The notes below the pieces were generated by a model. The model made no database searches, was not told the origin of the DNA, and saw only the letters and a list, made by a program, of their open reading frames with translations. Position numbers and translations under genes: made by a program. From positions 1 to 64,000 of the forward strand of contig JAFTVF010000003.1 in the NCBI GenBank assembly GCA_017465865.1: 64,000 bases of DNA, in the 5' to 3' direction. The DNA is from Clostridia bacterium. GTDB taxonomy: Bacteria; Bacillota; Clostridia; Christensenellales; Borkfalkiaceae. Shown here piece by piece: positions 1-64,000 of the stretch; the first letter of the stretch is position 1, and each line of letters opens with the position of its first letter.

Positions 1-131
1 ACCCGTTGACGGGTAGCAAGTAACAAATGCATGACTGGCAGGTCAATAAAAAAGCACATTTGTGCTACGCCAGTAGTAAAGGGCTATGCCCGAAAAAGTA
101 AAGCCACCCGCTATGCGGGTGGATAGTTACT
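1..131. repeat. Tandem-hairpin repeat array, AGTAA-tag family (family C), cut by the window edge
   Basis: No coding frame is supported here. Four perfect inverted repeats occur in a row: ACCCGT/ACGGGT, AGCACA/TGTGCT (nested inside ACTGGC/GCCAGT), GGGC-TAT-GCCC, and the 8-bp stem CCACCCGC-TAT-GCGGGTGG. Short tags AGTAAC or AGTAAA stand between hairpins and the array ends with the inverted tag GTTACT. The architecture matches the GTGAATTG array that follows at once, but the tag differs. The left part lies outside the window. I call it a non-coding structured repeat; its function is unknown. Confidence 0.6.
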
Positions 132-379
132 GTGAATTGCAAGGCTATGCCTTGCGTGAATTGAAAACTTCGTTTTCGTGAATTGCGCCTGTCGGCGCGT
201 GAATTGCAAGGCTTTACCTTGCGTTGAGGGATTATTATAAGGCTTTCGTAGGTTTTACAAGTATACTTGTATAAATTCTACAATAACGCATTTCGTAGAA
301 ATGCAATTCACGACGGCGTAGCCGTCAATTCACTGAGCGTTAGCGAAAATTCACGAACACTGTCCAGCGTTCAATTCAC
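132..379. repeat. Tandem-hairpin repeat array, GTGAATTG-tag family (family A), copy 1
   Basis: Four direct copies of the tag GTGAATTG alternate with hairpins (CAAGGC-TAT-GCCTTG, GAAAAC-TTC-GTTTTC, GCGCC-TGTC-GGCGC, CAAGG-CTTTA-CCTTG). A centre with the 14-nt palindrome ACAAGTATACTTGT follows. The right half has hairpins GCATTTC-GTA-GAAATGC, GACGGC-GTA-GCCGTC, CTGA-GCG-TTAG and GAAC/GTTC, separated by the inverted tag CAATTCAC or AATTCAC. The array is therefore palindromic at the level of tags while each hairpin differs. It lies just downstream of the Nudix gene's 3' end. A second copy is near 8.3 kb. Confidence 0.8.
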
Positions 380-401
380 GGCGTTGCCCTTATGCCTTCT
401 A

Positions 402-896
402 TCAGATTTTCTTTTTCAGTTCGCGTACGGCGTTGGTGAGGAAAAATTCCGCCGTGGTGTTTTTGCGGATCAGGCGCAGGGCTTCTTCGGGAGTGCACCA
501 GCGCGCTTCCGAAACCTCGTCCTCTTTCAGCTTGATCGTTTTGTCTTCCACGACCACGATAAAGTTCAGCATAAGGACTTCCTTTTTCGAGTGGTAGCGA
601 GAGGACATATATTTCGCTTTCACGACGTCAAGACCCAGCTCTTCCTTGATCTCTCTGGGGATCGTTTTTTCGGCGTTTTCGCCTTTTTTGATATAGCCCG
701 CGAACAGAATAAAATCCTCGTCGTCCACGTGCTTGGCAAGCAAAATTTTATCCTGCGCGCGGTTGGTTACGACCATGGACACCGCCACGGAAAATTGCGG
801 AAACATATACGCCTCGCATTTCGCGCAATAGGGGATAAGACCTTCGTTTTCACAAAAACGCAGAGTTGTTTTTTCGCCGCATTCTCTACAATACAT
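402..896 (-). CDS. Nudix hydrolase with N-terminal zinc ribbon
   Basis: Protein of 164 residues. The N-terminus has two CxxC pairs (MYCREC and YCAKC, residues 3-27), suggesting a zinc ribbon as in NADH-pyrophosphatase (NudC)-type and ADP-ribose Nudix enzymes. A canonical Nudix box G-x5-E-x7-REIKEELGL starts near residue 67, where Glu residues would bind the metal used to cleave a nucleoside diphosphate linked to another moiety. The substrate cannot be told from sequence; the protein is shorter than full NudC. The ATG follows an AAGGAGG site and a good promoter, so the gene is probably monocistronic. A family A repeat lies beyond its stop codon. Confidence 0.88.
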   Translation of the reverse strand: MYCRECGEKTTLRFCENEGLIPYCAKCEAYMFPQFSVAVSMVVTNRAQDKILLAKHVDDEDFILFAGYIKKGENAEKTIPREIKEELGLDVVKAKYMSSRYHSKKEVLMLNFIVVVEDKTIKLKEDEVSEARWCTPEEALRLIRKNTTAEFFLTNAVRELKKKI

Positions 897-932
897 ACGT
901 AATTCCTCCTTATAATTTTTACTCTTTTTATT

Positions 933-961
933 ATAATATCCCTTTTTTGGAAAATTGTCAA
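933..961 (-). promoter_or_regulatory. Sigma70-type promoter of the Nudix gene
   Basis: Read on the minus strand, TTGACA and TATTAT are separated by 17 bp. The -10 element lies about 35 bp upstream of the Nudix ATG and its AAGGAGG site. A TATAAT overlaps three bases further on, but its spacing of 20 is poorer. Confidence 0.7.
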
Positions 962-1020
962 TAGCATAGCGGAAATTTTTTGAAAAAACAGAAAAAAGTT
1001 ACGCGTAGGCGCGTTTGCAC

Positions 1021-1049
1021 TTGACAAGCGGTTGTAAATGGGTTATAAT
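1021..1049 (+). promoter_or_regulatory. Consensus sigma70-type promoter of purA
   Basis: TTGACA and TATAAT are separated by 17 bp. About 115 nt of leader follow before the purA start, containing a small GCAC-CTTAAA-GTGC hairpin. I see no purine riboswitch core in the leader. Confidence 0.8.
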
Positions 1050-1170
1050 AGATTGCACCTTAAAGTGCGAGAAAAGGGCATTTTTGGCGAAAAAGAGCTG
1101 AAATGCTCGGTTTTTCGCGTTTTGGCTGTCAAAGAAATTACGGTAAAAACCAAAAGGGAAGGTATAAAAA

Positions 1171-2445
1171 ATGCTTACATCTATTTGCGGTATCAACTGG
1201 GGCGACGAAGGCAAGGGCAGAATGGTAGACCTGTTGTCCGAAAAATTCGACGTCGTCTGCCGTTATCAGGGCGGTAACAACGCCGGGCACACCGTTATCA
1301 ACGAACGCGGGAAGTTTATTCTCAACCTCCTGCCCTCGGGGATCTTGCGCGAAGAAGTCGTCAACGTAATGGGCCCGGGAATGGTCATCGATATCAAGCA
1401 TCTTTGCGGAGAGATCGCGAAATTGCAGGAAGCAGGGATCAAAATCAGCCCTGAAAATCTGAAAATTTCCGACCGCGCGGTGATCACGATGCCCTACAAC
1501 GTGTTGCAGGACTGCCTCGAAGAAGACCGTCTTGCGGGCAAGAAATTCGGTTCGACCCGCCGCGGTATCGCGCCCGTGTACGCGGATAAATATTATAAGA
1601 AAGCGTTCCGTATGGGCGAACTTTTGAACACCGAGCGTTTATACGCGCGCGTTGCGGATATCGTGGAATGGAAAAACCTCACCGTCGTCGGCGGGTATAA
1701 AGCGGAAGCGGTGAAAACGGAAGATATGATCGCGTATTTCGAGGAATACGGGAAAAAGCTCGCTCCGTTCGTTTGCGACGTGGGTACGTACCTCACCGAA
1801 GCGAACGCGCAGGGCAAGAACATTATGTTCGAAGCGCAGCTCGGCGCGATGCGCGATATCGATTTCGGTATCCATCCCTACACCTCGTCGTCCTCGACGA
1901 TCGCGGCGTACGCGCCTATCGGCGCGGGCGTGCCGCAGCTCCAACTCGACAACTCTATCGGGATTATGAAAGCGTACTCTACCTGCGTCGGCGAAGGTCC
2001 GTTCACGGCGGAATATTTCGGCGAAAAGGCTGAAAAGCTCCGCAAGCTCGGCGGGGAATACGGCGCGGCGACGGGCAGACCCAGAAGAGTAGGGCCTTTC
2101 GATATCGTGGCTTCCCGTTACGGCATCCGCTGTCAGGGCGCTACGGAGATCGCGCTGACGAAAATGGACGTTCTGTCCGATTACGAGGAAATCGAGGTTT
2201 GCGTAGCGTACGAGCTGAACGGCGAGATCATTCACGAATTCCCGTTCGTGGACGTGCTTGACGAATGCAAGCCCGTGTTCAAGACGGTAAAGGGCTGGAA
2301 TTGCGATATTTCGGGTTGCCGTAAGAGAGAGGATTTGCCCAAAGAGGCGCTCGATTACGTGCTGTATCTCGAAAAGGAATGCGGCTGCAAGATCAAATAC
2401 GTGTCCGTAGGCGCAGAACGCGACGCGTATATCGAAATGTACTAA
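1171..2445 (+). CDS. purA: Adenylosuccinate synthase
   Basis: Ligates IMP and aspartate using GTP to form adenylosuccinate, the first committed step from IMP to AMP, in the cytoplasm. The 424-residue length is normal. The N-terminal GTP-binding signature is intact (CGINWGDEGKGRMVD, residues 6-20, with catalytic Asp and the GDEGKG loop), followed by QGGNNAGHT (catalytic His). The GSTRRGIAPVYADK and STCVGEGPFTAE segments and the C-terminal TGRPRRVGPFD guanine-binding region are present. The start is set by GGGAAGG upstream. It has its own strong promoter and a terminator behind it, so it appears monocistronic and separate from other purine genes. Confidence 0.97.
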   Translation: MLTSICGINWGDEGKGRMVDLLSEKFDVVCRYQGGNNAGHTVINERGKFILNLLPSGILREEVVNVMGPGMVIDIKHLCGEIAKLQEAGIKISPENLKISDRAVITMPYNVLQDCLEEDRLAGKKFGSTRRGIAPVYADKYYKKAFRMGELLNTERLYARVADIVEWKNLTVVGGYKAEAVKTEDMIAYFEEYGKKLAPFVCDVGTYLTEANAQGKNIMFEAQLGAMRDIDFGIHPYTSSSSTIAAYAPIGAGVPQLQLDNSIGIMKAYSTCVGEGPFTAEYFGEKAEKLRKLGGEYGAATGRPRRVGPFDIVASRYGIRCQGATEIALTKMDVLSDYEEIEVCVAYELNGEIIHEFPFVDVLDECKPVFKTVKGWNCDISGCRKREDLPKEALDYVLYLEKECGCKIKYVSVGAERDAYIEMY

Positions 2446-2451
2446 AAAAGT

Positions 2452-2486
2452 TAAATCGGTTCTTGATAAGAGCCGATTTCTTTTAT
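2452..2486 (+). terminator. Intrinsic terminator after purA
   Basis: A 12-bp stem AAATCGGTTCTT/AAGAGCCGATTT (one G-T pair) with a GATA loop is followed by CTTTTAT. Confidence 0.75.
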
Positions 2487-2552
2487 AAGAATTTTGAATA
2501 CCCGTTATAAGAAATTGTAAAAAATTTGGCATAATTTTTTGCGTGCGAGCGC

Positions 2553-2581
2553 TTGAAAAACGCGCGCGCAAGTGCTATAAT
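2553..2581 (+). promoter_or_regulatory. Sigma70-type promoter of ddh
   Basis: TTGAAA and TATAAT with 17-bp spacing, ending 31 bp before the ddh ATG. Confidence 0.7.
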
Positions 2582-2612
2582 AAGAAAAAGACGAGATTTA
2601 AGAGGTATAAGT

Positions 2613-3596
2613 ATGAGTATTCGTATCGGTATTTACGGCTGGGGCAACCTCGGCAAGGGCGTAGAGCTTGCCGCTTCGCAAAACCCCGATCTTACCGTAG
2701 CGGGCGTATTCACCCGCCGTGATCCGAAAACCTTGAAAACGAACACGGGCGCGCCCGTGTATTCCGTAGCGGAAGCACTGAAAATGCAAGACCAAATCGA
2801 CGTGATGATCCTTTGCGGGGGCAGCGCGACCGATCTGCCCGAGCAGACTCCTGCGTTGGCTCAATATTTCAACGTAGTGGACAGCTTCGACACCCACGCC
2901 AAAATTCCCGAGCACGTGAAAAACGTACAAGCGGCGGCGGAAAAAGCGGGAAAGACCGCGCTCGTTTCGGGCGGTTGGGACCCCGGTATGTTCTCGCTCG
3001 CACGGTTGTATTCGTCTGCGATCCTGCCCGAGGGCAAGGACTATACCTTTTGGGGCAAGGGCGTGAGCCAGGGTCATTCCGACGCGATACGCCGTATTGC
3101 GGGCGTAGCGGACGCGCGGCAGTACACGATCCCCGTCGAGAGCGCGCTGACGGCGGTGCGTACGGGCGAAAATCCCGTTTTGACGACTCGCGACAAGCAC
3201 GAAAGGGAGTGTTTCGTCGTGGCGGAAGAGGGCGCGGACTTGGCGCGTATCGAAAACGAGATCAAGACGATGCCGAATTATTTCGCAGATTATAATACCA
3301 CCGTGCATTTCATTTCCAAAGAAGAGCTTGTGAAAAACCACAGCGGACTTCCGCACGGCGGCGTGGTGATCCGCAGCGGGGTTACGGGGGTAAACAAAGA
3401 AAACAAGCACGTCATCGAGTATTCGTTGAAGCTCGATTCCAACGCGGAATTCACTTCCTCGGTGCTCGTTGCCTGCGCGAGAGCGGTATACCGTTTGAAC
3501 CAAGAGGGGGTTGTGGGCTGTAAAACGCTGTTCGATATCCCGCCTGCGTATCTTTCGGTAAAATCCCGTGAAGAACTGCTTGCGACAATGTTATAA
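2613..3596 (+). CDS. ddh: meso-Diaminopimelate D-dehydrogenase
   Basis: NADPH-dependent reductive amination of L-2-amino-6-oxopimelate to meso-diaminopimelate in one step, bypassing the succinylase/acetylase branches of lysine and peptidoglycan-precursor synthesis. The product has 327 residues, the family length. The N-terminal Rossmann motif is IGIYGWGNLGKGVE, followed by FTRRDPKTL, and the family segments CGGSATDLPEQTP, DSFDTHAKIPEH and SGGWDPGMFSLAR are all recognisable. An in-frame start 60 bp upstream would overlap the promoter, so the ATG after AGAGG is preferred. The gene stands alone between its promoter and a terminator. Its presence implies DAP-type peptidoglycan. Confidence 0.95.
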   Translation: MSIRIGIYGWGNLGKGVELAASQNPDLTVAGVFTRRDPKTLKTNTGAPVYSVAEALKMQDQIDVMILCGGSATDLPEQTPALAQYFNVVDSFDTHAKIPEHVKNVQAAAEKAGKTALVSGGWDPGMFSLARLYSSAILPEGKDYTFWGKGVSQGHSDAIRRIAGVADARQYTIPVESALTAVRTGENPVLTTRDKHERECFVVAEEGADLARIENEIKTMPNYFADYNTTVHFISKEELVKNHSGLPHGGVVIRSGVTGVNKENKHVIEYSLKLDSNAEFTSSVLVACARAVYRLNQEGVVGCKTLFDIPPAYLSVKSREELLATML

Positions 3597-3616
3597 AAAT
3601 TGAACAAAAAAGTATG

Positions 3617-3643
3617 CTCCCGACGGCGTTCGGGAGTTTTTTT
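3617..3643 (+). terminator. Intrinsic terminator after ddh
   Basis: CTCCCGA/TCGGGAG stem with a short loop, followed by seven T residues. Confidence 0.85.
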
Positions 3644-3773
3644 GTGAAAAAATTTGAATTTTGTATGCAGAAAACTTGAAAAAATTTTTTTTGCGTATTA
3701 TAATATAGAATGGTTATTGCCGTTTTTTGCGCGCACGGCGCGCGCGGGCGGAAGAACGAAGGGAGAACGGATC

Positions 3774-4538
3774 ATGAAAAAACCGATAGTGCTTACGGGA
3801 AAATTTACGGAAAATCTTTTGAGATACGTACTGTATTTTCTGCTCGTCGCGGTTACGCCGCTTTTGGCAAAGCCGACGGCGACCCTGTTCGATTGGGTAT
3901 CCTACGGACAGCTCCGCGTATTTTTTACCGAGCTGTTTACGGCAATTTTCTGGCTCTTGGAATTTGCGGCACTCATTTTAATCGAAAACGCGATCCGAAA
4001 AAAACTCTCGCCCCAAACGGAAGAAAGTACGGCAGAGGAACAAGAGGAGCAAAGTCCTAAGCAAAAGAAAGCAAAACGCGTGAAAGAGCAAGTGCCGCCC
4101 CTTGCGATGTGGCGGGTGGGCGCGTTGACGGCGATCGCCGCGGTATGCATCCTCGTGATCAGCGCGCAGATCCGTTTCGAAGTCAAGCCGTTCTACGATA
4201 TCGGCGAAAAGGTAACGGGCTACGAGCTGCTCGATAAAATCGGCGCGATCGTAAGAAACGTAGTGAAATGCGTTTGGATCACTTTGCTTTTGAAAGCCGC
4301 GTACGCAATGTCGGAAGAGCTGCTGCCCTTTTTGAAAGCGCAGGACAAGCCGTGGCTTGGCTGGTTGCTTGCGGGCGCGATGCTGATGCTGTTCGGGGTA
4401 TACGACGTGCTCGTATGGAAAAACCCGTTCGCGGTTACCTATTTACTGTTCTACGCGACGTTTACGGCGGTGTATTATTTCGCCGAAAAACGGGACGTAA
4501 AAACCTATCTTTTGATCTTATTTATCTACATTTTCTGA
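3774..4538 (+). CDS. Uncharacterised multi-pass membrane protein upstream of the LtaS-like sulfatase
   Basis: I do not recognise a named family. The 254-residue protein has about six hydrophobic segments: two near the N-terminus (RYVLYFLLVAVTPLL and AIFWLLEFAALILIEN), a charged cytoplasmic-looking linker rich in Glu, Gln and Lys (about residues 78-105), then four more segments ending in YLLILFIYIF. The ATG is chosen because GAAGGGAGAA precedes it; an upstream in-frame extension runs through promoter-like sequence. Only 19 bp separate it from the sulfatase gene, so the two are probably one transcript and this protein may assist envelope-polymer synthesis. That role is inference from position only. 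Confidence 0.7.
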   Translation: MKKPIVLTGKFTENLLRYVLYFLLVAVTPLLAKPTATLFDWVSYGQLRVFFTELFTAIFWLLEFAALILIENAIRKKLSPQTEESTAEEQEEQSPKQKKAKRVKEQVPPLAMWRVGALTAIAAVCILVISAQIRFEVKPFYDIGEKVTGYELLDKIGAIVRNVVKCVWITLLLKAAYAMSEELLPFLKAQDKPWLGWLLAGAMLMLFGVYDVLVWKNPFAVTYLLFYATFTAVYYFAEKRDVKTYLLILFIYIF

Positions 4539-4557
4539 CGCGGGAGAGAAACGACTG

Positions 4558-6585
4558 ATGAACGTGAAAAAAATCGTCGAAAAAATTTGGAACTGGCTGA
4601 AAGTAAACAGGCTGGTCGCGATCTATTTCGTCTTTGCGATGGTGATCGAAACGGTGGCGGTGCTTGCCGTAGAGGGCAGTCCGTTTATGACCCGTCCTTT
4701 CCTTTCGCTCGGCTTGTTATTCTTTATCTGCGGTATTTTATTGCTCGTCAAAAGCAACCGCGCGAGGCTGATCATCGGCGCGGTCTTGATCGGCTTACAG
4801 ATTATTCTCGATCTCGTATTCTCCGTCATTTTCGATATGACGGGTCAGTATTTCGATTTCGGAATGTTAAACCTCAGAAACGACGCGTTTGCGACCCTCG
4901 AAGGTCTGTCCGTAGATTTCATTACCTTTTACGTGGGGCTTCTTTGCTGTATTTTGTATATTATCTACGGCTTGCGTATGACCCGCAAACAGAAAAAGGT
5001 AACGGAGCGTAAGCGCTCGGCGTTTTTCTACGCGGGCTTATCGCTTGCGGGCGCGGCGACGATGGGGATCTCGTTCGTGGCGTATTATCCCCGCAACACG
5101 AACAAATACGAGGAAATGATCAACGGCAAAGCGGCGAGCGCGTATTCCGCTTACGGTATGATCGGGAACGTCGTCGGGGAATTGCTCGGCGCGGTGTTCC
5201 AGGATAAAAGCTCGATGCCGTCTGAGCAGATCGACGAATTTATCTATAAAACGACGTCTTCGCCTACGGAATATTTCGGGAAAGCCAAGGGCAAGAACGT
5301 GGTCGTGATCTTGGCGGAATCTCTCGAATGGTTCGCCTTTATGAACGGCGACGAATATCCCAACGCTTTGGGCTTGACGGACGACGAGCTGAAAGCGTTG
5401 TATCCAAACCTTTGGGGCTTCTACGAGGACAGTGTGGCGATGACGAATTTCCATTCCCGCGAAAAGACGGACATTTCCGAAACGCTGAGTATCATGGGCT
5501 GTTATCCGACGGACGCGTATATCAATTACGAGTACGCGGACAACGAAATGCCGTACACCGTACCCAACATTCTCAAACAGCAGAACGCGGATATGCAGTT
5601 CCGTTCTTTCCATAACGGGTTCAAGACTTTCTACAACCGCGAGGAAGCGCACAAGGCGTTCGGGTTCGAGAGTCTGACGGATATGTACGATATGGAAAAG
5701 AAAGGCATGAAGAACTATATGGAGGACGGCGAACGCAATCTCGACAGCGATATGATCCGAATAAGCAAAGACGAGATGTTCCCGACGGACAAACCGTTCT
5801 TTACCTATATCACGACGATCACCATGCACGGCGTGTATTACGAGCGCGACAACCTCGAAGCGCAGAGAAACAAACTGCTGGATAAGGTCAACGCGCTGTA
5901 TACTTCGGATATGGAGATCAAGCAGAAAGACGACGAGGGTAAACCCCGTCCCGCGCCCTATTGTTATATGACGGAGGAGGAAGAAATTCTGTTCCATTAT
6001 ATGACGACGGCGGTCGAGCTGGATAACGCGATCGGCTGTATGATAGAGGATTTAGAAAACAAAAACTTGCTCGATAACACCGTGATCGCGATGTTCGGCG
6101 ACCATAACACCTATTATCAGCAGCTGAGCAACTACGTCAAGGATATCGACGATTACGATACCGAGCGTAAATACACCGATCTGTATAACGTGCCTTTGAT
6201 GATCCGCGACAGCGGTATTAAACCGCAGGTAATCGATAAATTTACCTGTACAGCGGATATCGCGCCTACCCTTTTAGATTTACTCGGCGTTCGGTATTAC
6301 GAAAATATGTTCTACGGGCGTTCGGTATTCTCGTCTAAGGTATCCGCGCTGTATTCCCGCGCGTACGATATTTTCGTGGGCGACGGTATCGTGGGTACGA
6401 GCGTGAACAAGCTCGTTTACCGCAGTCCTTTGGTAACGGACGATCAGCTTACCGCGTTTAAGACGGAAGCGACCTCGCTCGTCGAAAAGATCAAGCATTG
6501 CGATTATATCTTCAAGCAGGACCATTTCGGGAAAGACGCGTCGCTGACGAAATTCCAAACGAAAATGAAAGAGATCAATCCTTAA
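4558..6585 (+). CDS. LtaS-like membrane sulfatase (lipoteichoic acid synthase family, glycerol phosphate transfer)
   Basis: Protein of 675 residues with about five N-terminal transmembrane helices (residues 15-175) and an external alkaline-phosphatase-fold domain. Metal and catalytic positions match the LtaS family: Glu254 in LAESLEWF, Thr304 in REKTDISET as the probable nucleophile that carries glycerol phosphate, His424 in TMHGVYY, and Asp515-His516 in FGDHN. Family members polymerise glycerol phosphate from phosphatidylglycerol on the outer face of the membrane, or transfer phosphoglycerol or phosphoethanolamine to other glycolipids; sequence alone does not separate these. Its terminator is strong. 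It probably shares a transcript with the upstream membrane protein. Confidence 0.88.
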   Translation: MNVKKIVEKIWNWLKVNRLVAIYFVFAMVIETVAVLAVEGSPFMTRPFLSLGLLFFICGILLLVKSNRARLIIGAVLIGLQIILDLVFSVIFDMTGQYFDFGMLNLRNDAFATLEGLSVDFITFYVGLLCCILYIIYGLRMTRKQKKVTERKRSAFFYAGLSLAGAATMGISFVAYYPRNTNKYEEMINGKAASAYSAYGMIGNVVGELLGAVFQDKSSMPSEQIDEFIYKTTSSPTEYFGKAKGKNVVVILAESLEWFAFMNGDEYPNALGLTDDELKALYPNLWGFYEDSVAMTNFHSREKTDISETLSIMGCYPTDAYINYEYADNEMPYTVPNILKQQNADMQFRSFHNGFKTFYNREEAHKAFGFESLTDMYDMEKKGMKNYMEDGERNLDSDMIRISKDEMFPTDKPFFTYITTITMHGVYYERDNLEAQRNKLLDKVNALYTSDMEIKQKDDEGKPRPAPYCYMTEEEEILFHYMTTAVELDNAIGCMIEDLENKNLLDNTVIAMFGDHNTYYQQLSNYVKDIDDYDTERKYTDLYNVPLMIRDSGIKPQVIDKFTCTADIAPTLLDLLGVRYYENMFYGRSVFSSKVSALYSRAYDIFVGDGIVGTSVNKLVYRSPLVTDDQLTAFKTEATSLVEKIKHCDYIFKQDHFGKDASLTKFQTKMKEINP

Positions 6586-6628
6586 AACAAGCAACACGAC
6601 GGTTTTTCTCCGTCGTGTTGCTTGTTTT
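6584..6628 (+). terminator. Strong intrinsic terminator after the LtaS-like gene
   Basis: An exceptionally long perfect stem: 19 bases ending in ACACGACGG pair with CCGTCGTGT and onward. Both arms end in A/T tracts, so it could work in both directions and also stop radA transcription from the minus strand. Confidence 0.9.
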
Positions 6629-6630
6629 AT

Positions 6631-6864
6631 ATGTTTTCGCTGTGCGAAAACGCGAGATACTAACGTGCGATATATTAAAATGCGATATACTCGCTAACGC
6701 TCGTGCGATATGCTTGCTTCACAAGCGTTGTGGCTGTTATTTACAAGTATACTTGTATAAATTTTACCGCTACGTTTTGGTTTGTTTACAAGACAAAACA
6801 TATCGCGCCCGATAGGGCATATCGCTTGCTGTCAAGCAAATATCGCTTCCGTAGGAAATATTGC
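6631..6864. repeat. Tandem-hairpin repeat array, GCGATAT-tag family (family B), copy 1
   Basis: The left half starts with hairpin TTTTCGC-TGT-GCGAAAA and has three GCGATAT tags plus hairpin GCTTG-CTTCA-CAAGC. The centre carries the palindrome ACAAGTATACTTGT. The right half has the inverted tag ATATCGC three times and a final ATATTGC, around hairpins GCCC-GATA-GGGC, TTGCT-GTCA-AGCAA and TTCC-GTA-GGAA. About 70 nt around the centre are almost identical to the copy at 25.7 kb. It fills the space between convergent ltaS-like and radA genes. Confidence 0.8.
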
Positions 6865-6870
6865 TTAATA

Positions 6871-8259
6871 CTATACGGGTCGTAAATTTAACGCTTTTAT
6901 CATCTGTCCCGCGTACTGTATGGGGATCAGCTCGATTTTGTCCTTGTATTTCTCACAGGTTTTCATATTTTTCGCTGGCAGAAGCACACGCTTGAACCCC
7001 GTTTTGATACATTCGTTCACCCGTTTGTCGGCGTAGGTTACGGGTCTGATCTCGCCCGTCAAGCCCACTTCCCCGAATACGGCGGTGTATTTGTCGATGG
7101 GGATATCGTTTGCCGCCGAGGCAAGCGCCGCGCAGATCGCAAGATCCACCGACGGCTCGTCCAGCTTGATCCCGCCCATCGCGTTGATATATACGTCCGA
7201 CGACCAAAAGGGGATACCGCAACGCTTTTCAAGTACCGCGATCAGCACGACGAGCTTGTTGTAATCCACGCCGAGGCTCATTCTCCGCGGCTGACCGTAA
7301 GCGGTTTTGGAAATGAGCGTTTGTATCTCCACGTTCATACACCGATTTCCGCTCTCCGACGGGGTAACGGCGGAGCCTGCCGCAAGCCCGCGCGTTTCGG
7401 AAAGGAAAATTTCCGCGTAGTCGCTCACGCTCTTGATCCCGGTATCCGTCATTTCGAATACGCCCACCTCCTGCGCCGAGCCGAAACGGTTTTTTACGGC
7501 GCGCAGGAGCTTGAAATTGTCCTCCTGCTGACCCTCGAAATACAGCACGGTGTCCATGATATGTTCGAGGACTTTCGGACCTGCCAGCGCGCCTTCCTTG
7601 GTTACGTGCCCGATGATGAAAAAGGTGATATTCCGCGATTTTGCGATCCGCATCAGTTTCGCGGCGCATTCGCGGACCTGTCCTACCGAGCCCGCCGCGG
7701 ACGAAAGCGCTTCGGTGTAGATCGCTTGCACGGAGTCGATCACGACGAACTTGCTCTCGCCTAAATTCGCCTCGATATCTTCAAGACAGGTTTCGTTGAG
7801 CAGAAGAAGATTGTCGGAATTTAAGCCCAAACGCTCGCAACGCATTTTTACCTGCGAACAGCTCTCCTCCGCCGAAACGTAGAGGGTGGGGGCGGGCTGC
7901 GTAGCCGCGAGATGCGCGGCAACTTGGGTGAGCAGGGTGGATTTCCCGATGCCCGGATCGCCGCCGAGCAATACGAGCGAGCCGCGTACGATACCCCCGC
8001 CGAGTACGGTGTCGAATTCGGAAATGCCGCTTTTTACGCGGTCGAATTTCTCATACCCGATCTTGGATAGGGGCATAGCGCGGGTTTTCATCTGCGAAAC
8101 GCCCGTACGCAGGGGAGAAGCCGTTTCCGCAGGGCGTACGAGTTCTTCCTGCATGGTGTTGAAATTCCCGCAGTCGGGGCATTTTCCCAGCCATTTCGGC
8201 GCGATGAACCCGCATGCGGAACACACGAATTGACTTGTGGGGGATTTTTTTGTTGCCAT
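6871..8259 (-). CDS. radA: DNA repair protein RadA (branch-migration ATPase)
   Basis: A RecA-like, DnaB-like motor that extends heteroduplex during homologous recombination. The 462-residue product has the expected order: C4 zinc ribbon (CSACG and CPDCG, residues 11-27), RecA core with Walker A GGDPGIGKST, the diagnostic KNRFGS motif, and a C-terminal Lon-protease-like domain (VYINAMGGIKLDEPSVDLAICAALASA split across two segments). The ATG preceded by GGAGAAAC is chosen; a longer open frame would run back into the family A repeat and is not credible. The gene lies downstream of ispDF on the same strand, with the repeat between them. Confidence 0.96.
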   Translation of the reverse strand: MATKKSPTSQFVCSACGFIAPKWLGKCPDCGNFNTMQEELVRPAETASPLRTGVSQMKTRAMPLSKIGYEKFDRVKSGISEFDTVLGGGIVRGSLVLLGGDPGIGKSTLLTQVAAHLAATQPAPTLYVSAEESCSQVKMRCERLGLNSDNLLLLNETCLEDIEANLGESKFVVIDSVQAIYTEALSSAAGSVGQVRECAAKLMRIAKSRNITFFIIGHVTKEGALAGPKVLEHIMDTVLYFEGQQEDNFKLLRAVKNRFGSAQEVGVFEMTDTGIKSVSDYAEIFLSETRGLAAGSAVTPSESGNRCMNVEIQTLISKTAYGQPRRMSLGVDYNKLVVLIAVLEKRCGIPFWSSDVYINAMGGIKLDEPSVDLAICAALASAANDIPIDKYTAVFGEVGLTGEIRPVTYADKRVNECIKTGFKRVLLPAKNMKTCEKYKDKIELIPIQYAGQMIKALNLRPV

Positions 8260-8278
8260 AGTGTTTCTCCTATATAGA

Positions 8279-8479
8279 GTGAATTGCAAGGCAAAGCCTT
8301 GCGTGAATTGAAAACTTCGTTTTCGTGAATTGCGCCTGTCGGCGCGTGAATTGCAACGCGTAGCGTTGCGTTGTGGAAATATTACAATAACGCGTTTCGC
8401 AGAAACGCAATTCACGGGCGAAGCCCAATTCACTGAGCGTCAGCGAAAATTCACGAATTGCGAAAGCAATTCAATTCAC
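8279..8479. repeat. Tandem-hairpin repeat array, GTGAATTG-tag family (family A), copy 2
   Basis: Same order as copy 1: four GTGAATTG tags with hairpins CAAGGC/GCCTTG, GAAAAC-TTC-GTTTTC, GCGCC-TGTC-GGCGC and CAACGC-GTA-GCGTTG, a short centre lacking the ACAAGTATACTTGT palindrome, then GCGTTTC-GCA-GAAACGC, GGGC-GAA-GCCC, CTGA-GCG-TCAG and GAATTGC-GAAA-GCAATTC with inverted CAATTCAC tags. Paired substitutions against copy 1 keep the stems (GCATTTC/GAAATGC against GCGTTTC/GAAACGC). The last tag supplies the TGA stop codon of ispDF. Confidence 0.82.
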
Positions 8480-9603
8480 CGTTTTAACAGTGCGTACGCG
8501 CTCACGGTAATTCCCTTGCCCTCGCCGACGTAGCCCAAGCCCTCGTTCGTGCCTGCGGAAATGCCGATACGGGTCGGGTCGATTTTCAAAACGCCAGAAA
8601 GACTGTTTTTCATTTCGTCGATATATTTCGCAAGGCGGGGCTTTTCCGCTTGTACGGCGACGGACAGATTTTCCACGCCGTAGCCGTTTTCTTTCAGTAT
8701 GTCCATAACAAGCGCAAGCATTTGCATAGAGCTTGCGTTTTTCCATTTTTCGTCCGTGTCGGGGAAATAATGCCCGATATCTTTCAAGCCCGCCGCCGAA
8801 AGCAACGCATCCATAACCGCGTGCACGAGCACGTCGCCGTCGCTGTGTGCGATCAGTCCGCTCTCCGACGGGATTTTTACGCCTGCAAGGACGATATAAT
8901 CTTGCGCCTTTCCAAATGCGTGCGTGTCCACGCCGAACCCGCAACGCGCCGTCTTTTCAAAATCTTCCGCGTAGGTGAGCTTACTATTCTCGCGCCCGCC
9001 GCCGCAAAGACGGGGCTGTCCGCAAAACCTTGCGAACATGGAAGAATCGTCGGTGTATTGCGCGGTTTCGTCCTCCAACGCGCGTTCGTAGGCGTAGAGG
9101 ATATTCTCACGGTAAAAGCCTTGCGGGGTCTGGATCAGGCGCAAGCTGTCGCGGTTAGGCACGCTTGCGATTTTGCCGTTTTTTACGACGGCGACCGTGT
9201 CCCGACATTCGATCGCGCACACGCCGCTGCCGTACGCCTTTACGCTTTGTATACAGCCCTCGATCACCGTGCGGGTAACGAACGGGCGCGCGCCGTCGTG
9301 GATAAGTACGATATCCGCTTGCGTGGCTTTGAGCGCGTTGTAAACGGAAAGAGAACGCGTTTCACCGCCGAGTACGACCTTTGCGCCTGTGAATTTCGCG
9401 CAGATCTCGGAGATCTCCGCGTAATCCGCCTCGTTTGCCGTTACGACGATCTCGTCAACGGCGGGAAAGTCGAACGCGGACAGCGTTTTTTCAAGCGCAG
9501 TGCTTCCCATAAAGGGTACGAGTAGTTTATTCTTTTCAAAGCCTGTGCGCGCGCCTTTGCCTGCGGCGCAAATAATCGCGCAAACCGTTTGTCTTTCGTT
9601 CAT
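8476..9603 (-). CDS. ispDF: Bifunctional IspD-IspF: 2-C-methylerythritol 4-phosphate cytidylyltransferase / 2,4-cyclodiphosphate synthase
   Basis: Two non-consecutive steps of the MEP isoprenoid pathway in one 375-residue chain. Residues 1-220 are IspD: nucleotidyltransferase loop CAIICAAGKGARTG, then VLIHDGARPFV and TPQGF. From about residue 222 comes IspF: GFGVDTHAFG with metal-binding Asp and His, HSDGDVLVHAVMDALLSAAG, DIGHYFPDTD, and the C-terminal NEGLGYVGEGKGI. IspF usually begins RVGHGYDVH, so this fusion is slightly divergent there. The ATG overlaps the rqcP stop codon as ATGA, implying translational coupling. The stop codon lies inside the terminal tag of a family A repeat, so the last residues may have been reset by repeat insertion. 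Confidence 0.95.
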   Translation of the reverse strand: MNERQTVCAIICAAGKGARTGFEKNKLLVPFMGSTALEKTLSAFDFPAVDEIVVTANEADYAEISEICAKFTGAKVVLGGETRSLSVYNALKATQADIVLIHDGARPFVTRTVIEGCIQSVKAYGSGVCAIECRDTVAVVKNGKIASVPNRDSLRLIQTPQGFYRENILYAYERALEDETAQYTDDSSMFARFCGQPRLCGGGRENSKLTYAEDFEKTARCGFGVDTHAFGKAQDYIVLAGVKIPSESGLIAHSDGDVLVHAVMDALLSAAGLKDIGHYFPDTDEKWKNASSMQMLALVMDILKENGYGVENLSVAVQAEKPRLAKYIDEMKNSLSGVLKIDPTRIGISAGTNEGLGYVGEGKGITVSAYALLKR

Positions 9604-9842
9604 AATATCACCTCGTAAAGCGAGCTTGCCTCGTCTTTTTTTACCGTTTCTTTGATATTGAGTACGCGGAATTTCAGCGTGCCCGTCGAATACAGCACTT
9701 CCACGACGTCGCCGAGCTTGACGGCGGTGGAGGGCTTTGCCGCTTTGCCGTTGATCATTACTTTTTCTTCGCTGCACGCTTCTTGGGCGACGGTGCGGCG
9801 TTTTAAGATACGCGAAACTTTCAGAAATTTGTCGATTCTCAT
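9600..9842 (-). CDS. rqcP: RqcP-like S4-domain RNA-binding protein
   Basis: An 80-residue S4 protein beginning MRIDKFLKVSRILKRRTVAQ, which matches the RqcP/YabO family that stabilises peptidyl-tRNA during alanine tailing on stalled 50S subunits in ribosome quality control. The S4 core continues through VMINGKAAKPSTAVKLGDVVE. The ATG following GAGGCAACC is used; a longer upstream frame has no homologous sequence. The TGA overlaps the ispDF ATG by one base pattern (ATGA). Pairing with ispDF is not an obvious functional link. Related short S4 proteins of the Hsp15 type are the main alternative. Confidence 0.88.
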   Translation of the reverse strand: MRIDKFLKVSRILKRRTVAQEACSEEKVMINGKAAKPSTAVKLGDVVEVLYSTGTLKFRVLNIKETVKKDEASSLYEVIL

Positions 9843-10199
9843 AGGTTGCCTCGGTGGATAAAAAGAAATTTTTTGAAAAAATCGGAAATAGGCTTTCAAA
9901 ATCGCTTGACAACTTTTTATCGGAAGGATATAATTAGATAATGTATCATTATGCTTATTATGGCGCAATGTCGCTCCCAGACGGTTTTTTGGATAAAAAA
10001 ACGGCTGAAAATCCCTGAAAAAAAGGGGGAAAAAAGGGCGAAAACCTTTTCCTTATATTTATTATACCGCAAAAGGGCGTAAAAGTAAAGCGTAGGATAC
10101 GAAAAAGTTTCAAACCAAGACAAAAAATTCGATTTTTATCGATGAAAAGATATACTCGGTAGATCGCCTGAAAAAATTTGTAAGGAGCAATTTCAAACG
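9843..10199. other. Intergenic region and rpoB leader
   Basis: Holds the divergent start region of rqcP and a leader of about 260 nt before rpoB. I found no open frame with a ribosome site, no rplL or rplJ remnant, and no clear intrinsic terminator or L10-type structure. It contains A/G-rich runs and ends in AAGGAGCAAT before the rpoB ATG. Confidence 0.6.
9906..9934 (+). promoter_or_regulatory. Perfect consensus promoter for rpoBC
   Basis: TTGACA and TATAAT with exactly 17 bp between them. It drives a long untranslated leader before rpoB. Confidence 0.8.
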
Positions 10200-14234
<4,035 letters not shown>

Positions 14235-14254
14235 TTGGGTAAGGAGATAATAAT

Positions 14255-18025
<3,771 letters not shown>

Positions 18026-18034
18026 AAGCCAACG

Positions 18035-18074
18035 GCAAACACACCTTTCGCGGCGTGCGGGAGGTGTGTTTTGC
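18035..18074 (+). terminator. Intrinsic terminator after rpoC
   Basis: Stem GCAAACACACCT with AGGTGTGTTTTGC, loop of about 15 nt, short T run. The next promoter begins two bases later. Confidence 0.65.
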
Positions 18075-18075
18075 A

Positions 18076-18105
18076 TTGACAAAGCCGATAAATTTGTAGT
18101 ATAAT
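18076..18105 (+). promoter_or_regulatory. Promoter of the GtrA-like gene
   Basis: TTGACA and TATAAT with 18-bp spacing, 27 bp before the chosen ATG. Confidence 0.75.
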
Positions 18106-18131
18106 AAAGGAAACGACGATTGCGAGGCAGT

Positions 18132-18647
18132 ATGGCGAATACGGACGGAAAAACGGAAAAACGCGCGCAGACGAAGAAGCAGCTCTTTTGGGAGGTGTTC
18201 CGTTTCCTGCTCGTCGGCGGTACGGCGACGGTAGCTGATTATCTCGTGTTTTGGCTGTTCGACGGCTGGATCTTACCGCTTTTGCCCTTTTCGGGCAGGG
18301 GCTGGGAAACGCTCGCGCTGATCCTTGCGACGGCGCTGGGGTTTGGCGTGGGACTCATCGTCAACTGGATCTTATCCGTACGGTTCGTATTCCGCGCCGT
18401 GCGCGATAAAAAGCAAGCGGGGTCGAAAAAGTCTTTCGTGATCTTTACCGTTATCGGGCTGATCGGGCTTGCGATTACCGAGGTCGGCGTGGTGTTGCTC
18501 GTGTCCGTTCTGCCGAAGTTTAAGCTGTTCGGTACGACGGCGCTATTGCGTACGGAATGGCGAAAATGGCTGGCGAAAGCGATTATGACCTGTATCGTGC
18601 TCGCGTTTAATTATCTCGCGCGGAAGAAGTTTATTTTCAAGTCCTAA
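18132..18647 (+). CDS. GtrA-like membrane protein
   Basis: Protein of 171 residues with four predicted transmembrane helices. The family opening is clear: FRFLLVGGTATVADYLVFWLF (split, residues 25-45), then a helix with GFGVGLIVNWILSVRFVF, followed by VIFTVIGLIGLAITEVGVVLL and a last helix before the basic end ARKKFIFKS. GtrA-type proteins are thought to help flip or assemble undecaprenyl-phosphate-linked sugars for cell-wall glycosylation. No glycosyltransferase partner lies nearby, so the substrate is unknown. The ATG preceded by GCGAGGCAGT is preferred over a TTG four codons upstream. Confidence 0.85.
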   Translation: MANTDGKTEKRAQTKKQLFWEVFRFLLVGGTATVADYLVFWLFDGWILPLLPFSGRGWETLALILATALGFGVGLIVNWILSVRFVFRAVRDKKQAGSKKSFVIFTVIGLIGLAITEVGVVLLVSVLPKFKLFGTTALLRTEWRKWLAKAIMTCIVLAFNYLARKKFIFKS

Positions 18648-18720
18648 ACGCGGTTTTTATAAGGAAAAAACTACCGCAGGGATAAAAATGCGAAAAGATG
18701 AAAAAAATTATTACAAAGGC

Positions 18721-18749
18721 TTGACAAAATACGGGGCGTTTGTTATAAT
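18721..18749 (+). promoter_or_regulatory. Promoter of the pfl locus
   Basis: TTGACA and TATAAT with 17-bp spacing, upstream of pflA. Transcription would start near 18756, only about 15 nt before a terminator-like hairpin. Confidence 0.75.
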
Positions 18750-18770
18750 ATATGCGTGGAACGGAAAGGG

Positions 18771-18798
18771 GCACGCGGACTCGTGTGCGCCTTTTTTT
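18771..18798 (+). terminator. Terminator-like hairpin in the pflA leader (possible attenuator)
   Basis: GCACGCG-GACT-CGTGTGC (7 bp, one G-T pair), then GCC and seven T residues. It lies between the pfl promoter and the pflA ribosome site, where a full terminator would block the operon unless relieved. Confidence 0.55.
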
Positions 18799-18836
18799 GG
18801 AAAGTGGCGGCAAAGGTACATAGGAGGAACGAAAAA

Positions 18837-19568
18837 ATGACAGGACGTATCCATTCTTTTGAGTCCTTCGGTACGGTGGACGGGCCGGGTATACGTTTCG
18901 TCGTATTCCTGCAAGGCTGTCCCTTGCGCTGTCAGTACTGCCATAACCCCGATACCTGGGGCGCGGGCGGTACGGAATATACCGTGGAAGACGTGGTCCA
19001 ACGCGCGCTGAAATATAAAAACTATTTCGGCGATCAGGGCGGCGTAACGGTAACGGGCGGCGAGCCGTTGTTGCAGATCGGTTTCGTTACCGAACTGTTC
19101 ACCGCGCTCAAACAAAAGGGCGTGCATACCTGCGTAGACACTTCGGGGATCACGTTCGATCCCGAAAACGCCGCGAGCGTGGAAAAGCATAAAAAGCTGT
19201 TGGAAGCGTCCGATTTATTCCTGCTCGATATCAAGCATATCGACGACGAGGCTTGTAAAAAGCTGACGGGGCAGAGCAACGCGCATACGCTTGCGTTTGC
19301 GAAATTCCTCAGCGATCACGGGAAGCCGATTTGGATACGGCAAGTGCTCGTGCCGGGGATTACGGACGACGACGAGAGCCTTGCGCGGACGCGCGCGTTT
19401 ATCGATACCCTTACTTCGGTGGAAAAGGTAGAGGTTTTGCCCTACCATACGATGGGCGTGGTGAAATACGAAAAGCTGGGCTTGGAATATCCCTTGAAAG
19501 AGGTGTCCGCGCCGACGAAAGAACGGGTAATGAACGCGAAACGAATATTGATAGGTGATAACCGATGA
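18837..19568 (+). CDS. pflA: Pyruvate formate-lyase activating enzyme (radical SAM)
   Basis: Uses a [4Fe-4S] cluster and S-adenosylmethionine to abstract hydrogen from a glycine of formate-lyase, installing the glycyl radical. The 243-residue length equals the family norm. Motifs: GTVDGPGIRFVVFLQGC, the cluster ligands Cys28, Cys32 and Cys35 (CPLRCQYC), and TVTGGEPLLQ for SAM binding. ATG follows AGGAGGAA; an upstream in-frame start overlaps the leader hairpin. Its target here is most likely the separate 77-residue radical protein encoded further down, not PflB itself, because this PflB has no radical domain. The stop overlaps the next start as ATGA. Confidence 0.96.
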   Translation: MTGRIHSFESFGTVDGPGIRFVVFLQGCPLRCQYCHNPDTWGAGGTEYTVEDVVQRALKYKNYFGDQGGVTVTGGEPLLQIGFVTELFTALKQKGVHTCVDTSGITFDPENAASVEKHKKLLEASDLFLLDIKHIDDEACKKLTGQSNAHTLAFAKFLSDHGKPIWIRQVLVPGITDDDESLARTRAFIDTLTSVEKVEVLPYHTMGVVKYEKLGLEYPLKEVSAPTKERVMNAKRILIGDNR

Positions 19569-19882
19569 ACGTAGTAGATTACAAAGAACACTTAAAAGGG
19601 CTTTGTTGCGTGGAGATCAGCGGGGAGTCCTGTGCGAACTGCTTAACGCTGATGCCGATACTCAAAACGCTGTGCAAGGCGCGCGGCGACGTACGGCTGG
19701 TGCACGTGGAAGCGGATTATTCCACTCTGCCTTTGATGGAGGCTTGGGAAGTGGAGAAAGTGCCGACGATCTTGCTCGTTGAAGACGGCGAGATTTTTGC
19801 GAGATGTTCGGGTTTTCAGCCTGAGGAGATCCTCGAAATTTGGTTGGACGCGAAAATCGAGGAACGCAAGGCGAAAAAGTAA
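19565..19882 (+). CDS. Thioredoxin-like protein in the pfl locus
   Basis: A 105-residue thioredoxin-fold protein. It has a redox pair Cys23-x-x-Cys26 in GESCANCLTLMPIL, the acidic strand LVHVEADYS, and the cis-proline turn EVEKVPTILLVEDGE. The active site SCANC differs from the classical WCGPC, and there is no signal peptide, so it is cytoplasmic. The start codon overlaps the pflA stop (ATGA), implying coupled translation with the activase. A role in reducing or protecting PflA or the pfl proteins is possible but is inferred from position only. It could also serve a general thiol function. Confidence 0.85.
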   Translation: MNVVDYKEHLKGLCCVEISGESCANCLTLMPILKTLCKARGDVRLVHVEADYSTLPLMEAWEVEKVPTILLVEDGEIFARCSGFQPEEILEIWLDAKIEERKAKK

Positions 19883-19982
19883 AGTTAGAAAACAAAATTT
19901 GTGTTTTTTCATAGCCGAAAGCGTTTGAAAAGACGGAAATTTGTTGATAAATAAAGGAAATAAATTGATAGGAGTTACTGAT

Positions 19983-22016
19983 ATGATGCAATACAAAGGT
20001 TGGGAAGGCTTTCTTCCCGGTAAATGGTGCAACGACGAAGTAGACGTACGCGATTTCATTCAGCGTAACTACACGCCGTACGAAGGCGACGCGAGCTTCC
20101 TTGCTCCCGCAACGGAGGCTACGAAAAAGCTCTGGGATATCGTTTGCGATCTGTCCAAGAAAGAGCGCGACGCAGGCGGCGTTCTGAACGCGGATACGAA
20201 GGTCGTTTCCACGCTCACTTCCCACGGCGCAGGATATTTGGATAAAGATCTTGAAAAGATCGTAGGTTTGCAGACGGACGAGCCGTTCAAGCGCGCTTTG
20301 CAGCCGTTCGGCGGTATCCGTATGTCCGAGGGCGCTTTGGAAATGTACGGCTACCAGATCGATCCCACCGTTAAAGAAATTTTCACAAAATACCGTAAAA
20401 CGCACAACGAGGGCGTTTTCGATGCGTACACGCCTGAAATGAGAGCGGCGCGTTCGGCGCACATTCTGACGGGTCTTCCCGACGCATACGGCCGCGGCCG
20501 TATCATCGGCGACTATCGCCGTGTGGCTTTGTACGGCGTAGATTACCTCATTCAGAAGAAAGAAGAGGACAAACTCGCGATCAACGGCGACATGACCCCC
20601 GATAAGGTAAGAGATCGCGAAGAGATCGCGGATCAGATCAAAGCGCTCAAAGCGCTCAAAGAAATGGCGGTTATCTACGGCTGCGATATTTCCAAGCCCG
20701 CTGAAACGGCGCAACAGGCGATCCAAGCTCTGTACTTTGGCTACCTTGCGGCGGTTAAAGATCAGAACGGCGCGGCAATGTCCATCGGCAGAAACACGAC
20801 GTTCCTCGATATCTATATCCAGCGCGACCTCGACAAGGGGCTTATCACCGAAGAACAGGCGCAGGAATATATCGATCATTTCGTAATGAAACTTCGTATC
20901 GTGAAGTTCATGAGAACGAAAGAATACAACGAATTGTTCTCGGGCGACCCTACCTGGGTTACCGAAGCAATCGGCGGTATGGGCGTAGACGGCAGATCGC
21001 TCGTTACCAAAACGTCCTTCCGTATCCTGCACACCCTTGACAACCTCGGTCCTGCACCCGAACCCAACCTTACGGTTCTGTGGTCGAAGAGATTGCCCGT
21101 AGCGTTCAAGAGATACTGTGCGGAGATCTCTATCCGTACCTCCTCCATTCAGTACGAAAGCGACGATCTGATGCGTCCTGAAATGGGCGACGACTACGCG
21201 ATCGCTTGCTGCGTAAGCTGTATGAAAGTCGGTAAAGACATGCAGTTCTTCGGCGCGAGAGCAAACCTTGCAAAATGCTTGCTGTACGCAATCAACGGCG
21301 GTAAAGACGAGATCATGAAAGACAAGAAGACGGGCAAGCCCATGCAGGTTTCCCCCGAATTCATGCCGATCACGAGCAACGACGCGCTTGATTTCAACGA
21401 AGTCTGCTCGAAGTTCGACAACATGATGACGTGGCTTGCCGATCTGTACGTGAACACGCTCAACCTTATCCACTATATGCACGATAAGTACAGCTACGAA
21501 GCGTTGGAAATGGCGCTCCACGACACGAAAGTACGCCGTTTCTTCGCAACGGGTATCGCAGGTCTGTCCTGTGCGGCGGACGCGCTTTCCGCGATCAAGT
21601 ACGCGAAAGTATACCCCGTTCGTAACGAAGACGGTATCGTAGTGGACTACCGCATCGAGGGCGACTTCCCTAAATACGGTAACAACGACGACAGAGCGGA
21701 CGAGTTGGCTGTATGGATCTTGAAGACGTTCATGAAGAAAGTCAAGAGCCACTACACCTACCGTGAAAGCGTTCCTACGACCTCGATTTTGACGATCACG
21801 TCCAACGTCGTATACGGTAAGAAGACGGGTAACACGCCCGACGGCAGACGCGCAGGTACGCCTCTTGCACCCGGTGCGAACCCCATGCACGGCAGAGATT
21901 GCAACGGTGCGCTTGCATCGCTGGAATCGGTTGCAAAACTGCCTTACGAGTATTCGAGAGACGGTATTTCCAACACCTTCTCGATCACTCCCGGCTCGCT
22001 TGGTAAAGAAGACTAA
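19983..22016 (+). CDS. pflB: Pyruvate formate-lyase catalytic subunit lacking the glycyl-radical domain
   Basis: Formate acetyltransferase core, 677 residues against about 760 in E. coli. The active-site pair Cys409-Cys410 is present in [10 protein letters not shown], the region that accepts the acetyl group from pyruvate. Homology continues through [20 protein letters not shown] and [16 protein letters not shown] and then stops. In ordinary PFL about 80 further residues follow, including RVSGYAV with the radical glycine; that segment is encoded by the next gene in another frame. The ATG (double ATG, AGGAG eight bases upstream) is standard. Activity should require the partner protein and PflA. 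A simple frameshift is unlikely (see findings). Confidence 0.93.
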
Positions 22017-22035
22017 GCGTAAAAAAGCAATATTC

Positions 22036-22073
22036 CTCGGCGGCGGTCGTACAGGTTTGAGGACCGCGCCGAG
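22036..22073 (+). promoter_or_regulatory. Stable hairpin between pflB and the glycyl-radical gene
   Basis: CTCGGC and GCGGTC (one bulged G) pair with GACCGC and GCCGAG around a loop of about 13 nt. No T run follows, so it is not a normal terminator. It could be a processing or stability element setting the ratio of the two proteins. Confidence 0.5.
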
Positions 22074-22110
22074 CGGATATAGAATATAATAAAGAAAAGG
22101 AGATAATATT

Positions 22111-22344
22111 ATGTCGAACAGAGTAGATAATTTGGTTAATATGTTAGACGGTTACGTCGGCGACGGCGGTTACCACCTTAACGTAAACGTTTTCAATCGC
22201 GATACTCTTTTGGACGCGCAGGCGCATCCTGAGAAGTATCCTCAGCTCACCATCCGCGTTTCCGGTTATGCGGTAAACTTCATCAAGCTTACCAAGGAAC
22301 AGCAGGATGACGTTATTTCCAGAACCATTCACGAATCCATGTAA
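22111..22344 (+). CDS. Stand-alone glycyl-radical subunit of pyruvate formate-lyase (GrcA/YfiD-like)
   Basis: A 77-residue protein equal to the C-terminal domain of [23 protein letters not shown], then [18 protein letters not shown] with the radical glycine at Gly52, and [19 protein letters not shown]. Its last residues align without gaps to the E. coli PflB terminus. It has its own strong AAGGAGATAAT site and an intact ATG, so it is built to be translated separately. E. coli GrcA is a known spare part with a similar domain, but there a full PFL exists as well. In this window no full-length PFL is present, so this looks like an obligate subunit activated by PflA. Confidence 0.92.
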
Positions 22345-22382
22345 TGGAATTGGAAAGAGTAAACGAATGATTGTATAGGCGA

Positions 22383-22414
22383 AACCGCCGTCGCGAATAA
22401 CGACGGCGGTTTTT
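22383..22414 (+). terminator. Intrinsic terminator closing the pfl locus
   Basis: AACCGCCGTCG pairs with CGACGGCGGTT, followed by TTTTCC. The A/G run directly after it is the ribosome site of the next gene, so that gene is partly insulated or read through. Confidence 0.85.
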
Positions 22415-22431
22415 CCAAAAAAGGAGGGAAT

Positions 22432-22794
22432 ATGTTCGTTTTATACGCTTATAATAACGGCAAATGGACGGAATTTTGTTCTTTTGCCGACAAGTACGAC
22501 TATGCCGCGCAGGTAAGCTCTGCCGTTGCGAAAAAGAAAACCGCAACGACCGACGAAATGAAAAATTCCGCAATCGTTATGGAAAGTTTCGTGCTCGGCA
22601 AGCAATTTTACGGCAAGCAATACGGCAAGCTCGTGATGCGCGCTCTGCGCCATTTCGACGAAGTAGGGCTGTCTAACGATATTCAAGCCTCGCTGGAAGA
22701 GCTGTTGGACGAGGGCTGCGAGAAATTTGCGCTTGTCAGACCGAGCGAAAAGCCCGAAGACTATACCGAGGGCGGGTTTGAAGTCCGCATTTAA
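22432..22794 (+). CDS. Unknown 120-residue protein
   Basis: I do not recognise the family. The sequence starts MFVLYAYNNGKWTEFCSFADK and has a charged middle, an amphipathic helix-like stretch (GKLVMRALRHFDEVGLSNDIQ, split) and an acidic end EDYTEGGFEVRI. There is no signal peptide or membrane segment, so it should be cytoplasmic. A strong AAAGGAGGGAAT site lies at the correct distance. It lies directly after the pfl terminator and nine bases before the secreted metallo-hydrolase gene, suggesting a transcript with that gene. Confidence 0.75.
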   Translation: MFVLYAYNNGKWTEFCSFADKYDYAAQVSSAVAKKKTATTDEMKNSAIVMESFVLGKQFYGKQYGKLVMRALRHFDEVGLSNDIQASLEELLDEGCEKFALVRPSEKPEDYTEGGFEVRI

Positions 22795-22803
22795 GGAGAA
22801 ACT

Positions 22804-23955
22804 ATGAAAATATTAAAAAGAATGAAAGCGCTTTTGTGCGTTATATGCCTGACGGTCGTATGCGTGCTTTTCCCCGCTTGCGATATCAAGGAAATGCTTA
22901 ACGAGCTTTTGGGCAAGGATACTTCAAGCTCTGCGCCGATGGACGTGGAATCCTACGGCGGTGCGTTTACGCAAGAGGATATTACCGCGATTACAAGCAG
23001 CGATTTGAGTATCCATTTCCCCGAGCTTGGCAATAAATACACGGGCGATTGCACGCTGATCAAGGTCGGCGATACCGAAATTTTGATCGACGCAGGCTCG
23101 CGCAAGGGCTCGGCGGGTACGCTCGTGCCGTATATCCGTCAATTCTGTACGGACGGCGTGCTGGAATACGTAATCGCCACGCACGCACACCAAGACCATA
23201 TCGCGGGCTTTATCGGTACGAGCAGCGCGGACGGGATTTTTGAAAGTTTCGAATGTGAAACGATTATCGATTATCCGTTGAGCGGCGCGACTTCGCAGGT
23301 CCGCGCGGACTATGAAGCGCTTCGCGATGCGGAAGTGGCGGCGGGCGCAAAGCACTATACCGCGCTGGAATGTTGGAATAACAAGAACGGCGCGCAAAGA
23401 AGCTATACGATCGCCGACGGGATCACGATGAATATCCTGTATCAGAAATTCTACGAGGAAGAAACGAGCGACGAAAACGATTATTCCGTTTGTATGCTGT
23501 TGACGGAGGGCGAAAACAATTACCTGTTCACGGGCGATCTCGAACACGAGGGCGAGGCGTCTTTGGTTGCAAGCAACGACCTGCCCAAGTGCGTACTCTT
23601 CAAGGGCGGACACCACGGCAGTCCCACGTCGAACACGGCGGCGCTTTTGGAAGAAATCGATCCCGAAATCGTATGCGTGTGCTGTTGTTGCGGCAGCGAC
23701 GAGTATACGGACAATATAGCGAATATGTTCCCCTCGCAGGCGTTTGTGGACCGTATCGCGCCGTATACGGATAAAGTGTACGTTACGACGATCGTTTCGG
23801 ATAACGAGGACGAGTTCGAATCGATGAACGGCGATATCGTCGTGATGGTAACGGACGGGGTCGTTTCCGTGCGTTGCTCGAACAATACCACGCTGTTTAA
23901 GGACACCGAATGGTTCAAGAAAAATCGCACCACGCCGAGCGCTTGGGCGGACTAA
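22804..23955 (+). CDS. ComEC-like secreted metallo-beta-lactamase-fold hydrolase (probable lipoprotein)
   Basis: Protein of 383 residues. A hydrophobic N-terminus (residues 8-24) ends in VLFPAC, a plausible lipobox with Cys26 as the lipid site. A metallo-beta-lactamase fold follows: ILIDAGS, then the zinc signature THAHQDHIAGF (His127, His129, Asp131, His132), LFTGDLEHEG and FKGGHHGSPTSN. The order matches the C-terminal nuclease-like domain of ComEC and its free-standing secreted relatives. The likely activity is a phosphodiesterase or nuclease outside the membrane, but the substrate is unproved. An unusual CVCCCC run occurs near residue 300. It is probably co-transcribed with neighbours on both sides (9 and 13 bp gaps). 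Confidence 0.85.
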   Translation: MKILKRMKALLCVICLTVVCVLFPACDIKEMLNELLGKDTSSSAPMDVESYGGAFTQEDITAITSSDLSIHFPELGNKYTGDCTLIKVGDTEILIDAGSRKGSAGTLVPYIRQFCTDGVLEYVIATHAHQDHIAGFIGTSSADGIFESFECETIIDYPLSGATSQVRADYEALRDAEVAAGAKHYTALECWNNKNGAQRSYTIADGITMNILYQKFYEEETSDENDYSVCMLLTEGENNYLFTGDLEHEGEASLVASNDLPKCVLFKGGHHGSPTSNTAALLEEIDPEIVCVCCCCGSDEYTDNIANMFPSQAFVDRIAPYTDKVYVTTIVSDNEDEFESMNGDIVVMVTDGVVSVRCSNNTTLFKDTEWFKKNRTTPSAWAD

Positions 23956-23968
23956 ACGGGAGAGCGGT

Positions 23969-24664
23969 ATGCAGTTTTCAAGGACGGCGCTGCTCCTTGG
24001 CGAGGAGGGCGTGAAAAAACTGAATAACGCGCGCGTGGCAGTCTTTGGTGTAGGCGGCGTGGGCGGTTACGTCGTGGAAGCCTTGGCAAGAAGCGGCGTG
24101 GGCGCGCTCGATCTTATCGATAAAGACAGGGTGAGCGAGAGTAATATTAACCGCCAGATCATCGCGCTGCATTCCACCGTCGGACGGCTGAAAACGGAAG
24201 TTATGGCGGAACGGGTAGGGGATATCAATCCGAATATAAAGGTAACGACACACGACGTATTCTATTTGCCTGAAACGGCGCATGAGTTCGATTTTACGCA
24301 GTATGATTATATCGTAGACGCGATCGACACGGTGAGCGGAAAGCTCGCGTTGATCGAGAACGCAAAACGCTGTAACGTACCCGTGATCTCGTCCATGGGT
24401 GCGGGAAACAAACTCGATCCCACGGCGTTTGAGGTGTCGGATATCTCGAAAACGAGCGTTTGCCCGCTAGCTCGGGTAATGCGCCGTGAACTGAAAAAAC
24501 GGGGCATAGAACGCTTGAAAGTGGTGTATTCGAAGGAAGAACCGCAAGAGACAAAAACGCAGGACGAGGAAACGGGCAAACCGATTCCCGGGAGCGTAGC
24601 GTTCGTGCCGTCGGTGGTCGGCTTGATCATCGCAGGCGAAGTCGTCAAGGATTTAATAAAATAA
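23969..24664 (+). CDS. tcdA: tRNA threonylcarbamoyladenosine dehydratase (ThiF/E1-like)
   Basis: ATP-dependent dehydratase that converts t6A37 of tRNA to its cyclic form. The 231-residue chain has the E1-like Rossmann motif VFGVGGVGGYVVEALARSG, DKDRVSESNINRQI, then the adenylation region VDAIDTVSGKLALIENA and SMGAGNKLDPTAFEVSDISKTSVCPLARVMRRELKKRG, typical of the TcdA (CsdL/YgdL) branch rather than ThiF or MoeB. There is no rhodanese domain. A clear terminator follows. Start context GGGAGAGCGGT is adequate. Confidence 0.94.
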   Translation: MQFSRTALLLGEEGVKKLNNARVAVFGVGGVGGYVVEALARSGVGALDLIDKDRVSESNINRQIIALHSTVGRLKTEVMAERVGDINPNIKVTTHDVFYLPETAHEFDFTQYDYIVDAIDTVSGKLALIENAKRCNVPVISSMGAGNKLDPTAFEVSDISKTSVCPLARVMRRELKKRGIERLKVVYSKEEPQETKTQDEETGKPIPGSVAFVPSVVGLIIAGEVVKDLIK

Positions 24665-24710
24665 AAGAAAACCGCCGTTGCTTTTTAGCAACGGCGGTAG
24701 TTTTATTTTT
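24664..24710. terminator. Bidirectional terminator between tcdA and metA
   Basis: ACCGCCGTTGC pairs perfectly with GCAACGGCGGT, flanked by A-rich and T-rich tracts on both sides, as expected for two convergent genes. Confidence 0.9.
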
Positions 24711-25629
24711 CCGCTTCGACTTTTTTAATGTCGTAGGGAGTGCTTTGGTAAACGAAATAGTTCAGCCAGTTGGAATACAACAGGTTGGCGTGGCCTCGCC
24801 ACGTAACCATCGGCGGTTTCGTCGGGTCGTCGTTCGGGTAATAATTTTCGGGGATCTTGATCGGTTTGCCCTGCGAAACGTCGCGGTCGTATTCGAATTT
24901 CAGCGTGTCGGGGTCGTATTCCGAATGTCCCGTGATAAAGATCTGTCTGCCGTTTTTCGAGCTGACCGCATACACGCCCCCCGCTTTTGACGAGGACAGA
25001 ATTTTCAGCTCGGGAATTTTTTCAATATCCTCGCGGTCCACCGTCGTATGACGGGACTGCGGTACGTAAAATACGTCGTCGAAACCGCGGAAGAGTATGG
25101 ATTTTTTATATTCCACAACGTGGGGGAATACCCCGAAGATCTTTTCGGGGACTTGCCGTTTTTGGATACCGTAGTGGTAGTAAAGCCCCGCTTGCGCCCC
25201 CCAACAGATATGGAAAGTGCTGTGTACGTGCGTTTTGCTCCATTCCATAATCTCGCACAGCTCTTGCCAGTACTCCACTTCCTCAAAGGGCATATTTTCC
25301 ACGGGCGCGCCCGTGATCACCATGCCGTCGAATTTTTCATCGCGCACGTCGTCGAAGGTCTTGTAAAAAGCAAGCAAATGATCCTCCGCAACGTTCTTCG
25401 ACTGGTGGGATTTCGTATGGATCAGTTCCATTTCCACCTGCAAAGGGGTGTTGCCGAGAAGCCGAGCGAGCTGGGTTTCCGTTTCCACTTTTTTAGGCAT
25501 CAAGTTGAGGATAAGGATACGCAAAGGACGGATATCCTGCGTAATGGCGCGGGTTTCCGTCATAACGAATATATTCTCGCTTTCGAGGGTTTTTACTGCG
25601 GGTAAGTCGTTGGGTATCTTAATAGGCAT
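24703..25629 (-). CDS. metA: Homoserine O-acyltransferase (predicted acetyl-CoA dependent)
   Basis: Activates homoserine for methionine synthesis. The 308-residue chain starts [20 protein letters not shown] and has Cys142 in [11 protein letters not shown] (acyl-enzyme nucleophile), His235 and Glu237 in TGHSEYD, and ILNLMPKK. In this family residue 111 is reported to set the acyl donor: Gly for succinyl-CoA, Glu for acetyl-CoA. Counting here gives Glu111 (APVENMPF), so acetylation is predicted, matching the neighbouring O-acetylhomoserine enzyme. The ATG follows AGGAGCTAAAA. It lies downstream of metY on the same strand, with a 230-bp hairpin array between them. Confidence 0.95.
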
Positions 25630-25648
25630 TTTTAGCTCCTTGTAGATG

Positions 25649-25876
25649 TTTGCCTATGGCAAACGCGATATACTTTCGTGCGATATAACTGTGTTGCGAT
25701 ATACTCGCTTGCGCTCGTGCGATATGCTTAGCAAATCTAAGCGTTGTGGCTGTTATTTACAAGTATACTTGTATAAATTTTACCGCTACGTTTTGGCTTG
25801 TTTACAAGGCAAAACATATCGCGCTCGTTAGGGTATATCGCAAGTTACGCTTATATCGCGCCGTTAGGCATAGCGC
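25649..25876. repeat. Tandem-hairpin repeat array, GCGATAT-tag family (family B), copy 2
   Basis: Begins with hairpin TTTGCC-TAT-GGCAAA, then four GCGATAT tags and GCTTAG-CAAAT-CTAAGC. The centre palindrome ACAAGTATACTTGT is in the same context as copy 1. The right half has three ATATCGC tags with hairpins including GCC-GTTA-GGC. The distal hairpins differ in sequence from copy 1 while stems are kept. It separates metY from metA. Confidence 0.8.
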
Positions 25877-25880
25877 TCTC

Positions 25881-27170
25881 TTAAATGGTTTTCAGCGCTT
25901 GCGCGATATCGTCGATCAGGTCTTGATAGTTTTCAAGTCCGCAGGACAGGCGAACGAGGTCGCCGGGTACGCCCGCCGCGATCAGTTCCTGCTCGTTCAT
26001 CTGGCGGTGGGTCGCGCTGGCAGGGTGCAGACAGCAACTGCGCGCGTCGGCTACGTGCGTTTCGATCGCGATGATCTTCAACGCTTTCATAAACTTCTCC
26101 GCCGTCGCTCTGCCGCCTTTTACGCCGAAGCTGACGACGCCGCAAGTGCCTTTCGGCATATATTTCTGCGCTACGCCGTAGTATTTATTCGACGGCAGAC
26201 CGGGGTAGTTCACCCAACCGATCTGATCGTTGCTTTCCAAAAATTCCGCTACCTTTTGCGCGTTCAGGCAGTGCCGTTCCATTCTCACGTGCAGGCTTTC
26301 CAAGCCAAGGTTGAGATAGAACGCGCTCTGCGGGGATTGCGTGCTGCCGAAATCGCGCATGAGCTGTGCGGTCGCTTTCGTGATATACGCTCCGCCGATA
26401 CCGAACTTCGTTGCGTACGTGATCCCGTGATAGCTGTCGTCGGGGGTGCAAAGCCCGGGGAACTTGTCCGCGTGCGCGAGCCAGTCGAATTTACCGCTGT
26501 CCACGATACAACCGCCCACCGCTACGCCGTGTCCGTCCATGTATTTGGTGGTGGAGTGTGTAACGATATCCGCGCCGAACTCGAAAGGACGGCAGTTGAC
26601 GGGGGTGGCGAACGTGTTATCGATGATCAAAGGCACGCCGTGCGCGTGCGCCGCGGTTGCGAACTTTTCGATATCGAGCACGGTAAGCGCGGGGTTTGCG
26701 ATCGTTTCCCCGAACACCGCTTTGGTGTTGGGGCGGAACGCCGCTTCCAGCTCTTCCTTGGTGCAGTCGGGGGATACGAACGTGAATTCGATGCCCATTT
26801 TCTTCATTGTAACAGCGAACAGGTTATACGTACCGCCGTAGATCGAGGACGAGGAAACGACGTGATCGCCGCAGGTCGCGATATTGAACACCGCGAAAAA
26901 GTTCGCGGCTTGTCCCGAGGAGAGGAGCATTGCCGCCGAGCCGCCTTCCAGTTCGCAGATCTTCGCCGCGACGGTGTCGCAGGTCGGGTTTTGCAGACGG
27001 GAATAGAAATACCCGCTTGCTTCGAGGTCGAAAAGTTTGCCCATGTCCTCGCTGGTCGCGTATTTGAACGTGGTGCTTTGAATAATAGGCACTTGGCGGG
27101 GTTCGCCGTTGGCGGGCGTATATCCGCCCTGTACGCATTTGGTTTCTATGCGGCGTTCGTTATTTGACAT
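25881..27170 (-). CDS. metY: O-acetylhomoserine sulfhydrylase (PLP enzyme)
   Basis: Forms homocysteine from O-acetylhomoserine and sulfide (direct sulfhydrylation). The 429-residue protein is a Cys/Met-metabolism PLP enzyme: ETKCVQGGYTPANGEPRQVPI at the N-terminus (split), LSSGQAANFFAVFN, DNTFATPVNCRPFEFGAD and HSTTKYMDGHG, where the lysine binds PLP. The length and the C-terminal RLSCGLENYQDLIDDI fit MetY rather than cystathionine synthase. The ATG follows AAGGAGAGATT; a longer frame would include the promoter. It appears to head a metY-metA unit. I see no S-box or T-box in its 60-nt leader. Confidence 0.94.
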   Translation of the reverse strand: MSNNERRIETKCVQGGYTPANGEPRQVPIIQSTTFKYATSEDMGKLFDLEASGYFYSRLQNPTCDTVAAKICELEGGSAAMLLSSGQAANFFAVFNIATCGDHVVSSSSIYGGTYNLFAVTMKKMGIEFTFVSPDCTKEELEAAFRPNTKAVFGETIANPALTVLDIEKFATAAHAHGVPLIIDNTFATPVNCRPFEFGADIVTHSTTKYMDGHGVAVGGCIVDSGKFDWLAHADKFPGLCTPDDSYHGITYATKFGIGGAYITKATAQLMRDFGSTQSPQSAFYLNLGLESLHVRMERHCLNAQKVAEFLESNDQIGWVNYPGLPSNKYYGVAQKYMPKGTCGVVSFGVKGGRATAEKFMKALKIIAIETHVADARSCCLHPASATHRQMNEQELIAAGVPGDLVRLSCGLENYQDLIDDIAQALKTI

Positions 27171-27225
27171 AATCTCTCCTTGCGCGCGTAGGCGCGACTT
27201 TATAAAAATAAATTCCGTTTGCAAT

Positions 27226-27254
27226 AGTATAACACTTGTCGGGTTTTTCGTCAA
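27226..27254 (-). promoter_or_regulatory. Promoter of metY
   Basis: On the minus strand, TTGACG and TATACT are spaced by 17 bp, about 56 bp before the metY ATG. The direct repeat ACTTG lies in both the -35 area and the spacer. Confidence 0.7.
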
Positions 27255-27304
27255 GTGTTTTTTATTACACGGATAAAAAACCGCAGTTCGAGCAAAATAT
27301 AAGT

Positions 27305-29452
27305 ATGAAAAATCGGAAAATAGCGTTTACGGCGTTGGCGGTGTGTATGCTCCTGCCCGCCGTGGCTTGTAAAAAGAAGAAAAACGAGGACGTACTTCAA
27401 GACGTCGTATACCGCGAGGATACCCGTTCGGTATACGGCGAGATCGGCGCGAAAGTTACGATCGATATGGTACAGGAACGCGAGGACGGCAAAGCGTACG
27501 CGACGGTGGACGGCGTGGAATACGAGCTGGGTATGGACTTTTTGTCTATGGCGATGGTATACAACGTTCAGCCCGCGGGAAATTTCACTACCCCTACCCA
27601 GGTGTACAACGAATGGTGGCGGTTGTATATGCAGCGCTGGAATTTGCTCGTTCCCGAAGCGCCGTTGTATTCTAATCAATACTACGATATCTATAACGCG
27701 AAGATCGATAAGCTGGAAACAAGCCCCTACTGGGACGTAACGGACGCGATCGTCGGCGCGAAAGTGGTTTCGGGGGATAATTCCGTCATTTTAGGCAGCA
27801 GTACCGAGCTTTCGGGCTCGTTCCGAAATTCGAGCTTCGGAAAATCCGCGCCGGGGTCTGCCGATCTCGATATCGAAACGCTGACGAGCGGGTATTCGAC
27901 GGTGGTAAGCAGCAAGGGCGGCAGCTACGAATGGGCGGGCGAGGGGATACTCGCTTCGCATACGGAAACGGAGAACGCCGACGGTACGCGCACGTTTACG
28001 ATGCGGATCGCGGGCGATCTCACCTTTTCCGACGGCTCGCCTATCCGCGCGGAAAACTATCTCGTTTCGCTTCTCGTCGGGAGCACGAAAGTAATGAAAG
28101 CGGCGGGCGGTGGGGATTCGGCGGGGCAGACCCTCGTCGGCTACGAAGCGTTCAACGCCTACGAGGGGGACGGAGAAGTAGTGCCTTTTACGGGGGTGAG
28201 AATGCTCGACGAATATACCTTCTCCGTTACGGTCAAGCCCGAATACGCCGATTATTATTACGCGCTTCGTTACGGCGCGTTTACGCCCGTTCCGACGGCG
28301 TTATACGCAGGCAGGTATGCGTTGAAGGACGACGGACAGGGCGCGTACTTGGAAAAGGATTTCTATAAAAAGGGTCAGAAAAACGGCATTACGGTATACG
28401 AAACCGCGGACGTGATCGTGCAAAACCTGAATACGGTAGACGCGACCGCGTTCCCGTATTCAGGACCGTACGTTTTGGAAAGTTACAGCGCGGCGACCCG
28501 CGTTGCGACCTTAAAACGCAATCCTTTATATAAAGGAGATCACCGCGGTAAGCCCTCGATCGAGCGGATCTCGTACGTGAAGATCGTTTCCGAAACCCAG
28601 CTCGATCAGCTAAAAAAAGGCAGAGTGGACGTGCTTTCGTCGGTAACGGGCGGAGAAAATACCCGTGCGGCGCTCGCCGTCGTGGATAACGTGCATTTTA
28701 AGGAGACGCATTACGACCGCGCGGGGTACGGCAAGCTCGCGTTCCGATGCGATTTCGGTCCGACGCAGTTTGAAGAGGTGCGCCGTGCGATCATGCACAC
28801 GATCGACCGCGACGAGTTCGCGCAGGTGTTCACGGGCGGGTACGGGAGCGTAGTGCACGGGCCTTATCACGCGGGATCGGAGACCTATCACGCGGTGAAA
28901 GATCGGCTGAAACTCAACAAATACGAATACAGCGTGGAAAAGGCGCAGGAAGAGCTTCGGTTAGGCGGCTGGGTATACACGGCGACGGGCGAACGGTACG
29001 ACGAAACGCAGGGCGGCGTGCGGTATAAGAAACTGACGGGGTATGAAAAGACCTATAACAATCTGACGTTTTCCGCGACGGATAATAAGTATAAGACGGT
29101 GAAAGTAGACGGGGAATATTATATGCCGCTCGTCATCAACTGGATGGGCACGCAGCCCAACCCCGTTACCGATCAGCTGATCACGGCGTGGCAGAACAAC
29201 CCCAACGCAGGGGAAAAGATCGGCGCGTATATCACGTATACTTCGGGGGATATGAACACGGCGCTGTACGGCGAGTACAGTCAGATGCCCGCCTACGGGT
29301 TCACGCGCGCGAAATACGGCGCGGTGAATTTTGCAACGGGCTTTACGGGCGCGGTATACGATCAGTCGTTCGCGTGGACGATCGACCCCGAAAAGTACGA
29401 CAATTACAGTACGAACTATCTCAAAGACGAAGCGGACTTTTTGATTAAATAA
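27305..29452 (+). CDS. Peptide ABC transporter substrate-binding lipoprotein (SBP family 5)
   Basis: First gene of a five-gene Opp/Dpp-type importer. A short signal peptide (FTALAVCMLLPAVAC) ends at Cys, so the protein should be lipid-anchored outside the membrane. The 715 residues are longer than the usual 500-600. The family 5 ligand-binding core is recognisable in the second half: DLTFSDGSPIRAENYLVS, then DEYTFSVTVKPEYAD, GPYVLESYSAATRVATLKRNPLYKG, and the helix AIMHTIDRDEFAQVFTGG (split). The N-terminal third is not a domain I can name. The ATG has only a weak ribosome site (GAGCAAAATATAAGT). Confidence 0.88.
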   Translation: MKNRKIAFTALAVCMLLPAVACKKKKNEDVLQDVVYREDTRSVYGEIGAKVTIDMVQEREDGKAYATVDGVEYELGMDFLSMAMVYNVQPAGNFTTPTQVYNEWWRLYMQRWNLLVPEAPLYSNQYYDIYNAKIDKLETSPYWDVTDAIVGAKVVSGDNSVILGSSTELSGSFRNSSFGKSAPGSADLDIETLTSGYSTVVSSKGGSYEWAGEGILASHTETENADGTRTFTMRIAGDLTFSDGSPIRAENYLVSLLVGSTKVMKAAGGGDSAGQTLVGYEAFNAYEGDGEVVPFTGVRMLDEYTFSVTVKPEYADYYYALRYGAFTPVPTALYAGRYALKDDGQGAYLEKDFYKKGQKNGITVYETADVIVQNLNTVDATAFPYSGPYVLESYSAATRVATLKRNPLYKGDHRGKPSIERISYVKIVSETQLDQLKKGRVDVLSSVTGGENTRAALAVVDNVHFKETHYDRAGYGKLAFRCDFGPTQFEEVRRAIMHTIDRDEFAQVFTGGYGSVVHGPYHAGSETYHAVKDRLKLNKYEYSVEKAQEELRLGGWVYTATGERYDETQGGVRYKKLTGYEKTYNNLTFSATDNKYKTVKVDGEYYMPLVINWMGTQPNPVTDQLITAWQNNPNAGEKIGAYITYTSGDMNTALYGEYSQMPAYGFTRAKYGAVNFATGFTGAVYDQSFAWTIDPEKYDNYSTNYLKDEADFLIK

Positions 29453-29470
29453 CCGAACAAGGAGGGAGGA

Positions 29471-30487
29471 ATGGCGAAATATATCGTAAAGCGTTTGCTG
29501 TATATGCTGATGGTGCTGCTGCTATTGTCCTTTCTCGTGTTCGCGGTGTATAACATGCTGCCCGTGGACAAAGCCGCGGATATGGCGATGCAGGAGATTG
29601 CCGCGAATAAAAACCTCGTCTATGCCGAACGGTATCTGTATTGGCAACGCCGTTTCGGCTTGGACGGGAGCTTGTTTACGCGGTATCTGCGTTGGCTGGG
29701 CTTGACTTCCTTTTACGACGGCTCGTTCAACGGCTTGTTGCAGGGCAATCTCGGCACTTCGATCGTGTACGGCAAGCCCGTTGCGGCGGTCATCAAAGAA
29801 CCCTTGCTCAATACCGTGTTTTTGAATTTGTTTGCAACGGTGTTGGCACTCGGGATTACCATTCCGCTCGGGATTTTCTGCGCGGCGAAAAAGGGGAGTA
29901 AACGGGACCTTGCCGTGCAGGTCGGTACGATCGTGGGGTACAGTATGCCCGTATTTATCACCGCGATTTTGTTTATTTGGCTGTTTGCGGTCAAGCTCGA
30001 TCTTTTCCCCGTGTCGGGTATGTCGTCGGTGGGGAAAGACTATACGGGCTTTCGCGCGTTTTTGGATAAGCTCTACCATTTCGCCCTGCCTCTTATCGTA
30101 ATGACCTTTTGCTCGCTCGGCGGTATGACCCGATACGTGCGCGCTTCGATGATCGACGCGCTGTCTTTGGACTGTGTGCGTACGGCGCGCGCAAAGGGGG
30201 TGCGGGAACGGCTCGTCGTGCGCTCCCATGCTTGGCGCAACGCGCTCATTCCCGTCGTCGCGCTCGTGATCGGTTGGTTGCTTGGGATCTTTTCAGGCTC
30301 GATCATGATCGAGAATATCTTTGGTTTGAACGGTATCGGCAAGGTCTATTTCGACGCGCTAACCGCAAACGATAACGAGATAGTGCTCGCAATGCAGATG
30401 TTTTATATCCTGCTCGCGCTCGTCGGAAATCTTTTGGTCGATCTCGCGTACGGTTTGGTTGATCCCCGTATCCGAGTGCATAAATAG
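29471..30487 (+). CDS. Peptide ABC transporter permease, OppB/DppB type
   Basis: Protein of 338 residues beginning MAKYIVKRLLYMLMVLLLLSFLVFAVYNMLP, the typical first helix of OppB proteins. Six transmembrane helices follow and the EAA loop is present (ARAKGVRERLVVRSHAWRNALIPVV), which contacts the ATPase subunits. FSGSIMIENIFGLNGIGKVYF is the family-typical segment before the last helices. The spacing from the binding-protein gene is 18 bp and GGAGGGAGG precedes the ATG, so it is in the importer operon. Confidence 0.93.
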   Translation: MAKYIVKRLLYMLMVLLLLSFLVFAVYNMLPVDKAADMAMQEIAANKNLVYAERYLYWQRRFGLDGSLFTRYLRWLGLTSFYDGSFNGLLQGNLGTSIVYGKPVAAVIKEPLLNTVFLNLFATVLALGITIPLGIFCAAKKGSKRDLAVQVGTIVGYSMPVFITAILFIWLFAVKLDLFPVSGMSSVGKDYTGFRAFLDKLYHFALPLIVMTFCSLGGMTRYVRASMIDALSLDCVRTARAKGVRERLVVRSHAWRNALIPVVALVIGWLLGIFSGSIMIENIFGLNGIGKVYFDALTANDNEIVLAMQMFYILLALVGNLLVDLAYGLVDPRIRVHK

Positions 30488-30507
30488 AGTAAACAAGGCG
30501 GAAAAGT

Positions 30508-32436
30508 ATGAAGAAAAAGAGCAAGGAGAATTGTATAAAACGGGCGTGGCGGCGTACCGTGTATGCGTTCAAGCGGGTTTTTGGCTGGATAAGACGTATG
30601 GTGTTTGGTAGCGCCAAGGACTATGACGAAATTGCTATCGAAAGCCCGTCGAGGCTGTTGCGGGAGGCGTTTTTCCGTAAAAAATCGGCGGTTTTCGCGC
30701 TCGTCGTGCTCTTGGGACTGTTTCTATTCGTGTTTATCGCGCCCGCGTTCGTGTCGCTGGATATCAACTACACCGATCCCCTGCAACAGAACGTCGCGCC
30801 AGGGTATGATCTGCGCGATCTGCCAAGGGGCTTAAAAAAGAACGTCCGCATGATCGACGGGTTTTCCGATTTTACCGTCGGCGTGTCTAAGGACGGGAAA
30901 TTGTACGTTTGGGGGAACACCAAAGACCGCTTGACAGGTAGTGATTTGAAATCTATACCCGAACAGATAAAAAATCAAGGCGTAGCGGTGGCTTCTGCGG
31001 GCAAGGACCACGTGATCGCGGTAACGAAAACGGGAGAGATCGTGGGGTTTGGGGATAATAGCTGTGGTCAGTACGGCGTAGAACCCGTGCTCGGGGCGTT
31101 GGCAATGCCCGAAATCCTCGCGCGGGGTATCGACCCGTCGGAGGTGACGTCGCTATCTTGCGGGTATCAGGCTACCGCGCTGGTGCTTCGAGGCGAGGCG
31201 TTCGTTTGGGGAAATACCAACGCCGTGAGAAATCTCGCGGATTTTCAGGGCATGACGGGGGTGAAAAAGATCGTGTTTTCCAACTCCGTCGCGGTCGCTT
31301 TGAAAACGGACGGTACGGTTACGAGCGGGGATGAGGAATTGTTTACCTCCGCAGTCGGCTCGAAAAATGGCAGGCAAAGCTCTTTGTCTGCTTGTCTTGC
31401 GGGCAGAAAGGTAGTAGAGCTCACCGCGGATAATAAATGTATCGCGCTGTTGACCGAGGACGGCGAGCTGATCGTTTCGGGTGCGTTCGAAAACGGTGAG
31501 GATATTCTGCCAACGCTCGCCGATGGGGAGTATTTTCTTTCGCTTGACGGAGGTACGCGACATTTTGTGGGAGTTACCAACCTTGGCAACGCGTACGCTT
31601 GGGGGCATAACGCTTACGGGCAGTGCGATATTAAACAAAAGCTGGGGGAGGGCGGGAGCGTGTTTGCGGGCTCGTTGCAGACGTACGTGGTCAACGGCGC
31701 GGGGAAAGTAACGCACAGCGCGGGCTTGAAAGGGTATCTTATGGGCACGGACGGCAGGGGCAGGGATGTCTTTGCGCGGATCGTGCACGGCGGGAAAATG
31801 ACAATGACGGTTGGGGGCGTGGCGGTGCTCGTGTCCTCCGCGATCGCGATCGTCGTGGGCTGTATTTCGGGGTATTTCGGCGGGGCGGTGGATACCGTGC
31901 TCATGCGGATTACGGAGATTTTTTCGTCGATACCCTTTTTACCGTTTGCCATGCTATTGTCGCAGATCATAAAAAATTATAGCGTTTCGGAAACCATGCG
32001 GATCGTCGTTATCATGCTCATCTTAGGCGCGCTGTCGTGGACGGGTCTGGCGCGAATGATACGGGGGCAGGTACTTGCCGAACGGGAAAAGGAGTTCGTT
32101 ACCGCCGCCCGCGCGATCGGGGTAAAAGAGAGCAAGATTGCCTTTCGGCATATCCTGCCGAATATCGTGTCCGTAATCCTCGTGAGTATGACCCTCGATT
32201 TCGCGGGTTGTCTTTTGACGGAATCCTCGCTGTCCTATCTTGGCTTCGGCGTGCAACAGCCCCAACCGACTTGGGGGAATATGCTGACGGGCTGTAATAA
32301 CAGTACGGTTATTCAGCATTATTGGTGGCAATGGCTGTTCCCCGCGCTGTTTTTGTCCGTTGCCGTCGTCTGTATCAATATACTCGGCGACGCTCTGCGC
32401 GACGCACTCGATCCCAAAGCCCAAAAGGAGAAATAA
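30508..32436 (+). CDS. Peptide ABC transporter permease, OppC/DppC type, with an RCC1-like beta-propeller in its first external loop
   Basis: An OppC-family permease enlarged to 642 residues (normally about 300). Residues 1-110 carry a basic tail and helix 1 (FALVVLLGLFLFVFIAPAF). Residues about 412-642 are an ordinary OppC body: LMGTDGRGRDVFARIVHGG, five helices, and the EAA loop AARAIGVKESKIAFRHILPN. Between them, residues about 112-403 form six or seven RCC1-type repeats: VSKDGKLYVWGNTKD, VTKTGEIVGFGDNSCGQYG, LRGEAFVWGNTNA, LKTDGTVTSGDEE, LTEDGELIVSG, VTNLGNAYAWGHNAYGQCD. The insert is in frame without stops and should face outward, near the binding protein. It may help capture substrate or dock the lipoprotein; that is inference. 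Confidence 0.92.
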   Translation: MKKKSKENCIKRAWRRTVYAFKRVFGWIRRMVFGSAKDYDEIAIESPSRLLREAFFRKKSAVFALVVLLGLFLFVFIAPAFVSLDINYTDPLQQNVAPGYDLRDLPRGLKKNVRMIDGFSDFTVGVSKDGKLYVWGNTKDRLTGSDLKSIPEQIKNQGVAVASAGKDHVIAVTKTGEIVGFGDNSCGQYGVEPVLGALAMPEILARGIDPSEVTSLSCGYQATALVLRGEAFVWGNTNAVRNLADFQGMTGVKKIVFSNSVAVALKTDGTVTSGDEELFTSAVGSKNGRQSSLSACLAGRKVVELTADNKCIALLTEDGELIVSGAFENGEDILPTLADGEYFLSLDGGTRHFVGVTNLGNAYAWGHNAYGQCDIKQKLGEGGSVFAGSLQTYVVNGAGKVTHSAGLKGYLMGTDGRGRDVFARIVHGGKMTMTVGGVAVLVSSAIAIVVGCISGYFGGAVDTVLMRITEIFSSIPFLPFAMLLSQIIKNYSVSETMRIVVIMLILGALSWTGLARMIRGQVLAEREKEFVTAARAIGVKESKIAFRHILPNIVSVILVSMTLDFAGCLLTESSLSYLGFGVQQPQPTWGNMLTGCNNSTVIQHYWWQWLFPALFLSVAVVCINILGDALRDALDPKAQKEK

Positions 32437-33468
32437 ATGCCCTTACTCGAAGTCAAAAATTTGTATATTTCATTCCGCACCCGCAAAGGCACGGTTCGCG
32501 CGGTAAACGACGTATCCTTTACTTTGAACGCGGGCAAGACCCTTGGTATCGTCGGAGAATCGGGCTCGGGAAAAAGCGTGTCTGCAATGAGTATTCTGCG
32601 CCTGCTTGACGACAACGGGGATATAGAAAGCGGGGAAATACTCTTTACAGAAAACGGAGAAACGCTCGATTTAGTCAAGCTCCCGCCAGAGAAAATGTAC
32701 GCGATTCGCGGTAACCGTATTTCCGTGATTTTTCAAGAACCCATGACGGCGTTAAATCCCGTTTTTTCCGTGGGTAGACAGCTAGCCGAGCCATTCCGTA
32801 TTCATAGAAAGCTATCGAAAAAGCAAGCGTTTGCGGAGGCGGAAAAGATGCTTAGGGCGGTGCGTATTCCCAATCCCGAACGGGTGATAAAGCAATACCC
32901 GCATCAGCTTTCAGGGGGTATGCGCCAGCGTGTAATGATCGCTATGGCGCTTGCTTGCGAGCCGAAAATCTTGATCGCGGACGAGCCGACGACGGCACTC
33001 GACGTAACCATACAGGCACAGATATTACGGCTTATGCGGGATCTACAAAAAGAACGGGGCACGGCGATTTTATTTATTACGCATGATCTCGGCGTGATCC
33101 GTGAAATGGCGGACGACGTCGCGGTGCTGTATTGCGGTCAGGTCGTACAGCTTTGCAAAGCGGAGGAAGTGTTTGACGACGGCGGATACAGCCACCCGTA
33201 CACGGAGGGCTTGCTCATCTCCGCACCGACTGCCGAGCGTGCGGGCATGCGGTTAGAACCGATTTCAGGTAGTGTTCCGCACCCGTCGAAACTGCCTAAA
33301 GGCTGTAAATTCGCACCGCGTTGTAAATACCGTACGGAAAAATGTATCGCGGAAGAACCGTCGCTTTTTGATACCCAAACGGGTGGACGTATCCGTTGTT
33401 TTTATCCTGAAAAGGAGGAGAGAAGAAGTGCAGACCACGCAAAACTTGTTGTCGATTACCCGTCTTAA
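32437..33468 (+). CDS. oppD: Peptide ABC transporter ATP-binding protein, OppD/DppD type
   Basis: ATPase of the importer, 343 residues. Walker [12 protein letters not shown]-loop [12 protein letters not shown], signature [16 protein letters not shown], Walker [17 protein letters not shown] and H-loop ITHDLG are intact. The C-terminal oligopeptide-transporter domain has Cys residues in [15 protein letters not shown], as in OppD/OppF proteins where they may hold an Fe-S cluster. The start codon comes directly after the permease stop, and its 3' end overlaps the next gene by about 40 bp. Confidence 0.95.
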
Positions 33469-34477
33469 AAAATATTTCCCGCTTCCGAAAGCCTCCCTGT
33501 TTCAGCGCGAACGTCCACAGCTCCGCGCCGTAGAAGAAATTACGCTGGATATTAAAAAGGGGGAAACATTCGGGCTGGTGGGCGAGAGCGGTTGTGGAAA
33601 ATCCACTCTTGGCAGAACGCTCTTGCAATTATACCGCCCCACGGAGGGTAGCGTTCGGTATTTCGGGAGATCGGATGCGGGGATCGAGCTGACCGAGCAA
33701 TCCCCCCGCACCTTGCGGGAGCTTCGGAAAGATTTACAGATCATTTTCCAAGACCCGTATTCTTCGCTCAATCCCCGAATGACGGTAGGGCAGATCATAG
33801 AAGAGGGCGCGACGACGCACGGGTATTTCAAACGCGGATCGAACGAAATGCGGGAATACGTGCTTGGGATTATGCGCGAATGTGGCTTGCAGGAGTATAT
33901 GCTACACCGTTATCCACATCAATTTTCGGGCGGGCAAAGACAGAGAATTTGTATTGCGCGCGCGCTTGCGCTTCGCCCGAAATTCGTCGTTTGCGACGAG
34001 TGCGTTTCCGCGCTCGACGTGTCTATTCAGTCGCAGATACTCAACCTGTTATCCGACCTCAAAGAAAAAGAGGGGCTGACCTATCTTTTTATCTCGCACG
34101 ATCTATCGGTGGTACGGTATATTTCCGACCGTATCGGGGTGATGTATTTGGGGCGTATTGTCGAGCAGGGCAGTGCTAAGCAGGTGTTTTCCGAGCCTCG
34201 ACACCCGTACACCGTCGCGTTGATCAGCGCGATCCCGTCCGTTGACAGCGAACGCGCGGACGAGAAAATTTTACTGTCGGGGAATATGCCCAGCCCCGTT
34301 TCACCGCCCAAGGGCTGTCCGTTCCATACCCGTTGTTTTATGGCTCAAGAGATCTGTAAACAGGAATTTCCGCCGTTTGCGGAGGTGGAATCGGGGCATT
34401 TCTGCGCTTGCCATTTTGCGGAAATGCCGACGGAGGAAAAACGCGACCTTGCGAGAGCGCGGGAGAATACGAGATAA
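33428..34477 (+). CDS. oppF: Peptide ABC transporter ATP-binding protein, OppF/DppF type
   Basis: Second ATPase of the importer, 349 residues. [20 protein letters not shown] leads into the OppF-type insertion before strand 2, then Walker A GESGCGKSTLGR, IIFQDPYSSLNPRMTVGQII, signature FSGGQRQRICIARALAL, Walker B VVCDECVSALDVSIQ and H-loop SHDLSVV. Walker B has Cys in CDECV where Asp-Glu-Pro is common; the catalytic Glu remains. The GTG start is chosen because AGGAGGAG precedes it inside oppD; the frame stays open upstream but is not homologous. The C-terminal GCPFHTRCFMAQEICK matches the family. A terminator follows. Confidence 0.93.
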   Translation: MQTTQNLLSITRLKKYFPLPKASLFQRERPQLRAVEEITLDIKKGETFGLVGESGCGKSTLGRTLLQLYRPTEGSVRYFGRSDAGIELTEQSPRTLRELRKDLQIIFQDPYSSLNPRMTVGQIIEEGATTHGYFKRGSNEMREYVLGIMRECGLQEYMLHRYPHQFSGGQRQRICIARALALRPKFVVCDECVSALDVSIQSQILNLLSDLKEKEGLTYLFISHDLSVVRYISDRIGVMYLGRIVEQGSAKQVFSEPRHPYTVALISAIPSVDSERADEKILLSGNMPSPVSPPKGCPFHTRCFMAQEICKQEFPPFAEVESGHFCACHFAEMPTEEKRDLARARENTR

Positions 34478-34503
34478 AAAACGCCTCGCGGGGCGTTTTT
34501 TTA
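34476..34503 (+). terminator. Intrinsic terminator of the importer operon
   Basis: AACGCC/GGCGTT stem with a GC-rich loop and seven T residues. Confidence 0.8.
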
Positions 34504-34543
34504 TGGAAATTTTGTAAAAAATGCAAATATCCGTTCTCTTGTG

Positions 34544-34573
34544 TTGACAAATATCAAAAAAAATTATTATAAT
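34544..34573 (+). promoter_or_regulatory. Promoter of the CorC/CNNM gene
   Basis: TTGACA and TATAAT with 18-bp spacing. Confidence 0.75.
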
Positions 34574-34638
34574 GATATTTGAGAGAATTTGTTTTCTCAA
34601 AAAATTTTTTATCTATCGGAGGATATTCAACAACTATC

Positions 34639-35925
34639 ATGGATCACCTACCCCTAACGATTGCGATCGTAGTACTGGTACTTCTGTCTGGGTTTTTCTC
34701 GGGTACGGAAACCGCGTTTTCTTGTGCGAATAAAATCAAACTGAAAACGCTCGTAGGTCAAGGCAAAAAGCACGCGAAAGCAGTGTACACTTTTGCGGAC
34801 GAGAAATACGACAAGCTGGTAACGGCTATTCTCGTTGGAAACAACGTCGTCAACCTGACGGCTTCCGCGCTCGGCACAATGCTGTTTGCACAGCTCATTT
34901 CCAACGCCGATTTGGCGGCAACCGCCTCTACCGCGGTGTTGACCGTCGTCGTGCTGATTTTCGGCGAAATTACGCCGAAATATATCGCAAGCGTATACCC
35001 CGAAAAGGTTTGTTTCCTGTTCTATCCTTTAATGCAATTCTTTTATTGGATACTCTTTCCCGTGTGTAAGATATTCGACGGCTTCAAAGCCCTGCTTGCA
35101 AAGGCGTTTAAGCTGAAAAGAGACGAAACGGTTACGGACGAAGAGCTTCTCTCGCTCGTAGAGGAAGCGGAGGAGAGCGGTACGCTCAAAGAGGACGAAT
35201 CGGAGCTTGTGAAATCGGCTCTTGAATTCGACGATCTGAAAGTGGAGGATATTCTCGTACCTCGCGTGGACGTGTACGCGGTGGACGAAGATTCGACGAT
35301 GGACGAAATCAAGGACGTGTTCGAACGCACGGGGTATTCCCGTCTGCCCGTCTATAAGGAAACAATCGACAACGTGATCGGGCTTATCCACGAACGCGAC
35401 TTTTTCAGCGGGTATATCAGAGGTGAAAAGGAAATCGGGCATTTGGTGCAGGATATCGTGTTTACCACCGAATACACCCGTATTTCCACTCTTTTGAAAC
35501 AGCTCCAAAAACAGAAAATCCATATGGCTGCGGTCAGCGACGAATACGGCGGTTTGCTCGGTATCGTGACGCTGGAAGATATTTTGGAAGAGCTGGTTGG
35601 CGAGATCTGGGACGAACACGACGAGGAAGAAGTGCTTTACGGCAAGATCGCCGACGGCGAGTATTGGGTGGACGGCAAGTGCGAGCTGGAACAGTTCTTA
35701 GAACTTTACGAAACGGACGACGAGGAGATCCCCGTCCCTGAAGAAGAATACGAATCGAATACGGTCGGTGGGCTGGTTACCGAGCTTTACGGCGAAATCC
35801 CGCCTATCGGAGAGACGTTACGGTTTAAGAATATTGAGCTGAAAATCGTGAAAGCGACCAAGCAAAAGGTGTTAAAGCTCCGTTCCAAGTTCGCGGAAAC
35901 AGAGGAAGAAGAGGCGGCGGACTAA
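34639..35925 (+). CDS. CorC/CNNM-family membrane transporter (HlyC/CorC, DUF21-CBS)
   Basis: Protein of 428 residues. The DUF21/CNNM membrane domain has about four helices (IAIVVLVLLSGFFSGTETAF, LVGNNVVNLTASALGTMLF, VVVLIFGEITPKYIA). A CBS pair follows (residues about 205-330, IKDVFERTGYSRLPVYK and AAVSDEYGGLLGIVTLEDILEELVGEI, split), then a C-terminal CorC/HlyC domain. Members export Mg2+ or other cations. The ATG lies 16 nt from the nearest GGAGG, longer than normal; a TTG 60 bp upstream is the alternative and would add a non-hydrophobic leader, so I keep the ATG. Confidence 0.9.
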   Translation: MDHLPLTIAIVVLVLLSGFFSGTETAFSCANKIKLKTLVGQGKKHAKAVYTFADEKYDKLVTAILVGNNVVNLTASALGTMLFAQLISNADLAATASTAVLTVVVLIFGEITPKYIASVYPEKVCFLFYPLMQFFYWILFPVCKIFDGFKALLAKAFKLKRDETVTDEELLSLVEEAEESGTLKEDESELVKSALEFDDLKVEDILVPRVDVYAVDEDSTMDEIKDVFERTGYSRLPVYKETIDNVIGLIHERDFFSGYIRGEKEIGHLVQDIVFTTEYTRISTLLKQLQKQKIHMAAVSDEYGGLLGIVTLEDILEELVGEIWDEHDEEEVLYGKIADGEYWVDGKCELEQFLELYETDDEEIPVPEEEYESNTVGGLVTELYGEIPPIGETLRFKNIELKIVKATKQKVLKLRSKFAETEEEEAAD

Positions 35926-35964
35926 GCTGCGAAAGAAAGACAAAAAGACGAGAAAAAATTTCGG

Positions 35965-35993
35965 TTGCTTTTTTTCAAAAGCAGAGTTATAAT
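35965..35993 (+). promoter_or_regulatory. Promoter of galE
   Basis: TTGCTT and TATAAT with 17-bp spacing, 31 bp before galE. Confidence 0.6.
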
Positions 35994-36024
35994 AATCAAA
36001 GAAAAATAAAAAAGAGGTGGACGT

Positions 36025-37038
36025 ATGCCTACGATTTTGGTTACGGGCGGTTGCGGCTATATCGGTTCGCACACCGTATTAGAGCTTTTGAACAAAAATT
36101 ACGACGTGGTCGTGGTGGATAATTTCAACAATTCGAGCTTTGAAAGTATCCGCCGCGTGCAGAAGATCACGGGCAGAGAAGTAACGTTTTACGAAGCGGA
36201 CATTCGCGACTGTGAAGCGATGGAAAAGATTTTCGCCGCGCACAAGTTCGACGCGGTGATCCATTTCGCGGCGTTTAAGGCGGTGGGCGAAAGCTGCCGT
36301 CTGCCCTTGAAATACTACGAAAACAACATCAGCGGTACGGTTTCGCTGTTGCAGATTATGGAAAAATACAACGTGAAAAAGATTATTTTCTCCTCGTCTG
36401 CGACGGTATACGGCGATCCCGAACGCCTGCCGCTCGACGAAAATTGCCGTCTTTCGACGACCAACCCGTACGGCAGTACCAAGCTCATGATGGAAATGAT
36501 CATGCAGGATCTGTATAAGGCGGATAAGGAATGGAATATTATCCTGCTCCGCTATTTCAACCCCGTCGGCGCGCACGAGAGCGGCTTGATCGGCGAAGAC
36601 CCGAAAGGGATTCCCAACAACCTGATGCCGTTCGTCGCGCAGGTGGCGAGCGGGAAACTGTCCTGTATCAACGTGTTCGGCAACGATTACGACACCCCCG
36701 ACGGCACGGGTGTGCGCGATTATATCCACGTGGTAGACCTTGCGCTGGGGCATATCGCGGCGATCGAGCATTGCAACGACAGCGGCGTGCATATCTACAA
36801 CCTCGGCACGGGACACGGTTACAGCGTTCTGGATATGATCCACGCGTTTGAAAAGGCGTGCGGGAAGAAATTGCCCTATAAGATCTGCGAACGCCGTCCC
36901 GGCGACATCGCGACTTGTTACGCCGCGCCCGACAAGGCGAAAAAAGAGCTTTGCTGGGAAGCGAAATTCGGCATTGAGGAAATGTGCGCTTCGCAGTGGA
37001 AATGGCAGAGCGGCAATCCTATGGGCTACGAGGGCTAA
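36025..37038 (+). CDS. galE: UDP-glucose 4-epimerase
   Basis: Interconverts UDP-glucose and UDP-galactose through an NAD-bound ketone, feeding galactose use and surface-sugar synthesis. The 337-residue chain is an extended short-chain dehydrogenase: [17 protein letters not shown] (NAD binding), [22 protein letters not shown] with the catalytic Ser/Thr, and Tyr-Gly-Ser-Thr-Lys in [13 protein letters not shown] giving the YxxxK pair. RYFNPVGAH is characteristic of GalE. The ATG follows AAAGAGGTGG. The next gene begins 12 bp downstream, probably on the same transcript. Confidence 0.95.
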
Positions 37039-37050
37039 GCCCGCGCCGTG

Positions 37051-37713
37051 ATGATACGACCCGATAACATTATCCGTTCCGACCGCAAAACGCTGGCGAT
37101 ATCCGTTGACGCTTTTAATCGACTGATCGTGCGCGCGCCCAAGCGTTGCAGTGAGGAGCGGATTTTTGCGTTTTTGCAGGCGAAAGAGGGCTGGATATTA
37201 CGCAAAAAAGCGGAAAATGCGGGGGCAGGTGTGCGTTTACCGAGTGAAAATCTCGACGGGTACGAGCTTTTTTTGCTTGGCAAGCCCTGTAAAATACGGC
37301 TGGAAAAACGCGTTTCCGTTGGCTTTGACGGGGAGAAAAACGAGCTTGCTTTGCCCGAAATCGCGCCGAAAAAACGGCTGGTGAAATGGCTGAAAGAGAA
37401 CGCGAAACGCATTTTGGCGCAGGTAACGGCGGAAAAGGCAAGGGAAATGGGCGTGGGTTATAAATCCGTGTCGGTGGGTTCGGCAAAAACGCGCTGGGGC
37501 TCGTGTTCGTTCGACAACGCGCTGCGGTATTCCTTTCGACTGATCTATGCACCGAAAGCGGTGATCGAATACGTGGTCGTGCACGAATTGGCGCATACGA
37601 AATACAAAAACCATTCCGCGCTCTTTTGGGCGGAGGTGGCAAGGTATATCCCCGATTGGAAAGAACGCAGGAAATGGTTAAAACGCCACGGCGCGCTGAT
37701 GGAAGTTTTTTGA
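37051..37713 (+). CDS. YgjP/SprT-like zinc metallopeptidase (M48 family, DUF45)
   Basis: Protein of 220 residues. The zinc site is HELAH in VVVHELAHTKYKNHSALFW, with a further His in KNHSALFW, as in DUF45 proteins. SVGSAKTRWGSCSFDNALRYSFRLIYAPKAVIEYV is the family-specific stretch before the active site. It has no signal peptide. The role of YgjP proteins is not established. A GTG one codon upstream is an equally possible start, because no good ribosome site is visible; coupling to galE is likely. Confidence 0.88.
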   Translation: MIRPDNIIRSDRKTLAISVDAFNRLIVRAPKRCSEERIFAFLQAKEGWILRKKAENAGAGVRLPSENLDGYELFLLGKPCKIRLEKRVSVGFDGEKNELALPEIAPKKRLVKWLKENAKRILAQVTAEKAREMGVGYKSVSVGSAKTRWGSCSFDNALRYSFRLIYAPKAVIEYVVVHELAHTKYKNHSALFWAEVARYIPDWKERRKWLKRHGALMEVF

Positions 37714-37812
37714 AAAATTTCCCGAAAAAAGAAAAACACGCTCGAAAACGGTTTAAGTTTACCCGTGTTTGTGGTATATTTATAGAGAAGAAATTGTTAA
37801 GGATTTTTACGG

Positions 37813-38532
37813 ATGTTACAGCTTGAAAATATCGGCTACCGCGTACAGGACGGCGCGGGCGAAAAACGGATATTGCAGAATATAAATCTCACGCTTGACG
37901 AGCGGTTCGTGGCGTTTACAGGTCCGAACGGCGGGGGTAAATCCACGCTCGCGAAGATCATTGCGGGGATACTCGTGCCCACCGAGGGCAGAATACTATT
38001 CGACGGCGAGGACGTTACGGCGCTTTCGGTTACCGAGCGGGCAAAGCGGGGTATTTCCTACGCCTTTCAACAGCCCGTGCGGTTTAAGGGGCTGACCGTG
38101 CGCGATCTTATCAATATCGCGGCGGGCAAGAATATGAAAGTTTCCGACGCTTGCGCGTATCTCTCGGAAGTGGGTATGTGCGCGCGGGATTATATCGACC
38201 GCGAGGTAAACGCTTCGCTGTCGGGCGGGGAGCTCAAACGCATCGAGATCGCGACCGTGCTCGCGCGGGGCACGAAGCTGTCCGTGTTCGACGAGCCGGA
38301 AGCGGGGATCGATCTTTGGAGCTTTGGAAACCTCATCAAAGTATTTGAAAATATGTACGACAAAACGCAGGGGAGTATTCTGATCATTTCCCATCAGGAG
38401 CGTATTCTCAATATCGCGGACAAGATCGTGGTGATCGCGGACGGAACGGTGCAGAGCGTAGGCAAAAAGGACGAAGTGTTGCCAAAGCTCCTTGCTTCGG
38501 ATTCCTGCCGCGTGCTGACGGACAAGCTGTAA
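37813..38532 (+). CDS. smsC: SmsC: SufC-like Fe-S assembly ATPase
   Basis: ABC-type soluble ATPase of 239 residues: Walker A FTGPNGGGKSTLAK, Q-loop YAFQQPVRFKG, signature LSGGELKRIEIATVLARGTKL (split), Walker B SVFDEPEAGIDLWSF and H-loop IISHQERIL. The D-loop GIDLWSF and LSGGELKRIE are Suf-type rather than transporter-type. No membrane partner is adjacent; the next gene is a SufB/D-like scaffold only 12 bp away. Together they match the two-gene SMS (SUF-like minimal system) described as an ancestral Fe-S pathway in archaea and some anaerobes. The ATG is preceded by AAGGATTTTTACGG. Confidence 0.88.
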   Translation: MLQLENIGYRVQDGAGEKRILQNINLTLDERFVAFTGPNGGGKSTLAKIIAGILVPTEGRILFDGEDVTALSVTERAKRGISYAFQQPVRFKGLTVRDLINIAAGKNMKVSDACAYLSEVGMCARDYIDREVNASLSGGELKRIEIATVLARGTKLSVFDEPEAGIDLWSFGNLIKVFENMYDKTQGSILIISHQERILNIADKIVVIADGTVQSVGKKDEVLPKLLASDSCRVLTDKL

Positions 38533-38544
38533 GGGAGGCGAAAA

Positions 38545-39471
38545 ATGGACGCAATCGAAAAAGATCTACTCTTAAAAATAGCCGATCTGCACGGCGTGCC
38601 CGAGGGCGCGTACAATATCCGCAGTAACAGCGGTTTGGAGGGCAGGAACACGACGGCGAATATCGATATCATTACCAAAACGGACGGGAAATCGGGGATC
38701 GATATCATCATCAAGCCCGACACGAAAAACGAGAGCGTGCATATCCCCGTCATCATCAGCAAGGCGGGCTTGCAAGAGGTGGTGTATAACGATTTCTATA
38801 TCGGCGACAACGCGGACGTCTTGATCGTCGCGGGTTGCGGAATCCATCACTGCGGCGGCGTGGATACGACTTCCCGCCACGACGGCGAGCATACCTTTTA
38901 CGTAGGCAAAAACGCGCGCGTGAAATACGTGGAAAAACACTACGGCGAGGGGGACGGCAACGGCAGAAACGTGATGAACCCGACCACGGTCGTGCATTTG
39001 GACGAGGGCGCGTATATGGAAATGGAAACTATGCAGATCAAGGGCGTGGACTCCACCAAGCGTATCACGAAAGCGGATATGAAAAAAGGCGCGAATTTTA
39101 TCGTCAAAGAAAAGCTGTACACGCACGGCAAACAGAGCGCGGATACCGACTTTATCGTGGATATGAACGGCGAGGGCTGTCGGGCGGATATCATGTCCCG
39201 CTCGGTGGCGGCGGACGAATCCGTGCAGCATTTCGTATCGACGATGAACGGCAACGCGCCCTGCCACGGACACACCGAATGCGACGCGATCATTATGGAC
39301 AACGCTTCGGTAACCGCCGCGCCTTGTCTTTCGGCAAACGATATCGACGCGGAGCTGATCCACGAAGCCGCGATCGGGAAGATCGCGGGCGAACAGCTTA
39401 TCAAACTGATGACCCTCGGTTTGACCGAAAAGGAAGCAGAGGAGCAGATTATTAAAGGGTTTTTACAGTAA
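38545..39471 (+). CDS. smsB: SmsB: short SufB/SufD-like Fe-S scaffold
   Basis: Protein of 308 residues, far shorter than SufB (about 470). The SufBD beta-helix core is present: IHHCGGVDTTSRHDGEHTFYVGKNARVKYVEKHYGE (split), GAYMEMETMQIKGVDSTKR, FIVDMNGEGCRADIMSRSVA and HGHTECDAIIMDNASVTAAPCLSA, with DIDAELIHEAAIGKI matching the conserved SufB/D C-terminal helix region. Cys and His residues (for example CHGHTEC) are candidates for cluster binding. With smsC it forms a self-contained pair without SufS, SufU or SufD nearby. A GGGAGGCG site precedes the ATG. Confidence 0.87.
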   Translation: MDAIEKDLLLKIADLHGVPEGAYNIRSNSGLEGRNTTANIDIITKTDGKSGIDIIIKPDTKNESVHIPVIISKAGLQEVVYNDFYIGDNADVLIVAGCGIHHCGGVDTTSRHDGEHTFYVGKNARVKYVEKHYGEGDGNGRNVMNPTTVVHLDEGAYMEMETMQIKGVDSTKRITKADMKKGANFIVKEKLYTHGKQSADTDFIVDMNGEGCRADIMSRSVAADESVQHFVSTMNGNAPCHGHTECDAIIMDNASVTAAPCLSANDIDAELIHEAAIGKIAGEQLIKLMTLGLTEKEAEEQIIKGFLQ

Positions 39472-39593
39472 AACGAAGAATACGCTACGATATGCGGCGT
39501 TGACCTTGCGGTTTTTCTCGCTTACGTACGTCTTGTACGCTCCCGTCGAAAAATCCTCGGTCGCCTTGCCTATCTTGCGTCTGGCTTCGTTTT
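39470..39593. other. Intergenic element closed by a 9-bp inverted repeat
   Basis: Directly after smsB, AAAACGAAG at the left pairs perfectly with CTTCGTTTT at the right, 106 bp apart. Between them is a G/C-rich stretch with TACGTACGTCTTGTACGC and clustered short inverted repeats but no open frame with a start and ribosome site. The smsB stop codon overlaps the left arm. It may be a structured RNA, a complex terminator or a small mobile repeat; I cannot identify it. Confidence 0.45.
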
Positions 39594-39634
39594 ATACCAG
39601 CAATCAATAAGAAAAATAAGAAAGGAGATATATT

Positions 39635-41011
39635 ATGAGCGAACTTGCTTACAAAAGAACGAACGTCTACGAAGTAGCGGACGAGAAACTGATGAAAGAA
39701 ATTTTCGACTACGCCGAGGGGTACAAGGTTTTCCTCGACGAGGGAAAGACGGAACGCGAGGTTTGCGCGTTCGTAGAGGCGGAGGCGAAAAAACAGGGGT
39801 ACGTACCCTTTGAATTCGGCACGAAGCTGAAAGCGGGCGACAAAGTATACTACAACAACCGTGGTAAAAATATCTATCTGATCAAGGTAGGGAAAGCGGA
39901 CGTGGCGAAAGACGGGATCCGTATCCTCGCTTCGCACATCGACAGCCCGAGAATCGATTTGAAACAAGTCCCCTTATACGAATCGGAGGGGATCGCGTTC
40001 GGCAAAACGCACTACTACGGCGGTATCCGTAAATATCAATGGGCGACGATCCCGCTTGCTCTCCACGGCACGGTCGCGCTCGCGGACGGCAGCAAGCTGA
40101 ACGTCAAGATCGGCGAGGGGGAGAACGACCCCGTGTTCTATATCAGCGATCTGTTGCCTCACCTTGCGGCGAAACAGAACGTCAAGCCCTTGGGCGAAGC
40201 ACTCGGCGGTGAGGATTTGAATATCTGGTTCGGGAATATCCCGTACACGGCGGCAAAAGACGAAAAGGATAAGACGGTGAAGGAAAACTTGCTCCGTATC
40301 CTCAACGAAAAATACGGTATGAAAGAAGCGGATTTCCTTTCCGCGGAGCTTTCGCTCGTGCCTGCGTATAACGCAAAGGATATCGGGTTCGACCGCGGAC
40401 TTATCGGCGCGTACGGCCACGACGACCGCGTATGCTCCTATCCTGCGTATACCGCGCTCTTTGACGAGGCTTCGGACGAGCATACCGTTATGGTCGTGCT
40501 CGCGGACAAGGAAGAAATCGGCAGCGAGGGCACGACGGGTATGCAGTGCGCGATCTTTACCGATCTCATTAACGAAATTGCAAGCTCGTTCGGCGTAACC
40601 TCGGCGGCGGTCCGCGCGAAATCCAAATGTCTTTCGGCAGACGTCAACGCAGGGTACGACCCCAACTTCCCCGACGTTTGCGAGAAACTCAACTCCGCGT
40701 ACGTTTCCCACGGCGCAGGGATCACCAAATTCACGGGCGCGCGCGGTAAGAGCGGTTCTTCCGACGCGGACGCGGAATACGTTGGGTATCTGCGGAAACT
40801 GTTCGACGAAAACGGCGTGATCTGGCAAACGGGCGAGCTGGGCAGAGTAGACGTCGGCGGCGGCGGTACGGTTGCGAAATTTATCGCGAATATGAATATC
40901 GACACCATCGATATCGGCGTACCCGTGATCTCGATGCACGCGCCTTACGAAGTCATCTCCAAAGCCGATCTGTACGAGGAATACCTCGCGTTCCGTGCGT
41001 TCATTAAATAA
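39635..41011 (+). CDS. M18-family aminopeptidase (first of two)
   Basis: Cytoplasmic zinc aminopeptidase of 458 residues that removes N-terminal residues from peptides. The metal ligands of the M18 fold are visible: SHIDSPRIDLK (first His-Asp), DKEEIGSEGTTGMQC (catalytic Glu-Glu), SADVNAGYDPN (Asp) and ISMHAPYEV near the C-terminus (His). This is the longer 450-460-residue subtype of the family. The start follows AAAGGAGATATATT. It is convergent with a second M18 enzyme of the other subtype and ends at a shared terminator. Confidence 0.92.
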   Translation: MSELAYKRTNVYEVADEKLMKEIFDYAEGYKVFLDEGKTEREVCAFVEAEAKKQGYVPFEFGTKLKAGDKVYYNNRGKNIYLIKVGKADVAKDGIRILASHIDSPRIDLKQVPLYESEGIAFGKTHYYGGIRKYQWATIPLALHGTVALADGSKLNVKIGEGENDPVFYISDLLPHLAAKQNVKPLGEALGGEDLNIWFGNIPYTAAKDEKDKTVKENLLRILNEKYGMKEADFLSAELSLVPAYNAKDIGFDRGLIGAYGHDDRVCSYPAYTALFDEASDEHTVMVVLADKEEIGSEGTTGMQCAIFTDLINEIASSFGVTSAAVRAKSKCLSADVNAGYDPNFPDVCEKLNSAYVSHGAGITKFTGARGKSGSSDADAEYVGYLRKLFDENGVIWQTGELGRVDVGGGGTVAKFIANMNIDTIDIGVPVISMHAPYEVISKADLYEEYLAFRAFIK

Positions 41012-41020
41012 CGAAAAAAC

Positions 41021-41053
41021 AAAAGGGCTATTGCATTTTGCAATAGCCCTTTT
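41021..41053. terminator. Bidirectional terminator between the two M18 genes
   Basis: AAAAGGGCTATTGCA pairs perfectly with TGCAATAGCCCTTTT around a three-base loop, with A and T tracts on both sides. Confidence 0.92.
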
Positions 41054-41068
41054 ATAACGGGTTGAAAT

Positions 41069-42349
41069 TCAGCGTACGATCACGCCGTCGTCGGTGCGGA
41101 CGAGAGAAGCGGCGAAGAACGCGCGCAAGCCCTCGGTCATTTGCTGGTAATCCTCGATCGCGAAACATTCGCAAGCGGAATGCATCGCAAGCTGCGCGAT
41201 CCCGATATCCGCGCCCAGCATACCCGTATGCCGAAGTGCGAGCGCGCCGAGGGTAGAGCCGCTCCGCGCGTCCGAGTGGTTAAAAAAGCTCTGGTGTTTC
41301 ACGCCCGCATTGTCGAATACCGTTTTTATGACGGCGGACGAGGTTGCGTCGGTGATATACGCTTTGTTTGCGTGGCTTTTGATCACAATCCCTTTGCCGA
41401 GCAGAGTTTCGTTGGTCGGGTCGGCTTTTTCGGGGTGGTTGGGATGTTTTGCGTGCGCGTTGTCCACGGACAAAAGGAAAGAGGATGCAAGCGCTTTGTA
41501 ATACTCGTTGTCGTCAAAACGCAAGGCGTACGCGATCCGCCGCAAGGTCTTTTCGAGGAAATCCCCGTCCGCGCCCTGCGCGGTAAGGCTGCCCACTTCC
41601 TCGTTATCGAGCAGCGCGGCTACGCACACGCCCTCGCTGTCCTCGTGGGAAAGCAACGCTTGCAACGAGGCGTATACGCTCGTCAGGTTGTCGAGGCGCG
41701 GAGATGCCAAAAATTCTTCATTCAGCCCGAAAACGTAGGGCGCGGAAGCGCTTACGAGATACAGATCGTACGCAAGCACGTTTTCGCCCGCGAGCTTTCC
41801 TATCAGCGTTGCATTGGAAAGCTCCTCGCCTGCCAAAGAGAACAAGGGTAATAAATCGATTTGCGGATTGACGGTAAAGCCGTCGTTCACGTTGCGGTTT
41901 TGGTGAATGGCAACGGAGGGGATCGTCAGCGTAAAAGGCGCGGTAACAAGCTCCTCTTTCACCGTCGAGCCGACCCGTTTTACCGCCCGTCCCGCCAAAG
42001 TCAGCGGTCGGTCGAGGAAGGAATACCAAATCCCGCCGCCGTAGGGTTCGACGTTGAGGGTCGTACAGCCCGCGGAGCATTTCAAAGGCTGTTCCTTGAG
42101 TTTGAGCGCAGGGGAATCGGTGTGCGAGGCCGCGATCTTATAGGAAAAGGTATCGGGCGAGCCGATTGTAAACGCGATCAAGCTGCTGCCGTTTCTTGCG
42201 ACGAAATATTTCCCGCCCTCGCGGATATCCCAATCCTCCGTTTCCAAAAGGCGGATAAAGCCGTTTTCAATCAACAGCTCCGCCGCGTTTTTCACGGCGT
42301 GGTACGCCGTTTTCGAATCGTCTAAAAATTTGAGTAAGGACTGCAACAT
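41069..42349 (-). CDS. M18-family aminopeptidase (second, ApeB-like)
   Basis: A 426-residue M18 peptidase of the standard bacterial subtype: ASHTDSPALKLK (His-Asp ligands), NVEPYGGGIWYSFLDRPLTLAG (split), ALLDNEEVGSLTAQGADGDFL with the Glu pair, SVDNAHAKHPNHPEK (Asp and His), and IAQLAMHSACECFAIED near the end. It differs clearly from the neighbouring 458-residue enzyme, so the pair is not a recent duplication. The ATG follows CGGAGGGATT and it has its own promoter. Confidence 0.93.
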   Translation of the reverse strand: MLQSLLKFLDDSKTAYHAVKNAAELLIENGFIRLLETEDWDIREGGKYFVARNGSSLIAFTIGSPDTFSYKIAASHTDSPALKLKEQPLKCSAGCTTLNVEPYGGGIWYSFLDRPLTLAGRAVKRVGSTVKEELVTAPFTLTIPSVAIHQNRNVNDGFTVNPQIDLLPLFSLAGEELSNATLIGKLAGENVLAYDLYLVSASAPYVFGLNEEFLASPRLDNLTSVYASLQALLSHEDSEGVCVAALLDNEEVGSLTAQGADGDFLEKTLRRIAYALRFDDNEYYKALASSFLLSVDNAHAKHPNHPEKADPTNETLLGKGIVIKSHANKAYITDATSSAVIKTVFDNAGVKHQSFFNHSDARSGSTLGALALRHTGMLGADIGIAQLAMHSACECFAIEDYQQMTEGLRAFFAASLVRTDDGVIVR

Positions 42350-42379
42350 AATCCCTCCGTTCGTATATTCGTTGTCATT

Positions 42380-42408
42380 ATTGTAACACTTTTTTCGTGG
42401 TTTGACAA
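42380..42408 (-). promoter_or_regulatory. Promoter of the second M18 gene
   Basis: On the minus strand, TTGTCA and TACAAT with 17-bp spacing. Confidence 0.65.
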
Positions 42409-42554
42409 GTGCTTGAAAAGGATAATCGCAAGAAATTTACCGCATTTTCACACTTCGGTATAATCGCTATCACAAAAGAATAGTATAATGGACGAGAAAA
42501 ATCGGGCTGTATGTAAAAAGTTTGTGAAAGTAGGAAAATTTTGCCTGCGATCTG

Positions 42555-42584
42555 TTGACAAATCGGTGCGGAAACCTTTATAAT
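42555..42584 (+). promoter_or_regulatory. Promoter of the marR-exporter unit
   Basis: TTGACA and TATAAT with 18-bp spacing, about 65 bp before marR. Confidence 0.75.
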
Positions 42585-42588
42585 AAAG
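42576..42588 (+). promoter_or_regulatory. Candidate MarR operator
   Basis: The perfect 13-base palindrome CTTTAT-A-ATAAAG covers the -10 element of the promoter. That position suits autorepression by the adjacent MarR protein; the site is inferred, not proved. Confidence 0.4.
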
Positions 42589-42650
42589 TGCGGAAAAGAT
42601 AAAGTGTTATAAAGAAAACGCTCGTCTTATTTTTACAGAGGTGAAAGTTC

Positions 42651-43169
42651 ATGGCAGTCAGACAAAAGACCGTGAAAACGGCAAGAGGCACAAGTAAAAA
42701 CGAGAAGTATCTCGGCGCGGTGTTCGCGCTGATGAAAAAACGCGACGGGATCGCAATTTCCGATAAAAAGACCCGCTTTAACGATACGGAATTGCGTATG
42801 CTCAGCGAGATACTTGCGGCGAAATACGAGGGTAGACGGCTGATTTCCACCCAGCTTGCCACCTTGCTCGGGGTTACCCGTTCGGCGGTTTCGCAGATCG
42901 TCAACCGTTTGGAGGGGCAGGGCGTGGTCGTGCGCGTTCCCGACGACGTGGACAGAAAGATCGCGTACGTCGAGGTTACCGAGGAGACCCTCGCAACCTA
43001 CGAGGACGATCTGAAAACCTGTCTGGATTTTATCGGCAGAGTGGTGGAAAAATTCGGCGAAGAGAATTTTACGAAAATGTGCGAGCTTTACGACGGGTTT
43101 ATGGATCTCATTCAATCGGAAAGAAAAACCGTTCGCAAAAAAACGGCGGGCGGCGCGCTCTTTCGCTAA
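42651..43169 (+). CDS. MarR-family transcriptional regulator
   Basis: Protein of 172 residues with a winged helix-turn-helix: FNDTELRMLSEILAAKYEGRRLISTQLATLLGVTRSAVSQIVNRLEGQGVVVRVPDDVDRKIAYVEVT spans the recognition helix and wing (residues about 45-112; quoted here only by its ends, FNDTELRML and RKIAYVEVT). MarR proteins bind palindromes as dimers and respond to small ligands. The basic N- and C-termini are unusual. The start follows ACAGAGGTGAAAG. It lies upstream of a MacB-like exporter, a common arrangement in which it controls the exporter. Confidence 0.88.
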   Translation: MAVRQKTVKTARGTSKNEKYLGAVFALMKKRDGIAISDKKTRFNDTELRMLSEILAAKYEGRRLISTQLATLLGVTRSAVSQIVNRLEGQGVVVRVPDDVDRKIAYVEVTEETLATYEDDLKTCLDFIGRVVEKFGEENFTKMCELYDGFMDLIQSERKTVRKKTAGGALFR

Positions 43170-43189
43170 AAAGAGGACGGAAACATAAT

Positions 43190-43226
43190 AAAAGAAGCGG
43201 GACTTCCGCTTTCTTTTGCTTTTTTA
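43190..43226 (+). terminator. Weak terminator or attenuator between marR and the exporter
   Basis: AAAAGAA-GCGG pairs with CCGC-TTTCTTTT (one bulge), then GCTTTTTT. It would partly uncouple exporter from regulator expression. Confidence 0.55.
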
Positions 43227-43278
43227 GCAGATGAATTTTTCCACACGGCAAAACCAAGGTGTGGAAAAGGAGAGATAT

Positions 43279-45858
43279 ATGTTACAGTTAAAGGATATCA
43301 AAAAAGACTACAAGACAGCAGGCGGAACGGTACAGGCGCTTAAAGGGGTTTCGTTGCGGTTCAGAAAGAACGAGTTCGTGTCTATACTCGGCGCTTCGGG
43401 CTGCGGAAAAACGACGATGCTGAATATCATCGGCGGGCTTGACCACTATACCTCGGGCGATCTCGTGATCTGCGGGAAATCCACGAAGGATTACAAGGAC
43501 CACGACTGGGACGTGTACAGAAATCACCGTATCGGGTTCGTATTTCAGTCGTATAACCTGATCCCGCACCAGACCGTTTTGGGTAACGTCGAGATCGCGC
43601 TGACGATCGCGGGGCTGAATAAGACCGAACGCCGTCAACGCGCGGAAGAGGCGCTTAAAAAGGTCGGGTTGGAAACGGAGATGTACAAACGACCCAACCA
43701 GCTCTCAGGCGGGCAGATGCAACGCGTGGCGATTGCGCGCGCGCTCGTCAATAACCCCGAGATCTTGCTCGCGGACGAGCCGACGGGCGCGCTCGATACG
43801 GTAACGAGCGTACAGATTATGGACTTGATCCGCGAGATCGCGGGCGAACGGCTCGTCATTATGGTTACGCATAATCCCGAGCTTGCGGAACAGTATTCCT
43901 CGCGTATCGTGCGCTTGCAGGACGGGCTGGTGGTGGACGATACCAACCCCTACGACGGCGACGAGGCGCAGGCGGTGGAAGAGGTGTTGGAAACGGCAAA
44001 ACCCGAACGCAAGAAGAAAGAGAAAAAAGAACGCTCCGCTATGTCGTTTAAGACCTCTTTGGGGCTTAGCGCGCGGAATTTGATGAGCAAGAAAGGGCGT
44101 ACGATCGTTACGTCGATCGCGGGGAGTATCGGTATCATCAGCGTATGCTTGGTGCTTGCGCTCTCCAACGGGTTTAATCGGTACATATTAAAGACGGAAG
44201 AAGATATGCTTTCGCATTATCCACTTGAAATTTCCGAAACGACGGTGGACGTGGACGCGATTATGTCGAATATGACTTCCGCGAGCGATATGCCTGACCT
44301 CGATGAAATTGGGGATAAGGTATACGTAAATTCGTTTTTGACGAATATGGCGCAGGGTATGCAGGTGAAAAACAATCTTTCAGACGAATACCTTACCTAT
44401 ATTGCAGATATGGACGAATCTATGTACGAGGTTATTCAATATAGTTACGGCGAGAACTTGATGAGCAATATTTACACGGAAGCGGAAGTTGCGACACCCA
44501 ATTCGCAAACGCCTGCGGCAGCGTATAATTACTCACTTACCGCGCTCAAAGGCGCTTACGTGCAAATGCTCTCGGCTCTTGATAAAACGGAGGGGACGGA
44601 TTATTCGTCGCTCGTGCCCTACGTAGGTATATTGGGTTCTATTGTCAATAAAATTCCCGGGACGACGGAATATACGAACGGCGATTTTCCCGATAAGGAT
44701 TACGTGCTTTCGCAATACGACGTAGTGTACGGGGAATTTCCCAACGCGCCCAACGAGGCGGTGTTGGTAGTAGGGGATAATAACGACGTAACCGATCTTA
44801 CGCTTGTTCAGCTTGGGCTTTTGGATGGTGATCAGTTCTTCCATACCCTTTATAACGAAGACGCAAAGAAGGAAGAGGGGATCAAGATTGATTTTGCGGA
44901 CGTGGTCAACAAGAAATATACGCTGTATTATAACGACGAGATTTACGAAAAACTTCCAAGCGGTTCGCCGTATGCGTTTAATTATAAAAGCACCTGTGAA
45001 ACGCTGGACGTAACGGATAGTCAAAAGGGTACGTCTATAAAGGTTTCGGGGATTTTGCGTTTGCGTGAGGGGAGAACGTACGGTTGCCTTGCCAGCGGAT
45101 TAAATCTTACGGAAAATTTAGTAAATACGTATATTGCCAACAATAAAAATTCGCAGATTGCACAATGGATGCGAGAGGACACGAATGCGGCGCTTTTGTC
45201 GCAAACTGCGCCTAATTTATACGAATACGTGTATCAAGCAGAGCAGATGGGCGGGGATTATACCGTGATGAAACGCGCCGTTGGCGCAATCGATACCGTA
45301 AGCTCCTTGGGTATATATACGGAAGACTTTGAAGCGAAAGAAAATTTGCTTGCTTATCTTGACGCGTGGAACGATACGCACGATAAAAATATGCAAGTAA
45401 AGTATACCGATACGGTAGGTATTATGATGAGTATGATGCAAACGATCCTCAACGCCGTTACCTACGTACTCGTTGCATTTACTTCTATCTCCCTCGTCGT
45501 GTCCTCGGTCATGATCGGGATCATTACCTACGTGTCCGTCGTCGAACGGGTCAAGGAGATCGGCGTGCTCCGCTCGCTGGGTGCAAGGAAGAAAGATATC
45601 AAAAACCTGTTCAACGCGGAAACGTTCATTATCGGGCTTTCCTCGGGCGTGTTCGGCGTAACCGTTACGTATCTGCTGTCCTTGGGTATCAACGCCCTGT
45701 TCAAATCGCTGACGGGCATTGCGACGATCGCGGCGTTGCCGTTTACTTCCGCACTTATTATGATCGCGATCAGTATTTCCCTGACTCTGATCAGCGGGCT
45801 TATCCCCGCGAACGCCGCGGCAAAGAAAGACCCCGTGGTCGCGCTTAGAACAGAGTAA
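43279..45858 (+). CDS. MacB-like ABC exporter, ATPase and FtsX-type permease in one chain
   Basis: An 859-residue fusion. Residues 1-225 are a LolD/MacB-type ATPase: Walker [14 protein letters not shown]-loop [12 protein letters not shown], signature [15 protein letters not shown], Walker [13 protein letters not shown] charged linker (about 240-270) leads to a first helix ([21 protein letters not shown], split), a large external domain of about 400 residues, then three C-terminal FtsX helices ending [14 protein letters not shown]. Such proteins export peptides or antimicrobials. The external domain is AT-richer than its flanks: 23 of 60 bases G+C at 45121-45180 against 32 of 60 at 43441-43500. 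ATG follows AAAGGAGAGA. Confidence 0.92.
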
Positions 45859-45916
45859 AAATGCTGCGCATAAAATCTTTCGGACGGCTCATACTGCTTT
45901 CAGGAGGAAACAAATT

Positions 45917-46147
45917 ATGCGTATTGCAAACATTATCGCTTATATTTTGGTAATTGTCGGCGCAGTGAACTGGGGCTTATTCGGTCTGTTCAATTTCAAC
46001 CTCGTGTCCTCGATCTTCGCAGGCGCACGGACGGTTGGCTCGGTGATCGTATATTCGCTCATCGCGTTGGCTGCGTTGTGGCTGATCCTTTCGCCGATCA
46101 TCTCGAACGGCGTGCTTTGGCTCAGAGGCAGACGCGCAGAGGACTAA
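45917..46147 (+). CDS. DUF378-family small membrane protein (YuzA-like)
   Basis: A 76-residue protein with two transmembrane helices (IANIIAYILVIVGAVNWGLFG split, and VIVYSLIALAALWLILSPI). The motif GAVNWGLFGLFNFNLVSSIF is diagnostic of DUF378. The function is unknown. It follows the exporter by 58 bp with AGGAGGAAAC before the ATG, and a terminator follows, so it may be the last gene of that transcript. Confidence 0.88.
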   Translation: MRIANIIAYILVIVGAVNWGLFGLFNFNLVSSIFAGARTVGSVIVYSLIALAALWLILSPIISNGVLWLRGRRAED

Positions 46148-46161
46148 TCCAAGGCGCAACG

Positions 46162-46198
46162 AAAAAACGGACCTTTTTCCGAAAAGGTCCGTTTTTTT
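46162..46198 (+). terminator. Intrinsic terminator after the DUF378 gene
   Basis: AAACGGACCTTTT pairs with AAAAGGTCCGTTT; seven T residues follow. Confidence 0.9.
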
Positions 46199-46223
46199 GC
46201 GTGATGAAATTTTTTTCAAAATA

Positions 46224-46252
46224 TTGACATTTGTCAGCGTATGTAGTATAAT
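46224..46252 (+). promoter_or_regulatory. Promoter of the lemA unit
   Basis: TTGACA and TATAAT with 17-bp spacing, 50 bp before lemA. Confidence 0.8.
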
Positions 46253-46302
46253 AAACGTACAATACTATCAGGAAAAGCAAAGGCTTTTCAAAGGAGAAAA
46301 CA

Positions 46303-46908
46303 ATGTTACATTCGTTGCTGATAAGCGGCGGCGCGATCGCCGGTATCATCGTAGCCGTACTGCTCGTGATCCTCGTGATCTCCGTGCTCGTATGGTGGGT
46401 AAAAACGCGCAACGCGTTCGTGCGCTTGAAAAACAGAGTGGAAGAGGCGTGGGCGACGATCGACGTTTATCTCAAAAAACGGTTTGATCTCATTCCCAAC
46501 CTCGTGGAAACGGTAAAGGGCTTTGCCAAGCACGAGAGCGAGACCTTGCAAAACGTGATTGCGGCGCGGAATATCGCGGCGGGCGCGAGATCGGCGGAAG
46601 AAAAGATCGCGGCGGCAAACGGGTTGACCTCGTCGCTTCGGACGTTCTTTAACGCGGTGTCCGAAAGCTATCCGCAGTTGCAGGCGAACTCGAATTTCCT
46701 CGATTTGCAAAGACAGCTGAAAAATATCGAGAGCGAGCTGGAAAGCGCGCGTCGGTATTACAACGGCGTGGTCAAGAGTTTCAATACCAAGCTCGAACTC
46801 TTCCCTGCTTGTATCATCGGGAAGCGTATGGGCGAGGGGTACGAGAAGAAGCCTTATTTTGAGTTGGAGAGCGAAGAAGAGCGTAAAAACGTGAAAGTGC
46901 AGTTCTGA
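46303..46908 (+). CDS. lemA: LemA family protein
   Basis: A 201-residue protein anchored by one N-terminal helix (IAGIIVAVLLVILVISVLVWW, split). The coiled-coil body has the family motif VEEAWATIDVYLKKRFDLIPNLVETVKG (residues about 46-73) and ends with YNGVVKSFNTKLELFPACIIG, then a phenylalanine/acidic tail. The molecular role of LemA is not known. It pairs with the DUF2207 protein 24 bp downstream, a conserved gene pair in Firmicutes. ATG follows AAAGGAGAAAAC. Confidence 0.93.
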   Translation: MLHSLLISGGAIAGIIVAVLLVILVISVLVWWVKTRNAFVRLKNRVEEAWATIDVYLKKRFDLIPNLVETVKGFAKHESETLQNVIAARNIAAGARSAEEKIAAANGLTSSLRTFFNAVSESYPQLQANSNFLDLQRQLKNIESELESARRYYNGVVKSFNTKLELFPACIIGKRMGEGYEKKPYFELESEEERKNVKVQF

Positions 46909-46932
46909 CAAAGAACGGACGAGAGGGGTGTT

Positions 46933-48912
46933 ATGAAGACCTTTTTCAAAAAGGCGAGATATTTGCTTTTGGCTGCGGTTGCGTTCGCGGTCTGTCTGTT
47001 TCCGTTCTTCGGGAAAGCGGAAAAGAGCGTTTCCGCTTCGGCGGCAAGTGCGCCCGTTATCGAGATTCAGCGTTTCAACGCCGATATCACGGTAAACAAG
47101 GACCGCACGATCGAGGTGAAAGAACAGATTACCGTGAAATTTTTACAATCGGGTTTGACGATGTTCTATCACAGTCTTCCGATCGAGGGGGACAGGTATT
47201 ACGATATCACGGCGGGCTGTGAGGGGAATTCCGAATTTTCCTATTACGTGGCAACAAACCCCGACGTGGACGGGTTTCTGGATATCAACTGCGTAGGCGG
47301 CGTGGAAAAAGGCAGGGTATGGACGTACGATATCGGTTATACGATGGAGATCGGCGCGGACGACGTGAAAAACGGTATGCGCCTCGACGTGGTGGGTTTC
47401 GGCAGCGCGGTGGCGTTGCATAACGTTGCCGTTAGGATGCATTTCCCCGACGCGTTGCAATCGGAAACGGTGTTCGTGGGGAAATACGGCATAGACGAAC
47501 CGTCGGCGGCGAATAAAGTACAAAAGACATTATCCGCCGATAAAAAAACGCTTACCTTGCAGGCGGAGGTTTTGGAGCTTGTCTACAACGATACCTATCA
47601 CGAAAGGATGGCGGAGGGGATCACGGTAGAGTTCACCCTCGGCAAAGGCGTGCTTGACGAGTATACGAAAACGCGGATCTTTACCAAAGATATGTGGAAG
47701 ATCGTGCTTGGCGGCGTGGCGGTCGTCGCGCTTGCGGTCGGGCTGGTGCTCCTTACCCGTAAAAAGCGGGAACTGATTACGGTAGTCAATATCAAAGCGC
47801 CCGACGATATGGACCCTTTGCAGATGGGGAAACTGCTCGACGGCACGGCGGATACCGAGGACGTTACCGCGATGATCTACTATTTCGCGGATAAGGGGTA
47901 TTTGAATATAGACCTTTCCGACGAGGACGATCCCAAACTCATCTCGCTCGCAGACGAGTTGCCCGAGGGCGCGCCCGCGCACCAAAAGACATTGTTTAAG
48001 GGGCTGTTTGCGGGCGCGAAGTGGGAAGAAACGGGCAAGACGTTCGAGGAAGAGAAACCACAGCGCCGTTTGACGATCAGGGTATCCCAGCTCGTCAACA
48101 GATTTTTCGAATATTCCAAAACCGCGAAACGGCAAGTGCCGACCGTAAAGCCTATGTATGAAAAGAAATCGGTTTTCGGGTATGTTTGCGGTCTGGTTTT
48201 GGCTGTGCTGTACGGACTGTTGACCCCGTATTTCCTGTCGTTTAACGTCGGCGGGGGGTATCGGTACGCGCTCGGTATGATCTTTCTTTTGCCTGTGGCT
48301 GCCATCGGGGTCTTGGGCTATCTGCGCGAGAACTACCGCTATAAATGGAAACGCAAGAAAAAGCTGGCGATCTTCCTCGTGGAAATTTTGATCGCAACGC
48401 TGTTTTCGGTGCTGTTCATCGCGTTTTTTGCAAGCTATATCATGACGGGCTGGGAAAAAGCCGTTGTGTGCGCGGGTACGTTCTTGCCTGTATTCATAGC
48501 CTGCGGGGCGCTTTCCCGCACGGAAAAATACCTCGACGCGCTCGGCGAGATCCTCGGCTTTAAGGATTTTATCGTCGTAACGGAAGAGGAGAAAATCAAG
48601 TTTATGCTGGAAGAAAATCCGCAGCTTTATTACAAGGTCTTGCCGTACGCGCAGGTGCTCGGCGTAACGGACGAATGGCAGGAAAAGTTCGCAAAGATCA
48701 CCTTAGAACCGCCTACTTGGTACGTGGGCGTGGACTTTACGCTGTTTGATTATCTGATCCTTAGCAGGTGTATCAACCGCGCGTTTGTCAGCGCGCTGAT
48801 GTCGGCTGTCGGTAAAGGCGCGGGCAGCGTCGTGGGCAGAAGCGGCGGTGGCGGCGGCTTCGGCGGGTTTGGCGGCGGCGGACACGGCGGAGGCGGTTTC
48901 GGCGCAAGATAA
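46933..48912 (+). CDS. DUF2207 membrane protein with glycine-rich C-terminus
   Basis: Protein of 659 residues. A signal-like helix (residues 7-25) is followed by an external DUF2207 beta-rich domain (VIEIQRFNADITVNKDRTIEVKEQITVKF, quoted by ends VIEIQRF and EQITVKF) to about residue 245. A helix (IVLGGVAVVALAVGLVLL), a cytoplasmic segment, three or four further helices (about 410-520) and a tail GRSGGGGGFGGFGGGGHGGGG complete it. The Gly-rich end is typical of the family, suggesting a flexible or self-associating tail. Function unknown; linked to LemA by operon position. Confidence 0.9.
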   Translation: MKTFFKKARYLLLAAVAFAVCLFPFFGKAEKSVSASAASAPVIEIQRFNADITVNKDRTIEVKEQITVKFLQSGLTMFYHSLPIEGDRYYDITAGCEGNSEFSYYVATNPDVDGFLDINCVGGVEKGRVWTYDIGYTMEIGADDVKNGMRLDVVGFGSAVALHNVAVRMHFPDALQSETVFVGKYGIDEPSAANKVQKTLSADKKTLTLQAEVLELVYNDTYHERMAEGITVEFTLGKGVLDEYTKTRIFTKDMWKIVLGGVAVVALAVGLVLLTRKKRELITVVNIKAPDDMDPLQMGKLLDGTADTEDVTAMIYYFADKGYLNIDLSDEDDPKLISLADELPEGAPAHQKTLFKGLFAGAKWEETGKTFEEEKPQRRLTIRVSQLVNRFFEYSKTAKRQVPTVKPMYEKKSVFGYVCGLVLAVLYGLLTPYFLSFNVGGGYRYALGMIFLLPVAAIGVLGYLRENYRYKWKRKKKLAIFLVEILIATLFSVLFIAFFASYIMTGWEKAVVCAGTFLPVFIACGALSRTEKYLDALGEILGFKDFIVVTEEEKIKFMLEENPQLYYKVLPYAQVLGVTDEWQEKFAKITLEPPTWYVGVDFTLFDYLILSRCINRAFVSALMSAVGKGAGSVVGRSGGGGGFGGFGGGGHGGGGFGAR

Positions 48913-48925
48913 CGGTATTACAATG

Positions 48926-48957
48926 AAAAACGCGAACTCGGCTGAGTTCGCGTTTTT
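48926..48957. terminator. Bidirectional terminator between the DUF2207 and DUF1508 genes
   Basis: AAAAACGCGAACTC pairs perfectly with GAGTTCGCGTTTTT around GGCT. Confidence 0.92.
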
Positions 48958-48972
48958 GTAATTTTGCTCGAA

Positions 48973-50280
48973 TTATTTGTTTTCGTTCGTGATGACGGGA
49001 GAAGCGATTGCAAATCTCTTCACCGATTCCACGGCGTTTTGGCAAAGCCGACGGGTCTTGTAATGCTCGCCAAGGCACAGAAGCTGACCGTTGCCGTTGA
49101 GCAATTTGTAGATATAATCCCCGCGCTTGGTGAGCGTGATACGGAAATTGCCGTTCTCGATATTCTTTCTATGCGTTTCGATACCGTTCACCGCGCCGAC
49201 GTAGGTGGTGTATTCTTCGCTGGAAAGCAGCTTTTCGCCGTTGTTTGCAAACAGCTCGAAATAGTACACCGTTTCGCCCTCTGCGCTCGTGTTGCTTGCG
49301 ATGATCCATTTCCCGTTATAGCCCTCGGTAAGAGGCGCGGCCGCCGTTTCTTCTTCCGCGGGGATCTTTACGAGCAGTTCCTGAACGGTTTCGTCCACGA
49401 TCGCCGTTTCGGCAAACCGTTTCGTGGACTCGATCGCCTTTTCGCAACGCACACGCGTTTTGTAGTTCGCGCCCGTGCACAGCAGCATATTCTTGCCGTT
49501 GAGCAATTTGAAGATATAATCGCCTTTCTTCGACAGGGTAATACGGAAATTGCCTTTTGCGATATTCGCTTTGTGCGTTTCAATACCTTTCAGCGCGCCG
49601 TTATACGAGGTGTATTCCTCGCTGGAAAGCAGCTTCTCGCCGTTGGAGGCGCGCAGTTCGAAGAAATACATTTCTTCGTTTTCTTCCGCCCCCTCCGTTA
49701 CCAGTTTGCAGACGATCCATTTCCCGTTGTATCTCTTTTGTTTTTCCGCAGGCTTTTCTACGGGTTTCTCTGCGGGCTTTTCAGTCGCTTTCGCTTTCGT
49801 TGCCGTCTTTTTTACGGCAGGTTTCTTCTCCGCGGGCTTTTCTTCCGTCGCTTTTTCTTCGACGGACGCTTCTTCCGTTTTCGTTTCTTCCTGTGCCGTT
49901 TTCGCTACCGCAGCTTCTTCAACGACGGGCGCGGGGGCGGGTTCTTCTTTTGCTTCCTCTGCGACAGGCTCGGGAACGGGTTCTTCCTTGGTTTCTTCCG
50001 CTACGGGCGCAATTTCGACCTCGGGTTCGGGGTCGGGCGCGGGAAGAATTACGGGTTCTTCCACGGGAGTTGCGGGTTGTTCTTCTGCGGGCGCGCTGAC
50101 GGCGGCGGTAACGGCGTTTTGCATGGCTTTTTTGCGCTTGGAGGCTTTCACCGACAAAACGATAATGATCGTGAGTACGATCAGCGCAAATACGCCCGCC
50201 GCGGCGGTGATGCCCGCAAGCAAGGGTTTGGCTTTGGCGTAATCGAGAATCGCGTTGAATGCTTTTTTGATAAATTCCAT
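48973..50280 (-). CDS. Membrane-anchored protein with tandem DUF1508 (YegP-like) modules
   Basis: A 435-residue protein. Residues 20-45 form one transmembrane helix (LLAGITAAAGVFALIVLTII). Residues 50-185 are a Glu/Pro/Ala/Lys-rich linker with repeats of the kind EEPVPEPVAEEAKEEPAP and KPAEKPVEKPAEK, low in complexity. Two YegP-type modules follow (about 185-295 and 325-425). Each has the repeated FELRASNGEKLLSSEEY or FELFANNGEKLLSSEEY unit followed by NFRITLSKKGDYIFKLLNG or NFRITLTKRGDYIYKLLNG, so there are four DUF1508 half-domains. YegP proteins are small and soluble elsewhere; a tethered double copy is uncommon. The function is unknown. Confidence 0.85.
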   Translation of the reverse strand: MEFIKKAFNAILDYAKAKPLLAGITAAAGVFALIVLTIIIVLSVKASKRKKAMQNAVTAAVSAPAEEQPATPVEEPVILPAPDPEPEVEIAPVAEETKEEPVPEPVAEEAKEEPAPAPVVEEAAVAKTAQEETKTEEASVEEKATEEKPAEKKPAVKKTATKAKATEKPAEKPVEKPAEKQKRYNGKWIVCKLVTEGAEENEEMYFFELRASNGEKLLSSEEYTSYNGALKGIETHKANIAKGNFRITLSKKGDYIFKLLNGKNMLLCTGANYKTRVRCEKAIESTKRFAETAIVDETVQELLVKIPAEEETAAAPLTEGYNGKWIIASNTSAEGETVYYFELFANNGEKLLSSEEYTTYVGAVNGIETHRKNIENGNFRITLTKRGDYIYKLLNGNGQLLCLGEHYKTRRLCQNAVESVKRFAIASPVITNENK

Positions 50281-50313
50281 AAAATTACCTCGTTCTTTTG
50301 TTTGGGTATTTAT

Positions 50314-50342
50314 ATTTTAATATAAATTGCGGAAAAAGTCAA
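50314..50342 (-). promoter_or_regulatory. Promoter of the DUF1508 gene
   Basis: On the minus strand, TTGACT and TAAAAT with 17-bp spacing, about 35 bp before the ATG. Confidence 0.65.
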
Positions 50343-50380
50343 TGCAAAAGCAAAAATTTTTTATACGGTTTCCCGAAAAT

Positions 50381-50409
50381 TTGACAATTTCTCGAAGATA
50401 GAGTACAAT
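50381..50409 (+). promoter_or_regulatory. Promoter placed for a leaderless FAD-oxidoreductase transcript
   Basis: TTGACA and TACAAT with 17-bp spacing. The -10 element ends only six bases before the A of the ATG, so transcription should start at or next to the start codon. Confidence 0.65.
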
Positions 50410-50415
50410 ATAGCT

Positions 50416-51636
50416 ATGGAAACTTATAAAGTCATTATCATCGGCGGCGGGGCGGCAGGGCTGTTTCTCGCCAATATACTTACCGAATACGGCGAAAAGG
50501 ACCTGCTCGTGCTTGAACGGGGCGAACGGGTAGGGAAAAAACTCTCCGCAACGGGCAACGGGCAAGGGAATATCACCAACCTCCGCGTGGCGGAACGGGG
50601 CGGGTATTTTTCCTCCGACCCGCAGGCTGAGGCGCGGCTCGGCGCGTTGCTGTCCGTATACGGCGCAGAGGAGTTTCGGGAATTTTGGGCTAAGCGCGGC
50701 GTATTGCTTTCTTTCGACGAACGCGGCAGAGCCTATCCCGCGGGGCGGCAGGCTTCGGCTCTCACCGACGCGCTTCGGTTTTATGCGGAGCAAAACGGCG
50801 CGGAGCTTCGCACGGGCGCGCGGGTGTATGCTATACGCAAAACGCAGAACGGCTTCGTAGCAGAATATGAAAAGGACGGGGAAAAACGTGCCTGTCAAGC
50901 GGAAAAACTCGTGCTTTGCACGGGCGGGAAAGCTGCGAAAAATTTCGGTACGGACGGCACGGCGTACGCTTTGGCGCAGAGCTTCGGGCATACCGTAACG
51001 CCGTTATATCCGTCGCTCGTACAGCTGAAAACGGAAACCGCGCCGATCAAGACCTTAAAAGGTATCCGCGTGGTAAACGGCGGGCTGACCGCGCACGCGC
51101 CCTCGGGCGAGTATACCGTGCGCGGGGATATCATTTTCACCGATTACGGCGTGTCGGGCGACGCGGTGTTCCGCGTTTCCGCGTTCATCACGCCCGAGGT
51201 CGAGAGCGGGCAGGTAACGCTGTCCATAGACTTTTTACCCGAAGTCGGCGAGCAAGCGATTTTCACGGCGTTGCAGAAAAAACGCGCGGCGTATCCCGCG
51301 CTTTCAGATAGCGAGCTGCTGCTCGGCGTTGTCAATAACCAGATCGGCAGAGCGGTGATGAAGCGCGCGGCGGGGGATATGCAAAAGGCGGCGGGGCTTG
51401 TCAAAGCCTTTCCTCTGCGGGTTATGGGGCATTTGGGCTTTGATTACGCGCAGGTAACCAAGGGCGGTATTCCGCTTAGGGAAACCACGGAAAATTTCGA
51501 GAGTAAACGGGTAAAGGGTTTGTATTTCGCGGGCGAAACGCTCGATGCGGACGGGCAGTGCGGGGGCTTTAATCTGCATTTCGCTTACGCCTCGGCGCGC
51601 GCGGTCGCGGAAAGCATTACAAGGGGGCAGGTATGA
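50416..51636 (+). CDS. FAD-dependent oxidoreductase, HI0933/BaiN-like
   Basis: Protein of 406 residues. It has the two-dinucleotide-binding fold opening YKVIIIGGGAAGLFLANIL, then GKKLSATGNGQGNITN (the KxSxSGxGRCN-like family motif), KLVLCTGGKAAKNFGTDGTAY, DIIFTDYGVSGDAVFRVSAF and a C-terminal VKGLYFAGETLDADGQCGGFNLHFAYASARAVAE (read by its ends VKGLYFAGE and SARAVAE). Family members reduce unsaturated bile acids or other substrates, or lack known function; the substrate here is unknown. No Shine-Dalgarno sequence lies before the ATG. Its stop overlaps the next start as ATGA. Confidence 0.9.
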   Translation: METYKVIIIGGGAAGLFLANILTEYGEKDLLVLERGERVGKKLSATGNGQGNITNLRVAERGGYFSSDPQAEARLGALLSVYGAEEFREFWAKRGVLLSFDERGRAYPAGRQASALTDALRFYAEQNGAELRTGARVYAIRKTQNGFVAEYEKDGEKRACQAEKLVLCTGGKAAKNFGTDGTAYALAQSFGHTVTPLYPSLVQLKTETAPIKTLKGIRVVNGGLTAHAPSGEYTVRGDIIFTDYGVSGDAVFRVSAFITPEVESGQVTLSIDFLPEVGEQAIFTALQKKRAAYPALSDSELLLGVVNNQIGRAVMKRAAGDMQKAAGLVKAFPLRVMGHLGFDYAQVTKGGIPLRETTENFESKRVKGLYFAGETLDADGQCGGFNLHFAYASARAVAESITRGQV

Positions 51637-53180
51637 GTTTACGCACCCTTTCGGATATCAAATTGCCCGTGGGCACGGACGAAAAAACGCTCGTCGAGCT
51701 CGCGCGGAAAAAGACGGGCGGGAAGCTCGGGTATTTCGCGATCAGGAAAAAATCCCTCGACGCGCGGGATAAAAACAATATCCGTTTCGTGTACACGATC
51801 GAGTTTTCAAAGGAAGCACAGACAAAACCCGTGCGCGAGTTCCCGCGCCTGCCCGCGGAAAAAATGCCGAACGCGCCCGTTTTGGTGGTCGGAAGCGGAC
51901 CTGCGGGATTGTTTTGCGCGCTGCGCCTGATTGACCACGGTATTTTGCCCGTCGTCGTAGAACGGGGCGGGGCGGTGGAAGAACGCGAACGGATCATAAA
52001 CGATTTTTGCGAAAATAAAATTCTCGATACGGAAACGAATATTCAGTTCGGCGAGGGCGGGGCAGGTACGTTTTCCGACGGAAAACTCAATACCCAGACC
52101 CACAGCGCGCTCAATCGCGAGGTGCTGGAAACGTTCGTCCGTTTCGGTGCGCCCGAGGAAATTTTATGGCTCGCGAAACCGCATATCGGCAGCGATAATC
52201 TGAAAAGAGTCGTAAAAAATATGCGCGAATATATCCTCGCGCAGGGCGGTAAGGTATTGTTTAACACCCGTCTTGACGATTTGAAAATTACGCCAAGCGG
52301 GGTAAAAGAGGCTGTTTTGCAAGGTCGGGGCGGCGTGGAAATTCTGCCCGTTTCGGCGGTCGTGCTCGCCGTCGGACACAGCGCAAGAGATACCTTTTCG
52401 ATGCTTTTATCCCGCGGCGTGCCTATGCGGCAAAAGGATTTTGCCGTCGGGGTGCGTATCGAGCATTTGCAATCAAAAATCGGGTTTTCTCAATACGGCG
52501 AAGCGTATAAAAAACTTCCCGCCGCCGATTATAAGCTCGTTTCTCACGCCTCCGAGCGTTCGGCGTTTACCTTTTGTATGTGTCCGGGCGGGTTCGTCAT
52601 GCCCGCGACGAGCGAGCGGGAATGCGTGGTAACCAACGGTATGAGCAACTACGCGCGCGACGGCGTAAACGCGAACAGCGCGCTGATCGCACAGGTAACG
52701 CGCGCGGATTTGGACGGCGACAGCCCCTTGGCGGGCGTGGAATTTCAAAGGAAATTAGAACGCGCCGCCTATCTTGCGGGTGGGAAAACATACGCCGCGC
52801 CCGTACAAAGACTTGGGGATTTTTTACAGGATAAGGAAAGCAGCCGTTTCGGGGAAGTAATGCCTACCTGTGCGGCGGGTACGGCGTTTGCCGATCTTCG
52901 CGCGGTATTGCCCGCGCCGATTATCGGCGCTCTTAAAAACGCCGTTATCGATATGGACAAAAAACTGCGCGGTTTCGCTTCGCCCGACGCCCTGCTTACC
53001 GCCGTCGAAACCCGTACCAGCTCCCCGCTGCGTATCGAACGGGACGAAACGCTGCAATCGGTAGGGGTAAAAGGTCTGTTTCCCTGTGGCGAGGGCGCGG
53101 GGTATGCGGGCGGAATTACCTCATCCGCCACGGACGGACTTCGCGTCGCTGCCGCCGTTTTTAATGCCTTTTTAGGCTAA
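51633..53180 (+). CDS. FAD-dependent dehydrogenase (COG2509-type)
   Basis: Protein of 515 residues. A small N-terminal domain (residues 1-85, LARKKTGGKLGYFAIRKKSLDARDK split) precedes the FAD-binding motif VLVVGSGPAGLFCALRLIDHG, VVERGGAVEERERIIN, and the family-specific NIQFGEGGAGTFSDGKLNTQ. KGLFPCGEGAGYAGGITSSATDGLRVA (read by ends KGLFPCGEG and TDGLRVA) closes the FAD site. It belongs to an uncharacterised family annotated as FAD-dependent proteins. It is translationally coupled to the previous oxidoreductase, so the two may act together. Confidence 0.9.
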   Translation: MSLRTLSDIKLPVGTDEKTLVELARKKTGGKLGYFAIRKKSLDARDKNNIRFVYTIEFSKEAQTKPVREFPRLPAEKMPNAPVLVVGSGPAGLFCALRLIDHGILPVVVERGGAVEERERIINDFCENKILDTETNIQFGEGGAGTFSDGKLNTQTHSALNREVLETFVRFGAPEEILWLAKPHIGSDNLKRVVKNMREYILAQGGKVLFNTRLDDLKITPSGVKEAVLQGRGGVEILPVSAVVLAVGHSARDTFSMLLSRGVPMRQKDFAVGVRIEHLQSKIGFSQYGEAYKKLPAADYKLVSHASERSAFTFCMCPGGFVMPATSERECVVTNGMSNYARDGVNANSALIAQVTRADLDGDSPLAGVEFQRKLERAAYLAGGKTYAAPVQRLGDFLQDKESSRFGEVMPTCAAGTAFADLRAVLPAPIIGALKNAVIDMDKKLRGFASPDALLTAVETRTSSPLRIERDETLQSVGVKGLFPCGEGAGYAGGITSSATDGLRVAAAVFNAFLG

Positions 53181-53405
53181 AAAGTAAGAAATTAGTTATT
53201 TTTGGATATAATTTCACGAAAATATCACAAAACTTTCATAATATTTTCACAAACAGCAATTAAAATGGAAAGACATAGGGGCGGAATGCTCCCGCGGCGT
53301 TTGTCGGAAGGAAAAATCGGAAAAGGTTTTCACGCCGCGCAAGACAACAGAGAATTTACGGAGAAGTGATAAAAACCGACTATACTAAACTTTTTTCATA
53401 TTCTC

Positions 53406-53687
53406 TCACAAGGTATACGGCCTGCGCGTAATGCACGGGTCGTATATCATTTTTGAACGAGTGATATTTTTAAGAATACTCCGAAGGAGCTTTTCTTCAT
53501 AATATTCCTTGTCGAAATAGGCAATCGACAACTGAAAAAATTCTTGTGCGTATTTTTTCGGTATTGCGTGCTCTTCGCACCAACCGCAAACCCATTTATA
53601 GAGAGTTTCCAAATTCTGATCTCCGCTTGGATAGCAGAGTTTTTTATATTCCCGACGAAAATCTACGATTATTTTGTGATATTTCAT
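53406..53687 (-). CDS. Unknown 93-residue protein divergent from XRE regulators
   Basis: I do not recognise the family. The sequence MKYHKIIVDFRREYKKLCYP is basic, the middle has CGWCEEH and several aromatic residues (FFQLSIAYFDKEYYEEKLL), and the end is RPYTL. There is no signal or membrane segment. The ATG has a plausible GGAGG upstream (GGAGGTTTTAT on the minus strand). It lies in AT-rich DNA and is transcribed away from two small XRE genes across a shared, palindrome-rich region, which suggests control by them. A small phage- or island-derived gene is possible. Confidence 0.6.
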   Translation of the reverse strand: MKYHKIIVDFRREYKKLCYPSGDQNLETLYKWVCGWCEEHAIPKKYAQEFFQLSIAYFDKEYYEEKLLRSILKNITRSKMIYDPCITRRPYTL

Positions 53688-53715
53688 ATAAAACCTCCAA
53701 CAAAAATCTTAAAAC

Positions 53716-53768
53716 AAGATAAGTATATTATATATCTTATTTTAAGATAAGTCAAGTATTTTATCTTG
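53716..53768. promoter_or_regulatory. Candidate operator cluster for the XRE regulators
   Basis: The perfect inverted repeat TATCTTA-TTT-TAAGATA sits in the middle. Further half-sites CAAGATAA at the left edge and TTATCTTG at the right edge have the same AAGATA core. The cluster lies in the divergent region between the 93-residue gene and the first XRE gene. Confidence 0.5.
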
Positions 53769-53802
53769 AAATATGATAAAATATTTTTAAGAGGTAATAA
53801 AT

Positions 53803-54003
53803 ATGAAGATTGGAAATAAAATCAAAGAATTGATGGCGGTCAAAGGATATACGCAACAGAAGGTAGCGGAAATGTTAGGGGTAAGGCAAAATACCGTTTC
53901 GCAATGGATCACCGATACTAACGAGCCGAACTGTCAAACGATTATAGCTCTTTGTAAGATACTCGATACAACGCCGAACGAGTTGCTTGGTTGGGAAGAT
54001 TGA
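53803..54003 (+). CDS. Small XRE-family HTH regulator 1
   Basis: A 66-residue protein that is almost entirely one helix-turn-helix domain: IGNKIKELMAVKGYTQQKVAEMLGVRQNTVSQWITDTNEPNCQT (ends IGNKIKELM and EPNCQT). It ends CKILDTTPNELLGWED, the usual XRE closing helix. There is no sensor domain. ATG follows AAGAGGTAATAAAT. Its paralogue begins 34 bp downstream. It probably controls the divergent region upstream of it. Confidence 0.85.
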   Translation: MKIGNKIKELMAVKGYTQQKVAEMLGVRQNTVSQWITDTNEPNCQTIIALCKILDTTPNELLGWED

Positions 54004-54037
54004 AGCACCCTTTTATAATATTACAAGAGGTGTAAAA

Positions 54038-54238
54038 ATGGAATTTTATGAAAATTTGAAAAGGTTAATGAAAGATAAACAGATGTCGCAAGCAGCTTTG
54101 GCGAAAGAGTTGGATACTACGCAACAAACGGTGAGTAGGTGGGGAAACGGGGTGAACGAACCTGACTATCATACCTTGCTTATTATTTGCAGAATACTTG
54201 ACACAACGCCGAACGAGTTGCTCGGTTGGGAAGATTAA
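54038..54238 (+). CDS. Small XRE-family HTH regulator 2 (paralogue)
   Basis: Also 66 residues: MEFYENLKRLMKDKQMSQAA, then LAKELDTTQQTVSRWGNGVNE and ICRILDTTPNELLGWED. The last 13 residues are the same as in the upstream copy, whereas the N-terminal halves differ widely, including the recognition helices, so the two may bind different sequences. ATG follows CAAGAGGTGTAAAA; an upstream frame would begin inside the first gene and is less likely. A strong terminator lies just after the stop codon. Confidence 0.85.
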   Translation: MEFYENLKRLMKDKQMSQAALAKELDTTQQTVSRWGNGVNEPDYHTLLIICRILDTTPNELLGWED

Positions 54239-54240
54239 AA

Positions 54241-54278
54241 AAATTCGCCCGAAACGGTGATCCGTTTCGGGCGAATTT
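54241..54278. terminator. Bidirectional terminator between XRE2 and pepV
   Basis: A perfect 17-bp stem (AAATTCGCCCGAAACGG with its complement) around TGAT, with A-rich and T-rich flanks. Confidence 0.93.
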
Positions 54279-54291
54279 TGCTTTTTTCTAT

Positions 54292-55716
54292 TTATTTTTT
54301 TGCAACGCCGACGGCGAAGGTCAACAATTTATCCCCCGTTTGCGTGTTTTTCTCGCCAAGGCGTACCGTTGCGAGGCGTACGGGCGCGCAAATCGCGCGG
54401 AGCGCACTGTAATATACGTCGCTCATCAGCTCTAACCGCGCAAACGTTACGTATTCGTTGGCTTGGTGGATCGTTACTTCCTCGCCTGCGACTTCCGGAC
54501 CGAACGCACAGCCGCATTTCAACGCCCGCGCGTACGTGCCGCCGCCGATCGCGATCGGGTTTTCGTTTTTGCCTGTGATCTCGTTATAGACTTTGAGAAG
54601 CGTGGAAATGAGTTTCCCGTTCGGGTCGTTGTATAGAGGGGCTTGGTAATTAAGTACCTCGTACGCTACGCCGTATTCTTCGAGCTTTGCCGTTACTTCC
54701 TCTTTCTTATGCGTAGCGGGGAAACGGATATCCGTCGTGATATCGAGTACGCCGTTTGTAAATTCGGCAAGATCGGGCGACATCGTAAGCCGACCCGTTT
54801 CGTCCTGCATTTGTTTCAAGCCCGTTGCGTCCTCGAACAACAGCTCGTACGCTTTTTTGCAATCGGCGTGGAAACTCGCGAGGAAGCAAAGCAACGCTTG
54901 CAGGGCGTTCGCGCCCGCCTGCGGGGTAGAGCCGTGCGCCGATTTTCCGTCCACGCGCAGGATATTCGTGGTATTGTCGTAAGAGAACGAAGTGCCTGCG
55001 ACGGGGTTTTCATAACCGACGAGCCGTTCTGCGGCTTTGCGCGTTAAAATTGCCGTCGCGCAGTCGCAGACCATATTCACCCGTTCGCCTGCTTTAAGCG
55101 CGGTAAAGGGCGGGTTTTCGATGGGGAAAGAGGTCTTGAAATGCAGAATGCCTTTTTCCGCAGAGATGACGGGGAAATCCGCGTCGGGCGTGAAGCCCTC
55201 TTCGGGCATGACCGCCACTTTGTTATAATGCTCGATACATTTCCAGCCCGCTTCCTCGTTGCAACCGACGATGAGCTTGATCGTTCTCGCGGGGGTAATC
55301 CCCTCGTCTTTTAACGCTTTTAAGGCGTACAGACAAACGATCGCGGGGGCTTTGTCGTCGAGCGCGCCGCGACCCCAAATTTTCATACCTTCCACGCCGC
55401 CGTCGGATATATCTTCGTTGATAACGCCCTCGAACGGCGGGTATTTCCAGCCGTTGCCGGCGGGTACGACGTCGAGGTGGGCAAGCACGGCGAAGTCTTT
55501 GCCTTTGCCGAATACGACCTCGCCGACGTAGTTGTCGTAGTTATGGGTTTCAAAGCCCATATCCCGCGCAAGCGAAAGGAAAAAATTCAGACAGTCTGCC
55601 GCGCCTTTGCCGAAAGGCATACCCGTTTCAGCGGGTTGGAGTGAGGAGTCGAATTTGAGGATATCGACGGTGGATTGTACGATATCGTTGAAATAATTTT
55701 GCATTACCGTCTGCAT
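54292..55716 (-). CDS. pepV: PepV-like dipeptidase (M20 family, Sapep type)
   Basis: A 474-residue zinc peptidase. Metal-binding segments are LAHLDVVPAGNGW (His and Asp), GRGALDDKAPAIVCLYALK (Asp) and IVGCNEEAGWKCIEHY (catalytic Glu pair). The large lid domain of PepV is present, with KSAHGSTPQAGANALQALL in the middle, and IAIGGGTYARALK then VTIHQANEYV at the C-terminal metal site. PepV hydrolyses dipeptides and some tripeptides after import. The start at MQTVMQNYF is supported by AAAGGAAGTGCTTTT. A TATAAT lies about 40 bp upstream but no good -35 is visible. Confidence 0.93.
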   Translation of the reverse strand: MQTVMQNYFNDIVQSTVDILKFDSSLQPAETGMPFGKGAADCLNFFLSLARDMGFETHNYDNYVGEVVFGKGKDFAVLAHLDVVPAGNGWKYPPFEGVINEDISDGGVEGMKIWGRGALDDKAPAIVCLYALKALKDEGITPARTIKLIVGCNEEAGWKCIEHYNKVAVMPEEGFTPDADFPVISAEKGILHFKTSFPIENPPFTALKAGERVNMVCDCATAILTRKAAERLVGYENPVAGTSFSYDNTTNILRVDGKSAHGSTPQAGANALQALLCFLASFHADCKKAYELLFEDATGLKQMQDETGRLTMSPDLAEFTNGVLDITTDIRFPATHKKEEVTAKLEEYGVAYEVLNYQAPLYNDPNGKLISTLLKVYNEITGKNENPIAIGGGTYARALKCGCAFGPEVAGEEVTIHQANEYVTFARLELMSDVYYSALRAICAPVRLATVRLGEKNTQTGDKLLTFAVGVAKK

Positions 55717-55827
55717 AAAAGCACTTCCTTTGATTGTACTTACTATATATTATACACGAAATTTCCGATTTAGGAAACAAAATGGAGGGGAGAACGCAAA
55801 AAAATAATTTTTTTCGAGGGCGCGTCT

Positions 55828-55856
55828 TTGACTTTTGTCATAAAGTATGCTACAAT
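55828..55856 (+). promoter_or_regulatory. Promoter of the radC unit
   Basis: TTGACT and TACAAT with 17-bp spacing, 29 bp before radC. Confidence 0.7.
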
Positions 55857-55884
55857 AAAAAAGGAAGATAACAGGGAGGCGTTT

Positions 55885-56613
55885 ATGGGCGAGCACGACG
55901 GACACAGAAAACGGTTGATCGCGAAAATAGACAAGGGCGCGTTAGAGGAGCACGAATGGTTGGAAGTCTTGCTGTTCTCGGCGCTGTCGCGCAGAAATAC
56001 CAACGATATCGCGCATAGGCTTTTGGCGAAATTCCGTACGATCCCGAAGATCTTTTCCGCTTCGGAAGAGGAACTGACGTCCGTTGAGGGCGTGGGGAAA
56101 AGCGTTGCCGCGCATTTGCTCGCCATAGGGAATTTTTACGGGAAATATTACGCGAAATCGGAAAAATATTTCGTCGGGAAATACACCTCCGCGGAATTTA
56201 TACCGTTCGTGAAGCAGGTGTATGCGAAAGAACGGTACGAGGTGGTGGATGTGTATTTGCTCAACGCCTTAGGCGAAGTGTTTTCGCGCAGGCGGTTTAC
56301 CGACGAGGACAGCGGCGCGGTGGCGTTACAGCCCGAGGAGCTGACGCGGGTGATCGTCGAGGAAAGTCCGTCGGGGATCGTGCTCGTACATAACCATCCC
56401 GACGGCAGGGCAGAACCCTCGGAAACGGACGATTATACGACGAATAAATGTCAGGTGGTATGCAGTTTCCATAATATTATGTTCTGCGATCATATCATCT
56501 ACGCGCCCGACGGCGTATACAGCTATTATAACAGCGGGAAATTGAAAGAGATCAGCGTGGAATATTCCATGCAGGGCGTGCTCGGCAAAACGCCGAAACC
56601 GACTTTGGAGTAA
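55885..56613 (+). CDS. radC: RadC-family JAB/MPN protein
   Basis: Protein of 242 residues. A helix-hairpin-helix-like region (FSASEEELTSVEGVGKSVAAHLLAI, ends FSASEEEL and AAHLLAI) precedes the JAB metal-binding domain VLVHNHPDGRAEPSETD, the His-x-His and Asp signature, near residue 170. RadC proteins were named as DNA-repair factors, but their role is uncertain. The chosen ATG has GGGAGGCG upstream; an extended frame overlaps the promoter. The next gene, a sensor kinase, begins after a 3-bp gap, so they are on one transcript. Confidence 0.9.
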   Translation: MGEHDGHRKRLIAKIDKGALEEHEWLEVLLFSALSRRNTNDIAHRLLAKFRTIPKIFSASEEELTSVEGVGKSVAAHLLAIGNFYGKYYAKSEKYFVGKYTSAEFIPFVKQVYAKERYEVVDVYLLNALGEVFSRRRFTDEDSGAVALQPEELTRVIVEESPSGIVLVHNHPDGRAEPSETDDYTTNKCQVVCSFHNIMFCDHIIYAPDGVYSYYNSGKLKEISVEYSMQGVLGKTPKPTLE

Positions 56614-56616
56614 ACG

Positions 56617-57930
56617 ATGAAAAGGAAATCGGAAACGGAAAAACGCACGGCGGCAAAAGAACAGCGCGGGGAAGAGAAAGGGCTTCGCGCCTATTTCGTG
56701 CGCGTGTTCGGGAAATACGATTTCCGTAACGAGGGACAGTTTATCTTTTTCGGGAAATGGCTGATTTTTATCGTGCTGCTCTTCGTCGAGCTTTTGATCG
56801 TTTTGCAACAGATCGACGGGTTTTCCGAAAACGGGGGATGGGGGAATTTTATCGCTCTGCTCGTCGTCATTTTCGTTTTGACCCTGTCCGAAGCGTTGGA
56901 CCTTTTCGCTGTGAAAAAGAACAAGGGGAAGATCGTTTTCTATATCCTCGAAGCGATATCCGCTTGCTGTCTGCTGTTTTTTACCGTGGGTACGTATCCG
57001 ATCATCGTATACATGCTCGTTCTTACCGAGTTCTATATCAGCGCGGAAAAGACCAAGCCCTCGCTTTGGCTGTTTTTTTTGAGCGTGCCGCTGTATGCGA
57101 TTTCCTACGGTTCGCAGGTGGCAATCCGCATCGGCGCGGATTTTAATCTTTTTCAAATCGTCCGACAGTCCCTCGGCTCGATCGTTGCGCTTACCGTGCA
57201 TTTTATCGCCGTGCATATCGCTCTCGCGTTTTATAGGCAGTTTTTAAGGCTCGACCGCGCTTTGCGGGAGCTTGCCGAGAGCAAAAAGGAGCTGGAAAAA
57301 GCCTACGAGGTAGTGGCGGAGGTTACTGCGCTGGAAGAGCGGCAAAGGATCGCGAAAGAGATCCACGACACCGCGGGGCATTCGATCACGACGGTCATTA
57401 TGCAGACGGAGGCGGCGAAGCGGATACTTGAAAACGATCTGGGCGAAGCGAAAAATAAGATCATCGCCGCAAATCTGCAAGCTAAGCACGCGTTGGAAGA
57501 GCTACGCGACAGCGTGCATCTGTTATCGGGGGCGGCGGAAAACCGTACCTTAAAGGACGCGCTTTTGGGGATTATCCACGAATCGACGGACGGGACGGGG
57601 ATCACCATTCGTTCGGAGATAGAAAACGCGGAGGTTTCCGAGGCGAAATACCGATTTTTGTGCAATACGCTCAAAGAGGGGATTTCCAACGGCTTGCGCC
57701 ACGGCGGGGCGACGGCGTTTTGGTTTGAATTGAAAACGGAAGCGGACAAGATACGGTTTCTGCTCTCGGACAACGGCAAAGGCGTAGCGATAGGCGGCTT
57801 GAAACTGGGCTTTGGCTTGACCGCGATGCAGGATCGGGCGAGATCGCTCGGCGGGGAAGTGGCGTTTGATTTTGAGGACGGAGAGGGCTTTGAAATTCGG
57901 TTGGTTTTGCCGACGGATACGGAGAAATGA
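56617..57930 (+). CDS. Membrane sensor histidine kinase (HisKA_3 type)
   Basis: A 437-residue sensor. After a basic tail, about six transmembrane helices (residues 45-215) form the sensing part, with no external domain of note. The dimerisation box ERQRIAKEIHDTAGHSITTVI holds the phospho-accepting His in IHDTAGH, as in the NarX/DesK group. The ATPase end has GISNGLRHGGATAFWF, SDNGKGV and GFGLTAMQDRARSLGG. It is coupled by ATGA overlap to its response regulator. The signal is unknown. Confidence 0.92.
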   Translation: MKRKSETEKRTAAKEQRGEEKGLRAYFVRVFGKYDFRNEGQFIFFGKWLIFIVLLFVELLIVLQQIDGFSENGGWGNFIALLVVIFVLTLSEALDLFAVKKNKGKIVFYILEAISACCLLFFTVGTYPIIVYMLVLTEFYISAEKTKPSLWLFFLSVPLYAISYGSQVAIRIGADFNLFQIVRQSLGSIVALTVHFIAVHIALAFYRQFLRLDRALRELAESKKELEKAYEVVAEVTALEERQRIAKEIHDTAGHSITTVIMQTEAAKRILENDLGEAKNKIIAANLQAKHALEELRDSVHLLSGAAENRTLKDALLGIIHESTDGTGITIRSEIENAEVSEAKYRFLCNTLKEGISNGLRHGGATAFWFELKTEADKIRFLLSDNGKGVAIGGLKLGFGLTAMQDRARSLGGEVAFDFEDGEGFEIRLVLPTDTEK

Positions 57931-58583
57931 GTATGGAAAACAAAAAGATCAGAGTATTGGTAGTGGACGATCAGGCGGATCTTGCAGAGGAGATCGCGGG
58001 GATCTTGCAAACGGACGGGGATTTGGAAGCGGTCGGCACGGCGGAGGACGGGTTTGACGCGCTGAAAAAGATGCCCGAGCTTGCGCCCGACGTGGTGCTG
58101 TTGGATATCCGTATGCCGAATATGAACGGCGTGGTGGCGACTCAGCGCATAAAAGCGGAATATCCCGACGTGAAAGTGGTGATTTTGACGACTTTCGACG
58201 ACAGCGATTATATCCTCAACGCCATCAATAACGGCGCGAGCGGGTATCTTTTGAAAGATATCGGCGGGAACGCTTTGATCGACGCGGTGAAGAACGCGTA
58301 CGCGGGGGATACCATTCTGCCTGCGAAGATCGCGCGGCGGATCGCGGACGCGGCGAAGCACGTGGCGGCGGACAGAGAGATCAAGCTGATGCGCGCCTTT
58401 TCCCTGTCCGATAGGGAAGTGGAGATCGCGCTGATGATGTACGAGGGGTTCACCAACCGCCAAATCTCCGCGGCGTTGAAGCTGTCGGAGGGCACGACGA
58501 GGAATTACGTTTCGACGATCTATATCAAGACGAACAGTGAAAACCGCAGCGAAGCGGTGCAGGCGATACGAGCTGTATTGTAA
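57927..58583 (+). CDS. NarL/LuxR-type response regulator
   Basis: A 218-residue cytoplasmic partner of the kinase. The receiver has VLVVDDQADLAEEI (acidic pocket), phospho-Asp in VVLLDIRMPNMNG, Thr in VVILTTFDDSD and Lys in GYLLKDIGG. A LuxR-type HTH follows (LSDREVEIALMMYEGFTNRQISAALKLSEGTTRNYVSTI, ends LSDREVEIAL and RNYVSTI). ATG overlapping the kinase stop is used; a second ATG two codons on, better spaced from GGAGAA, is possible. Target genes are not identifiable here. Confidence 0.93.
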   Translation: MSMENKKIRVLVVDDQADLAEEIAGILQTDGDLEAVGTAEDGFDALKKMPELAPDVVLLDIRMPNMNGVVATQRIKAEYPDVKVVILTTFDDSDYILNAINNGASGYLLKDIGGNALIDAVKNAYAGDTILPAKIARRIADAAKHVAADREIKLMRAFSLSDREVEIALMMYEGFTNRQISAALKLSEGTTRNYVSTIYIKTNSENRSEAVQAIRAVL

Positions 58584-58594
58584 CGGGGCATACT

Positions 58595-59248
58595 ATGTAT
58601 AAGACGGTGATTTTCGATCTCGACGGAACGCTCCTGGATACACTCGACGATTTGACGGACGCGGTGAACGCCGCGCTCTATGCGTTCGGACTGCCCTTGC
58701 GTACGAAAACGGAGGTCTGCGCGTTCGTCGGAAACGGGATCGTGAAACTGATTGAACGCGCGATCGGGTACGAACACGAACGGTTTGGGGAGATTTTAGA
58801 GGAGTTCAAGGGGTATTATAAGGCGCATTGCGCGGACAAAACGCAGCCCTACGAGGGCGTGCTTGCGCTGTTGGAAGCCTTGCAAGAAAAAGGCGTGCAA
58901 ACGGCGGTGGTATCCAACAAAGCGGATTTTGCCGTGAAGCTGTTGGCGGAAGAATATTTCGGGGGCTTGATCCCCGTTGCGCTTGGCGAGAACGAGGCGG
59001 CGGGGATACGCAAAAAACCCGCGCCTGACGAGGTGTTTGCCGCGATGCAAACGCTGGGCGCGGAAAAGGCGACGACCGTATATGTCGGGGATTCCGAAGT
59101 GGATATCCAAACGGCGAAAAACGCGGGCGTGGACTGCATTTCCGTTACTTGGGGGTTTCGGGACGAGAGGTTTTTGAAGGAGAACGGCGCGGCGAGGCTG
59201 GTAAACCGACCGTCGGAAATTTTAGCGTTTTGCGAGGAAGAAAAATGA
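58595..59248 (+). CDS. HAD-superfamily phosphatase, phosphoglycolate phosphatase-like
   Basis: A 217-residue HAD hydrolase. Motif I VIFDLDGTLLDTLDDL holds the nucleophile Asp, motif II is VVSNKADF, motif III includes the Lys of IRKKPAPDEV, and motif IV is YVGDSEVDIQTAKNAG. The cap is the four-helix type of Gph or PpaX proteins. The substrate may be 2-phosphoglycolate, pyrophosphate or another small phosphate ester. It follows the two-component genes by 11 bp and overlaps cysK by ATGA, so all may form one transcript. Confidence 0.9.
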   Translation: MYKTVIFDLDGTLLDTLDDLTDAVNAALYAFGLPLRTKTEVCAFVGNGIVKLIERAIGYEHERFGEILEEFKGYYKAHCADKTQPYEGVLALLEALQEKGVQTAVVSNKADFAVKLLAEEYFGGLIPVALGENEAAGIRKKPAPDEVFAAMQTLGAEKATTVYVGDSEVDIQTAKNAGVDCISVTWGFRDERFLKENGAARLVNRPSEILAFCEEEK

Positions 59249-60162
59249 AAGAAGTGGAAAAGCTCATCGGGAATACGCCGCTCGTGCGGCTAACGACGAT
59301 AGAAAAAGAATACGGCTTGTCGGCGCGGCTGTTTGCGAAGCTGGAAAAGAACAACCCCGGCGGGTCTGTCAAGGACCGCGTGGCGCAGGCGATTATAAAC
59401 GATGCGGAAAAGTCCGGCAGGCTGAAAGCGGGCGGAACGGTGATCGAGGCGACCTCGGGGAATACGGGGATCGGGCTCGCGCTCGTTTGCGCGGCGCGGG
59501 GCTATAAAGCGGTGATCGTGATGCCCGAAACCATGTCCGTCGAACGGCAAAAGCTGATACGCGCGTACGGCGCGGAAGTCGTGCTGACCGACGGCGCAAA
59601 GGGTATGCAGGGCGCGGTGGAGAAGGCGAACGAGATCTTGAAAAATACGGAAAATTCCGTGCTTGCCGATCAGTTTTGCAATCCCGTCTGCGCCGAAGTG
59701 CATTACCAAACGACAGGGCGGGAGATCTGGGAACAAACGCAAGGTCAAGCGGATATCTTCGTCGCGGGCGTTGGCACGGGCGGTACGCTGACGGGTGCGG
59801 GGCGGTATCTCAAAGAACGCAATCCGAAGTTACAGGTGATTGCGGTAGAGCCGTGGAAATCGCCTTTGCTTTCGGAGGGCAGGGCGGCGGCGCACGGGAT
59901 ACAGGGCATCGGCGCGAATTTCCTGCCCGCGGTGCTGGATAGAACGGTATATAACGAGATACGGACGGTCAAGGACGAGGACGCCTTTGCTGCGGCGCGG
60001 ATATTATGCGAAAAAGAGGGGCTGTTCGTGGGGATATCCTCAGGTGCGGCGGTATACGCTGCGATCGGCGTTGCGAGCCGAAAGGAAAACGCGGGGAAGA
60101 GTATCGTAACCGTCTTGCCCGACGGCGGGGATCGGTATTTGAGTACGGAATTGTTCAAATAA
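59245..60162 (+). CDS. cysK: Cysteine synthase (O-acetylserine sulfhydrylase)
   Basis: PLP enzyme making cysteine from O-acetylserine and sulfide. 305 residues: LIGNTPLVRL at the N-terminus, the PLP lysine in NNPGGSVKDRVAQ, ATSGNTGIGLA for substrate binding, GVGTGGTLTGAGRYLKE for phosphate, and GISSGAAVYAA. The start overlaps the HAD gene stop (ATGA) and has GCGAGGAAG before it; an earlier in-frame start lies inside the HAD gene and is rejected. A cystathionine beta-synthase-like use is possible, but the short length favours CysK. Confidence 0.94.
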   Translation: MKEVEKLIGNTPLVRLTTIEKEYGLSARLFAKLEKNNPGGSVKDRVAQAIINDAEKSGRLKAGGTVIEATSGNTGIGLALVCAARGYKAVIVMPETMSVERQKLIRAYGAEVVLTDGAKGMQGAVEKANEILKNTENSVLADQFCNPVCAEVHYQTTGREIWEQTQGQADIFVAGVGTGGTLTGAGRYLKERNPKLQVIAVEPWKSPLLSEGRAAAHGIQGIGANFLPAVLDRTVYNEIRTVKDEDAFAAARILCEKEGLFVGISSGAAVYAAIGVASRKENAGKSIVTVLPDGGDRYLSTELFK

Positions 60163-60201
60163 CAAAAAAACGGATTTGGAGTTTTTCCAAATCCGTTTTT
60201 G
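60163..60201. terminator. Bidirectional terminator between cysK and mgtE
   Basis: AAAAACGGATTTGGA pairs with TCCAAATCCGTTTTT around a short T-rich loop. Confidence 0.92.
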
Positions 60202-60218
60202 TTATTTGGTAGTAGCAG

Positions 60219-61883
60219 TTATCCTAAAATTCCGATAGAGAGATAGCAGAAAAGAATGACGGAAACGGCGTCTACGATCGTCGTAATAAAGGGGTTTGCG
60301 ACGACGGCGGGGTCGAGCCGACAGACTTTTGCAACGATCGGAAGTAACGCGCCGACGAGCTTTGCGACGATGACCGTGCAAAGGAGCGCCAGCGATACGA
60401 CCAGACAGACCTGCCAAGTGTAGCCGTCTATTCCAAGCAGCATACCGTCGAGGAAGACGAGCTTTGCAAAGCAGACGATCGCAAGCGTTAGCCCGAGTAA
60501 GACCGAGGTGCGGAATTCTTTCCATAATACTCTCGCGACGTCTTTGGTTTCGATCTCGCCGATAGACAGGGCGCGAATGACGGTAACGGAGGCTTGAGAC
60601 CCCGAATTACCGCCCGTACCCATGATCATCGGTACGCAGGCGACGAGGCAGGTGGACAGGGCGGCTTCGTAGCTGTTTAGGATCATACTCGTAAAGGTAG
60701 AGCCGAGCATGAGGATGATCAGCCACAGCACGCGGTTTTTCCACAGCGAAAAAACACCTGTTTTGAGGTAAGGCTTCGCCGTCGGCGCCATAGCCGCCAT
60801 TTTTGCGATATCTTCGGTGTTCTCTTCTTGCAGGACGTCCATTGCGTCGTCAACGGTAACGATACCGACGAGCCGCATTTCCCTGTCTACGATGGGCAGG
60901 GCGAGGAAGCCGTAATCGGAGATCGTCCGCGCGACGTCTTCCTTGTCGTCCTCGGTATAGGCGTAAATGACGTTTTCGTGCATGATATCGCTGACGAACG
61001 CGTTTTTGGGCGCGAGCATCAGGTCTTTTGCCGAGACCAGACCTAAAATCATATTCGTGGGATCGGTAACGTAACAGGTGTAGATCGTTTCCTTGTCGAT
61101 CGCCGTGCGGCGAATCCGCTCGAACGCGTCGTCTACCGTCATCGTCGGGCGCAGGGAAACGAACTCAATCGTCATAATACTGCCCGCGCTGTCTTTGGGA
61201 TATTTCAAAATTTGATTGATATACTTGCGCGTTTCGCTGTCGCTTTGGGCGAGCACGCGCTTTACCACGCTTGCGGGCATTTCCTCGATCAAATCGACCG
61301 TATCGTCCAAAAACAGCTCGTCGAGCACGGCTTTGATTTCGCGGTCGGTCAGCTTGTGAATGAGCTTTTCCTTGACGTCGCTGTCCATTTCGACGAAAGT
61401 TTCCGAGGCGAGGTCTTTGGGCAGGATACGGAACAGGATCAGAAGATCGGTATCCTCCGTCGTTTCCTCGAAGACTTCCGCAAGGTCGATGGCGTTCATC
61501 GACGACAAAAGGGGTTTTAAGACGGCGAAATTCCGTTCTTTTAGAAGCATCAGGATATCGTCCAGCTCTGCAATACGCCGTACGATCTCCTGCGGCATTT
61601 CCTCGATAATGTCCACCGTGTCGTCTACGGACATCTCGTCCATGACCTTTTCAAGCTCGTCGTCGCGCAGGGCGTTGATTACGCTTTCTTGTAGGTTTTT
61701 GTCTAATAATAACAGTACTTCCGCAAGCAATTCGCTGCTCAGCGCACGGCAAAAGGGCGCGAGTGCGGAAGCGGGCAGGGTTGGCAAGATCTCCGCAAGG
61801 GGGGTCGGCTCGAATTTATTTGCAAGCGCCGCCGCGGTTTCGAAGTCTTGGCTTTCCAGCAGGGATAACAGTTCTTTGTTCAT
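60219..61883 (-). CDS. mgtE: Magnesium transporter MgtE
   Basis: Mg2+ channel of 554 residues. The cytoplasmic N-domain (residues about 20-150) has acidic repeats like LPASALAPF and DDTVDIIEEMPQEIVRR. A CBS pair covers about 150-290, with LALPIVDREMRLVGIVTVDDAMD and DVLQEENTEDIAKMAA as the plug-helix region. Five transmembrane helices follow from about residue 315 (NRVLWLIILMLGSTFTSMIL), with GTGGNSGSQASVTVIRAL as the conserved pore segment. ATG follows CGGAGGTAGAGTATT. A short leader ORF precedes it, possibly regulatory. I see no M-box riboswitch. Confidence 0.95.
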   Translation of the reverse strand: MNKELLSLLESQDFETAAALANKFEPTPLAEILPTLPASALAPFCRALSSELLAEVLLLLDKNLQESVINALRDDELEKVMDEMSVDDTVDIIEEMPQEIVRRIAELDDILMLLKERNFAVLKPLLSSMNAIDLAEVFEETTEDTDLLILFRILPKDLASETFVEMDSDVKEKLIHKLTDREIKAVLDELFLDDTVDLIEEMPASVVKRVLAQSDSETRKYINQILKYPKDSAGSIMTIEFVSLRPTMTVDDAFERIRRTAIDKETIYTCYVTDPTNMILGLVSAKDLMLAPKNAFVSDIMHENVIYAYTEDDKEDVARTISDYGFLALPIVDREMRLVGIVTVDDAMDVLQEENTEDIAKMAAMAPTAKPYLKTGVFSLWKNRVLWLIILMLGSTFTSMILNSYEAALSTCLVACVPMIMGTGGNSGSQASVTVIRALSIGEIETKDVARVLWKEFRTSVLLGLTLAIVCFAKLVFLDGMLLGIDGYTWQVCLVVSLALLCTVIVAKLVGALLPIVAKVCRLDPAVVANPFITTIVDAVSVILFCYLSIGILG

Positions 61884-61943
61884 AATACTCTACCTCCGTA
61901 ATTTTTTAGAAAAGGGCATAAAGGTAGCGTATACTCGAAGTGG

Positions 61944-62024
61944 TTATCGGCGCGCGGAAACGGAACGATCCGCGACCGAGATCGTACTTAGCGGGTCTAC
62001 GCCGGGACTGTGATAGTCTGTCAT
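61944..62024 (-). CDS. Short leader ORF (26 codons) upstream of mgtE
   Basis: A perfect AAGGAGGAA site nine bases before the ATG introduces a peptide starting MTDYHSPGVDPLSTI and ending VSARR. The stop codon lies 60 bp before mgtE, with the mgtE ribosome site in between. The peptide has Pro and Asp residues near its start (SPGVDP). Short proline- or acid-rich leader peptides upstream of Mg2+ transporters, such as MgtL in Salmonella, act as Mg2+-sensing attenuators; here that role is inferred. It could also be a small expressed protein of other use. Confidence 0.55.
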   Translation of the reverse strand: MTDYHSPGVDPLSTISVADRSVSARR

Positions 62025-62056
62025 AAGATCGTTCCTCCTTGTGGGTGTTTTTAGAA

Positions 62057-62300
62057 GTGAATTGCATTGCCTGACGGCGCGATATGCCGTTGGCGCGATA
62101 TTTGCCTTGTGGCAAGCGATATGCCCTATCGGGCGCGATATGTTTTGTCTTGCAAGCAAGCCAAAACGTAGTGGTAAAATTTATACAATTTTAATTGTAA
62201 ATACCAGCCACAACACTTGTGAAGCAAGCATATCGCACGAGCGTAAGCGAGTATATCGCAACGCAGTTATATCGCACGAAGTATATCACTTTTGAGCGAA
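62057..62300. repeat. Tandem-hairpin repeat array, GCGATAT-tag family (family B), copy 3
   Basis: Starts with one family A tag (GTGAATTG), then four GCGATAT tags around hairpins GCC-GTT-GGC, TTGCC-TTGT-GGCAA and GCCC-TATC-GGGC. The centre is inverted relative to copies 1 and 2 and its palindrome reads ACAATT-TT-AATTGT, so the G-C pair at position 5/10 of the other copies is replaced by T-A. The right half has ATATCGC three times and a final ATATCAC. It lies between the truncated surface-protein gene and the mgtE leader. Confidence 0.8.
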
Positions 62301-62323
62301 GCGAAAACACAGTTTGCCTTGCC

Positions 62324-64000
62324 TTATTCTTCCTTTTCGTGTTTTCTCAAAATCAAAAAGTCGGTTAAAATACAGATCGCGCCGAAGCCGAGAATGAGAT
62401 ATACGAGGCGGTAGAGCGCGTCTTTGTTGCTGTTCGTACTGCCGTATACCGCTTGTTCGGGGGTAGGCGGCGTGCCGTCGAAAAGATTGACGTAGGCTTT
62501 GGGGATATAGCCCGTCTGCGTTTCGCCGTTTTCGGCTGTATACGAGACGTGATAATAGGCGTGGTCGAGCTTGTCGATCTCGCCGAGCAGAGTGATCTTT
62601 GTACCGCGCGCAAGCCTTGAAACGGTGAGAAGCTCGGTGAGATAAGGGAATTTATAGAGGTATACCTCGCTCGATAAATACGCGGCCGCACGCGCGTTTT
62701 CCGCGTAGTCCGTGCGGTAATCCGCAAGCGGAGTGCAAAGGCTCGTTAAGGCGAGATACACGTCGTATTTTTGCGCGGTTTCGTCGAAGACGGCGAGTAC
62801 GTTATACTGCTCCGTTTCTCCGATTTTCAGCGCGGTCATGGCTTCGGATTTTCTCGAATGGCTAAGGTACGGGAAATATTCCGCGCCGTCGAGCGTTTCG
62901 ATATCGAAAGACACCACCAGCGCGTTGGGTTTTGTCTGGACGACGGAAAATTCCGCGCTTTCGGGGGCGAAGATCTGTTTGTCAACGCCACTGACGGGTA
63001 TGGTCTTGACCGTCGGAAGACAGAGCTTTTCCGTGGCGACGATATAGTTTTCTTGGTATAATACGTAGGTTTGGTTTTCCTTGATCCCGAACGCGAAGGA
63101 TACGGGGGTGATTTCGGGCGTGTACACGAGGGAAGCCGAGAAATCGTAGCTTTCCGCCGCGCCGAGTTTTACGACCGTTTTGTCTTGCAACGCGTACACC
63201 TCGCCCGCGTAATCCACGTGGAGCTTGGCCGTGCGTTCGGGCAGGTCGGTGCGGTATTTTTCACCCTCCGCGGTAGGGGAGAGGAATTCCTCTTCCGTGA
63301 AACGGTAGATGTCGTTGCCGTGCGCGGTATAGAGATACCCGTACGCGTCGGAGGTTAAGTGCGTGGTGTATTTCGGGGGCTTTGCAACGCCCGAGAGCTG
63401 CCACGCTCCGTCCGTTTGAGAGAGTACGAAACAATGATTGTTTTCGGTGATGAAATAGAATTTACCGTACACGCTCGCCGTGCCGACGAGGTGTTCCGTG
63501 AAGTCGTAGGAATAAACGTCTGCGCCGTCGTACAAAATCGCCTGCGTTTCGTTTGCGGCGAGGACTTTCCCGTCGTCCGCCGTTAAATATTTCGCGGAGA
63601 GCGCGGAGGGGATCGGCGTTTGGAAAGTCTGCGTTATCGTATCGTACACGGAGATACGGTCGTTGAGGTCGTCGGCGATATACAGCGCGTCGCCGTCGAG
63701 GTGGAGCGCCGTACCGCCGTCAATGCGGTTTTGCGAGGTGGAGCGGGCGCAGATCTCGTAGCCCGTAAACGCGTTATCGGTAAGAGAAAATTGCCGTACC
63801 CCGCCGTATTTGCTGGGTTGGTTGGTTTTTCGGATTACGTAGAAATATCCGCCGTGCGCGGAAACGGTGGCGTAACCGTTCGTTTCTTCAAACAGCAGGC
63901 TTTCCGCGCCGATCTGCGGTAACGCGTGGGTGAAAAATTTGCCCTCAAAGGTCGTACAGCCCAAAATGCCGTCGCTGACAACGATCGACGAAATCAGCTC
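62324..64000 (-). CDS. Large surface-type protein with C-terminal SH3-like region and membrane helix (partial, 5' end outside window)
   Basis: The frame is open through the window edge, so the start is missing; at least 559 residues are present. The body consists of repeated beta-rich segments with spaced aromatic residues (GGYFYVIRKTN, GDALYIADDLNDRISVYD, YGYLYTAHGNDIYRF), resembling a propeller-like fold. Near the end, LSRLARGTKITLLGEIDK-like sequence and YYHVSYTAENGETQTGYIPKAY look like a bacterial SH3 domain, then a helix (YRLVYLILGFGAICILTDFLIL) and a basic tail. It is probably anchored with its bulk outside. I cannot name the family. Confidence 0.7.
   Translation of the reverse strand, partial: ELISSIVVSDGILGCTTFEGKFFTHALPQIGAESLLFEETNGYATVSAHGGYFYVIRKTNQPSKYGGVRQFSLTDNAFTGYEICARSTSQNRIDGGTALHLDGDALYIADDLNDRISVYDTITQTFQTPIPSALSAKYLTADDGKVLAANETQAILYDGADVYSYDFTEHLVGTASVYGKFYFITENNHCFVLSQTDGAWQLSGVAKPPKYTTHLTSDAYGYLYTAHGNDIYRFTEEEFLSPTAEGEKYRTDLPERTAKLHVDYAGEVYALQDKTVVKLGAAESYDFSASLVYTPEITPVSFAFGIKENQTYVLYQENYIVATEKLCLPTVKTIPVSGVDKQIFAPESAEFSVVQTKPNALVVSFDIETLDGAEYFPYLSHSRKSEAMTALKIGETEQYNVLAVFDETAQKYDVYLALTSLCTPLADYRTDYAENARAAAYLSSEVYLYKFPYLTELLTVSRLARGTKITLLGEIDKLDHAYYHVSYTAENGETQTGYIPKAYVNLFDGTPPTPEQAVYGSTNSNKDALYRLVYLILGFGAICILTDFLILRKHEKEE

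Follow-up and report, generated by a model that had tools for sequence, protein, structure and literature searches.

A probable obligate two-subunit pyruvate formate-lyase with its radical glycine on a separate 77-residue protein

Pyruvate formate-lyase (PFL) has a central place in anaerobic sugar breakdown, and the textbook enzyme bears its radical glycine on the same chain as the rest. In the 64,000-nucleotide stretch of DNA from a gut-type Clostridia bacterium that was analysed here (the window), PFL is encoded in two pieces, one a protein of 677 aa that has the cysteine pair and the other a protein of 77 aa that has the radical glycine. Judged from sequence, the two very probably constitute an obligate two-subunit PFL, in which the larger protein would be the catalytic core and the smaller one a dedicated, exchangeable radical cofactor subunit. 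Because many other anaerobes have kept the split arrangement, it appears that the radical cofactor of such enzymes is replaceable and not a fixed domain.

The genes concerned all lie on the forward strand. The first, pflA (18837..19568), specifies a radical-SAM PFL activase of 243 aa counted from the ATG at 18837; read from 18834, it scores 311.9 bits against TIGR02493 (cut-off 231.75), and pflA homologues are present at 18 of the 19 split loci fetched from the same family and order. Between pflA and the core gene is a gene for a thioredoxin-like protein of 105 aa with a CANC motif (19565..19882; Pfam Thioredoxin, E = 4.9e-9). The core gene (19983..22016) follows an AGGAG ribosome-binding site (19970..19974), starts at the ATG at either 19983 or 19986, and ends at a stop codon at 22016, the C-terminus of its product being SLGKED. 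After 94 bp, and in a different reading frame, comes the gene for the glycyl-radical subunit (22111..22344), which has its own ATG at 22111 and its own strong ribosome-binding site, AAAAGGAG (22095..22102). A preliminary description of this DNA had proposed that the core stops after LGKED, that the radical domain is encoded next with a ribosome site and ATG of its own, and that the cysteine pair and the radical glycine thus reside on different proteins, all of which holds (C409 and C410 are on the core, G52 is on the small protein). (Note that an open frame of 120 aa, with no Pfam family above cut-off, occupies positions 22432-22794 directly downstream of the small gene.)

The core has been kept as a PFL. 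Against TIGR01255 it scores 1079.6 bits (equivalog cut-off 994.2) over profile positions 2-662 of 744, and it is 65% identical to E. coli PFL across 663 residues, reaching E. coli residue 678. Residues C409, C410, W325, R173 and R426 of the core correspond to C418, C419, W333, R176 and R435 of the E. coli enzyme, so that all of them are retained; we take R176, W333 and R435 to be active-site or substrate-binding residues. Sequence by itself cannot tell the substrate, and the pair could in principle be some other glycyl radical enzyme, such as one of the ketobutyrate or dehydratase type. We consider this exceedingly unlikely, given that the core on its own passes the PFL equivalog cut-off, with the other models listed reaching at most 173.1 bits, that the identity to E. 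coli PFL is high and the active-site residues are kept, and that a PFL-type activase adjoins.

The radical glycine is absent from the core chain and is instead found on the small protein, where G52 lies within the motif RVSGYAV and aligns with E. coli G734. The small protein covers TIGR01255 positions 665-744 of 744 (E. coli 681-759), leaving only the short unmatched linker that had been anticipated. The break does not coincide with the beginning of the radical domain as defined by Pfam, contrary to what had first been supposed, but falls inside Gly_radical, with positions 2-48 of that family on the core and positions 52-106 on the small protein. Of all models, GrcA3 (NF038360) scores highest for the small protein, with 158.2 bits against a cut-off of 158 in the protein search and 157.4 bits in the genome search; the cut-offs of GrcA and GrcA2 are not reached. 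Residues 18-77 align with residues 68-127 of YfiD and are preceded by 17 residues, as compared to 67 in YfiD. Outside the YfiD-aligned stretch the small protein carries a segment that matches E. coli 681-692, and it is about 12 residues longer than the part of the PFL fold that is duplicated in YfiD (E. coli 693-759).

Strong purifying selection acts on both genes, neither of which is an error or a pseudogene. In pairwise comparisons between the window and eight relatives, dN/dS was 0.042-0.084 for the core gene and 0.005-0.058 for the small one (in some comparisons dS is above 1, which makes the ratio rough); the pseudogene that the preliminary description had allowed for is therefore not what the core gene looks like. 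We also regard it as next to impossible that the halves are made as a single chain after all, through a programmed frameshift or stop read-through, or that an assembly error separates them. Across 20 split loci, the window's own included, the gap between the genes ranges from 20 to 243 bp and all three frames occur, with an ATG and a ribosome-binding site similar to that of the window before the small gene. Among loci of the window's class (those in which the core has no C-terminal extension, see below) the gaps are 14-107 bp, with lengths that vary modulo 3, and every small gene inspected has a GGAG-like ribosome site 5' of it; in other classes the gap is as long as 325 bp. Although the gap length is divisible by 3 in five of the 20 loci, which places the core and the small gene in the same frame, the variation of the gaps modulo 3, together with the ribosome site, argues that the arrangement is not a frameshift, and the split recurs in many separate assemblies.

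The gap in the window contains a stable hairpin (22030..22080; z = -4.74), and 0 of 200 shuffled sequences fold equally well. It was rejected as a terminator, there being no T run 3' of it; it may set the ratio of core to small protein. Low z-scores were also obtained for the gaps of loci L043, L045 and L057, weaker ones for L046 and L056, and none for L020 and L061 (z-scores are not comparable where the gap is coding). In some close relatives the gap hairpins are in the same place and unrelated in sequence, and in others they are absent.

A further explanation of the locus is that the small gene is a spare part of the GrcA/YfiD type and the short core a damaged PFL, with an intact PFL elsewhere in the genome. 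The GrcA3 score of the small protein in the protein search, though not that in the genome search, would fit this explanation, as would the presence of more than one small gene in several genomes. The remainder of the evidence points the other way, and the explanation is in our judgement very unlikely: the long N-terminal part of YfiD is absent from the small protein, the core has a dN/dS of only 0.04-0.08, and no intact PFL was found in the genomes with the split that were searched. In the window's own genome (1.42 Mb, 73% complete) PF02901 matches two genes and PF01228 gives five matches; taken together these comprise both halves of the pair, an enzyme of PFL2 type, NrdD and one match that stays under the cut-off. 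Thus, the remark in the preliminary description that no full PFL is visible extends to the whole assembly, in that profile searches of this genome, at 73% completeness, found none intact. Two candidates for a second PFL were rejected: the 843-aa product of a gene on contig C9 scores highest against TIGR01774 (PFL2-3) and is below the cut-offs of named enzyme models, and the gene on contig C16 is NrdD. (The C9 locus, L001 285-4172, is outside the window and holds, by eye only, an apparent activase and a shell-protein gene beside the PFL2-type glycyl radical enzyme.)

The same split was found in related genomes, as had been proposed as a check. Among 61 genomes of the family, 18 have the split, 13 have an intact PFL, five have incomplete matches only and 25 have none; none of the 18 split genomes, 16 of which are at least 90% complete, has an intact PFL as well. 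(In one of the 18, G004, the core is broken across two contigs.) The order sample of 121 genomes includes 41 with a PFL above cut-off, 36 of them intact and five split. The class survey gave a stand-alone radical subunit (in a frame of less than 300 aa) in at least 24 of 392 genomes, and in the phylum survey of 299 genomes a stand-alone subunit is clear in two, that of the window and G377, with two more candidate matches in frames of 198 and 252 aa. (One high-scoring radical match in G718, from the class survey, is in a frame of 789 aa.)

A limitation of the split to the window's family was rejected, for by record titles it extends to several phyla. Species genomes were scanned with an alignment of the small subunit and the best 80 loci, from at least 589 stretches, were kept; the radical protein has a gene to itself in 78 of these best 80 loci and is part of an intact PFL in two. 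Their record titles include Ruminococcus albus, R. bicirculans, R. flavefaciens, Parablautia intestinalis, Lancefieldella rimae, Olsenella uli and several Gastranaerophilales MAGs. In 17 whole genomes, chosen by hand from those behind the 80 loci, no uninterrupted PFL was found in any; a core above cut-off is present in 16, and in the 17th just a fragment of a core was seen. (In G478 a core and a radical match share one frame, but stops intervene.) Four of the 17 genomes (G476, G478, G482 and G484) have two radical subunits and one core.

The pair can be set beside several known systems. Ordinary PflB (TIGR01255; E. coli structure 1H16) is alike in its core sequence, cysteine pair, W333, R176 and R435, RVSGYAV loop and PflA, but differs in that here the radical glycine is on a separate protein and the core ends at E. 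coli 678. GrcA/YfiD of E. coli and Y06I of phage T4 are, like the small protein, small stand-alone radical domains that serve a PFL core in trans; unlike the small protein, YfiD repairs an intact PFL that has been cut by oxygen, and no intact PFL was found here. The NCBIfam model for GrcA3 (kind 'exception') names an autonomous cofactor, and the match output for it mentions no split partner. Two PDB chains titled 'Formate acetyltransferase', 38la (687 residues) and 38lb (739 residues), look like cores of split-type enzymes: 38la ends exactly at SLGKED, whether as a natural end or as a cut construct, and 38lb has the cysteine tail of coriobacterial split cores. Both are from lineages other than that of the window (the nearest loci are 78% and 84% identical), and among the PDB chains that match the small protein none is a split radical subunit. 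The end of 38la and the tail of 38lb imply that others apparently study such cores.

The preliminary description had known of no described obligate split PFL. That statement stands as far as papers are concerned, in that literature searches turned up none on a split PFL by title or start of the abstract (preprints were outside their scope, and large result lists were seen in part). The split is nevertheless not unknown, since NCBI names the small protein GrcA3 and since 38la and 38lb resemble such cores; what is new here is the cysteine element at most split loci that is described below. Annotations of a 'truncated pflB plus GrcA' should be read as one enzyme and not as a pseudogene together with a repair protein. 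Moreover, with such an obligate split occurring naturally in common gut bacteria, radical installation, docking and transfer between chains could be studied with separate parts that can be mixed.

We envisage that the small subunit docks on the core, its N-terminal helix and HLNVNV strand being the most likely contacts. PflA, encoded upstream, would put the radical on G52 while the small subunit is docked or partly docked, the radical would pass from G52 to core residue C410, which corresponds to E. coli C419, and pyruvate would then be cleaved as in ordinary PFL. Both the installation of the radical on the docked subunit and its transfer would be in keeping with the known chemistry of one-chain PFL. 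Oxygen cutting at the radical glycine would cost only the 77-aa piece, which could be replaced. The preliminary description held that the radical would have to be made on the free small protein. This is not required: according to a study of YfiD (PMC8683613), E. coli YfiD is not robustly activated without a damaged PFL core, and docking before activation is on that account the likelier order. The same study states that YfiD residues 61-127 share the fold of PFL residues 693-759, that an E. coli core cut at residue 695 shows no detectable binding of YfiD, and that this pair is activated 32-fold worse. In light of the result with the 695 cut, a core that ends at about 678 cannot be presumed to work with any radical domain, and its natural radical partner must, on this argument, bind the core better than YfiD binds the 695-cut E. 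coli core. We infer that the segment equivalent to E. coli 681-692 may be the docking segment, and that it belongs to the stretch which a third protein copies (see below). A second report (PMC12338860) describes an E. coli strain with PflB G734A that makes formate with GrcA and none without it.

In a tree of the core part, one clade holds all split cores and comprises 54 split rows and five intact ones; in a careful core tree the clade consists of 34 split and five intact rows, with support of 99/97 (the split counts in both trees include the two PDB cores, 38la and 38lb, which were labelled split by choice). The five nested intact PFLs (L018, L019, L022, L023 and L112) stand among split rows of the window's class, and it is their position inside the split-core clade that suggests re-fusions. 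A split-only clade was rejected by an AU test (p = 2.1e-5, valid only if the group is named before the tree is seen), and with it a single origin of the split without reversal. The minimum is five changes, although strongly supported branches force only three in the larger tree and two in the careful one. We prefer one fission followed by about four re-fusions, a history that the tree alone cannot separate from repeated fission. Switching of this kind, from one chain to two or back, suggests that the one-chain and two-chain forms of PFL do the same job.

To class the split loci we used 81 loci, namely L048 and the best 80 named ones. Two of these are intact, and in 26 the core end was not found by motif (16 with and 10 without a third protein). 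Of the remaining 53, 12 have no core extension, as in the window; 20 have a core extension that contains two or more cysteines, and lack a third protein; and in 21 the core extension has fewer than two cysteines and a third protein of about 70-80 aa is encoded between the core and the radical subunit. The cysteine tail and the third protein never occur together, and no extended core has both or neither (20 versus 21 loci). Most split loci carry a cysteine element: in the window's class a thioredoxin-like gene, and elsewhere either the cysteine-bearing end of the core or the small third protein.

Examples of the third protein are at L099 3653-3898, L095 3650-3925 and L048 5642-5866, with 34 further loci. 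At E < 1e-10 a profile of the third protein matches 36 of the 80 named loci as well as L048, none of the 19 window-class loci of the family and order, and none of 33 intact loci (20 of which have short flanks); 20 of the 37 matched proteins were used to build the profile and match by construction, and 17 lie outside it. At weaker E (down to 1e-7) the profile also matches radical subunits, as a shared start predicts: the N-terminal 29 columns of the third protein match the N-terminus of the radical subunit (hhalign probability 92.9, E 3.7e-7). At the C-terminus, two invariant cysteines take the place of the radical loop. Searches of NCBIfam with eight of the proteins and of Pfam with six gave no family above cut-off, and the PDB gave no match below E = 0.38; the sole telling family match is a weak one of the N-terminus to GrcA3. 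For pairs that are more than 70% identical and have a computable dS, dN/dS of the third protein was 0.03-0.17 (dS is saturated in many pairs).

The thioredoxin-like gene is found 5' of the core at 16 of 18 readable split loci of the family and order, the window counted, and at all 11 readable named loci of the window's class (one of these, L062, is the same DNA as family locus L020); each homologue found has a CxxC motif. The gene is absent from L044 and L047, which indicates that the window's class can do without it at that place. It was found at none of the five nested intact PFL loci, where pflA is followed directly by pflB.

These patterns lead us to a tentative proposal, one that is possible but on balance rather doubtful. 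With the radical subunit off, the cysteine pair of the core would be exposed; the split classes might each be paired with a thiol partner; and the third protein, with a helix and strand that would imitate those by which the radical subunit docks, could be a placeholder in the seat of the radical subunit, guarding or reducing the cysteines until that subunit arrives. Every class would, on this proposal, need a thiol partner, and the shared ancestry of the operons could also be the source of the pattern. If the proposal is true, radical enzymes would be modular, with separate parts for the core, the exchangeable radical cofactor and a plug for the resting state. The linked thiol partners, provided that they act in this way, would represent a new type of accessory protein for glycyl radical enzymes. 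Benzylsuccinate synthase and 4-hydroxyphenylacetate decarboxylase have small cysteine-bearing accessory proteins, the radical glycine staying in the large chain. The third protein resembles these in being small and cysteine-bearing.

At 12 of the 80 best named loci no core lies within the fetched stretch; in 10 of them (L067, L076, L080, L083, L089, L090, L094, L108, L123 and L135) the radical subunit is coreless there, and the other two (L113 and L134) are at a contig end. Two of these genomes were searched: that of L108 has a core elsewhere and a second radical subunit, and that of L080 has a piece of a core and a second radical subunit. In a plasmid collection, R. bicirculans gave no match. 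Four loci (L059, L060, L086 and L087) have odd record titles (Acholeplasmatales, Bacillales, Muribaculaceae and a proteobacterium), and we take them to be mislabels or transfers. L059 and L060 group with the window's class in the tree, and L087 is placed among the Gastranaerophilales; L086 is outside the tree, and its core tail is like that of the Gastranaerophilales.
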